From an uncultured Oscillospiraceae bacterium (GTDB lineage: Bacteria > Bacillota > Clostridia > Oscillospirales > Oscillospiraceae): 36,755 nucleotides of DNA. This document shows positions 1 through 36,755 of the stretch, piece after piece. The position numbers and the translations under genes are program-made. Numbering within the stretch: the first letter of the stretch is position 1; every line of letters begins with the position of its first letter. Below the pieces are notes generated by a model, which searched no databases, was not told the DNA's origin, and was given only the letters and a program-made list of their open reading frames with translations. Location of the stretch: contig CANPWM010000016.1 of assembly GCA_947584295.1 (NCBI GenBank), positions 1 to 36,755 on the forward strand. Direction: 5' to 3'.

Positions 1-704
1 GAGAGGGCGATATCGCCCCCGGCGAAGCGGGCGGCGTACCAGAAGCCCGCCTGGGACCAGTCGGCCTCCACGGTGTAAGCGCAGGGGGCGTATTTTTGAT
101 TCCCCGGCACGGAAAATACGCGAAAATCCTGATTTTCTACGAAAATCCCGTATTTTTTCAATACATCGACCGTCATGGTCACATACTCGCGGCTCTCCAG
201 GGGGGAGGTTATCAAGATCTCGCTGTCCCCCTGAAGCATCGGCAGGGCGTAGAGAAGGCCCGTGACGAACTGGCTGGACACGTCGCCGGGGAGGGCGTAA
301 GCGCCGGGGGACAGCGCCCCCATGACGGCCAGCTCCCGGCCCGTGCGCTCAAAGTGGACGCCCTTTTCCCGGAAGATGCGGAAATACGGCTCCTGGGGCC
401 GCTCCATCAGCCGCCCCCGGCCCGTAAACCGCGCCCCGCCCCGGAGGACCAGGGACAGGGGAATGAGGAACCGCAGGGTGGAGCCGGACTCCCCGCAGTC
501 CAGGGTGGGGAAGCCGTCGCTTAAGGCGAACAGCGCCTCCATGCACCGGCGGGTGGCGTCGATGTCCTGAGAGGAGGCCAGATTGGCCAGGGAAGCGGTG
601 GAGCGGGCCAGGGAGGCGGCGATCAGCGCCCGGTGGCTCAGGGATTTGGAGGGCGGCGGGGTGACGGCCCCCCGCAGGGGGCCGGGGGTGACGCGTATAT
701 CCAT
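1..704 (-). CDS. aroA: EPSP synthase (3-phosphoshikimate 1-carboxyvinyltransferase), N-terminal part
   Basis: Transfers enolpyruvate from PEP to shikimate 3-phosphate, the sixth shikimate-pathway step, in the cytoplasm. The ATG at 704-702 opens a protein whose first 30 residues carry the family signature PPSKSLSHRALI, with the substrate-binding Lys and Ser. It is followed by SGSTLRF (about residue 73) and GRGRLMERP. About 234 codons are visible, so roughly the C-terminal 45 percent of a usual 420-residue enzyme lies outside the window. Two bases separate it from the aroB stop, so it is the fourth gene of the aroF-tyrA-aroB-aroA operon and probably translationally coupled. Identification is from motifs I can read; activity cannot be judged without the C-terminal half. 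Confidence 0.93.
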   Translation of the reverse strand, partial: MDIRVTPGPLRGAVTPPPSKSLSHRALIAASLARSTASLANLASSQDIDATRRCMEALFALSDGFPTLDCGESGSTLRFLIPLSLVLRGGARFTGRGRLMERPQEPYFRIFREKGVHFERTGRELAVMGALSPGAYALPGDVSSQFVTGLLYALPMLQGDSEILITSPLESREYVTMTVDVLKKYGIFVENQDFRVFSVPGNQKYAPCAYTVEADWSQAGFWYAARFAGGDIAL

Positions 705-706
705 GG

Positions 707-1789
707 TCACGCCTCCGTTATCCGGCGCAGGGCGTCCAGCACCTCCGCCTTGGGGAGCGTCAGGGGCCGGACGACGCCGATCTTCTCCAGCAAAATGAGA
801 GTGACGTTGTCCCCGGCGCTCTTTTTGTCGATGCTCACGGCCTTTTCCATGTGGGCCAGGTCGCAGGGGATATGGGTGGGCAGGCCCAGGGGGGTGAGGA
901 TATCCCGGAGCCTTTGGGCGGCGCCGGGTTCGGTGATCTCCAGCCGCTGGCCCAGCTCCGCCGCCGTCACCATACCGGCGGCCACGGCCTGGCCGTGGGT
1001 CCAGGTCTCGTAATGGCCCGCCAGCTCGTAGGCGTGGCCCAGGGTGTGGCCGAAGTTCAGGATCATGCGAAGGCCGGTGTCATGCTCGTCCTCCACCACC
1101 ACCCGGCGCTTGATGTCACAGCAGGTATAGAGAATGGAGAGGATATCCGCCGTCAGGGCCGCGCGGGTGGGCCGGGCGGCCAGGAAATCGAAGAAGTCCG
1201 CGCTCCAGATGCACCCGTACTTGATGACCTCCGCCATGCCGGACATGAAGTCCGCGTCGGGCAGGGTGGAGAGGACGCCGGGATCCATCAGCACCAGCTT
1301 CGGCTGGCAGAAGGTTCCGGCCAGGTTCTTGCCGGTGGACAGGTCGATGGCGGTCTTGCCGCCCACGGAGGAGTCCACCTGGGAGAGCAGGGTGGTGGGG
1401 ATCTGCACCATGTCCACGCCCCGGAGGACGGTGGAGGCGGCAAAGCCCGCCAGATCCCCCACCACGCCGCCGCCCAGGGCGATGACGGCGTCGGTGCGGG
1501 TGACGCCGCGGGCCGTCAGCCACTCCCAGAGGCCCACCAGCTCCGCGGCGGATTTGGAGGTCTCCCCGGCGGGGATCACGTGGGTGTGTACCTCGAAGCT
1601 CAGCTTCTCTAAAGAGGCCACCAGACGCGGCCCGTAGAGGGGGGAGACGTTGGTATCGGTGACTACGAACAGGCGCTTGGCCCGGGGGAGGGCCGCCCGG
1701 ATATGTTGACCGGCCCGGTCCAGAATGTCCGGCTCCATGAGGATATCGTAGCCGGAACCGGCGTCAACGTGCAGTGTCTTTGTCTCCAT
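707..1789 (-). CDS. aroB: 3-dehydroquinate synthase
   Basis: Cyclises DAHP to 3-dehydroquinate (NAD- and metal-dependent), the second shikimate step. The 360-residue protein starts at the ATG at 1789-1787, which overlaps the tyrA stop by one base (TGATG); an open frame continues upstream but is coding in another frame there. Visible motifs are ALGGGVVGDLAGFAAS, IPTTLLSQVDSSVGGKTAID, FCQPKLVLMDP, AEVIKYG and the metal-ligand stretch LNFGHTLGHAYE. Length is normal. The position between tyrA and aroA fits an aromatic amino acid operon controlled by the leader upstream of aroF. Confidence 0.96.
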   Translation of the reverse strand: METKTLHVDAGSGYDILMEPDILDRAGQHIRAALPRAKRLFVVTDTNVSPLYGPRLVASLEKLSFEVHTHVIPAGETSKSAAELVGLWEWLTARGVTRTDAVIALGGGVVGDLAGFAASTVLRGVDMVQIPTTLLSQVDSSVGGKTAIDLSTGKNLAGTFCQPKLVLMDPGVLSTLPDADFMSGMAEVIKYGCIWSADFFDFLAARPTRAALTADILSILYTCCDIKRRVVVEDEHDTGLRMILNFGHTLGHAYELAGHYETWTHGQAVAAGMVTAAELGQRLEITEPGAAQRLRDILTPLGLPTHIPCDLAHMEKAVSIDKKSAGDNVTLILLEKIGVVRPLTLPKAEVLDALRRITEA

Positions 1790-2628
1790 CAGGTACCTCC
1801 CGCCGTCATTTTCAGCTCCCGGCCCTCCCGCAGAAGATCCCGGAGCCGCTCCCTGTCGCAATCGCCGATGGCGTCCCGGTACTCCTGGAGGTGGCCGATG
1901 AGGGTGTCCAGCTCCCCGGTGAGGAAGTCCGCGTCCGCCAAGAACAGCTCCGTCCACATATTCTCGTCCAGATACGCCACCCGGGTCAGATCCCGGAAGG
2001 AACCGGCGGAGAAGCCCATGTGGGTCTGGGCCGTGGGGGATTTGACAAAGGCGGAGGAGGTGATGTGGCATAGCTGGGAGGTGTAGGAGATGATCCTGTC
2101 ATGCTCGGCGGGGGTGGAGTAGGTGACGGCGCCGAAGCCCAGGGACAGGAAGAAGGATCTGAGACGCTCCAAAAGGGGCGCGTCGGTCTTTTCGTCGGGG
2201 GTCAGGATCATGGACGCGCCGGAGAACAGAAGGGCGGTGGAGTTTTGGAAGCCGCCATGCTCCTTGCCCGCCATGGGGTGGCCCCCCACATAAGCGAAGC
2301 CGTATTTGTCCGAAAGGGGGCGGAGGGCGGAGACGATGAGCCGCTTGACGCCGCACAGATCCACAAGGACGCAGGCTTTGGAGAGGTAGGGCGCGTTCTC
2401 CGCCGCCCAGGCGAGAAGCGCCTGGGGGGGCAGGGCGGCCAGGAGAAGGTCGCAGCCGCCGATGCTCTGCCGATCCAGGGTGTTGTCTATCGCCCCGGAG
2501 GCGAAGGCCAGGGCCATGGTGTCGGCGTTCAAGTCCGCGCCGTAGACGGTGTGATCGGTGTGAAATTTGATGGCCTTGGCCATGGAGCCGCCGATCAGCC
2601 CCAGGCCCACGATGCCGATGGTGGACAT
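1789..2628 (-). CDS. tyrA: Prephenate dehydrogenase
   Basis: Oxidatively decarboxylates prephenate to 4-hydroxyphenylpyruvate, the committed step to tyrosine. The 279-residue protein starts with the Rossmann motif GIVGLGLIGGSMAKA and carries the family motif GGHPMAGKE around residue 120, whose His is the usual catalytic residue. There is no C-terminal ACT domain, so feedback inhibition of the ACT type is not expected; control may be mainly at the leader. The start ATG at 2628 is preceded by AAAGG 12-16 bases upstream. It lies second in the operon, separated from aroF by about 120 bp that contain a copy of the interspersed repeat. Confidence 0.93.
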   Translation of the reverse strand: MSTIGIVGLGLIGGSMAKAIKFHTDHTVYGADLNADTMALAFASGAIDNTLDRQSIGGCDLLLAALPPQALLAWAAENAPYLSKACVLVDLCGVKRLIVSALRPLSDKYGFAYVGGHPMAGKEHGGFQNSTALLFSGASMILTPDEKTDAPLLERLRSFFLSLGFGAVTYSTPAEHDRIISYTSQLCHITSSAFVKSPTAQTHMGFSAGSFRDLTRVAYLDENMWTELFLADADFLTGELDTLIGHLQEYRDAIGDCDRERLRDLLREGRELKMTAGGT

Positions 2629-2666
2629 AGGATCACGCCTTTCCCGGTTTACTTTTGTTCCGCGAT

Positions 2667-2775
2667 TTATGGGGGCCCCGTGCGATTGAAGATCGCATGG
2701 GGAAAGGAGGAGCGAACAGTGCGCCTGAGGGCGAATACTTGGAGCCCGAGGTTAAGCCTGTTCAGCGACGACGCT
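2667..2775 (+). repeat. Partial copy of the RBS-bearing interspersed repeat, aroF-tyrA junction
   Basis: Shares GGGGAAAGGAGGAGCGAAC, GTGCGCCTGAG and the right-hand part GAGGTTAAGCC-GTTC-GCGACGACG with the full copy at 4160-4300. It has its own left stem (GGGGCCCCGTGCGAT, loop, ATCGCATGGGG) in place of the CCCCATCGGGC stem. The stretch TGAGGGCGAATACTTGGAGC is also present at 34283-34307. Its right end overlaps the last codons and stop of aroF, read on the minus strand. Confidence 0.75.
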
Positions 2776-3762
2776 GTGAATCGCCTGGAGCTTTTTCGCC
2801 AGCGCGTCAAAGACGGAGGGCTTCAGCGACTGGGGGCCGTCGCACAGGGCGTGGGCCGGGTCGTTGTGGACCTCGATGATGAGGCCGTCCGCCCCCGCCG
2901 CCACGGCGGCGCAGGACAGGGGATCCACCAGCTCCCACTTGCCGGCGGAGTGGCTGGGGTCGATGATGACGGGCAGGTGGGAGAGCTTTTTCAGCACCGG
3001 CACGGCGGAGACGTCCAGGGTGTTGCGGGTGTACGTCTCGAAGGTGCGTATGCCCCGCTCGCAGAGGATCACCTTGTGGTTGCCCCCGGCCATGATGTAC
3101 TCGGCGCTCATGAGAAGCTCCTCGTAGGTGTTGGCCAGGCCGCGCTTTAGGAGAATGGGCTTGTCGATGGTGCCTAAAATCTTCAGAAGCTCGAAGTTTT
3201 GCATATTCCGCGCGCCCACCTGAATGATGTCCACGTCCTCAAAAAGAGGCAGGTGGGAGGCGTCCATAAGCTCCGTGACGATGGGAAGGCCGGTGACCTC
3301 CCGGGCCAGCTTTAAAAGGCGGATCCCCTCGCCGTGGAGGCCCTGGAAGGAGTAGGGGGAGGTGCGGGGCTTGAAGGCGCCGCCCCGCAGAATGGTGGCG
3401 CCGCTGGCCTTGACGGCCTGGGCCACCTCAATGATCTGCTCCTCGTTCTCCACGGAGCAGGGGCCGGCGATGAGGGTCAGGTTCCCGCCGCCGATTTTGG
3501 TTCCGCCCACCTCGATGACCGTGTCCTCCGGGTGGAATTTGCGGTTGGCGTTTTTGTAGGGCTCCTGAATGCGCTTCACGTCCTCCACGATGTCCAGGGC
3601 CAGCAGCAGATCCATGTCCAGCTTGGAGGTGTCGCCCACCAGCCCTAAGACGGTCTGATGCTCGCCGATGGAGGTGTGGATCTCGATGTTCTTGCTGCGC
3701 AGCCAGTTCATCAGGGAGTCTACCTGGAGCTGATTGGGGTTTTCCTTGAGTATGACGATCAT
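2752..3762 (-). CDS. aroF: 3-deoxy-7-phosphoheptulonate (DAHP) synthase, type I-beta
   Basis: Condenses PEP with erythrose 4-phosphate, the entry to the shikimate pathway. The 336-residue protein has an N-terminal ferredoxin-like regulatory region (residues 1-70, MIVILKENPNQLQ onward), then the catalytic barrel with IAGPCSVENEEQI, ILRGGAFKPRTSPYSFQG, QVGARNMQNFELL, ILLKRG, CERGIRTFETYTRNTLD and PVIIDPSHSAGK. This is the AroG/PheB-like I-beta family. The ATG is preceded by TAAGGAG eight bases upstream. It is first in the operon, directly behind the leader-peptide attenuator. Its last codons (VVAEQA, stop) fall in the interspersed repeat, so the C-terminus may have been rewritten by the element. 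Confidence 0.96.
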   Translation of the reverse strand: MIVILKENPNQLQVDSLMNWLRSKNIEIHTSIGEHQTVLGLVGDTSKLDMDLLLALDIVEDVKRIQEPYKNANRKFHPEDTVIEVGGTKIGGGNLTLIAGPCSVENEEQIIEVAQAVKASGATILRGGAFKPRTSPYSFQGLHGEGIRLLKLAREVTGLPIVTELMDASHLPLFEDVDIIQVGARNMQNFELLKILGTIDKPILLKRGLANTYEELLMSAEYIMAGGNHKVILCERGIRTFETYTRNTLDVSAVPVLKKLSHLPVIIDPSHSAGKWELVDPLSCAAVAAGADGLIIEVHNDPAHALCDGPQSLKPSVFDALAKKLQAIHSVVAEQA

Positions 3763-3787
3763 AGTTTTGTCTCCTTACCTTTGCCCG

Positions 3788-3823
3788 AAAAAAATTCCCA
3801 CAGCCGGGTTGGCCGTGGGAATT
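3788..3823 (-). terminator. Intrinsic terminator of the aroF attenuator
   Basis: On the minus strand a 13-bp stem (AATTCCCACGGCC with GGCTGTGGGAATT, one G-U pair), five-base loop, is followed directly by seven T. It stands about 25 bases before the aroF start and after the leader peptide. The competing arm GGGTTTGGC (3866-3858, just after the leader stop) can pair with GCCAACCC of the stem's left arm and loop, giving an antiterminator when a ribosome stalls on the Phe/Tyr codons. Confidence 0.88.
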
Positions 3824-3867
3824 GAGGCGTTGATTTTTTGCCCGTCAACCGTTTTCAGCCAAACCCT

Positions 3868-3942
3868 TTAAGCCTTACCGAAAAAATAGGTAAAGCTGAA
3901 ATAATAGCCGAAAAAGTTGTTTGTCAGGAGGATAGCGTTCAT
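3868..3942 (-). CDS. Phe/Tyr-rich leader peptide of the aro operon
   Basis: A 24-codon ORF from ATG 3942-3940 to TAA 3870-3868, preceded by GAGGTG with a four-base spacing. The peptide begins MNAILLTNN and continues with Phe-Phe, Gly, Tyr-Tyr, Phe, Ser, Phe, Thr, Tyr, Phe-Phe and GKA: six Phe and three Tyr within 13 residues. Within the RNA, AGCTTTACC and GGTAAGGCT can form a hairpin inside the coding stretch (pause hairpin), and a terminator follows 45 bases after the stop. This is the layout of ribosome-mediated transcription attenuation: scarce charged tRNA-Phe or tRNA-Tyr stalls the ribosome and lets RNA polymerase read into aroF. The function is inferred from layout, but the codon content is hard to explain otherwise. 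Confidence 0.88.
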   Translation of the reverse strand: MNAILLTNNFFGYYFSFTYFFGKA

Positions 3943-3971
3943 GAGGCACCTCACGGGCTTATGTTGGACAT

Positions 3972-4000
3972 ATCATAGCACTTTATTATCCAAAAGACAA
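3972..4000 (-). promoter_or_regulatory. Sigma-A promoter of the aro operon
   Basis: Minus strand -35 TTGTCT (4000-3995), 17-base spacer, -10 TATGAT (3977-3972). The predicted start near 3965 leaves about 22 bases before the leader peptide ATG. Confidence 0.75.
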
Positions 4001-4080
4001 TATGGCAAGTTGCACAAAGATGAGGTTTTTCAGCGTTTTTGGCCGGGGATTTTTTCGGGACAGGGGTGGGACGTACAAAA

Positions 4081-4650
4081 TATCGGAAAAATCTTCTCCA
4101 GAAATTGTAGGGGCCGCCGTGGGCGGCGGCCCGTACGGCGATTAAATAAGATTCACAGAAATTCGTTTGGCGGGCCGCATTGGGGCCCCATCGGGCCGTT
4201 GCCCGATGGGGAAAGGAGGAGCGAACCGTGCGCCTGAGCGTTCCCGCAACGCGGGGACGCGAGGTTAAGCCGGTTCCGCGACGACGTGTCCGGCCCGTAC
4301 AGATAAATTGTTCGTTGGGGGAAGCGAAAAGATATGGGGGAGATGTTGCGTAAGACGGCGGGCCGCCAAGAGAGGCGGCCCCTACAACGCCGAATGAAAT
4401 GTTTTCTGAAATTTGATAAACGTTTTTCACAACGGGTTCCCTATTATATGTTTTTCCGTACAACGATTCCGTAGGGGCCGGACACCTGGCCGGCCCGTGT
4501 ATCGAATTTCTGAACGGCCACCCCACAACGCCGTACGGGCCGCCGCCCACGGCGGCCCACCGAATTACCGTGAATCTATCGTATAACCTTGTAGGGGCCG
4601 CCTCTCTTGGCGGCCCGCAAAGGGAATACGCGGCGAAGCCGCAACCGCTT
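4081..4650. repeat. Cluster of GC-rich palindromic intergenic repeats
   Basis: No gene is seen in this stretch. It is a mosaic of short palindromes of the form GTAGGGGCCGCC-loop-GGCGGCCCGTAC. Units lie at 4107-4136, 4360-4385 (inverted), 4471-4500 (GGCC variant), 4533-4560 and 4591-4617. Loops differ (for example CAAGAGA or its complement) while arms are conserved. The full RBS-bearing repeat (4160-4300) is embedded. A small hairpin with arms GCGGC and GCCGC (4629-4643) sits at the end and recurs at 36629-36651. The same unit types recur at 36089-36755, including a shared lead-in ATCTATCGTATA. These look like mobile or amplified intergenic palindromes of the REP/PU kind. Confidence 0.85.
4160..4300 (+). 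repeat. Full copy of the RBS-bearing interspersed repeat
   Basis: Starts AAATTCGTTTGGCGGGCCGC, then a strong hairpin CCCCATCGGGC / GCCCGATGGGG, then AAAGGAGGAGCGAACC with GTG, then the hairpin-prone GCGTTCCCGC-CGCGGGGACGC, then GAGGTTAAGCCGGTTCCGCG, and ends GTGTCCGGCCCGTAC. Other copies lie at 36237-36379 (inverted) and 36668 to the window end, with diverged pieces at 2667-2775, 11517-11556 and 34160-34367. The GTG after the ribosome binding site opens a 41-codon frame (4228-4353) that is not conserved in the other copies. Confidence 0.88.
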
Positions 4651-5660
4651 CAGGGTAGGGGGAGGCGCTGGGTGCCGATGCAGATATACGCCGCCTCGTC
4701 AAGATCCACCGGGAACTGCCACTGGTAGGAGTATTCTATGGCTTCCATGTTCTCCAGGGGCGTGCCGAAGCCGCCGGCGCGGCTCACCTCCGCGCCGTTT
4801 TTCAGGATCAATCTCAGGCCGTCGGCGTAGGTAAAGATGCCGGAGGCGCTGTCCAGCCGGAAGCGGATACCGACGCTTGTCACCCTGATGTCCCGGAGCC
4901 ACACCTGGACTTTCTCGTGGGTGTTGCGGTCCGTAATCTCCACCCGGGTGTCCGGCAGGGCGACGGCCTCCAGGGGTTGGGAGCGGTCAACGGTGAACGT
5001 GAAGACCCACTCGCCCTTTTGAAGCGTCTTTTCCCTTGCGGCGTCCCGAAAGAGGTCTTTAAGCGTCAGCGTCACCTGGAGCGGGCTTGTGTCCTTCCCG
5101 GCGTCTCCCCCTCCGGCGTAGTTGAAGCTTATGAGGAAAAGGGCGGCCCCGTCCCCGTCGCGCCCCACGTATTGGTAGCCGTACCCGCCGAAGGTTCCCC
5201 CCTCGTCTCGGGGATCCGGGGAGAGCTCCATGAGGACATCGTGAAAATCGTAGAGGTACCGGGAGGAGAACTTCACACCCTCCACCCGCAGGAGGAGGTA
5301 AAAGGTGCCGTCCCCCACCGTGGCCGAGTCCGCGGTGACGGTGACGCCGTCCACGGTCTTGCTTATGTTGATGTCCTGGCTCAGATGGTCGATGACGGCC
5401 AGCTGCCCCTGGCTCATATCCCGCTTTGTGACCAGCTCCCACTGGTGGGAAAACCAGCTCTGGATACTGTCGCCGTACAAGGCCCCCACCGCCGCCGCGC
5501 CCATGAGGCACAGGCAGACGGCCGCCGCGATCAGCAGAACGGTCATTTTGCGCCGAAAGCGCGGGGAGGTCTTTCCGGCCTTCCCCACGGTGGCCGCCGC
5601 CGTCTCGACATACGTCTCGCTGATCTCCCCAAAGGCCGATAAGAAATCCGTTGTGTTCAT
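4650..5660 (-). CDS. Anti-sigma-factor-like membrane protein (DUF4179-type)
   Basis: A 336-residue protein started at ATG 5660-5658, overlapping the stop of the upstream sigma factor (ATGA); a GTG six bases earlier is an alternative. The N-terminal segment has the pattern seen in sigma-linked proteins of this type (FLSAFGEISETYVETAA). A basic stretch and one membrane helix (about residues 37-62, MTVLLIAAAVCLCLMGAAAV) follow, then an extracellular domain rich in beta-type sequence. The expected role is to hold the partner sigma factor at the membrane until an outside signal is sensed. Partner and topology follow from context and sequence; the signal is unknown. The second pair at 16159-17528 has the same ATATGA junction. 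Confidence 0.75.
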   Translation of the reverse strand: MNTTDFLSAFGEISETYVETAAATVGKAGKTSPRFRRKMTVLLIAAAVCLCLMGAAAVGALYGDSIQSWFSHQWELVTKRDMSQGQLAVIDHLSQDINISKTVDGVTVTADSATVGDGTFYLLLRVEGVKFSSRYLYDFHDVLMELSPDPRDEGGTFGGYGYQYVGRDGDGAALFLISFNYAGGGDAGKDTSPLQVTLTLKDLFRDAAREKTLQKGEWVFTFTVDRSQPLEAVALPDTRVEITDRNTHEKVQVWLRDIRVTSVGIRFRLDSASGIFTYADGLRLILKNGAEVSRAGGFGTPLENMEAIEYSYQWQFPVDLDEAAYICIGTQRLPLP

Positions 5661-6217
5661 ATCCACAGTCCCTCCTTTTCCAAGGCGTCCTTCAATTGGC
5701 CGCGTGCGCGCAGCAGGATCATCTTGACCCGGCCTTCGCTGAGGCCAAAGTCGGAGGCGATCTCCTGAATGGAGCTGAAAAACCAGTACCTGCGCACGAA
5801 AATGTCCCGCTTCTCCCGGGGCAGGGCGGCCAGAAAGCGGTCAAAGCAGTCCGTCAGCGCCACCCGGTCAAGCATCGCCTCATCGCTGTCCGGCCCGGGG
5901 ACGCACGCGCCGATCTCCTCCAGAACAAGGGGCGTTTGGCCGCTCCCCCGCTTCTCCCTGCCGCGATAGCGGCACCTGTCCAGGGCGAGATTGCGCGTGA
6001 TCTTCCCAAGATAGGTGGAGAGCCTTTCGGGCCTGCGCGGGGGAATGGTCTCCCAGGCCCGCAGATAGGCGTCGTTGACGCACTCCTCGCAGTCCTCCTC
6101 GTTGGGCAGCAGGCCGCGGGCGATGGAACGGCAGTACCTTTCGTACTTTTTGCCGGTCTCCGCTATGGCGTTCTCCGAGCGGGCCCAGTAAAGCTCGACG
6201 ATCTCCCTGTCCTCCAT
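5657..6217 (-). CDS. ECF-type sigma-70 family RNA polymerase sigma factor
   Basis: A 186-residue protein with sigma region 2 (EDREIVELYWARSENAI onward, with CEECVNDAYLRAWETIPP near residues 45-62 and THE short helix YLGKITRNLALD) and region 4 (LPREKRDIFVRRYWFFSSIQEIA, then GLSEGRVKMILLRARGQLK as the -35-binding helix-turn-helix). There is no sigma 1.1 or region 3. RBS is AGGAGGTG. It overlaps the start of the anti-sigma-like gene, so the two are translationally coupled. It is probably autoregulated from the candidate promoter at 6250-6278. Related in sequence and arrangement to the second system at 16159. Confidence 0.88.
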   Translation of the reverse strand: MEDREIVELYWARSENAIAETGKKYERYCRSIARGLLPNEEDCEECVNDAYLRAWETIPPRRPERLSTYLGKITRNLALDRCRYRGREKRGSGQTPLVLEEIGACVPGPDSDEAMLDRVALTDCFDRFLAALPREKRDIFVRRYWFFSSIQEIASDFGLSEGRVKMILLRARGQLKDALEKEGLWI

Positions 6218-6249
6218 GGGGCATCACCTCCTGAAAGCGTTTTCACCTC

Positions 6250-6278
6250 TATACACGACGTCCGGCCGCCCCGCGTCA
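6250..6278 (-). promoter_or_regulatory. Candidate promoter of the first sigma operon
   Basis: Minus strand TGACGC (6278-6273), 17 bases, TGTATA (6255-6250), then AGAGGTGAAAACGC. A CGTC just upstream of the -10 could instead be an ECF-type -10. Which sigma factor reads it is uncertain. Confidence 0.35.
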
Positions 6279-6300
6279 CGCTTTCGCGGGAAAAAACGCG

Positions 6301-6354
6301 AAAAAAAGAGGGAAGGCCCAGCGGGGATCCCGGGGGATCCACACTGGGCCTTCC
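6301..6354 (-). terminator. Terminator of the dapL-carA-carB operon
   Basis: Minus strand stem GGAAGGCCCAG / CTGGGCCTTCC with an inner GGATCC-CCGGG-GGATCC loop region, followed by CTCTTTTTTTCG. It lies about 50 bases past the carB stop. Confidence 0.88.
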
Positions 6355-6403
6355 GAACGGTCATTTCAGCGCCGGAACGGCGGGCATTTCAGCCGGGGCC
6401 GGA

Positions 6404-9400
6404 TCAATACTCGTAGTCGCCCTCGTAGACCATCACCGCGTCGCCGGTGAGGGTAACGAACTCGTCGGAGTAGTTAACGGTCACGTCCCCGCCGGGGAGC
6501 TTTACGGTGATGTCCCGGCCCTTTTGGAGCGTACCGCGCTCGGTGGCGGCGATGACGGCGGCGCAGGCGGCGGTGCCGTTGGCGCGGGTCTCGCCCTCGT
6601 CGGGGGAGTAGACGCGGATGCGCAGGGTGTCGTCATTGACCACCCGGACAAACTCCACGAAGGCCCCCTCCGGGAGTATCCCGGAGTTCACCAGGGAGGA
6701 GCCGACGCCCACCACGTCCATACTGCCCAGATCGTCGGTAAAGACGGTGCAGTGGGGGACGCCCAGGGTGGAGAGGGTGATGCGGTACTCCTGCCCGTCC
6801 ACCGTCACGGGTTCATCCACCACACGGGATTTGCCGATGAGGTTCACCTGCATCCGCCGGGCGTCCAGGAAGGCGGTGCCCATGTGGACGCTGACGGTGC
6901 TGACACGGCCGTTGCGGGTGTAGAGCTGCAGGGAGCGGATACCGGTGTCGGTCTGAATGGTCATATGCTCCTGGGGGACGATGCCCTTGTCAAAGAGGTA
7001 CTTGCCCACACAGCGAATGGAGTTGGCGGCCATGCGGCCCTCGGTGCCGTCCTGGTTGAAGATGCGCATCTTGGCGTCCGCCCCGGCGGAGTTCTCGATA
7101 AGCACCAGGGCGCTGCCGCCGATGCCGGTGATCCTGTCGCAGAGGGTGACGCTCAAGGACTCCGGGCTTGTGATGCGCCCGTCACGGTTGTCGAAGAAGA
7201 TGTAGTCGCTGCCGCAGGTGTGCATCTTGGCGAAGTGGATAAGCTCCCGGGTGCGGCGCATATTGTTGAGGTTCACAAGCTCGGTGTTCTCGTTGGTGAA
7301 GCGGCTCATGAGGGTGTCGGTCACCGCGTCGGCGGTGTCCAGGCTTGTGATGCAGGGGATCCGCAGGCGCACGGCCCGGGCGTGCAGGTCGATGAAGTCG
7401 CCCATGGTGTCGTCATAGAGGGCGCCGGTGTAGACGATGAAGCTGATGGCGCCGCTGTCCATGAGGGTGTAGGCGTCGTGGACGTGCTTGACCTCGGTGA
7501 CCTCCAGGCCCAGCTTGCGGATCACCGCGGCGGTGTCCGGCGTGGCGTAGAGGACCATATGCAGGTCGTTGAGCTTCTTGGCCAGCTTCACCACTTCGGG
7601 GAGCTCGTGGTTCTCGATGGACAGGAGGACGCCGTTTTTGCCGGGGGTGAAGGCGCCGGCCAGGTTGTACCCGGCGGCCCGCAGGCCCTTGAACAGCGCC
7701 TCGGAGAAGGTGCGGCCAAGTCCCAGGACCTCGCCGGTGGACTTCATCTCCGGACCCAGCATGGAGTTGGCGTCGGTGATCTTCTCAAAGGAGAACACGG
7801 GCACCTTGATGGCGTAATAGGGGGGCGTGTCGCACAGGACCTTTTCGTAGCCCAGGCCCTTCAGGGTGGCGCCCATCATCACCCGACTTGCCACGTCCAC
7901 CATGGGGATGCCGGTGACCTTGCTGAGATACGGCACGGTGCGGGAGGCGCGGGGGTTCACCTCGATGACGTAAAGCTCCCGCTTGTAGATGAGGTACTGG
8001 ATATTCACCAGGCCCCTGGTGCCCAGCTCCAGCGCCAGACGGCGGGAGCTCTCCACCACCTTCTGCATCATCTTGTCCGTCAGGTTGTAGGGGGGATAGA
8101 CGGCGATGGAGTCGCCGGAGTGGACGCCGGCCCGCTCGATGTGCTCCATGATGCCGGGCATCAGCACGTCGGTGCCGTCGGAGATCACGTCCACCTCCAG
8201 TTCGGTGCCGGGCATGTACTTGTCCACCAGAACGGAGTTGTCCTCCCGCTCGGTGCTGGCGACGATGAGGGCCATATAGGCGCGCACGTCGCCGTCGTCG
8301 TGGGCGATGACCATGTTCTGGCCGCCGATGACGTAGCTGGGCCGCAGCAGCACCGGGTAGCCCAGGGCGTTGGCGGCGGAGAGGGCCTCCTCCAAGGTGT
8401 GGGTGCCGCAGCCCTTGGGGCGCTTGATACCCAGGGACTCCAGAAGCGCGTCGAACCGCTCCCGGTCCTCGGCCAAGTCGATGCCCTCGGCGCTGGTGCC
8501 TAAGATGCGGATCCCCTGCCTGTCCAGGTACTCCGTCAGCTTGATGGCCGTCTGGCCGCCGAAGGCCACCACCACGCCGATGGGCTTCTCCACCTGGATA
8601 ACGCCCATCACGTCCTCCGGGGTGAGAGGTTCGAAGTAGAGCCTGTCCGCCGTGTCGTAGTCGGTGGAGACGGTCTCGGGGTTATTGTTGATGATGACCA
8701 CGTCGTAGCCCAGCTTTTTCAGGGTCACGGCGCAGTGGACGGAGCTGTAATCGAACTCGATGCCCTGGCCGATGCGGATGGGGCCGGAGCCGATGACGAT
8801 AACGCTCATGCGGCGGCGGGGCAGGGGCCGGGAGTCGCATTTCGCGTCGTAGGCGGAGTAGTAGTAGGGCGTCTCGGCCTCGAACTCGGCGGCGCAGGTG
8901 TCCACCATCTTGTAGACGGGATCCAGGTGGGGGATCTCCGCCTGCCCGGAGAGGGCCTTCAGGGCGGCGTCGGTGTAGCCGTAACGCTTGCCCCGCAGAT
9001 AGGTCTCGCTGTCGATGCCGTGTTCGGCGATCCGCTTTTCAAAGTCCACTAAATTTTGAAGCTTGGCGATGAACCACCGGTCGATCATGGTGACCTCATG
9101 GATATGCTCGTGGCTGACGCCGGCCTTCAGCGCCTCGAACACCGTGAAGATCCGCAGATCGTCCATGGCCGCCAGGCGCTCCTCCAGGGATTTCCCCGGG
9201 ACGGGGGCGCGGTTTAAGGTGGACTGGCCGATCTCGGCCCCCCGGACGGCCTTCATCAAGGCGGACTCGAAGTTCTGGCCGATGCTCATGACCTCGCCGG
9301 TGGCCTTCATCTGGGTACCCAGACGGCGGCCCGCGCCGTGGAATTTGTCGAAGGGCCATTTGGGGAACTTCACCACGCAGTAGTCCACGGTGGGTTCAAA

Positions 9401-10435
9401 GCAGGCGTAGGTCTTGCCGGTGATGTCGTTGCGGATCTCGTCCAGGGTGTAGCCCAGGGCGATCTTCACCGCCACCTTGGCGATGGGGTAGCCGGTGGCC
9501 TTGGAGGCCAGGGCGGAGGAGCGGGACACGCGGGGGTTCACCTCGATGACCGCGTACTCGAAGGAATCGGGGTTCAGGGCGAACTGGCAGTTGCAGCCGC
9601 CCTCGATGCCAAGCTCGGTGATGATGTCCAGGGCGGCGGAGCGGAGCATCTGGTACTCCTGGTCCATCAGCGTCAGGGCGGGGGCCACCACGATGGAGTC
9701 GCCGGTGTGGATGCCCACCGGGTCGAAGTTCTCCATGGAGCAGACGGTGATCACGTTGCCCGCGCCGTCCCGGATGACCTCGAACTCGATCTCCTTCCAG
9801 CCGAAGATGTATTTTTCAATGAGCACCTGGGTGATGGGGGAGGTCTCAAGCCCTACGAAGGCCACTTTTTTGAGCTCCTCGGCGTTGTAGGCCACGCCGC
9901 CGCCTCCGCCGCCCAGGGTGAAGGCGGGACGGACGATGACGGGGTAGCCGATGCGGTCAGCGATGGCCAGGCAGGTGTCCACGTCGTTGGCGATGTCCGA
10001 GGGGATGCAGGGCTGGCCGATGCGCTCCATGGCCTCCTTGAAAAGCTCCCGGTCCTCGGCCTTGTCGATGGCGTCGGCGTTGGTGCCGATAAGGCGCACG
10101 CCGTGCTTCTTGAGGAAGCCCTCGTGGGTCAGCTGCATGGCGATGGTAAGGCCGGTCTGGCCACCCAGGCCCGCCAGGAGACAGTCGGGCTTCTCCTTGA
10201 GAATGATGCGCTTGACGGTGTCGGCGTTCAGGGGTTCCAGGTACACCGCGTCCGCCATGTCGCCGTCGGTCATGACGGTGGCGGGGTTGGAGTTGACCAG
10301 GACGGACTTGACGCCCTCCTGCTTCAAGATGCGGCACGCCTGGGTGCCGGCGTAGTCGAACTCGGCGGCCTGGCCGATAACGATGGGGCCGGAGCCGATG
10401 ACCATGACTTTTTTGATTGTTTTATCTAAAGGCAT
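6404..10435 (-). CDS. carB: Carbamoyl phosphate synthase large subunit fused to a DapF-like domain without catalytic cysteines
   Basis: A 1343-residue protein. Residues 1 to about 1065 are a complete CarB: two ATP-grasp halves (GSGPIVIGQAAEFDYAG near the start, GGGGGGVAYNAEEL, EVNPRVSRSSALASKATGYPIAK; second half GSGPIRIGQGIEFDYSS, VIEVNPRASRTVPYLSK) and an MGS-type allosteric domain with the family GAFTPGKNGVLLSI and CITSLDTADAV. Usual CarB ends there. From Lys1070 (KMHTCGSDYIFFD) to the end it aligns by eye with diaminopimelate epimerase: RIFNQDGTEGRMAANSIRCVGKY and GETRANGTAACAAVIAA. The two catalytic Cys of DapF (MCGNG and ACGTGA) are replaced by Ala1136 and Asn1286, so the usual two-cysteine racemisation should not work. 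One uninterrupted frame spans the junction. The carA stop overlaps its ATG by one base; dapL lies first in the same operon. The role of the extra domain is unknown. Confidence 0.93.
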   Translation of the reverse strand: MPLDKTIKKVMVIGSGPIVIGQAAEFDYAGTQACRILKQEGVKSVLVNSNPATVMTDGDMADAVYLEPLNADTVKRIILKEKPDCLLAGLGGQTGLTIAMQLTHEGFLKKHGVRLIGTNADAIDKAEDRELFKEAMERIGQPCIPSDIANDVDTCLAIADRIGYPVIVRPAFTLGGGGGGVAYNAEELKKVAFVGLETSPITQVLIEKYIFGWKEIEFEVIRDGAGNVITVCSMENFDPVGIHTGDSIVVAPALTLMDQEYQMLRSAALDIITELGIEGGCNCQFALNPDSFEYAVIEVNPRVSRSSALASKATGYPIAKVAVKIALGYTLDEIRNDITGKTYACFEPTVDYCVVKFPKWPFDKFHGAGRRLGTQMKATGEVMSIGQNFESALMKAVRGAEIGQSTLNRAPVPGKSLEERLAAMDDLRIFTVFEALKAGVSHEHIHEVTMIDRWFIAKLQNLVDFEKRIAEHGIDSETYLRGKRYGYTDAALKALSGQAEIPHLDPVYKMVDTCAAEFEAETPYYYSAYDAKCDSRPLPRRRMSVIVIGSGPIRIGQGIEFDYSSVHCAVTLKKLGYDVVIINNNPETVSTDYDTADRLYFEPLTPEDVMGVIQVEKPIGVVVAFGGQTAIKLTEYLDRQGIRILGTSAEGIDLAEDRERFDALLESLGIKRPKGCGTHTLEEALSAANALGYPVLLRPSYVIGGQNMVIAHDDGDVRAYMALIVASTEREDNSVLVDKYMPGTELEVDVISDGTDVLMPGIMEHIERAGVHSGDSIAVYPPYNLTDKMMQKVVESSRRLALELGTRGLVNIQYLIYKRELYVIEVNPRASRTVPYLSKVTGIPMVDVASRVMMGATLKGLGYEKVLCDTPPYYAIKVPVFSFEKITDANSMLGPEMKSTGEVLGLGRTFSEALFKGLRAAGYNLAGAFTPGKNGVLLSIENHELPEVVKLAKKLNDLHMVLYATPDTAAVIRKLGLEVTEVKHVHDAYTLMDSGAISFIVYTGALYDDTMGDFIDLHARAVRLRIPCITSLDTADAVTDTLMSRFTNENTELVNLNNMRRTRELIHFAKMHTCGSDYIFFDNRDGRITSPESLSVTLCDRITGIGGSALVLIENSAGADAKMRIFNQDGTEGRMAANSIRCVGKYLFDKGIVPQEHMTIQTDTGIRSLQLYTRNGRVSTVSVHMGTAFLDARRMQVNLIGKSRVVDEPVTVDGQEYRITLSTLGVPHCTVFTDDLGSMDVVGVGSSLVNSGILPEGAFVEFVRVVNDDTLRIRVYSPDEGETRANGTAACAAVIAATERGTLQKGRDITVKLPGGDVTVNYSDEFVTLTGDAVMVYEGDYEY

Positions 10436-11502
10436 TACCGCACCTCCATCATATCCATGAACCGGTCAAAGGCCCATTCGGTGTCCCGGGGGCCGCCGTG
10501 GGCCTCGGGGTGGAACTGCATGGAGAAAGCCTTTTTGCCGGGGTAATCCACGCCCTCGCAGGTGCCGTCGTTGACGTTCACAAAGCGCATCTTGCCGCCC
10601 ACCCGCTCGATGTCCTTCACGGACACGGCGTAGCCGTGGTTCTGGCAGGTGATGTAGACCCTGCCGGTCTCCAGATCCTTCACCGGCTGGTTGGCCCCGC
10701 GGTGGCCGAATTTCAGCTTCTCGGTGGAGCCGCCGGCGGCCAGCACCATCATCTGGTGGCCCAGGCAGATGCCGAACAGGGGCTTTTTGCCGAAAAGCTC
10801 CCGGATCACCTGGACGCACCCCACGTTGTCCTTGGGGTCGCCGGGGCCGTTGGAGAGCATGATCCCGTCGGGGTCGTAGCGCAGGATCTCCTCCACCGTG
10901 GAGTTGTAGGGGAGAGTGACGACCTTGCAATTGCGCTTTAAAAGGTTCTCGGTGATGCTCCCCTTGGCGCCGTAGTCCATCAGCACCACGGTGCGGGAGA
11001 TGGGGCCGGCGGGCATTAAGATCTCCGGCTGGCGGGTGGAGGTGGCCTCCACGGAACCCTCCACCCGGAAGGACTTGAGGCTCTGCCAGTCGTAGTCCGG
11101 GTCGGGGGTGATGACGGCGTTCATAACGCCGCCGTCCCGGATAAGCTGGGTAAGCTCCCGGGTGTCCACGCCGGAGATGCCCACGATGCCCATGCGCTCC
11201 ATGAAGTGCTGGATATCCTCCTCGCACCGGAAGTTGCTGGGCTGGGCGCAAACCTCCCTGACTATAGCTCCGCGGACATGGATAGAGGAGCTTTCCATGT
11301 CCGCGTCGGCGACACCGTAATTACAAAACATCGGGAACGTGAAAATGACCAGCTGTCCGAAATAGCTGGGATCCGTAAGACTTTCCACACAGCCGGTCAT
11401 GCCCGTGGTGAACACAAGCTCCCCCACGCTCTCGCCGGCCTTCCCGAAGGACTCTCCCTCGTATTTTTTACCGTTTTCCAGGATCAAGTATGTTTTTCCC
11501 AT
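10435..11502 (-). CDS. carA: Carbamoyl phosphate synthase small (glutaminase) subunit
   Basis: Releases ammonia from glutamine for CarB; together they make carbamoyl phosphate for arginine and pyrimidine synthesis. The 355-residue protein has the N-terminal CarA domain (LILENGKKYEGESFG, FTTGMTGCVESLTDPSYFGQ) and a class I glutamine amidotransferase domain with SNGPGDPKDN, the nucleophile Cys in GICLGHQ and the His/Glu pair in QFHPEA. RBS is GAGGAGG, with the ATG at 11502. The stop overlaps the carB start (TAATG). The 68 bases between dapL and carA hold a GC hairpin and a fragment of the interspersed repeat. Confidence 0.96.
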   Translation of the reverse strand: MGKTYLILENGKKYEGESFGKAGESVGELVFTTGMTGCVESLTDPSYFGQLVIFTFPMFCNYGVADADMESSSIHVRGAIVREVCAQPSNFRCEEDIQHFMERMGIVGISGVDTRELTQLIRDGGVMNAVITPDPDYDWQSLKSFRVEGSVEATSTRQPEILMPAGPISRTVVLMDYGAKGSITENLLKRNCKVVTLPYNSTVEEILRYDPDGIMLSNGPGDPKDNVGCVQVIRELFGKKPLFGICLGHQMMVLAAGGSTEKLKFGHRGANQPVKDLETGRVYITCQNHGYAVSVKDIERVGGKMRFVNVNDGTCEGVDYPGKKAFSMQFHPEAHGGPRDTEWAFDRFMDMMEVR

Positions 11503-11516
11503 ATTTCCTCCTCGTC

Positions 11517-11556
11517 GTCGCGGAACACGCTTTACCTCTCCGCCGCGCTGACGCGG
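11517..11556 (-). repeat. Fragment of the RBS-bearing repeat between dapL and carA
   Basis: The plus-strand stretch CGTCGTCGCGGAACACGCTT followed by TACCTC matches the right end of the repeat (compare 36254-36279, CGTCGTCGCGGAACCGGCTT then TACCTCGCG). The adjoining CCGCCGCG / CGCGGCGG hairpin stands where the full copy has its GCGTCCCCGCG hairpin. Only the right-hand third is present. Confidence 0.55.
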
Positions 11557-11570
11557 CGGCCCATATTTTG

Positions 11571-12788
11571 TTACCGCAATAATTTCCGTATCCGCTCCAT
11601 GGCCTGGCAGGTGTTCTCATAGGTGCCGAAGGCGGTGAGGCGGATATACCCCTCGCCGGAGGGGCCGAAGCCCGCGCCGGGGGTGGTGACGATGCAGGCC
11701 TCCTTCAGAAGCTTGTCGAAAAATTCCCAGCTGCCCATACCGTCCGGCGTGCCGCACCAGATGTAGGGGGCGTTGACGCCGCCGTAGACGGGCAGGCCCG
11801 CCCCGCTCAACGCCTCCCTGATGACACGGGCGTTGTTCAGGTAGTATTGGACGTTCTCCATGGACTGCGCCCAGCCCTCGTCGGAGAGGGCCGCCTCGGC
11901 GGCCCGCTGAATGACGTAGGGTACGCCGTTGAACTTGGTCCCCATGCGCCGGTTCCACATATCCCGGAGGCTCACGCCGCCCCGGGTCAGGGCCTTGGGG
12001 ACCACCGTGTAGGCGCAGCGGTTGCCGGTGAAGCCGGAGGACTTGGAGAAGGAGCGGAACTCGATGGCGCAGGTCTTGGCCCCCTCTACCTCGAAGATGC
12101 TGTGGGGGATACCTGATTCGGTGATGAACGCCTCGTAGGCGGAATCGAACAGGATCACGCTGCCGTGTTCATTGGCATAGTCTACCCAGGTTTTCAGCTG
12201 GTCATAATTGGCCGCCGTGCCGGTGGGGTTGTTGGGGGAGCAGATGTAGATGATGTCCGGGACGCGCCGGGGCAGGGCGGGGAAGAAGCCGTTTTCCGCC
12301 GTGCAGGGCAGATAGACCAGGTTCGTCCACTTCTCGCCGTCGTAGTCCCCGGCCCGGCCGGCCATGGCGTTGGTGTCCACATAGACGGGGTACACCGGGT
12401 CGCAGACGGCCACCACGTTGTCCATGTCGAAGATGTCGCCGATGTTGCCGCAGTCGGACTTGGCCCCGTCGGAAACGAAGATCTCGTCGTCAGCGACGTC
12501 CACGCCGCGCTTTTTGTAGGCGGCCTGAATGGCGAACCGGAGGAAGTCGTAGGCCCCGCAGGTCTCCTCGCAGTAGCCCCGGAAGGTCTCCTGCCGGCCC
12601 ATCTCACGGCTGGCCTTCTCCATGGCCTCCACCACCGCCGGGGCCAGGGGACGGGTCACGTCGCCGATGCCCATGCGGATAAGGGGCAGGGGGGGATTCG
12701 TGGCCTGAAAGGCCCTGGTGCGGCGGCCGATCTCCGGGAAGAGATACCCGCCGGGGAGTTTTTGGAAGTTCGCGTTGACTTTGACCAT
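11571..12788 (-). CDS. dapL: LL-diaminopimelate aminotransferase
   Basis: Converts tetrahydrodipicolinate directly to LL-diaminopimelate with glutamate, the short DAP/lysine route. The 405-residue PLP enzyme begins NANFQKLPGGYLFPEIGRR, a DapL hallmark, and shows IRMGIGDVTRPL, SPNNPTGTAANY, FDSAYEAFI and the PLP-Lys segment FRSFSKSSGFTGNRC. Length is usual. RBS is AAGGGG eight bases before the ATG, with a perfect consensus promoter upstream. It heads the operon with carA and carB. Its product is the normal substrate of DapF, which makes the DapF-like tail on CarB in the same transcript notable. Confidence 0.95.
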   Translation of the reverse strand: MVKVNANFQKLPGGYLFPEIGRRTRAFQATNPPLPLIRMGIGDVTRPLAPAVVEAMEKASREMGRQETFRGYCEETCGAYDFLRFAIQAAYKKRGVDVADDEIFVSDGAKSDCGNIGDIFDMDNVVAVCDPVYPVYVDTNAMAGRAGDYDGEKWTNLVYLPCTAENGFFPALPRRVPDIIYICSPNNPTGTAANYDQLKTWVDYANEHGSVILFDSAYEAFITESGIPHSIFEVEGAKTCAIEFRSFSKSSGFTGNRCAYTVVPKALTRGGVSLRDMWNRRMGTKFNGVPYVIQRAAEAALSDEGWAQSMENVQYYLNNARVIREALSGAGLPVYGGVNAPYIWCGTPDGMGSWEFFDKLLKEACIVTTPGAGFGPSGEGYIRLTAFGTYENTCQAMERIRKLLR

Positions 12789-12820
12789 CTGAACAGCCCC
12801 TTTTTCTCCATTTTAAAAAG

Positions 12821-12849
12821 ATTATAAGCGCAAACCGGGCCGCTGTCAA
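12821..12849 (-). promoter_or_regulatory. Consensus sigma-A promoter of dapL-carA-carB
   Basis: Minus strand TTGACA (12849-12844), 17 bases, TATAAT (12826-12821), an exact match to consensus. Predicted start near 12815, about 27 bases before the dapL ATG. Confidence 0.9.
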
Positions 12850-12943
12850 CGCTGTTTAAAGCCCAAAAAGCCGCCAAAATCCGCGCTTTGTTTGTACGAA
12901 ACTCCAAAATGCAATTTTGAGGACAGAATCCTGCAAAAATACC

Positions 12944-12973
12944 TTGACAAAGAGGTGGGGAATAGTGTAAAAT
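12944..12973 (+). promoter_or_regulatory. Sigma-A promoter of asnB
   Basis: TTGACA (12944-12949), 18 bases, TAAAAT (12968-12973). Divergent from the dapL promoter. The predicted start near 12980 leaves about 90 bases of leader before asnB. Confidence 0.75.
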
Positions 12974-13009
12974 GCACCTCGTTAATGAATAAAAATGAAA
13001 ATCCACAAC

Positions 13010-13053
13010 GGCGCGGATTTGACCCTGATCCCGGGGGAAATTCGCGCCTTTTT
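13010..13053 (+). terminator. Leader terminator (attenuator candidate) before asnB
   Basis: An 11-bp stem without mismatch (GGCGCGGATTT with AAATTCGCGCC, one G-U) and 17-base loop, followed by TTTTTG. It ends 18 bases before the asnB ATG and lies downstream of the asnB promoter, so it must be bypassed for expression. AAATCC (12999-13004) can pair with GGATTT of the left arm as an alternative structure. Three Asn codons (AAT at 12988, 12994, 13000) precede it in a possible leaderless frame starting at ATG 12985. Confidence 0.72.
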
Positions 13054-13071
13054 GTTTGGGAGGGTCTGAAA

Positions 13072-14652
13072 ATGTGCTCGATCATCGGCTTTACAAAGCG
13101 TTCCGTCCCCCTGGAGCTGGCCCGGAGGGGCTTTGGGGAGACGGTATCCCGGGGGCCGGATATGTCCCGCTTCGTAGAGGCGGGGGAGGGGTGGCTGGGC
13201 TTTCACCGCCTGGCCATCATGGGCCTGACGCCGGAGGGAATGCAGCCCTTTGAGCTGGACGGCAATATGGTGGTGTGCAACGGGGAGCTGTACGGCTTCC
13301 GGCCGGTGCGGCGGCGGATCGCCAAAAAGTACGCCTTCAAATCCGACTCCGACTGCGAGATCATTCTGCCGCTCTACAAGGAGCTGGGCCTGGGTATGTT
13401 CGCGCGGCTGGACGCGGAGTTCGCCATGATCCTGTACGACACGAAGCTGGGGTTCATCGCCGCCCGGGATCCCATCGGCATCAGGCCCCTCTACTACGGC
13501 TATCTGGAGGACGGGTCGGCGGTTTTCGCCAGTGAACCCAAGAACCTGACGGCCTTCTGTAAAAAGGTCATGCCCTTCCCGCCGGGCCACTACTGGGTGG
13601 GCGGGAAATTCGTTCGCTACGCCGACGTGACGCGGGTGGAGGGGGAGTACATCTCCGGCTCCACCTACCGGGTCTGCGCCGGGATCCGGGGGCGGCTCAT
13701 CGCCGCCGTGGAGAAGCGTCTGGACTCCGACGCGCCCATCGGCTTTTTGCTGTCCGGCGGGCTGGACTCCTCCCTGGTGTGCGCCATCGCCGCCAAGATT
13801 CTGGGCCGGAAGATCCGCACCTTCGCCATCGGCATGGACAAGGACGCCATTGACCTGAAATACGCCCGGCAGGTGGCGGACTACATCGGCGCGGAGCATA
13901 CCGAGGTCTTTATGACGCGCCAGCAGGTCATCGACAACCTGGAGACGGTCATCAAGGCCCTGGGCACCTGGGATATCACTACGATCCGGGCCAGCATGGG
14001 CATGTACCTGGTGTGCAAGGCCATTCACGAGACGACAGATATCCGCGTCCTGCTCACCGGGGAGATCTCCGACGAGCTGTTCGGCTACAAATATACGGAC
14101 TTCGCCCCCAGCGCGGCGGAGTTCCAGGCGGAGAGCCAGAAGCGGGTGTCGGAGCTGCATATGTACGACGTCCTCCGGGCCGACAGGTGCATCAGCGTCA
14201 ACTCCCTGGAGGCCCGGGTACCCTTTGGCGACCTGGACTTTGTGCGGTACGTCATGAGCATCGACCCGGAGCTGAAGATGAACAGATACAACATGGGCAA
14301 GTATCTGCTGCGCCACGCCTTTGAGGCCGACGAGATCCTGCCCGGACAGATCCTCTGGCGGCAGAAGGCGGCCTTCTCCGACGCCGTGGGCCACTCCATG
14401 GTGGACGACCTGAAGGAGTACGCCCAGTCCCTCTACACCGATGAGGAATTTGAGGAGAAGCGGAAAAAATACGCCTATCGCACGCCCTTCACCAAGGAGA
14501 GCCTGCTGTACCGGGAGATCTTTGAGAAATATTACCCCGGCCAGGCGGAGATGATCGCGGACTTCTGGATGCCCAACCGCTCCTGGCCCAACTGCGCCGT
14601 GGACGACCCCTCCGCCCGGGTGCTGGCAAACTACGGCGACAGCGGCATTTGA
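13072..14652 (+). CDS. asnB: Asparagine synthetase (glutamine-hydrolysing)
   Basis: Makes asparagine from aspartate, glutamine and ATP in the cytoplasm. The 526-residue protein starts MCSIIGF, which leaves the nucleophilic Cys at the N-terminus after Met removal. The Ntn glutaminase domain follows (FHRLAIMG, VCNGELYG, ARDPIGIRPLYYG), then the synthetase domain with the PP-loop GFLLSGGLDSSLVC, GEISDELFGY and SLEARVPFGD. The ATG at 13072 is chosen because Cys2 must be terminal; the frame is open further upstream through the leader. RBS is GGAGG. It is transcribed alone; the next gene has a terminator over its ribosome binding site. Confidence 0.95.
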   Translation: MCSIIGFTKRSVPLELARRGFGETVSRGPDMSRFVEAGEGWLGFHRLAIMGLTPEGMQPFELDGNMVVCNGELYGFRPVRRRIAKKYAFKSDSDCEIILPLYKELGLGMFARLDAEFAMILYDTKLGFIAARDPIGIRPLYYGYLEDGSAVFASEPKNLTAFCKKVMPFPPGHYWVGGKFVRYADVTRVEGEYISGSTYRVCAGIRGRLIAAVEKRLDSDAPIGFLLSGGLDSSLVCAIAAKILGRKIRTFAIGMDKDAIDLKYARQVADYIGAEHTEVFMTRQQVIDNLETVIKALGTWDITTIRASMGMYLVCKAIHETTDIRVLLTGEISDELFGYKYTDFAPSAAEFQAESQKRVSELHMYDVLRADRCISVNSLEARVPFGDLDFVRYVMSIDPELKMNRYNMGKYLLRHAFEADEILPGQILWRQKAAFSDAVGHSMVDDLKEYAQSLYTDEEFEEKRKKYAYRTPFTKESLLYREIFEKYYPGQAEMIADFWMPNRSWPNCAVDDPSARVLANYGDSGI

Positions 14653-14685
14653 TGGGACGGCTTACAGGATCTTAGCCTTGAAAAT

Positions 14686-14743
14686 CCCCTCCTTTTGTAC
14701 TAAGCTTTGTAATGAGCCTGCGTACATAAGGAGGGGCTTTTTT
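14686..14743 (+). terminator. Terminator hairpin after asnB that contains the next gene's Shine-Dalgarno
   Basis: CCCCTCCTT (14686-14694) pairs perfectly with AAGGAGGGG (14728-14736); an inner GTAC pair is possible; then C and six T run straight into the ATG at 14744. AAGGAGGGG is also the only good Shine-Dalgarno for that ATG (seven-base spacing). The hairpin can act as the asnB terminator and, when present in an mRNA, hides the ribosome binding site. Confidence 0.75.
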
Positions 14744-15796
14744 ATGAAAAAGTTGACAAAACGTATTTTTGTGGGAATGATTGCCGGGGCCGTGGCGCTG
14801 TCCGTCTCCGTCACGGCGCTGGCCGCCCGGTTCCGGGACGTCCCGGCGGGCCACTGGGCCGCGGACTACATAGACGCGGCGGCGGAGAGCGGCTGGGTGG
14901 AGGGCTGCGGCGACGGCCTCTTTAAGCCGGAGAAGCGCGTCACCTATGGGGAGTTTGCCGCCATGCTCCTACGGCTGCTGTTCCCGGCGGAGCTGCCGGA
15001 GAAGAACATCGGGCGGGTCTGGTATGAGCCGTATCTGGAGACCTGCGCCAAAAAAGGGATCTTTGACGGCACGGCCCTGGATCTGGGGGCGGACGGCGAC
15101 ACGGAGATGACCAGGACGGAGCTGGCGGTCACCGTGCGGAACGCCCTTCTGGCCGCCGGGGTGAAGATGCCGGGGGAGCGGGAGCTGCTGGCCGTGAGCG
15201 TGCCGGATCTGGCAAAGTACGGCGGCGGGGAGCGCGAGGCCATCAGGGCGGTGTACGCCCTGGGCGTTATCCGGGGCTGTGATGAGCGGGGGACGTTCCG
15301 GGGGGCCGAGGGCATGACCCGCGCCGAGGCCGCCACGGTGCTGACGCGCATGAGCGGCCTGGAGCCCTCGGGCGAGGTTACGCCGCCCGCGCCGGATCTG
15401 GAGGCGCGGCAGAGGGCCGCCTATGAGGCCATCATCGCCATGAGAGCCAGATACCCGGAGGGAACCCCCTGGACGAACGAAAATTCCTACGCCTGGCACG
15501 GCGGCGTCTTCAATGTGGGCTACGGCTGCGCGGGATTCGCGTTCCTGCTCAGCGACGCGGCCTTCGGGCAGGCCCCGGCCAGAATGGTGCGCTCCTTCAC
15601 CCTTGAGGACGCGCGCGTGGGGGATATCCTGCGGGTGAACGGCAACACCCACTCCGTCGTCGTCCTGGAGGTGCGCGAGGACTCCGTCATCGTGGCCGAG
15701 GGCAACTACAACGGCGCCGTCCACTGGGGCCGGGAGCTGCCCCGGGCGACGGTGGAGAACGCGGATTATCTGCTGACGAGATACGGGGAAGATTGA
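14744..15796 (+). CDS. SLH-domain cell-surface protein with a C-terminal Cys/His amidase-like domain
   Basis: A 350-residue exported protein. The signal peptide is residues 1-28 (KKLTKRIF, hydrophobic core, ALA-A cleavage). Three S-layer-homology segments follow: FRDVPAGHWAADYIDAAAES with VEGCGDGLFKPEKRVTYGEF, a weaker middle one (YEPYLETCAKKGIFDG), and AIRAVYALGVIRGCDERGTF with GMTRAEAATVLTRM. The C-terminal domain (about residues 230-350) has WHGGVFNVGYGCAGFAF with Cys262 and NTHSVVVLEV with His303, resembling NlpC/CHAP-type cysteine hydrolases. Inferred role: wall-anchored hydrolase or adhesin; activity is not shown. Its 3' half is duplicated at 18264-18810. Confidence 0.8.
   Translation: MKKLTKRIFVGMIAGAVALSVSVTALAARFRDVPAGHWAADYIDAAAESGWVEGCGDGLFKPEKRVTYGEFAAMLLRLLFPAELPEKNIGRVWYEPYLETCAKKGIFDGTALDLGADGDTEMTRTELAVTVRNALLAAGVKMPGERELLAVSVPDLAKYGGGEREAIRAVYALGVIRGCDERGTFRGAEGMTRAEAATVLTRMSGLEPSGEVTPPAPDLEARQRAAYEAIIAMRARYPEGTPWTNENSYAWHGGVFNVGYGCAGFAFLLSDAAFGQAPARMVRSFTLEDARVGDILRVNGNTHSVVVLEVREDSVIVAEGNYNGAVHWGRELPRATVENADYLLTRYGED
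15246..15792 (+). repeat. Direct repeat, copy 1 (547 bp, inside the SLH gene)
   Basis: Identical base for base, by line-by-line comparison, to 18264-18810. It covers the third SLH segment and the Cys/His domain up to two codons before the stop. Copies are 3018 bp apart, with the second sigma operon between them. Confidence 0.93.
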
Positions 15797-15797
15797 G

Positions 15798-15834
15798 AAA
15801 ACAGCCTCCGACTTTTTGTCGGAGGCTGTTTTGC
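15798..15834 (+). terminator. Terminator of the SLH gene; CAGCCTCCGAC hairpin family
   Basis: ACAGCCTCCGAC, TTTTT loop, GTCGGAGGCTGT, then TTTTG, directly after the stop. Related hairpins lie at 15937-15969, 18204-18231 and 19171-19201, so this is a local repeated terminator-like element. Confidence 0.85.
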
Positions 15835-16080
15835 TCCGCGCATGGCCGGAGGGCCATACACTGTGCAAAACAAAAGGGATTTTTTCCGACGTACATGCCG
15901 CCGGAAAAAACTCGATTTGAGTTTTTTGACAAGTTGAACCAGTCTCCGACTTTTTGTCGGAGGCTGGTTAGCCTGTCGAAAAGGGCCGTTGGCCTTTTCC
16001 GACGATCCCAGCTTGACTTCGTGTTCCCGGCCAAGCCGCTATTTATAAAAGGCATTAATTTAAAATTACTTTTTTCTCCC
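15835..16080. repeat. Intergenic spacer with a repeat unit shared with 18143-18231
   Basis: No gene seen. ATTTTTTCCGACGTACATGC followed by CGCCGGAAAA and GATTTGAGTTTTTTGACAA (15881-15932) recurs at 18145-18197, followed in both places by a CTCCGAC hairpin (15937-15969 and 18204-18231). A further hairpin-like stretch (GTCGAAAAGGGCC / GGCCTTTTCCGAC) lies at 15968-16001. Confidence 0.7.
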
Positions 16081-16085
16081 TTTCT

Positions 16086-16118
16086 TGCAACCGGGGAGGG
16101 AGAAAAGGGTACTTATTG
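16086..16118 (+). promoter_or_regulatory. Candidate ECF-type autoregulated promoter of the second sigma operon
   Basis: TGCAACC (16086-16092), 16 bases, then GTACTTATTGGGTGAA (16109-16124). The AAC-type -35 and 16-base spacing are usual for ECF promoters, and the position about 40 bases before the sigma gene fits autoregulation. Confidence 0.4.
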
Positions 16119-16158
16119 GGTGAAGGGCCCTGAAAGAAAAAAGAAAGGAGGCGAAGGC

Positions 16159-16713
16159 GTGGAGGACGAGGCGATCATCGAGCTCTATTTTGTCCGGGAC
16201 GAGCGGGCGCTCCGGGAGACGGAGGCCAAGTACGGCCCCCTCTGCCGTCAGGTGGCGGGCAACATCCTGGGTTCCCCCCAGGACGTGGAGGAGTGCGTCA
16301 ACGACGTCTACCTGGCGCTTTGGGACGCCATCCCCCCGACAAGGCCCCGGAGCCTCATGGCCTTCGCCTCCGGCATCACCCGCCGCCAAGCCCTGAAAAG
16401 GCTCCGCCACGACACCGCCGGGAAGCGCTCCGCCGGGTGCCTGGTGCCCCTCTCAGAGCTTGCGGAAGTCCTGCCGGACGAGAGCTTCAGACCTGAGGTG
16501 GAGGACGGGGAGCTGGCACGGCTTATCGGGAGCTTTCTCAAACAACAAAGCCCGGAGGCCCGATGTGTCTTTGTCCGCCGCTACTGGTACTTCGACTCCG
16601 TGCGGGATATCGCCGGACGGTACGGCTTTAGCGAAAACAAGGTGAAATCCCTCCTGTTTCGCGGGCGGAACCGTCTGAGAGACTATCTGAGAAAGGAAGG
16701 CATTTCCATATGA
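16159..16713 (+). CDS. ECF-type sigma-70 family RNA polymerase sigma factor (second system)
   Basis: A 184-residue protein begun at the GTG at 16159, seven bases after AGGAGG; the frame is open further upstream but without an RBS. Region 2: EDEAIIELYFVRDERALRETEAKYG and DVEECVNDVYLALWDAIPPTRP. Region 4: PEARCVFVRRYWYFDSVRDIAGRYGFSENKVKSLLFRGRNRLRDYL as helix-turn-helix (written here only in part to show motif order: FVRRYWYFDSVRDIA, then GFSENKVKSLLFRGR). Closely parallel to the factor at 5657 (ECVNDAYLRAWETIPP, VRRYWFF). The stop overlaps the anti-sigma-like start as ATATGA. Confidence 0.88.
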   Translation: MEDEAIIELYFVRDERALRETEAKYGPLCRQVAGNILGSPQDVEECVNDVYLALWDAIPPTRPRSLMAFASGITRRQALKRLRHDTAGKRSAGCLVPLSELAEVLPDESFRPEVEDGELARLIGSFLKQQSPEARCVFVRRYWYFDSVRDIAGRYGFSENKVKSLLFRGRNRLRDYLRKEGISI

Positions 16714-17528
16714 ACATACCGAGGATCGCCGACGTCCTGGGCCTCATTGACGAGGATCTGCTGGACGCCGAGCTTCCAAGGAGACGGCGCGGCACGACCG
16801 CCAGGATCCTTCTGGCCGCCGCCTGCGTGTGCCTCGCTCTGGGGACAGTCACCGCCCTCGCCGCCGGGGCGGGAACCACGCTTTTGGCGAAGTTCCGAAA
16901 AGGGGAGAACGGCGGCTTCGAGTCCGGCTACGACATGGCCGCCCAGCTGACGCCCTTCCCGGAGGAGGCCCTGACCGGGGACATCCGAGAGGCCCCGGCC
17001 CTCATCCGCCGGCAGATTGAGGAAGCCACCCTCTGGTCAAACCAGTCCCCCAACGTCTATATCTGTGAGTTCGACACCTCCGCCCAGGCCCTGGAGTATG
17101 TGGGCCTTGAGGAGCTCCGGCCCATCCGCTGGGATGTGGAGGAGACGGGGACGACTCTCTCCGTCTTCGGGGGACAGCGGGGGGAGATCGCCAGTGTGAG
17201 CATTATGACCTACTGCCAGAAGGGGGACGTGCGCCTCCAGACCCAGGCGTGGCTGCGCACGGAGAACGACAGTGCGGACAACACCTTCAGCGTCCGCACC
17301 ACGGAGGATGTGGATTACACGGAGGAGTGCTTCACCGCCGCCGGGGGCTTTGACTGTCATGTGATCCGCTCCACCGCCCTGGAGAGCGGTTTTGTCACCT
17401 ATGACGGCTGCATCGTCCGCGCCGGTATCCTCTACACCCTCCACGCCGCTTACCTGCCCTCCGCCGAGGCCCAGGCCGACGGGCTCCTACACACCTGGGC
17501 CGACCAGTTTGAGCCGGAAACGAGGTGA
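16710..17528 (+). CDS. Anti-sigma-factor-like membrane protein (second system)
   Basis: A 272-residue protein starting at the ATG that overlaps the sigma stop by four bases. N-terminal cytoplasmic motif IADVLGLIDEDLLDAEL, basic RRRR, one membrane helix (about residues 30-52, ARILLAAACVCLALGTVTAL), then an extracytoplasmic domain with two cysteines near the end (ECFTAAGGFDCHVI, DGCIVRAGI). The C-terminal domain does not visibly match the one at 4650-5660, so the two systems probably sense different signals. Its role as inhibitor of the adjoining sigma factor is inferred from position and topology. Confidence 0.7.
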   Translation: MNIPRIADVLGLIDEDLLDAELPRRRRGTTARILLAAACVCLALGTVTALAAGAGTTLLAKFRKGENGGFESGYDMAAQLTPFPEEALTGDIREAPALIRRQIEEATLWSNQSPNVYICEFDTSAQALEYVGLEELRPIRWDVEETGTTLSVFGGQRGEIASVSIMTYCQKGDVRLQTQAWLRTENDSADNTFSVRTTEDVDYTEECFTAAGGFDCHVIRSTALESGFVTYDGCIVRAGILYTLHAAYLPSAEAQADGLLHTWADQFEPETR

Positions 17529-17538
17529 AAAGGATTTG

Positions 17539-18066
17539 ATGAGGAAACGGCTTTTAACGGCTGTCCTGGCCGTGCTTCTCCTTTTTTCCCTCTCCGCCTG
17601 CGGGGAAACGGCGTCGGAAAAGGACGTTGAATTGGATATGGACGCCATCGCCCAGGCCCTGTGCGCCAGCGGGTATTTTTCCGGGGAAATGGCCATGGTG
17701 GATCCAAAATCGGTGCCTGAGCTTTTGCTCCTGGATACAGACAGGGTCGAGGCATCAACAGAGGATCTGGTGGACGCCAGATACTACGGCGTGACGATAG
17801 GCACTTCCGCCAATCAGTTTATTCTGCTGGAGGGAGCCGACTCAAAAGCGGCGGAACGATTGGAAAAGGCGCTGAAAACCTATGTCGAGGACCAGAGAAC
17901 GGGGTTTGAGCTTTATCTCCCGGAGCAGGCGGCAAGGTTTGAGAACTTCATTCTGGAGCGCCGGGGCAGATATCTCCTTTTTGCCATAGGAGATGACCGT
18001 GAAGCGCTGTCCGGCCTTTGCCGCCAGCTTATGAGCGGTGAGGGAGTAATACACACCGTTGGATAA
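17539..18066 (+). CDS. DUF4358-type lipoprotein
   Basis: A 175-residue protein starting at ATG 17539, ten bases after the anti-sigma-like stop; a weak GGTGAAAAGG precedes it. The signal peptide ends in a lipobox LSAC with Cys21. The body carries VPELLLLDTDRVE, YYGVTIGTSANQFILLEGAD and KAAERLEKALKTYVEDQ, the pattern of DUF4358 lipoproteins as I recall them. Probably membrane-anchored outside the cell and cotranscribed with the sigma pair, perhaps a target or sensor part. Function unknown. Confidence 0.75.
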   Translation: MRKRLLTAVLAVLLLFSLSACGETASEKDVELDMDAIAQALCASGYFSGEMAMVDPKSVPELLLLDTDRVEASTEDLVDARYYGVTIGTSANQFILLEGADSKAAERLEKALKTYVEDQRTGFELYLPEQAARFENFILERRGRYLLFAIGDDREALSGLCRQLMSGEGVIHTVG

Positions 18067-18142
18067 ATATTTGCCCTGGCCGCAGCCGCAAAGTTCCGAG
18101 AACACAAAAGGGTATTGGAAGTTCCGACAGAGGGGACATAAT

Positions 18143-18231
18143 GGATTTTTTCCGACGTACATGCCGCCGGAAAAGTTGGATTTGAGTTTTTTGACAAACC
18201 GCAACAGCCTCCGACTTTTGCCGGAGGCTGT
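18143..18231 (+). repeat. Second copy of the spacer unit plus CTCCGAC hairpin
   Basis: Matches 15879-15969 in its left part (ATTTTTTCCGACGTACATGC onward, a few changes in the middle) and ends with ACAGCCTCCGAC-TTTTG-CCGGAGGCTGT. It acts as a plausible terminator of the sigma operon but lacks a clean T-run. Confidence 0.7.
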
Positions 18232-18263
18232 CAGTCTGTAGACAAACACCGCCCCAAGCCGAG

Positions 18264-18810
18264 GGGCGGTGTACGCCCTGGGCGTTATCCGGGGCTGTGA
18301 TGAGCGGGGGACGTTCCGGGGGGCCGAGGGCATGACCCGCGCCGAGGCCGCCACGGTGCTGACGCGCATGAGCGGCCTGGAGCCCTCGGGCGAGGTTACG
18401 CCGCCCGCGCCGGATCTGGAGGCGCGGCAGAGGGCCGCCTATGAGGCCATCATCGCCATGAGAGCCAGATACCCGGAGGGAACCCCCTGGACGAACGAAA
18501 ATTCCTACGCCTGGCACGGCGGCGTCTTCAATGTGGGCTACGGCTGCGCGGGATTCGCGTTCCTGCTCAGCGACGCGGCCTTCGGGCAGGCCCCGGCCAG
18601 AATGGTGCGCTCCTTCACCCTTGAGGACGCGCGCGTGGGGGATATCCTGCGGGTGAACGGCAACACCCACTCCGTCGTCGTCCTGGAGGTGCGCGAGGAC
18701 TCCGTCATCGTGGCCGAGGGCAACTACAACGGCGCCGTCCACTGGGGCCGGGAGCTGCCCCGGGCGACGGTGGAGAACGCGGATTATCTGCTGACGAGAT
18801 ACGGGGAAGA
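18264..18810 (+). repeat. Direct repeat, copy 2 (547 bp)
   Basis: Exact counterpart of 15246-15792. Sequence before and after differs, so the repeat ends are sharp: GGGCGG at the left, GGGGAAGA at the right. Confidence 0.93.
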
Positions 18811-18814
18811 GTAA
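18264..18814 (+). pseudogene. Truncated duplicate of the SLH protein gene (3' half only)
   Basis: Carries codons 170-349 of the SLH gene at 14744, identical in sequence, with a different last codon and stop (Glu, TAA instead of Asp, TGA). It lacks the signal peptide and the first two SLH segments. The only possible start is the GTG at 18269, which has no Shine-Dalgarno, and the upstream sequence (GCCCCAAGCCGAGGGGC) is a small hairpin. It is best read as a recent partial duplication. A cytoplasmic 181-residue product would not reach the wall. Confidence 0.8.
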
Positions 18815-18822
18815 AATACCGC

Positions 18823-18851
18823 TTGACAAGCAAGCGGCGAGAGGCTATAAT
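18823..18851 (+). promoter_or_regulatory. Consensus sigma-A promoter of a small RNA
   Basis: TTGACA (18823-18828), 17 bases, TATAAT (18846-18851), an exact consensus match. No plus-strand ORF with a ribosome binding site follows before a terminator hairpin at 18949-18990. Confidence 0.9.
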
Positions 18852-18857
18852 GACAAT

Positions 18858-18993
18858 AGAAGTGGGTCGCCGTGGGCGGTGACCTTCAACGAGCGGCCTG
18901 ATCCTAAGTGCGAGGGGATCTCAGGCTACGATATGTTCTATCATAGCAAAAGACAGACCGTCACTCTTGACCAGTGGCGGTCTTGTCTTTAGT
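18858..18993 (+). ncRNA. Small antisense RNA, candidate type I antitoxin
   Basis: Runs from the expected start of the consensus promoter to the hairpin at 18949-18990 (AAAGAC-GACCG-CACT paired with AGTG-CGGTC-GTCTTT), giving about 135 nt. It has GC-rich foldable segments (GGGTCGCCGTGGGCGGTGACC; GATCC-GGGATC). Its last 33 bases are complementary to the 3' end of the 33-codon ORF on the other strand, and the rest covers that mRNA's possible 3' extension. Predicted from promoter and terminator only. Confidence 0.7.
18949..18990. terminator. Shared bidirectional terminator hairpin of the small RNA and the short ORF
   Basis: Long imperfect stem, arms AAAGACAGACCGTCACT and AGTGGCGGTCTTGTCTTT, seven-base loop. 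T-runs are short on both sides (CTTTAG on plus, CTTTTGC on minus). The stop codon of the minus-strand ORF lies in the stem. Confidence 0.75.
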
Positions 18994-19062
18994 TATCCTC
19001 AGCGTAAATCTATATCCACGCCAATGTAACGTAATAGACAATGGAAGAATGTTTTTGAGCAT
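18961..19062 (-). CDS. 33-residue cationic peptide, candidate type I toxin
   Basis: ATG 19062-19060 to TGA 18963-18961, with AAAGGAGGA ending nine bases upstream. The peptide starts MLKNILPL and has the alternating hydrophobic/basic core SITLHWRGYRFTLRITK, then DKTATGQE. It has no membrane helix of the TxpA/BsrG/Fst kind; an amphipathic beta hairpin is more likely. Its gene has an exact consensus promoter (19143-19171), an occluded Shine-Dalgarno in the 5' leader and an overlapping antisense RNA with its own exact consensus promoter. I do not recognise the peptide. The coding call rests on the RBS and the regulatory layout, and the toxin role is inference. Confidence 0.6.
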   Translation of the reverse strand: MLKNILPLSITLHWRGYRFTLRITKDKTATGQE

Positions 19063-19070
19063 CTTCACAT

Positions 19071-19091
19071 TCCTCCTTTCATCAAGGAGGA
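19071..19091 (-). promoter_or_regulatory. Hairpin sequestering the Shine-Dalgarno of the short ORF
   Basis: Minus strand TCCTCCTT, loop GATGA, AAGGAGGA: eight perfect pairs that bury the ribosome binding site. In type I toxins such 5'-leader occlusion is a common second layer of control. Confidence 0.75.
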
Positions 19092-19142
19092 TCAGACCGC
19101 ACCGTTTGTTTCCGGCCGCGTACCCACGGCTTCCCAAACACT

Positions 19143-19171
19143 ATTATACGACCCGCTTCATATTATGTCAA
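19143..19171 (-). promoter_or_regulatory. Consensus sigma-A promoter of the 33-codon ORF
   Basis: Minus strand TTGACA (19171-19166), 17 bases, TATAAT (19148-19143), an exact consensus match. The -35 touches the base of the hairpin at 19171-19201. The predicted mRNA leader is about 75 nt. Confidence 0.9.
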
Positions 19172-19204
19172 CAGCCTCCGACAAAAATCGGAGGCTGTTT
19201 TCTC
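19171..19204 (+). terminator. CAGCCTCCGAC hairpin between the short ORF locus and the ABC permease
   Basis: ACAGCCTCCGA-CAAAAA-TCGGAGGCTGT followed on plus by TTTTCTC. On minus it follows the permease stop but lacks a T-run. Fourth member of the local hairpin family. Confidence 0.65.
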
Positions 19205-19823
19205 ATTTTTCCACCCGCTTTTTGTAGCCCGCTGTGGAGAGGGGGATGGTGGCGGCGCATATGGCGGCGGCCAGCAGCAGATAGACGGGGATGGGGATGC
19301 GGGAGGTGACCTTCAGCAGCGTGTAAAAGCCGTCCCCGTCGCCCATGGACGCGCCCACGGCGCCGCCGATGATCCCGGCGAACAGGATGGTCACGATCCG
19401 TCCCCTGGCGTAACCGAAGCGGAAATTCACCGGGAGCATCACGGCCTGCATTACCAGGGCGATGGCGGCGTACAGGCACAGGAGGGCGGGGAGCCGACTG
19501 TCTAACTCCGAAATCCCCGCCACGGCGTACAGGGCCTGGGACGCCAGGGACAGCGCCAGCGCGGCGATGATGCCCAGCCAGCCCATGATGTATTTCACCG
19601 TCACAAGCTGGCCCCGGGAATAGGGGAGCATCAGGGCCAGGGAGTCCCACTGGCTCTGCTCGTCCGCGCTCACCAGCGAAACGGAGGTGAGCATCATGGC
19701 GTAGAGAAAGGTGAAGGGCATCAAAAGCCCACCGGGGATGGCGCTGAAAATCACCATCACCAGGAAAAGCACCCTGAATTGGGTGAGCATCATATAAATA
19801 TCCTTCCGAATCAGCGCTTTCAT
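19203..19823 (-). CDS. ABC-2 type transporter permease
   Basis: A 206-residue integral membrane protein with about five or six hydrophobic helices (VLFLVMVIFSAIPGGLLMPF, MGWLGIIAALALSLASQALY, LPALLCLYAAIALVMQAVML, IVTILFAGIIGGAVGAS, VYLLLAAAICAATIPL) and the segment DEQSQWDSLALMLPYSRGQLVTVKY, typical of the small ABC-2 permeases that go with GntR/YtrA regulators. It overlaps the ATPase gene stop by four bases. The complex probably exports a peptide-like or cell-envelope-active compound; the substrate is not evident. Confidence 0.85.
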   Translation of the reverse strand: MKALIRKDIYMMLTQFRVLFLVMVIFSAIPGGLLMPFTFLYAMMLTSVSLVSADEQSQWDSLALMLPYSRGQLVTVKYIMGWLGIIAALALSLASQALYAVAGISELDSRLPALLCLYAAIALVMQAVMLPVNFRFGYARGRIVTILFAGIIGGAVGASMGDGDGFYTLLKVTSRIPIPVYLLLAAAICAATIPLSTAGYKKRVEK

Positions 19824-20671
19824 TCTCTGACCCCCTTGGCGAAAAATACGATGATGTCCTCCAGCGTGGGCTTTTCCATGGGGATGCCGGGGTTTACAAG
19901 CTGCCGCTCCACCAGGGCCTCCACGCCGTACTTGCCCCGGCGCACGCCCTTGACGGCCTCCTCCGGGATATCCGCCAGCTCCGCCTCGGTGATGTGGGCC
20001 ATGGCGTACTCCTCCATGAGCCGATCCTTCTCCTCAAAGAGCAGCAGCTCGCCCTTGTGCAAAAAGGCTATGTAGTCGCACAGCTTCTCCAGGTCGCTGA
20101 CGATGTGGGAGCTTATCAGCACCGACCTGTCCTCCCGGCGGGTAAATTCCTCCAGAATGTCCAAAATCTCGTCCCGCACCAGGGGATCCAGCCCCCCGGT
20201 GGGTTCGTCCAGCACCAGCAGCTTTGCGTCGTGGCTCAGGGCGCAGGCCAGGGCCAGCTTCATGCGCATACCTCGGGAGAAGTCCTGGACGCGCTTTTTC
20301 TCCGGCAGATCCAGCCGCTTCAAATAGCCGTCGTAGACGGCCTGATCCCACCGGGAATAAGTCCCGGCCATGATCCGGCCCAGGTGTCTGGCGTTCAGGG
20401 ACGTGGGGAAGTGGGCCTCGTCCAGCACCACGCCGATGTCGTCCCTGACCTTGGTGAAGGCCTTGTCGTCTGTCACCTCGGTGTTCAGCACCCGGACAAA
20501 CCCGGAGGAGGCCCTGGAGGCCCCCATGATAAGGCGGATCAGGGTGGATTTTCCGGCGCCGTTTTCCCCCACCAGGCCCATGATGCACCCCTCCGGCAGA
20601 GAGAAGCTTATGTTGCTGATGGTAAAGCCGGGATAGCTCTTGCTCAGAGCGCGAACTTCTATGGCGTTCAT
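19820..20671 (-). CDS. ABC transporter ATP-binding protein
   Basis: A 283-residue cytoplasmic ATPase with Walker A GLVGENGAGKSTLIR, a Q-loop region near VVLDEAHFP (the usual Gln is not obvious), signature DFSRGMRMKLALA in place of LSGGQ, Walker B LLVLDEPTGGLDP and H-loop SSHIVSDLE. The degenerate signature is common in exporters of the YtrB type. Start and stop overlap its neighbours (GntR gene upstream, permease downstream). The C-terminal 70 residues (VKGVRRGKYGVEALVERQ) are a regulatory extension. Confidence 0.92.
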   Translation of the reverse strand: MNAIEVRALSKSYPGFTISNISFSLPEGCIMGLVGENGAGKSTLIRLIMGASRASSGFVRVLNTEVTDDKAFTKVRDDIGVVLDEAHFPTSLNARHLGRIMAGTYSRWDQAVYDGYLKRLDLPEKKRVQDFSRGMRMKLALACALSHDAKLLVLDEPTGGLDPLVRDEILDILEEFTRREDRSVLISSHIVSDLEKLCDYIAFLHKGELLLFEEKDRLMEEYAMAHITEAELADIPEEAVKGVRRGKYGVEALVERQLVNPGIPMEKPTLEDIIVFFAKGVRE

Positions 20672-21045
20672 ATGTCCTCCCCGCTGAGTGTTTTCAGCAT
20701 ATTCGCAAGTTCCGCCTGGGTCACGCCGCAGGAGCGGCTCAGCTCCAGGGCGCGGCGCAGGGCGTCCTCGATCTCCGCAAGCCGCCGCTCCCGCAGCAGG
20801 GCGGAGCTGGTCCCCGCCACAAAGGAACCCTTGCCGGGGACGGTCTCGACGTACCCCTCCCGCTCCAGCTCCTCAAAGGCGCGCTTGGTGGTGATGACGG
20901 AGATGCGCAGATCCTTGGCCAGCCCCCGTATGGACGGCAGAGCCGCGCCGGGACTCAGCTCCCCGGTGACGATGGCGCCCCGTATGGCTTCGCCCACCTG
21001 CTGATAGATGGGACGCGGATCGGAATTGGAAATGATGATGTTCAT
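20668..21045 (-). CDS. GntR-family (YtrA-type) repressor
   Basis: A 125-residue regulator with N-terminal winged helix (DPRPIYQQVGEAIRGAIVTGEL, LPSIRGLAKDLRISVITTKRAFEELEREGYVETVPGKGSFVAG, the latter cut into motif pieces PSIRGLAKDLRIS and YVETVPGKGSFV) and a short C-terminal dimerisation helix, as in YtrA. It is first in the operon, its stop overlapping the ATPase start, and probably represses its own operon through the palindrome at 21066-21094 until an envelope-active compound is sensed. Confidence 0.9.
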   Translation of the reverse strand: MNIIISNSDPRPIYQQVGEAIRGAIVTGELSPGAALPSIRGLAKDLRISVITTKRAFEELEREGYVETVPGKGSFVAGTSSALLRERRLAEIEDALRRALELSRSCGVTQAELANMLKTLSGEDI

Positions 21046-21065
21046 ACCGCTACCTCACAGCCGAC

Positions 21066-21104
21066 TGTATATATACAGTATACACAGTATATACGGATTG
21101 TCAA
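21066..21104 (-). promoter_or_regulatory. Promoter and palindromic operator of the gntR-ABC operon
   Basis: Minus strand TTGACA (21104-21099), 16 bases, TATACT (21082-21077). The inverted repeat GTATATAC ... GTATAC ... GTATATATAC spans 21094-21066 and covers the -10, a likely GntR site. Confidence 0.7.
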
Positions 21105-21175
21105 TAGGAAACGCAAAAAAACTTTTAAAAACTTTTTCCGGCGGCCCGGGGCCTTTTGGGGGAGGGCGCGCCGCC

Positions 21176-21204
21176 TTGACATTCCCGCCGGGGTGGGCTA
21201 CAAT
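21176..21204 (+). promoter_or_regulatory. Sigma-A promoter of the M3 oligopeptidase gene
   Basis: TTGACA (21176-21181), 17 bases, TACAAT (21199-21204), about 33 bases before the ATG. Confidence 0.85.
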
Positions 21205-21236
21205 GGGGACAATTTCATGAAAAAGGAGGCGCACCC

Positions 21237-22952
21237 ATGAGTGATGCCATAAAATTCAAGGATATGCCCTACAAGCGCCCGGCGCTTCAGGAGATGAAGG
21301 CCCGCTACGCGGAGCTTATTCGCCGTCTGCGGGAGGCGAAGACCTATGAGGAGGCCCGGGAGGTCTTTCTGGACGCCGAGCGGGAGGACGCCCAGGTGGA
21401 CGTTCAGGCGAACCTGGCCTTTATCCGCCACGACATCGACACCCGGGACGCGTTCTACGACGGAGAGGTGAGCTTCTGGGACGATGCCGGGCCGGAGCTT
21501 GGCGAATTGGGGCAGGCGTGGAACAAGGCCATGCTGGAAAGCCCCTTCCGGCCCCAATTCGAGGCGGAGTACGGCGGCCTTATGTTCCTGAATACCGAGA
21601 TCTCCCTGCGCACCTTCGACCCCAAAAATATCCCCCTGATGCAGAAGGAGAACCAGCTGACCACGGCCTATTCCAAGCTTCTGGCCTCGGCGCGGATCGA
21701 GTTCGAGGGCGGGATTTACACCCACTCCCAGATGACGCCCTTCAAGACCGACCCGGACGATAAGCGCCGTCTGGCGGCCTGGAAGGCCCAGGGACAGTGG
21801 TTCAAGAACAACCAGGCGGAGCTGGATCGCCTCTACGACGAGCTGGTGAAGCTCCGGGATCAGATGGGCCGGAACCTGGGGTACAAAAACTACATTCCCC
21901 TGGGCTATGACCGCATGGGCCGCAACTGCTACGGCCAGGAGGACGTGGAGCGGTTCCGGGCCGCCGTTCAGAAATACCTTGTCCCCGTGGCGGACAAGAT
22001 CTACCGCCGTCAGGCAAAGCGCCTGGGCGTCCCCTACCCCCTGAGCTTCGCCGACGAGGCGCTGTCCTTCCGCTCCGGCAACCCCAGGCCACGGGGGACG
22101 GCGGAGGACATTCTGGCGGCGGGCAGGAAATTCTACGCCCAGCTGTCCCCGGAGACGAAGGAATTTTTCGATACCATGATGGACCGGGAGCTTATGGACG
22201 TGCTGAGTACCGAGGGCAAGGCCGGAGGCGGCTACTGCACGAGCCTGGGGGAGTATAAGGTACCCTTCATCTTCGCCAACTTCAACGGTACCATCGGCGA
22301 TGTCACCGTGGTCACCCACGAGGCCGGCCACGCCTTCGCCTACTGGCTGAACCGGGATCGGGTGCCTGCCAGCTACGCCTGGCCGGGCATGGAGGCCTGC
22401 GAGGTACACTCCATGTCCATGGAGTTCATGGCCTGGCCCTGGGCGGAGGATTTCTTCGGGGAGGACGCCCGGAAGTTCCGCTACTCGCACCTGGCCGAAG
22501 CCATCACCTTTATCCCCTACGGCACTCTGGTGGATCACTTCCAGCACGAGGTCTATGAACACCCGGAGATGACCCCCCGCCAGCGCCACGACACCTGGAA
22601 GCGGCTCCTGGGCGTCTATCAGCCCTGGCTCCGCCTGGACGGGGATATCCCCTTCTACGCCGACGGTGAGGGCTGGCAGCGGCAGAGCCACATCTATGAA
22701 AGCCCCTTCTACTACATCGACTACTGCCTGGCCCAGACCGTGTCCCTGGAGTTCTGGGCCATGCTCCAGGAGGATCCGAAAAACGCCTGGACCCGTTACA
22801 TGGCCTACACCCGCCAGGGCGGCAGCCGCCCCTTCACCGAGCTTCTCAAAAACGCCGGCCTTGAGAGTCCCTTTGACGAGACTACCCTGCGGGGCGTGTG
22901 CGAAAAGGCGGCCCGCTGGCTGGAGGCCTACGACCTGACGGGCATTGAATAA
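21237..22952 (+). CDS. M3 family oligoendopeptidase (PepF-like)
   Basis: A 571-residue cytoplasmic zinc metallopeptidase that cleaves short peptides. The zinc site is HEAGH with His361, Glu362 and His365, third ligand Glu389 in ACEVHSMSMEF. The N-terminal helical part (MKARYAELIRRLREAKTYEEA) and the late His/Tyr region (FYYIDYCLAQTVSLEFW) are family features. RBS is AAAGGAGG before the ATG at 21237. Transcribed alone between its promoter and the terminator at 22969. The annotation pepF is used for several paralogues, so no symbol is given. Confidence 0.92.
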   Translation: MSDAIKFKDMPYKRPALQEMKARYAELIRRLREAKTYEEAREVFLDAEREDAQVDVQANLAFIRHDIDTRDAFYDGEVSFWDDAGPELGELGQAWNKAMLESPFRPQFEAEYGGLMFLNTEISLRTFDPKNIPLMQKENQLTTAYSKLLASARIEFEGGIYTHSQMTPFKTDPDDKRRLAAWKAQGQWFKNNQAELDRLYDELVKLRDQMGRNLGYKNYIPLGYDRMGRNCYGQEDVERFRAAVQKYLVPVADKIYRRQAKRLGVPYPLSFADEALSFRSGNPRPRGTAEDILAAGRKFYAQLSPETKEFFDTMMDRELMDVLSTEGKAGGGYCTSLGEYKVPFIFANFNGTIGDVTVVTHEAGHAFAYWLNRDRVPASYAWPGMEACEVHSMSMEFMAWPWAEDFFGEDARKFRYSHLAEAITFIPYGTLVDHFQHEVYEHPEMTPRQRHDTWKRLLGVYQPWLRLDGDIPFYADGEGWQRQSHIYESPFYYIDYCLAQTVSLEFWAMLQEDPKNAWTRYMAYTRQGGSRPFTELLKNAGLESPFDETTLRGVCEKAARWLEAYDLTGIE

Positions 22953-22968
22953 AATCGAATCAAAAAAC

Positions 22969-23004
22969 AAAAAGCGGGAGTCCGTTTTCGGACTCCCGCT
23001 TTTT
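22969..23004. terminator. Bidirectional terminator between the oligopeptidase and spo0A
   Basis: AAAAAGCGGGAGTCCG, TTTT loop, CGGACTCCCGCTTTTT: a perfect stem with A-run on one side and T-run on the other, serving the two converging genes. Confidence 0.93.
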
Positions 23005-23027
23005 GCTCAATATGTGGAACGGATCGC

Positions 23028-23810
23028 TTATTTGGCCTTTTCGCCCTTCTTTTGCAGATACAGCCTGTCGGCGATCATGGCGATGAACTCGGAGTTTGTG
23101 GGCTTGCCCTTGATGCCGGAGACGGTGTAGCCGAAAAACCGCTGGAGCGTCTCCACGTTGCCCCGATCCCAGGCCACCTCGATGGCGTGGCGGATAGCCC
23201 GCTCCACCCGGGAGGGCGTGGTGCCGAATTTCTCCGCCACCTCCGGGTACAGCACCTTGGTGACGGCGTTGATGATGTCCATGTTGTCCACGGTGCGCAT
23301 GATGGCCTCCCGCAGATACTGGTAGCCCTTGATGTGGGCGGGGATACCGATCTCGTGAATGATCTCGGTGACCACCGTCTCCAGCTCCGGGTCGTTCTCC
23401 GTCAGCTCCTTTTTGACGGCCGGCGATGTACGCTCCGCCGCCAGGCGGCGGATCCGAGACTTGAGATACTCCGGGTCGCAGGGCTTTTGCAGGAAGTACG
23501 CCGCCCCCGCCGCGGCGGCGTCGGACATGGCCCTGTCGCTGACAAAGCTGGTCAGCACTATGGAGACGGGCCGCCGCTCCTCCTCCAGCTCCATGGCCCG
23601 CTCGATAAGCTCCGGCCCGTCAAGGCCGGTGAGGATCATGTCCGTCAGCAGCACCCGGGGATGGGCGGCGGCGATCAGCTCCATGGCCTCCAGCCCGCTG
23701 CCGGTAGCGCCCACCACCTCCATGTCCGCCTCGGCCCCCAGCGTCTGGCTGAGCAGCGCCCGGAGATCGGCGCTGGTGTCCGCTATGAGTATTGTGATCT
23801 TTTGGTCCAT
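23028..23810 (-). CDS. spo0A: Stage 0 sporulation response regulator
   Basis: Master regulator of sporulation entry. A 260-residue protein taken from the ATG at 23810 (eight bases after GGAGG); an ATG five codons earlier lies in the ribosome binding site. Receiver domain with Asp11, phosphoacceptor Asp57 ([12 protein letters not shown]), Thr87 and Lys109 (QKP). C-terminal Spo0A DNA-binding domain with [38 protein letters not shown] and [14 protein letters not shown]. It lies after spoIVB as in other spore formers, with a terminator between and its own promoter. Confidence 0.97.
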
Positions 23811-23862
23811 TGGTAATTCCTCCATCTTGCAAAATCGGTTTGACTTCTCTCTTGATAGGAAT

Positions 23863-23891
23863 AATTTACCATATCAGGACAAACTTTGCAA
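23863..23891 (-). promoter_or_regulatory. Candidate sigma-A promoter of spo0A
   Basis: Minus strand TTGCAA (23891-23886), 17 bases, TAAATT (23868-23863), in a conspicuously AT-rich stretch (23870-23985) unlike the rest of the window. A clear sigma-H site or 0A box could not be assigned by eye. Confidence 0.45.
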
Positions 23892-23986
23892 GCACATTTT
23901 TAACATTTTTTGTAAAAATTTGCGCCTTTTTTCCAACTTTTTAGTGGATTTAATACATAAAACACCACTAAATGTTGTGTTAACAT

Positions 23987-24025
23987 AAAAAGCTCCCGGA
24001 AGCGACAAAAATCGCCCCCGGGAGC
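23987..24025 (-). terminator. Terminator of spoIVB
   Basis: Minus strand GCTCCCGG ... CGA-TTTTTG-TCG ... CCGGGAGC followed by TTTTTATG, eight bases past the spoIVB stop. Confidence 0.85.
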
Positions 24026-24032
24026 GCGCTTT

Positions 24033-25037
24033 TCAGGCGGCGTTCAGCATATTTTCCAGAAAGACGCCGTAGCCCTTTTCGGGGTCGTTGATCAGCACAT
24101 GGGTGACGGCGCCCACAAGCTTCCCGTCCTGGAGGATGGGGCTGCCGGACATACCCTGGACGATGCCGCCGGTGAGGGCCAGAAGCTCCCGGTCCGTGAC
24201 CCGCAGCATCATATCCCTGCCGTCATGGCCGCCCCGGTAGACGCGGGTGATCTCCACCGCGTATTCCCGGCGCTGGCCGGAGGCGTCGGAGATGACCACG
24301 GCGGGGCCGGGCTTCACCTCCTCCGCCCTGGCGGCGGGGACGGCCTCGTTTACGTCAAGACCGGCGGACAGAGAGCCGAAGATGCCGCAGCCGCAGTTTT
24401 TCCGCACGTCCCCCAGGGGCGCGGAGAAGTCGAAGCTCCCGCCCAGCTGGCCGGGATCCCCGGCGCGGCTTTTGGTGACGCCGGTCACCTGGGCGTCCAG
24501 GATAGTGCCCTCCCGCACGGGGACGATAACGCCGGTGGCGCTGTCGGCGATGGCGTGGCCCAGGGCGCCGAACTGGCCGGTGTCCGGGTCATAATAGGTG
24601 ACGGTGCCGATGCCGGTAAGGCCGTCCCGCACCCACACGCCCAGATACCGCTCCTCCCCGTCCCGGTGGGGCCGGAGGGTGGCCTGGAGCGTCCTGCCGC
24701 CGCGCTCAAAGACCACGGTGACCTGCTCGCCGCAGGCGGCCAGCGCCCTGGTCATGGCGGCGGAGGAGTCGATCTCCACGCCGTCGATCTTGGTGATAAC
24801 GTCCCCCGGCAGCAGCCCCGCGTCCCGGGCGGGGGCGGTGACCACGCCGTTTTCCTCAAATTCCGAGAGCTCCGAGACCATCACGCCCCTGGTCTTGACG
24901 GAGATCCCCACGGCCTCGCCCACCGGCACCAGCCGGTCGGGCAGATCGACGGCCGCCGCCGGGGCGGCCAGCAAAAGGGCTGCCAGAGCGGCCGTGACGG
25001 CTCCGGCGGCCCGTTTTTTAAAATCGAGTCTTACCAT
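24033..25037 (-). CDS. spoIVB: SpoIVB serine peptidase (S55)
   Basis: Secreted by the forespore into the intermembrane space, where it cleaves SpoIVFA to trigger sigma-K processing. A 334-residue protein: membrane/signal segment residues 8-29 (AAGAVTAALAALLLAAPAAA), PDZ domain (PARDAGLLPGDVITKIDGVEI), then the S55 peptidase region with GALGHAIAD (catalytic His), QGMSGSPILQDG with the Ser near 297, and VTHVLINDP. Shorter than the B. subtilis protein but with all family blocks. RBS is GGGGGAG. Adjacent to spo0A, the conserved order in spore formers. Confidence 0.95.
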   Translation of the reverse strand: MVRLDFKKRAAGAVTAALAALLLAAPAAAVDLPDRLVPVGEAVGISVKTRGVMVSELSEFEENGVVTAPARDAGLLPGDVITKIDGVEIDSSAAMTRALAACGEQVTVVFERGGRTLQATLRPHRDGEERYLGVWVRDGLTGIGTVTYYDPDTGQFGALGHAIADSATGVIVPVREGTILDAQVTGVTKSRAGDPGQLGGSFDFSAPLGDVRKNCGCGIFGSLSAGLDVNEAVPAARAEEVKPGPAVVISDASGQRREYAVEITRVYRGGHDGRDMMLRVTDRELLALTGGIVQGMSGSPILQDGKLVGAVTHVLINDPEKGYGVFLENMLNAA

Positions 25038-25471
25038 ATTTACCCTGCTCCCCCTGAAACATTTTTCTGCCGATCACCCTTTAAAAGCCTCGACCCGGCG
25101 GCGAGGATTTTTTGCGTCAGGCGCGAAAGGCGGCACAGGGCATACTTTTGTATTGCCAAGCCGCCCGACAAAGCATAGCGCGAAAAAGGCCGCCGCGCGT
25201 CATAGGCTTTAATTGGCGATCGGTATTATATGGCGGAAGCCCGCTCCCGCCGCCCTTTAATATGTCCTGCCGCCAGGGCGGCGCGTGTAGAAATAGTTTT
25301 CGTTTTTGGGCTGGGCGGGTGTTCCAGCCGGGGCGGCGCGGGCTTTTTCCCGCGGGGCGGGGTAAATATGACCCGTTTTCGCAATACGTTCTTTGCCGGG
25401 ATTTTCCAAAATTGGAACGCATAGGATAGGGGAGGAACCGGCTTTCACAATTATCCCATCAGGAGGCTACT
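25038..25471. other. 434-bp intergenic region without a supported gene
   Basis: Lies between divergent spoIVB and the M14 peptidase gene, so it should hold promoters for both, possibly for forespore or mother-cell sigma factors, but I could not assign one with confidence. It contains GC-rich inverted pairs (GGCGGAAGCCCGC / GCGGGCTTTTTCCCGCGGGG area) and only short frames without ribosome binding sites. The RBS AGGAGG for the M14 gene is at its right end. Confidence 0.6.
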
Positions 25472-26761
25472 ATGGCGGACTATAAGGTACTGCGCCCCGG
25501 CTCCACGGGGCCGTTTGTCAGCATGATGGAGCTGGCCCTGTCCCGGGCCGGCTATTACACCGGGGCGCTGGACGGCGTCTTCGGCCCCCAGGCCCTGCGG
25601 GCGCTGCGCGCCTACCAGAGCGCCTTCGGCCTGGCCCCCGACGGCGTGGCGGGACCGGCCACTTGGGCGTCCCTGGACGGCTGGCTCACAGGCTATTTTC
25701 TGCGCACGGTGCGCCCCGGCGATACCCTCTATTCCCTGGCCCGGACCTACGGCGTCACCGTCCGGGCGGTGGAGACGGCCAACCCGGAGGTGGATCCCCT
25801 GCGCCTGGCCGTGGGTTCCCGGGTGGTCATTCCCCGGCCCTATGACGTGGTGTCGGCCCGGATCCCCTTCACCCCGGCGTACCTGGACGCCTGCGTTCGG
25901 GGCCTCGCCGCCCGTTACCCCTTCCTGGGCGTCTCCGCCATTGGCAGGAGCGTCATGGGCCACCCCCTGCACCTGATCACCGTCGGCGCGGGAGCCAACC
26001 AGGTCTTTTACAACGCCGCCCACCACGCCAACGAGTGGATCACCAGCCCCCTGCTTATGACGTTTTTGGAAAAATACGCCAGAAGCCGCGCCCTGGGCGG
26101 CACGGTATTCGGCCAGAACGCCCAGAGCCTCTATGAACAGACCACCTTATATATGATGCCCATGGTCAACCCCGACGGGGTGGCGCTGGTGACCGGGGAG
26201 ACGGACAGCGGCCCCTATTACGAGGGGGCGCGGGCCATCGCCGGGGACTACCCCGCCATTCCCTTCCCGGCGGGCTGGAAGGCCAACATCAACGGCGTGG
26301 ATCCCAACCTGCAATACCCCGCCGGGTGGAACGAGGCGCGGGAGATCAAGTTCGCCCAGGGCTATGTTTCCCCGGCCCCCCGGGATTATGTGGGGGCCGC
26401 GCCCCTGGAGATCCCGGAGAGCCGCGCCGCCTACAACCTGACCCGCCGCCAGGATTTCTCCCTGACCATCTCGTACCACACCCAGGGCCAGGTGATTTAT
26501 TGGAAATATTTAGATTACCTCCCCCCGGACTCCTTTGAGATCGCCCAGCGGTTTGCCGCCGTCAGCGGCTACCGGGTGGAGCTTACGCCCACAACCTCGG
26601 GCTACGCCGGGTACAAGGACTGGTTCATTCAGGATTATAACCGCCCCGGCTACACCGTGGAGGCGGGCGTCGGCACAGCGCCCCTGCCGCTGTCGCAGTT
26701 TCCACAAATCTACGCGGAGAACGAGGGGATCCTGACCCTGGGCCTGACGGCCACATTATAA
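25472..26761 (+). CDS. M14 zinc carboxypeptidase with peptidoglycan-binding and LysM domains (gamma-D-glutamyl-DAP peptidase-like)
   Basis: A 429-residue protein. N-terminal PG_binding_1 domain (residues 5-68, LRPGSTGPFVSMMELALSRAG, GVFGPQALRALRAYQSAFGL split across motif GVFGPQALRALRAYQ), then one LysM (about 75-122, RTVRPGDTLYSLARTYGVTV ... VGSRVVIP), then an M14 domain from about 130. The catalytic set is visible: NAAHHANEW (His and Glu zinc ligands), MMPMVNPDGV, NGVDPNLQYP, SYHTQGQ (third zinc His) and TVEAGVG (catalytic Glu). Proteins of this architecture cleave between D-Glu and DAP in peptidoglycan; several act on spore cortex or in cell lysis. No signal peptide is seen, so release may depend on mother-cell lysis or another route. 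RBS is AGGAGG. Confidence 0.9.
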   Translation: MADYKVLRPGSTGPFVSMMELALSRAGYYTGALDGVFGPQALRALRAYQSAFGLAPDGVAGPATWASLDGWLTGYFLRTVRPGDTLYSLARTYGVTVRAVETANPEVDPLRLAVGSRVVIPRPYDVVSARIPFTPAYLDACVRGLAARYPFLGVSAIGRSVMGHPLHLITVGAGANQVFYNAAHHANEWITSPLLMTFLEKYARSRALGGTVFGQNAQSLYEQTTLYMMPMVNPDGVALVTGETDSGPYYEGARAIAGDYPAIPFPAGWKANINGVDPNLQYPAGWNEAREIKFAQGYVSPAPRDYVGAAPLEIPESRAAYNLTRRQDFSLTISYHTQGQVIYWKYLDYLPPDSFEIAQRFAAVSGYRVELTPTTSGYAGYKDWFIQDYNRPGYTVEAGVGTAPLPLSQFPQIYAENEGILTLGLTATL

Positions 26762-26810
26762 TAAACATTATAATAAATAAAATCTTTAACAGTTTTTAAG
26801 GTTTCTCCCG

Positions 26811-26839
26811 TTGCGCCGGAGAACGTCCTGTGGTAGAAT
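26811..26839 (+). promoter_or_regulatory. Sigma-A promoter of the glycosyltransferase gene
   Basis: TTGCGC (26811-26816), 17 bases, TAGAAT (26834-26839), about 31 bases before the ATG. Confidence 0.65.
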
Positions 26840-26870
26840 AACCGCGCAACCAGACCACAGGAGAGAGATC

Positions 26871-28187
26871 ATGGAGCTTTTACAGAAGATCGGTTCCGTG
26901 CTGGCGGTGGTCTACTCGATCCTCATCGCCTATCGGATAGTTTTCTACATAACCGGATTTTTTACAAAAGCAAAAATTTACCCGGCGGCCCGGAAAAACC
27001 ACACCTACGGCGTGGTCATCGCGGCCCGCAACGAGGAGCGCGTCATCGGCCACCTGCTGGACAGCATCGCCCTTCAGGACTACGACCACAGCCTGCTGCG
27101 GGTATTCGTGGTGGCGGACAACTGTACCGACGGCACCGCCAGGCTCTGCCGGGAGAAGGGCGCGGTGGTCTATGAGCGCCATGAGCCGGATAAGGCCCGG
27201 AAGGGCTGGGCGCTGGAGTGGCTTTTCCGGCAGATCGACCGGGACTACGGCATCGACAGCGTGGACGCCTACCTCTTTTTCGACGCGGACAACCTGCTGG
27301 CCCGGGACTTTATCACCCAGATCAACCGGGCCTTTGACGCGGGCGGGGACATCGTGGTGGGCTATCGGAACACGAAAAATTTTGACACCAACTTCATCTC
27401 CGCCGCCTACGGGATCCACTTTTACGACGCCACCGTTTTCATGCACCGCCCCAGGGCCTTCTTCCGCCAAAGCACCCACATCGCCGGGACGGGCTACGCC
27501 ATGTCCTCCCGGCTCCTGCGGGACGGCTGGCGCTGGACGTGTCTGACGGAGGACACCCAGCTCTGCCTCTCCAGCGTGGCGGAGGGCGTCAAGATCGACT
27601 TTTGCGAGGGCGCGGAGTTTTTCGACGAACAGCCCTACTCCGTGGACGTGATGCTCCGCCAGCGCCTCCGCTGGGCCAAGGGGCGGCTGGCCTGCTTCTT
27701 CCTCCTGTTCCCCAGGCTCCTGCGGGGGATCTTCACCTGCCGGGAGCGGCGGTTCTCCTGCTACGATATGCTCTTTTATATCCTGCCCTACTCGCTGATC
27801 TCTGCGCTGGCCTCCCTCCTTTACGCCGCGGTGATGTTCGTCTCCCGGCTCCTGACGGCGGAGGCCCCGCTGGCGGCGCTGTCCGCGCCCTTCGCCGCCG
27901 TACCGGGCCTGCTGTCCGCCCTGGCGGTGTCGTGGCTGGGCATCGTGGCCGAGGGGGCGGTGGTGGTCCTCCGGGAGCGCCGCCATATCCGCTGTTCCAC
28001 GGGCAGGCTCCTGCTCTATGTGCTTCTCTGGCCTGTATTCTCCCTGACGGGCGTGCCCGTCTCCATCGTCTCCCTCTTTATGCGCGTCCGCTGGAAGCCC
28101 ATTCGCCACGACCGGGCCATCGCCCTGGCCGAGCTGGAGACGGCCGGCCGCGGGACGGGGAACCGGGAAAAATTAGGGAACCTCTGA
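26871..28187 (+). CDS. Membrane glycosyltransferase family 2
   Basis: A 438-residue integral membrane enzyme begun at the ATG at 26871 with RBS GGAGAGA; the open frame upstream lacks an RBS and overlaps the promoter. One N-terminal helix (VLAVVYSILIAYRIVFYITGF), a cytoplasmic GT-A domain with VVIAARNEERVIGHLLDSI, VVADNCTDGTA, the FFDADN metal site, TGYAMSS, TEDTQL and RQRLRWAKG (QxxRW-like, processive GT2 signature), then about four C-terminal helices (DMLFYILPYSLISALASLLY and others). Probably makes or extends a cell-surface polysaccharide; the sugar is unknown. The stop lies inside the palindrome at 28177-28237. Confidence 0.88.
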   Translation: MELLQKIGSVLAVVYSILIAYRIVFYITGFFTKAKIYPAARKNHTYGVVIAARNEERVIGHLLDSIALQDYDHSLLRVFVVADNCTDGTARLCREKGAVVYERHEPDKARKGWALEWLFRQIDRDYGIDSVDAYLFFDADNLLARDFITQINRAFDAGGDIVVGYRNTKNFDTNFISAAYGIHFYDATVFMHRPRAFFRQSTHIAGTGYAMSSRLLRDGWRWTCLTEDTQLCLSSVAEGVKIDFCEGAEFFDEQPYSVDVMLRQRLRWAKGRLACFFLLFPRLLRGIFTCRERRFSCYDMLFYILPYSLISALASLLYAAVMFVSRLLTAEAPLAALSAPFAAVPGLLSALAVSWLGIVAEGAVVVLRERRHIRCSTGRLLLYVLLWPVFSLTGVPVSIVSLFMRVRWKPIRHDRAIALAELETAGRGTGNREKLGNL

Positions 28188-28237
28188 ACCGATCAAAGCG
28201 CCTTCACAATTGGCGCGGCGATCAGTTTAGAGGTTCC
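28177..28237. repeat. 61-bp imperfect palindrome at the end of the glycosyltransferase gene
   Basis: Outer arms GGAACCTCT / AGAGGTTCC, then AAC / GTT, GATC / GATC and GCGCC / GGCGC around the loop TTCACAATT, with small bulges. No T-run follows. It could be a terminator or a miniature inverted-repeat element; a second copy is not in the window. Confidence 0.65.
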
Positions 28238-28252
28238 TTGCAAATTTCCTTC

Positions 28253-28281
28253 TTGCAATCCGGCGGAAAAGATGCGATAAT
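28253..28281 (+). promoter_or_regulatory. Sigma-A promoter of the galactanase gene
   Basis: TTGCAA (28253-28258), 17 bases, GATAAT (28276-28281). The start falls about 45 bases before the ATG. Confidence 0.75.
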
Positions 28282-28332
28282 AAAGGAAGAATTTGGCCCT
28301 TTTCGGGGCCGGAGAATAAGGAGGAGCGAAAA

Positions 28333-30465
28333 ATGAGGAAAACGGGCATACGCGCGGCCCTTTGCCTTCTGTTGGCGCTGGCCCTGTGCCTGGGGCTGGC
28401 CGCCTGCGGCCAGGGGGGCCAGGATACCGCCGGGGACACCGGCAATACCGACGACACCGGCGACACCGGCGCCGATACCGCCGGGGACACCGGCTCCGAC
28501 ACCTCGGGGCCCGACACCGCCGCGCCGGACACCACAAAAGAGGAGGTACCCGATCCCGTGAACGCCGGTATCTATGTCCCCTTTGTCACGGCGGACGAGA
28601 GCTTCATCAGGGGAACGGACGTGTCCTCCCTGATCTCCGTGCTGAACTCCGGGGCGCGGTTCAAGGATTGGGACGGCGTCTCCCTGGGGGAGAGCGTGGA
28701 GGAGCAGGGCGCGGCCTTTATGAAGCTGCTTTTTGACGCCGGCTGCAACTGGATCCGCCTGCGGGTGTGGAACGACCCCTATGACGCCGATGGCCACGGC
28801 TACGGCGGCGGCAACAACGACCTTCAGTCCGCCGTCACCATGGGCAAGTGGGCCACGGACGCGGGGATCCGGGTGCTGATCGACTTCCACTACTCCGACT
28901 TCTGGGCCGACCCCTCCCGCCAGCTGGTCCCCAAGGCCTGGGAGGGCCTGGACATCGACGCCAAGGCCAAGGCCCTGGGCGACTTCACCACGGACAGCCT
29001 CAACACCCTCCTGGACGCGGGGGTGGACGTGGGCATGGTGCAGGTGGGCAACGAGACCACCGTGGGCATCTGCGGCGAGAAGGACTGGCCCAATATGCTG
29101 AAGCTCTATAACGCCGGGTGCGACGCCGTCCACGCGGCGGGCAAGGCCCGTGGCCTTGATATCATGACATGCGTCCATATGGAGTCCCCCCAGAGCGCGG
29201 ACTTCGACAGCATCGCGGGCCACCTGAGGGACGGCGGCGTTCAGTTCGACGTGTTCGCCACCTCCTACTATCCCCAGTGGCACGGCTCCGTGGAGAATAT
29301 GGCCTCAAAGCTTAAGTCCGTGGCCAACAAGTACGGCGTGAAGGTGATGGTGGCCGAGACCCGCGCCCCCTACACCGCCGAGGACGGCGACGGCACCAAC
29401 TCCCCCACCCCCGCCGAGTACGCCGTCAGCCCCCAGGGCCAGGCCCTGGAGTACGCCACGGTGGCCCAGGCCGTCCATGGGATCGGCGACGCCGGCATCG
29501 GCCTTTTCTATTGGGAGAACGCCTGGATCCCCGTGCGGAACATCTCCCAACTCACAGGCGCGGAGCGGGAGGCCGCCCTTCAGGAGAACAGGCGCCTGTG
29601 GGACGAGTGCGGCTCCGGCTGGGCCTCCAGCTACGCCCAGGACTACGACCCCAACGCCGCTAACGGCGGCTACGGCGGGCCGGATATGAACAATAAGGCC
29701 ATGTTCGACTTCGACGGCAAGCCCCTGGAGTCCCTGAACGTGTTCAAGTACATGACCACCGGCACCGCCGGGTACCCCGACCGCGTGGTGGACGTACCCA
29801 CCGCCAGCCTCACCCTCACCGTGGGCGACCCGGTGGAGCTGCCCGCCACGCTGGAGGTGGGCCGCCTCAGCGGCCAGCGGGAGACCGCGGCCGTCACCTG
29901 GGAGGACGCGGGCTTTGTGGACGCCTCCCGCCCCGGCGAGTGGACGGTAAAGGGCTGGATCGACGACGGCAGCGGCGACAAGGTGTGGACGTTCACTTAC
30001 ATAAAGGTGGAGCGCCCCGCCCTCCCGTCCCTGCTGGCCAACGGCGGCTTTGAGGACGGCGCCCAGGGCTACACCGTGGAGAACTGGCCCGGCGACGGCA
30101 TCAACAACAAGAGCGCCAACGCCGGGAACGTCCACGCCGGAAGCTGGTGCCTCCACTTCTGGAAAAACGCCGCTTTTGAAAACGCCGTGACCTCCACCAC
30201 CGTGTCCCTGGAGCCGGGTACCTATACCTTCTACCTCTACGGCCAGGGCGGCGATATGGGCGAGCATGACACCTTCATCTTCGTCAGAACGCCCCAGGGG
30301 GAGCAGAAGCAGAGCTTCGACCTGGACGGCTACCTCAACTGGCAGCAGCCGGAGATCACCTTCACCGTCGCCGAGAAGTGCGACGTGACCCTGGGCGTGT
30401 CCGTCTCCGCCGGGGCCGGGGCCTGGGGCGCCTTCGACGACTGGGGCCTGACCAAAGCTGAATGA
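28333..30465 (+). CDS. Endo-beta-1,4-galactanase lipoprotein (GH53)
   Basis: Cleaves beta-1,4-galactan side chains of pectin outside the cell. A 710-residue protein: lipoprotein signal with lipobox LAAC (Cys25); a Thr/Asp/Gly linker of DTGDTGAD type (about 27-70); GH53 domain about 85-450 with FIRGTDVSSLISV, NWIRLRVWNDPYD, IDFHYSDFWADPSRQ, VQVGNETTVG (acid/base Glu), VFATSYYPQWHG and VMVAETRAPYT (nucleophile Glu); an Ig-like wall domain (VDVPTASLTLTVGDPVELPA onward); and a C-terminal carbohydrate-binding-type domain from LLANGGFEDGAQGYTVENW. RBS AAGGAGGAGCGA is the same as in the interspersed repeat. It suggests a plant-fibre-rich gut habitat. Confidence 0.94.
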   Translation: MRKTGIRAALCLLLALALCLGLAACGQGGQDTAGDTGNTDDTGDTGADTAGDTGSDTSGPDTAAPDTTKEEVPDPVNAGIYVPFVTADESFIRGTDVSSLISVLNSGARFKDWDGVSLGESVEEQGAAFMKLLFDAGCNWIRLRVWNDPYDADGHGYGGGNNDLQSAVTMGKWATDAGIRVLIDFHYSDFWADPSRQLVPKAWEGLDIDAKAKALGDFTTDSLNTLLDAGVDVGMVQVGNETTVGICGEKDWPNMLKLYNAGCDAVHAAGKARGLDIMTCVHMESPQSADFDSIAGHLRDGGVQFDVFATSYYPQWHGSVENMASKLKSVANKYGVKVMVAETRAPYTAEDGDGTNSPTPAEYAVSPQGQALEYATVAQAVHGIGDAGIGLFYWENAWIPVRNISQLTGAEREAALQENRRLWDECGSGWASSYAQDYDPNAANGGYGGPDMNNKAMFDFDGKPLESLNVFKYMTTGTAGYPDRVVDVPTASLTLTVGDPVELPATLEVGRLSGQRETAAVTWEDAGFVDASRPGEWTVKGWIDDGSGDKVWTFTYIKVERPALPSLLANGGFEDGAQGYTVENWPGDGINNKSANAGNVHAGSWCLHFWKNAAFENAVTSTTVSLEPGTYTFYLYGQGGDMGEHDTFIFVRTPQGEQKQSFDLDGYLNWQQPEITFTVAEKCDVTLGVSVSAGAGAWGAFDDWGLTKAE

Positions 30466-30486
30466 CTTTCTAAACGGCAATGAAAT

Positions 30487-30523
30487 ACGCCGCCTGACGC
30501 AAGTCAGGCGGCGTGTTTTATTT
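30487..30523 (+). terminator. Terminator of the galactanase gene
   Basis: ACGCCGCCTGAC, GCAA loop, GTCAGGCGGCGT, then GTTTTATTT. On the minus strand it is followed by ATTTCATT and may also stop upp transcripts. Confidence 0.93.
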
Positions 30524-30561
30524 GTTCACAAAAAGTTAATTATTTTTATTGCATTTTTTAC

Positions 30562-30590
30562 TTGACAAATACTTTGACTTATAGTATAAT
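30562..30590 (+). promoter_or_regulatory. Exact consensus promoter facing the upp 3' end
   Basis: TTGACA (30562-30567), 17 bases, TATAAT (30585-30590), with an AT-rich upstream stretch. The transcript would start near 30597 and run antisense into upp. No plus-strand gene with an RBS and no clear terminator hairpin follows within upp. Confidence 0.85.
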
Positions 30591-30657
30591 GCACTTATCA
30601 GAGGCCCGGGAAGGGGAAAACCGCCGGGGTCTGGGGAGCCGTTGCCTTTTTGCCCTG

Positions 30658-31287
30658 TCACTTGGTTCCGAAGATGCGGTCGCCGGCGTCGCCCAGGCCC
30701 GGGACGATATAGGCGTGGTCGTTGAGGCCCTCGTCCACGGCGGCCACATAGATGTCCACGTCCGGGTGGCTGCGGCGGACAACGTCGATGCCCTCGGGGG
30801 CGGCGATGATGTCCACCAGGGTGATGTCCTTGCAGCCGTACTCCTTGATGAAGTCGATGGCGGCGGCGGCGGAACCGCCGGTAGCCAGCATGGGATCCAC
30901 GATGATGACGGAGCTTTCGGCGATATCGTCGGGCATCTTGCAGTAGTACTTGATAGGCTCGTGGGTGTCCGGGTCACGGAAGAGGCCGATATGGCCCACT
31001 CGGGCGGAGGGCAGGAGCTTCAGCATGGGATCCACCATGCCAAGACCGGCTCTCAGAATGGGGACGATGGTGATCTTCCTGTCGCCCAGCGTCCTCACGT
31101 GGGCGGGGGCGACGGGGGTCTCCACCACCGTTTCCACAGTGGGAAGATTGCGGGTGGCCTCATAGCACATGAGGGTGGAGATCTCTCCCACGATCTCCCG
31201 GAACTCCTTAACGCCGGTGTCCTTGTCCCGCAGTACGGACAGCTTGTGATGGATGAGGGGGTGATCGAGAACGTGAAGCTCTGCCAT
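30658..31287 (-). CDS. upp: Uracil phosphoribosyltransferase
   Basis: Salvages uracil to UMP with PRPP. The 209-residue protein has [20 protein letters not shown], the PRPP loop [19 protein letters not shown] and the C-terminal uracil-binding [17 protein letters not shown], normal for the family. RBS GGAGG lies eight bases before the ATG. It follows tsaB by 44 bases and is last in a tsaE-tsaB-upp transcript. A consensus promoter on the other strand points into its 3' end. Confidence 0.97.
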
Positions 31288-31331
31288 GGTCTTATCCTCC
31301 GTAAAATAATATTTCTTGATTTTCTCCTGTG

Positions 31332-32030
31332 TTACGCCTGATCTTTCAGCCGTTCCAGCCGCTCCCGTTCCGCCTGGGAAAGCCGCAGGTAGTTGGGCGT
31401 CAGGTCGTCCCCCGGCTGGGGGGAACGGCCTCTGGCGGCCATCGCCACGCCCCAGGCCGTCTGAAGCAGCAGCGGCGGGGGCGCCAGGCGGGCGGGCAGG
31501 CCCTCCGCCAAAAATCTATTATAGCACAAAGCGGCGCCGTCTCCAACAAAAAAATACGAATTTTTTTCTTTTTTTGCTTCCTCAGCCAGCTCGTCTAAGG
31601 AGACGGCCCGATCTTCCGTGAGCCGCAGGAGCTTTTCGCCCTCAAAACGGAACCTGGCGTTGTAGATCTGTCCGCGCCGTGCGTCCATGGCGGGGCAGAT
31701 GATACAGTCCTCCCGCCCCTGGCCCTGCCAGGCCATGGCCTCCAGGGTGGAGACGCCTATGGCGGGGATATCCCCGCCCCAGCACAGGCCCTTGGCCGCC
31801 GCCACGCCGATGCGCACGCCGGTAAAGGAGCCGGGGCCCCGGGCCACCGCCACCGCGTCCACGTCCCGGAGCGTCAGCTCCAGGTCGGCAAGCAGGTTCT
31901 CCGCCATCTTCAAAAGCGTCCTGGAGTGGGTCAGGCCGCTGGCCTGGAAGTATTGGGCCATCAGCGCCCCGTCCCGGCACAGGGCCACGCTGGCGGCCTT
32001 GGCCGAGGATTCAATGGCAAGTATGTTCAA
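31332..32030 (-). CDS. tsaB: tRNA N6-threonylcarbamoyladenosine biosynthesis protein TsaB
   Basis: Partner of TsaD and TsaE in making t6A37 on ANN-reading tRNAs. 232 residues from the TTG at 32030-32028, which gives the family start MNILAIESS and overlaps the tsaE stop by two bases; the open frame upstream is tsaE coding in another frame. The ASKHA fold shows [23 protein letters not shown] and [23 protein letters not shown]. The region near residue 165 has A-rich and T-rich runs ([12 protein letters not shown]), which are slippage-prone. The usual rimI/tsaD neighbours are absent here. Confidence 0.92.
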
Positions 32031-32449
32031 AAGCGCCCGCCTCCCGTTACGGTGATCCGCCGCGTGGTGTCGCCGGTCTTTTCCATAGTCACCGTGACGG
32101 CCTCCGCCGGCATGGCGTCCGCCACGTTTTCCGTCCACTCCACACAGCACACGCCCCCCCGGGCCAGGTAGTCCTCCCAGCCGATCTCAAAAAGCTCGTC
32201 GGAGGAGCCGAGCCGGTACATATCGAAGTGAAAGAGGGGCGTGGGGCCGGGGTACTCGTTGACGATGGTGAAGGTGGGGCTGGACACCCGGGCGGCAATG
32301 CCAAGGCCCCGGGCCACGCCCCGGATAAAGGCGGTCTTTCCCGCGCCCAGATCCCCGTAAAAGGCCAGCACGTCCCCGGGCAGGAGCTGTTTTCCCACCT
32401 CCGCCCCGGCCAGAACGGTCTGGGCCTCGCTGGCGGTTTCGATGACCAC
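32027..32449 (-). CDS. tsaE: tRNA threonylcarbamoyladenosine biosynthesis ATPase TsaE
   Basis: P-loop ATPase that drives the TsaB-TsaD complex in t6A synthesis. About 140 residues from the GTG at 32449, seven bases after GGGGG; a GTG two codons earlier is the alternative. Walker [16 protein letters not shown], then [41 protein letters not shown]. It is first in the tsaE-tsaB-upp operon behind the promoter at 32489. The stop TGA overlaps the TTG of tsaB. Confidence 0.93.
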
Positions 32450-32488
32450 GGTCACACCCCCTTCCCGTCTTGTCCCATGTCCTCCGCT

Positions 32489-32517
32489 ATTATAGCAAAT
32501 CGGCGCGGAAGTGGCAA
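32489..32517 (-). promoter_or_regulatory. Sigma-A promoter of tsaE-tsaB-upp
   Basis: Minus strand TTGCCA (32517-32512), 17 bases, TATAAT (32494-32489), about 40 bases before the tsaE start. Confidence 0.82.
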
Positions 32518-32622
32518 GGGGGAAAATAAAAAGGGCGGGGGCGCGGTTTTCCCGGTTTTCCCCGCCGGGACGGTCCGGCTTTGACCGGGTACGCCGGGGC
32601 CTGGTAGTGTGCCGGGGCCTGG

Positions 32623-32650
32623 TATAAACCACTGCCTGTCCGCATAAGCT
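32623..32650 (+). promoter_or_regulatory. Candidate sigma-E promoter of the spoIIIA operon
   Basis: TATAAA (32623-32628), 14 bases, CATAAGCT (32643-32650), about 27 bases before the spoIIIAA ATG. It resembles the mother-cell sigma-E pattern (ATA ... CATA--T), which is what transcribes spoIIIA in B. subtilis. A short direct repeat GCCGGGGCCTGGTA lies just upstream (32593-32606 and 32611-32624). Confidence 0.4.
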
Positions 32651-32676
32651 TGACCATCACAAAAGGGGGAGCGCAT

Positions 32677-33606
32677 ATGACGGATACGGACAGGCAGGCG
32701 GACAGATACCGGGACGCGGCGCGGCTGCTGCCGGACACGGTGCGGCGGCGGGCCTTTTTGCTGGAGGACCGGGGCAGGGCGGCGGCGGAGGAGCTGCGCC
32801 TCCGGGTGGGGCAGCCCCTGTCGGTGCTGCTGCCGGAGGGGGAGCGGGAGCTGGGGGTGGAGACGGTGACGGGCCGGGAGCTTTCCCTGCTCATCGAGCT
32901 GGCCACTGGCGCGTCCGCCCAGTCGTCCCGGCGGGAGCTGGCCTCCGGGTACATAGCCTGCCGGGGCGGACATCGGGTGGGCCTGTGCGGCAGCGTCTAC
33001 CTGGAAAACGGCCATATGGCGGGCTTCTCCGCCTGCACCTCCGCCGCGGTGCGCATCGCCCGGGAGAAACGGGGCATCGCCGACGGGCTTCTCCCCGGCC
33101 TTTTCCGGGGCGGGCAGTTCCGCTCCACCCTGATCTGCGCCCCGCCCGGGGCGGGCAAGACCACCCTCCTGCGGGAGCTGGTGCGGGTGCTGGCCTCCCC
33201 CTCCCGGCTGTGTCCGGCCTACCGGGTCTCCCTGTGCGACGAGCGGGGGGAGCTGGCCGCCCTGTGGGACGGCGCGCCCCAGCTGGACGTGGGGGAGAGG
33301 ACGGATATCCTGGACGGCTGTCCCAAGGGGGAGGCGGTGATGACGGTACTGCGGGCCATGAACCCCCAGATCGTCGCTCTGGACGAGATCACCGGCCCCG
33401 CGGACACCGCCGCCATCACCCAGGCCCGCAACTGCGGCGTGGCCCTGCTGGCCTCCGCCCACGCCGGGTGTCTGGACGACCTGCGCGCCCGCCCGCTGTA
33501 CCGGGAGATGCTGTCCGGGGGCGTCTTTGAGAACTTCATCTTCATCAAACGCACCGGCGGACAGCGGGAATATCAACTGACAAAGGGGGACAGCGAGCTG
33601 TGCTGA
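32677..33606 (+). CDS. spoIIIAA: Stage III sporulation protein AA (secretion ATPase)
   Basis: Cytoplasmic ATPase that powers the SpoIIIA-SpoIIQ channel between mother cell and forespore, related to type II/IV secretion ATPases. 309 residues from the ATG at 32677, with GGGGGAG before it. Motifs: GHRVGLCGSVYLENG, Walker A ICAPPGAGKTTLLREL, SLCDERGELAAL, Walker B IVALDEITGPAD and a sensor region NCGVALLASAHAG. The stop overlaps spoIIIAB by seven bases. Confidence 0.96.
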   Translation: MTDTDRQADRYRDAARLLPDTVRRRAFLLEDRGRAAAEELRLRVGQPLSVLLPEGERELGVETVTGRELSLLIELATGASAQSSRRELASGYIACRGGHRVGLCGSVYLENGHMAGFSACTSAAVRIAREKRGIADGLLPGLFRGGQFRSTLICAPPGAGKTTLLRELVRVLASPSRLCPAYRVSLCDERGELAALWDGAPQLDVGERTDILDGCPKGEAVMTVLRAMNPQIVALDEITGPADTAAITQARNCGVALLASAHAGCLDDLRARPLYREMLSGGVFENFIFIKRTGGQREYQLTKGDSELC

Positions 33607-34115
33607 GATGGCTTGGCGCGGGGCTGGTGATTTTGGCCACCGGCTCCATGGGGCTTCACGGCATCGCGCGGCTCCGGCGGAGGGTGTCCGTTCTGGAGGG
33701 GCTTATCGTGTCCTTACAGCTTATGGAGAGCGAGATCTGCACCCGCATGGCCCCCACGCGGGACGTGCTGGAGCTTCTCTCCCGGGAGGCCCCGCCCCCG
33801 GTCCGGGGCCTTTACCGCCGGGCCTGGGGCGGCCTGGAGGCCCTGGGGCGATGCTCCTTCTATACCATCTGGAAGATGGCGGTGGAAAAGAGTACCGAGC
33901 TGGAGCTGCGCCGGGAGGAGACGGAGCTGATGACCTCCCTGGGCCTCAGCCTGGGCCGCTACGACGTCCGGGAACAGGCCCAGGCCCTGGGCCGCGTCCG
34001 GCGGCGGCTGGAGGCAATGCTTGGCCGCGCCAGGGAGGAGCGGGACCGGGACTCCCGGCTCCACGCCTTCTTCGGTCTGGCCTCCGGCCTTTTCGCGGCT
34101 ATCATTTTGCTGTGA
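33600..34115 (+). CDS. spoIIIAB: Stage III sporulation protein AB
   Basis: 171-residue membrane protein of the feeding-tube complex, related to GspF/PilC-type inner membrane proteins. It starts at the GTG overlapping the spoIIIAA stop. Hydrophobic N-terminus (WLGAGLVILATGSMGLHGIA), then VLEGLIVSLQLMESEICTR, a cytoplasmic helical part and a C-terminal helix (FFGLASGLFAAIILL). The next spoIIIA gene normally follows within a few bases; here 253 bases of mostly repeat sequence intervene. Confidence 0.94.
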   Translation: MLRWLGAGLVILATGSMGLHGIARLRRRVSVLEGLIVSLQLMESEICTRMAPTRDVLELLSREAPPPVRGLYRRAWGGLEALGRCSFYTIWKMAVEKSTELELRREETELMTSLGLSLGRYDVREQAQALGRVRRRLEAMLGRAREERDRDSRLHAFFGLASGLFAAIILL

Positions 34116-34159
34116 CAATTTGAAAATCCTCGCCGCCGTGCGGCGAAACATTACACTAT

Positions 34160-34367
34160 TACTGGCCGCGAGCCCAGCGAAGCGGGTCGTGGCCAGAGAG
34201 GAGGAGCGACGGGGGCGCCCGAGGGCGATCGAGTTCCCCACCGGGGTGTGGCCCGGCGGGGAGAGGAGAAGCGGCGTTTTCGACTGAGGGCGAATACTTG
34301 GAGCCCGAAGCAGAGTGACGCCAGCGACGACGAGAGCCCGAGGCAAAGCCGTGTCAGCGACGACGAA
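34160..34367 (+). repeat. Diverged, compound copy of the RBS-bearing repeat between spoIIIAB and spoIIIAC
   Basis: Contains GAGAGGAGGAGCGAC (34195-34209), a second GGGGAGAGGAGAAGCG (34258-34273), TGAGGGCGAATACTTGGAGC (shared with 2733-2752) and two AGCGACGACG ends (34323-34332, 34356-34365). It reads like two partial units in tandem. It ends two bases before the spoIIIAC start. Confidence 0.7.
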
Positions 34368-34368
34368 A

Positions 34369-34584
34369 ATGAATGTTGATCTTATTTTTAAGATAGCCGC
34401 CGTGGGGATCCTGGTGGCGGTGCTGAACCTCCTGCTGGGCCGGTCGGGCCGGGACGAGCAGGCGCTGATGGTGACCATCGCGGGGCTGGTGGTGGTGCTG
34501 GTGGTGCTTCTGCGGGAGATCTCCTCCCTCTTTGACACCATCAAGTCCCTCTTTGGCCTGGCGGGCCTGCCTCCTATCCGCTGA
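34369..34584 (+). CDS. spoIIIAC: Stage III sporulation protein AC
   Basis: 71-residue protein with two membrane helices (IFKIAAVGILVAVLNLLL and ALMVTIAGLVVVLVVLL), as usual for AC. The ATG at 34369 is chosen because MNVDLIFKIA is the conserved family start. No Shine-Dalgarno precedes it. A GTG at 34315 in the repeat would add 18 repeat-encoded residues but also lacks a good RBS. The natural start region appears to have been replaced by the repeat. The stop overlaps spoIIIAD (TGATG). Confidence 0.9.
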   Translation: MNVDLIFKIAAVGILVAVLNLLLGRSGRDEQALMVTIAGLVVVLVVLLREISSLFDTIKSLFGLAGLPPIR

Positions 34585-34979
34585 TGGAGCTGCTTGTCAA
34601 GACAGCCGCCGTCTGCGTCTCGGCGGCGCTGATGGCGGGGGTGCTGAAAAAGGACAGCCCCGCCATGGCCCTGCTCATCGCCCTGGCCGCCGGGTGCGTG
34701 GTCATAGCCACCTGCGCCGGGGCCCTGCGGGAGCTGACGGCCTTCGTCACCGAGGTGGCGGAGCTGGCGGGCGTCTCCAACGCCATTTTGGCGGTGCTGT
34801 TGAAAACCGTGGGCATCGCCCTAATCTCCCGGCTGGCCGCCGACCTGTGCCGGGACGCGGGCCTGGGTACCGCCGGTTCCGCCGCGGAGCTTTCCGGGGC
34901 CGCCGCCGCCCTGTACGCCGCCCTCCCCCTGATGCGGGGGGTGTTCCGTATGCTGAGGGAGCTTATATGGACAAGCTGA
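34584..34979 (+). CDS. spoIIIAD: Stage III sporulation protein AD
   Basis: 131-residue membrane protein with three or four helices (KTAAVCVSAALMAGVL, ALLIALAAGCVVIATCAGAL, AILAVLLKTVGIALISRLAA, GAAAALYAALPLMRGVFRML). It begins MELLVKTAAVC at the ATG that overlaps the spoIIIAC stop, and overlaps spoIIIAE by 13 bases. Part of the SpoIIIA membrane complex with AC and AE. Confidence 0.94.
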   Translation: MELLVKTAAVCVSAALMAGVLKKDSPAMALLIALAAGCVVIATCAGALRELTAFVTEVAELAGVSNAILAVLLKTVGIALISRLAADLCRDAGLGTAGSAAELSGAAAALYAALPLMRGVFRMLRELIWTS

Positions 34980-36067
34980 GATACCCCGCCGCCCTGGCGG
35001 CCGTCCTGCTGGCGGCTCTCGTGACCGCGGGATCGGCCCGGGCCGCCGGGGACTACGGCTGGCTGGGCCTGGACAGGCTCTCCGACGTGCTGCCCCAGGA
35101 GGCCAGGGACGTGCTGGAGGCGGAGGACGGCCCGGATTCCGCCGGGGCCGCCCTGGGCCGGGTGCTGTCGGAGACCTTGGGCGGCCCGCTGAAAAGCGCC
35201 TTCCGGGCGGGCCTTGCCACAGCGGCCACCGTCCTGGCCGCCTCCATTATGTGCGGCGTGGCGGGGGAGCTGGTCCCCGACCGGGGCAAGGGGATAGATT
35301 ATGTAAACTTAGCCGGTACGGCGGCCATAGCCGCGTCGGCGGCGGGGAGCTTTACGGCGCTGATGGGGGAGGCCGCGTCGGCGGTGGGGGAGCTGACGGA
35401 GCTGGGGACGATGCTGCTGCCGGTGATGGCCTCGGTGTCCGCCTCCGCCGGGGCGGCGGCGTCGGGGGCGGCCAAATACGCGGCCTCGGCGCTCTTCCTG
35501 AACGTGCTGGGGACGCTCTCCAAAAAGCTGGTGATCCCGCTGATCTATATGTACCTGGCGGCGTCCTTGGGACAGGCGGCCTTTGGCGGCGGGGCCGGGG
35601 GCGTGGCGAAGCTGTTGGCGGGGCTTGTGAAGCGGGCGCTGGTGCTTACGGCGCTGGCCTTCTCCGTCTATCTGGGGGCGGTGAGCCTTATCGCCTCCGG
35701 GGCGGACGCGGCGGCGGTGAAGCTCACCAGGACGGCCATCTCCACCCTCCTGCCCGTGGTGGGCGGCATGGTGGCGGAGGCGTCGGACACCCTGCTTTCG
35801 GGGCTGGGGGTCATTCGGGGGGCGCTGGGCGCGGCGGGGCTGGTGGCGGTGACGGCGGTGTGCCTGGGGCCGGTGGTGCGGCTTTTGGTGAACGCCGCCC
35901 TGCTGCGGTGCGCCGCCGCCCTGGCCGGGACGGTGGCCCCCCGGCCCGTCTCCGAGTTCATCGCCGCCGTGGCGGAGGGGTACTCCCTGATGCTGGCCCT
36001 CACCGGCACCGAGGCGGCCATGCTGGCCATCGCCGTGATCTCCGCCGCCAAGGCGGCGGGGGGATAA
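34967..36067 (+). CDS. spoIIIAE: Stage III sporulation protein AE
   Basis: 366-residue polytopic membrane protein of the SpoIIIA complex. Starts at ATG 34967 with a signal-like helix (AALAAVLLAALVTAGSARA), a short extracytoplasmic part (YGWLGLDRLSDVLPQEARD), then about six hydrophobic segments including LTALAFSVYLGAVSLIASGA and SLMLALTGTEAAMLAIAVIS. Segments GTLSKKLVIPLIYMYLA and TLLPVVGGMVAEASDTLLSG are recognisable AE features. RBS is within spoIIIAD (GAGGGAG). spoIIIAF, AG and AH do not follow within the remaining 688 bases. Confidence 0.93.
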   Translation: MDKLRYPAALAAVLLAALVTAGSARAAGDYGWLGLDRLSDVLPQEARDVLEAEDGPDSAGAALGRVLSETLGGPLKSAFRAGLATAATVLAASIMCGVAGELVPDRGKGIDYVNLAGTAAIAASAAGSFTALMGEAASAVGELTELGTMLLPVMASVSASAGAAASGAAKYAASALFLNVLGTLSKKLVIPLIYMYLAASLGQAAFGGGAGGVAKLLAGLVKRALVLTALAFSVYLGAVSLIASGADAAAVKLTRTAISTLLPVVGGMVAEASDTLLSGLGVIRGALGAAGLVAVTAVCLGPVVRLLVNAALLRCAAALAGTVAPRPVSEFIAAVAEGYSLMLALTGTEAAMLAIAVISAAKAAGG

Positions 36068-36236
36068 GGAGGGGCAGGCGGGGCGTCGAATTCCCGGTAA
36101 TCTATCGTATAGCCTTGTAGGGGCCGCCCCGCCGCACGGCGGCGGGTGATTGGGTCGGAAGGGGAACCCTGACGGTTCCCCCTCCAACCCCTTCCCTCCG
36201 ATTATGCGAAAATTGTTTTTATCCGAATAATGTTCT

Positions 36237-36379
36237 GTACGGGCCGGACACGTCGTCGCGGAACCGGCTTTACCTCGCGTCCCCGCGGGGCGGGAACGCT
36301 CAGGCGCACGGTTCGCTCCTCCTTTCCCCATCGGGCAACGGCCCGATGGGGCCCCCAAATGCGGCCCGCCGAACGAATT
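36237..36379 (-). repeat. Full inverted copy of the RBS-bearing repeat
   Basis: Reads GTACGGGCCGGACACGTCGT onward to CCGAACGAATT, the reverse complement of 4160-4300 with few differences (for example GCTTTACC against GCTTAACC). The stem CCCCATCGGGC / GCCCGATGGGG and the CTCCTCCTTT ribosome-binding block are intact. Confidence 0.9.
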
Positions 36380-36667
36380 CCCGGTGCATTACGTTTTATG
36401 CACCCGTAGGGGCCGCCGTCCCCGGCGGCCCGTCCCGGTCAATATCCGGGCGGTCAATCAACGGTGGACGGGTCGCCCGGGAGGGCGACCCCTACGAAAG
36501 CGTAAGAATGAACCGTTGCGAAATTCGATGGTGCCACGGGCCGCCAAGAGAGGCGGCCCCTACAACCACTGACGAAACAGCTCAAATAATCGCCGTACGG
36601 GCCGCTGCCCACGGCGGCCCACAATTCAAATACGCGGCGGAGCCGCAACCTTTTTGGGAGGCGATGC

Positions 36668-36755
36668 AAAATTCGTTTGGCGGGCCGCATTGGGGGCCCC
36701 ATCGGGCCGTTGCCCGATGGGGAAAGGAGGAGCGAACCGTGCGCCTGAGCGTTCC
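36668..36755 (+). repeat. Third copy of the RBS-bearing repeat, cut by the window end
   Basis: AAATTCGTTTGGCGGGCCGC through AAAGGAGGAGCGAACCGTG and CGCCTGAGCGTTCC, same orientation as 4160-4300 and nearly identical. Confidence 0.9.

Follow-up and report, generated by a model that had tools for sequence, protein, structure and literature searches.

Nearly all known type I toxins are hydrophobic membrane helices, from which the peptide family described here differs. The genes of the Bacillus subtilis modules txpA/RatA, bsrG/SR4 and bsrE/SR5 are convergent and overlap at their 3' ends, the overlap of IsoA1 lies in the toxin ORF, and no 5'-3' helix is known in the three B. subtilis modules or in CD2517.1/RCd8. 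The latter genes, from C. difficile, are convergent according to the accessible part of PMC6563280. In aapA/IsoA and hok/Sok the full-length mRNA is closed by 5'-3' pairing, and local hairpins masking the Shine-Dalgarno (SD) sequence are possible co-transcriptional intermediates, as set out in the accessible text of PMC6733600. The par module of pAD1 combines convergent promoters, an mRNA of ~230 nt, an SD stem-loop and a hairpin on both strands (PMC7472228, accessible portion). A 2021 review, in the portion available, presents membrane type I toxins as alpha-helical with RalR and SymE as cytosolic exceptions, and one of its figure legends also has a beta-sheet colour (PMC8309996).

The window, which is the whole stretch of 36,755 nucleotides from an uncultured Oscillospiraceae bacterium analysed here, contains two convergent TTGACA-17-TATAAT promoters that are both perfect (12/12 consensus matches), as an earlier note on this DNA had claimed. 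The plus-strand promoter (18823..18851) is predicted to drive a small RNA (sRNA), and the minus-strand promoter (19143..19171), present at the same place in most homologues, is predicted to drive a peptide mRNA with an expected transcription start near 19136 on the minus strand. A promoter scan of 17500-20500 displays 3 promoter-like sites against 0.8 in shuffles. The mRNA leader of ~74 nt (19063..19136, minus strand) comprises a 5' domain and an SD hairpin and is followed by the ORF, MLKNILPLSITLHWRGYRFTLRITKDKTATGQE, whose 33 codons and stop occupy 18961..19062 of the minus strand as the earlier note had it, and which is predicted to encode a beta-hairpin. The SD sequence was also correctly described as locked: a perfect 8-bp hairpin with a 5-nt loop (19071-78/19084-91, minus strand) covers GGAGG, and the SD hairpin is conserved in the family. 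A hairpin of 11 pairs at the ORF end (18955..18983), with a U-rich tail on the plus strand reaching ~18992, is the predicted terminator of the sRNA, whose expected extent is ~137 nt (18858..18994, plus strand; fold z -3.9). The module is single-copy in the window's own genome. A separate hairpin, AACAGCCTCCGA...TCGGAGGCTGTT, occurs in four copies (15795-15830, 15937-15966, 18203-18231 and 19169-19199), on this contig only at the threshold used, the last copy overlapping the -35 box of the mRNA promoter.

Relatives of the module are patchily distributed. A DNA search matched 4/300 genomes of the bacterial family, one being the window's own and one (G256) matching with the hairpin only, and a peptide search with E up to 10 matched 16/34 genus genomes, where the two weakest loci (L022 and L023) look like chance. 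A 12-row profile at E 0.01 matched 25/350 family genomes, including a probable chance match inside a 2574-codon frame (L050), and 7/345 order genomes, one of which (L059, in a 526-codon frame) likewise looks like chance. These four loci, judged to be chance matches on visual inspection or because they lie in long open frames, were left out of the analysis. A 43-row profile matched 3/299 phylum genomes, all outside the class, and most of the six loci obtained from these matches have the leader motif and the hairpins besides the peptide, the leader being lost in L208. The class-level profile search at E 1e-4 matched 0/341 genomes, a count that says little because that search also missed the window itself. 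The hits of a DNA pattern in named contigs number at least 120 stretches, of which 80 are given by name; among the matches listed are Oscillospiraceae, Ruminococcaceae and Lachnospiraceae assemblies, F. prausnitzii (strain ATCC 27768 carries the module of L105), F. longum, Evtepia gabavorous, Oscillibacter valericigenes, Anaerotruncus sp. G3 and Colidextribacter sp. OB.20, the last with three tandem copies. The pattern also matched 7 viral contigs, from 4/7 of which the module was parsed. Two unannotated faecal phage records (74% identity, E 4e-6 and 1e-2) are hit by a peptide close to the consensus, which also matches Vescimonas fastidiosa; one of the copies there is located between pnp and an HTH gene and is unlisted in the (incomplete) gene table. 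Searched against phages, the window peptide itself gives nothing below E 3, and against plasmids nothing at all; the module DNA matches neither phages nor plasmids.

In total 128 unique modules were parsed; N runs or loss of the stop codon removed 3/128, and clustering reduced the remaining 125 to 97. L047 and L048 are full members at the true position and were left out of one locus-by-locus reading of homologues. The median distance between the two expected transcription starts is 219 bp. Two or three module copies share a contig in L135, L066, L129, L088, L171 and L181, those of L135 being spaced ~315 bp apart, and G117 holds 6 peptide matches. In the four loci searched against Rfam with E up to 5, any match lying over a module falls short of its gathering score, and Rfam gives 0 matches in the window; one of the searched loci carries a T-box-like leader (L016:1019-1253), which scores 82 bits where the gathering score is 93. 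Among the papers listed by searches of a largely open-access literature, none was recognised as a description of this module family, and none was recognised in the accessible parts of PMC6563280, PMC6733600, PMC8309996, PMC7472228, PMC3871023 and PMC10100781. Judged from sequence, the module is a real and conserved two-gene unit with an antisense RNA architecture that no known family fits, and it is a new family. It is probably best read as a type I toxin-antitoxin family that is new and whose peptides are beta-hairpins. The type I reading proposed in the earlier note is strengthened by the conservation of frame, SD hairpin and antisense promoter; its picture of two RNAs sharing one terminator is doubtful.

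The typical family peptide is MPITLTFHIFGYTVTIRVKSRNRHSAK, and the window peptide belongs to a diverged group in which LPLSITLHWRG aligns with MPITLTFHIFG. Codons 12-20 were left free by the search pattern, which fixes M1, P2, T4, T6, H8 and G11 together with the middle base of codons 3, 5, 7 and 9. When synonymous and non-synonymous change were compared at the free codons, as the earlier note had proposed, the frame proved conserved, 767 close pairs giving a pN/pS of 0.35 in this frame, 1.18 and 2.07 in the two alternative ones. Including the pattern-fixed codons gives 0.226, a value biased because the pattern itself fixes some of them. Modules found without the pattern display pS 0.389 and pN 0.118 in the window's group (four modules), pS 0.661 and pN 0.101 in group C (five modules), and only pS 0.085 and pN 0.051 in group B (four close modules). 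The peptide frame is, on these codon comparisons, under purifying selection. Coding selection on a short ORF is a trait of type I systems, and so, at the level of sequence, is the predicted antisense RNA gene overlapping the mRNA, with its conserved convergent consensus promoter and its terminator.

AlphaFold models the window peptide as strands 8-14 and 17-23 joined by a two-residue turn (residues 11-20, mean pLDDT 91), and the L163 peptide as strands 3-9 and 12-18 with a similar two-residue turn. The strand blocks of both reach pLDDT 88-91, the pTM is 0.32 for each, and neither model contains a helix. The residues alternate between hydrophobic and polar, and the models agree with the earlier suggestion of a beta-type peptide rather than a membrane helix; the alpha-helical transmembrane segment of membrane type I toxins is absent from them. 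Unlike txpA, bsrG, bsrE and CD2517.1, whose toxins are hydrophobic with a membrane segment and find no sequence match here, and unlike the toxins of aapA/IsoA and hok/Sok, to which the family peptide is unrelated (no such Pfam or NCBIfam match), the predicted product is of beta type. NCBIfam has no entry matching the window peptide, and Pfam has only two, both beneath the cut-off. PADLOC returns no match for 48 members, PHROGs weak matches for 13/48 (best E 0.0019, phrog_4193), and there is no sequence match to solved structures. There is a weak resemblance to YrzI (TIGR02413, PF09501), which is also short: residues 6-23 of L168 weakly match profile positions 2-19, and 11/48 members in NCBIfam (best E 0.0093) and 12/48 in Pfam (best E 0.019) resemble it. 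In contrast to true YrzI proteins, every match stays below the curated cut-off (12.6 bits for L168 against 47.05), and 0/98 order genomes exceed it.

These features of the peptide bear on a first alternative, in which a small non-toxic peptide with a role in signalling, stress or sporulation, perhaps YrzI-like, would be made from an mRNA under an antisense RNA with type-I-like regulation. A beta-type peptide with one polar face, unlike known type I toxins, is in line with such a role, as is the weak sub-cut-off resemblance to YrzI in both databases. Against it stand three traits more typical of toxin-antitoxin modules, namely a peptide side that decays while the antisense promoter persists, copies in tandem, and a patchy occurrence, and the non-toxic account is considered unlikely. 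The promoters display this asymmetry. Among 97 non-redundant relatives a score of at least 10 is reached by the sRNA promoter in 93 and by the mRNA promoter in 62, compared with 0.4% of 485 shuffled 130-mers, and a score of at least 9.5 by 94 and 63, respectively; mRNA promoters beyond the scanned range would escape this count. The antisense promoter facing the ORF, which the earlier note had pointed out, is therefore not only conserved but the stronger of the two (Wilcoxon 1.8e-12). An mRNA promoter below 8 accompanies an sRNA promoter of at least 10 in 11/97 modules, the reverse is found in 0, and 2 modules have neither promoter.

The peptide gene is broken in 7/22 genus modules read by eye, and the sRNA promoter is intact in 7/7. 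A deletion breaks the gene in L011, its 5' part is replaced in L012 and L221 (the latter found via its promoter and not its peptide), and insertions break it in L013/L026, which are two halves of one interrupted locus, and in L014, L061 and L062. Thus the peptide side appears to decay first, in a toxin-like manner, and its decay may reflect the drift of a dispensable gene. The repeat TTTTTCCGACGTACATGCCGCCGGAAAA, present in the window at about 18144-18176, recurs near the peptide-gene breakpoints of L012 and L221 and may have driven these deletions. An insert of ~150 bp with ends like TACTAATATCTAATTAAAA / TTTTAAATAGATATTAGTA lies near the ORF start in L014, L061 and L062, which suggests a site-preferring miniature element. 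In L013/L026 (G317:C1:46108-46482) the interrupting insert is ~270 bp long and has tRNA-like ends with GGGTTCGA-type arms.

For the module as a type I system, the reach of the mRNA is informed by its pairing. The 5' domains of the leader and the sRNA of one module are almost identical, an arrangement that constitutes an inverted repeat in the DNA. The best 14-mer identity between the leader and sRNA 5' motifs is 11.64 for cognate and 9.68 for non-cognate combinations in 115 modules, and the cognate value lies above all 2000 permutations; L011, L012, L014, L036, L037, L042, L061 and L062, being broken, eroded or rearranged, were left out of this test and of the duplex prediction. Over 735 motif positions in 105/115 modules (six without an anchor and four below 7/11 were omitted), 576 are identical, and the cognate differences are dominated by those that leave a G-U pair on the mRNA strand (87), compared with 11 on the sRNA strand and 61 on neither. 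The mRNA-strand G-U share of the differences is 55% for cognate and 29% for non-cognate combinations, and the 87:11 ratio against non-cognate means of ~117:65 gives a rough Fisher value of 6e-6. To control for relatedness, 52 disjoint sister pairs were compared, including distant ones; 65/86 leader changes in these pairs are accompanied by the matching sRNA change (Fisher 8e-34). Pairing is kept in 57/65 of these double-changed positions, and among the 36 single-side changes 24 interchange a Watson-Crick pair and an mRNA-strand G-U, 5 interchange a Watson-Crick pair and an sRNA-strand G-U, and 7 are of other kinds.

Folding of the full-length mRNAs leads to the same arrangement. RNAalifold finds both long-distance helices unprompted in 72 full-length mRNAs; these 72/97 modules, which also underlie alignment A3 and the pair counts, remain after removal of nine odd ones by hand and of the rest by length and promoter filters. 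In the window the 5' arm of helix 1 (19122..19136, minus strand) pairs with 18863-18877 in the fold of the full-length mRNA and corresponds to family helix 1, and the 5' arm of helix 2, GCGGUCUGAUCCU (19088..19100, minus strand), forms 13 bp with 18893-18905, including one G-U, as indicated by both fold and covariation. The two 3' arms, on the minus strand, are antisense to the sRNA 5' domain. The window full-length mRNA has a fold z of -8.6 with both helices formed. Across the 72 sequences 93.9% of helix cells are paired against 81.3% in shuffles, and 171 cells carry double changes against 49.9, in a test run on the sequences from which the structure was derived and therefore biased in its favour. 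Four of five measures are reached by 0/500 shuffles each, while the count of pairs with change on both sides is weak (12 against 10.1, reached by 30/500 shuffles); the structure exceeds all slides except on this last measure, where one slide exceeds it. A cognate tail gives a long-distance pairing probability of 0.94 and a foreign tail one of 0.56 (67/72 modules), and part of the pairing signal is family-wide sequence because non-cognate tails and motif differences lean the same way. Taken together, covariation and the one-sided wobble place an mRNA-strand RNA over the sRNA gene, and this RNA thus appears to reach the sRNA start and close on itself. The 5'-3' long-distance mRNA pairing characteristic of aapA and hok is accordingly suggested here by both covariation and folding.

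This reach bears on where the two RNAs end. The earlier note had assigned the ORF-end hairpin to both transcripts and likened the overlap to that of BsrG or TxpA at one shared terminator. The convergent genes with 3' overlap are indeed like those of txpA/RatA, bsrG/SR4, bsrE/SR5 and CD2517.1/RCd8, and the hairpin is present, but its action on both strands is doubtful: in 92/97 modules the U-run 3' of it is conserved on the sRNA strand, with U in 63-90/92 modules at five successive positions, and is not conserved on the mRNA strand. With covariation and the one-sided wobble carrying mRNA-strand RNA to the sRNA start, an overlap confined to one shared terminator fits poorly. Ending of both RNAs at this hairpin is disfavoured, the mRNA-strand U-run being missing and the wobble biased to the mRNA strand. 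The mRNA most likely ends, as we infer from alignment A3, where its strand carries the antisense of the sRNA 5' hairpin and then a U-rich stretch, and in the window's group most likely at a hairpin over the sRNA -35 box. Such a terminator-like hairpin is found in the window at 18818..18838 (minus strand), overlapping that box, and by eye has a longer U-run in L010, L011, L012 and L024.

The Shine-Dalgarno sequence is predominantly paired. Its mean unpaired probability is 0.126, compared with 0.374 after shuffling of the upstream part alone (93/97 modules). In the full-length mRNA of the window the SD pairs with codons 4-7 instead of the local hairpin, and in the 3'-truncated mRNA the local SD hairpin is used and leader GCGGUCU pairs with the ORF end. 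Pairing in trans of sRNA GCGGUUU with the ORF-end AAACCGC was considered and set aside; the motif fits many loci, and by eye its changes follow the leader, not the ORF end. Plain duplex prediction was uninformative on this pairing, as local structure is ignored in it. A predicted full-length mRNA closed 5'-3' together with a local SD-masking hairpin resembles aapA/IsoA and hok/Sok, as far as these are described in the accessible literature. In contrast to aapA and hok, the long-distance helix does not itself cover the SD, and removal of the 3' end in silico leaves the SD paired (unpaired 0.14 full-length and 0.13 truncated; 67/72 modules). Equilibrium folding thus does not reproduce a hok/aapA-type switch, and this is the main gap in the analogy. 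A leader acting as a standby site, removed by the long-distance pairing, would fit, as a guess. In contrast to IsoA, the putative antisense RNA covers the 3' UTR and the end of the ORF and not the ORF.

A second alternative places the module close to par (fst/RNA II) of Enterococcus pAD1: both RNAs would terminate at a hairpin common to them, and contact of the sRNA with the toxin mRNA would take place at the terminator loop and at a second site in the leader. The resemblance in layout extends to convergent promoters, an mRNA of ~230 nt, a 33-aa peptide, an SD stem-loop and a shared hairpin, as far as par is covered in the accessible portion of PMC7472228, and direct sRNA-leader complementarity displays a small cognate excess (18.38 against 17.85, 3/1000 permutations). 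In contrast to par, however, the shared motif is an inverted and not a direct repeat, so that it reads alike in the two RNAs instead of being complementary. The wobble asymmetry, in addition, needs mRNA-strand RNA past the hairpin, and the mRNA here appears to extend over the sRNA gene. As regards a bidirectional terminator of the par/fst type, the hairpin is common to both strands and the U-run after it is conserved on the sRNA strand only. The peptide has no Fst match in Pfam or NCBIfam. A par/fst-like system is considered very unlikely, and a par-like contact of the sRNA with the leader may exist in view of the small cognate excess.

The surroundings of the module vary. The ABC permease preceding the window module has matches in 22 genus genomes, 10/22 of these being <41% identical and perhaps not orthologues. 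A 12/12 promoter lies directly after the permease stop in 8/22 genomes, with the mRNA end first in 3 and the sRNA end first in 5, and is lacking there in 14/22. Thus the slot behind the permease holds the module either way round or not at all, and the module may behave as a mobile unit, small and indifferent to orientation; it may be mobile and coding at once. A pure mobile element of the MITE type, its promoters pointing inward and the ORF being a passenger, could account for the post-permease slot occupied in either orientation (3 / 5; 14 without) and for the six peptide matches in G117, but is scarcely credible since purifying selection on the frame and RNA-level wobble asymmetry are unexpected for DNA ends. 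A leader peptide or attenuator of a neighbouring gene was also rejected, no neighbour (frames of at least 90 codons within 1.5 kb) being common to more than 2/97 modules.

In the type I toxin-antitoxin reading, which is retained as the probable one, the weaker promoter would give an mRNA for a basic beta-hairpin peptide of 20-33 residues and the stronger convergent promoter an antisense sRNA ending in the ORF-end hairpin. The mRNA would read through this hairpin up to the start of the sRNA gene, which would make its 3' part complementary to the sRNA. The full-length mRNA would have its 5' domain paired with its 3' end through the two helices antisense to the sRNA 5' domain, with the SD held by the local hairpin or, in the window full-length copy, by codons 4-7. 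Newly made mRNA would be silenced by the long-distance pairing together with the SD hairpin, loss or opening of the 3' end would yield a translatable one, and pairing of the sRNA with the 3' part would lead to decay or silence. Transcription from both promoters, the toxicity of the peptide and its activation by 3' processing are accordingly proposed parts of this scheme, and the target is perhaps a membrane or a protein surface met by the beta-hairpin.

The features that appear new are the predicted beta-hairpin peptide and the closure of the mRNA by an inverted repeat, and the peptide class may be categorically new if toxicity is shown. If the reading is true, a gene pair widespread in gut Oscillospiraceae and Lachnospiraceae, including Faecalibacterium, would have been overlooked because its peptide has only 20-33 residues. 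A beta-hairpin class would then be added to the type I toxins, and the family would provide a Gram-positive and densely sampled example of 5'-3' closure of a toxin mRNA.
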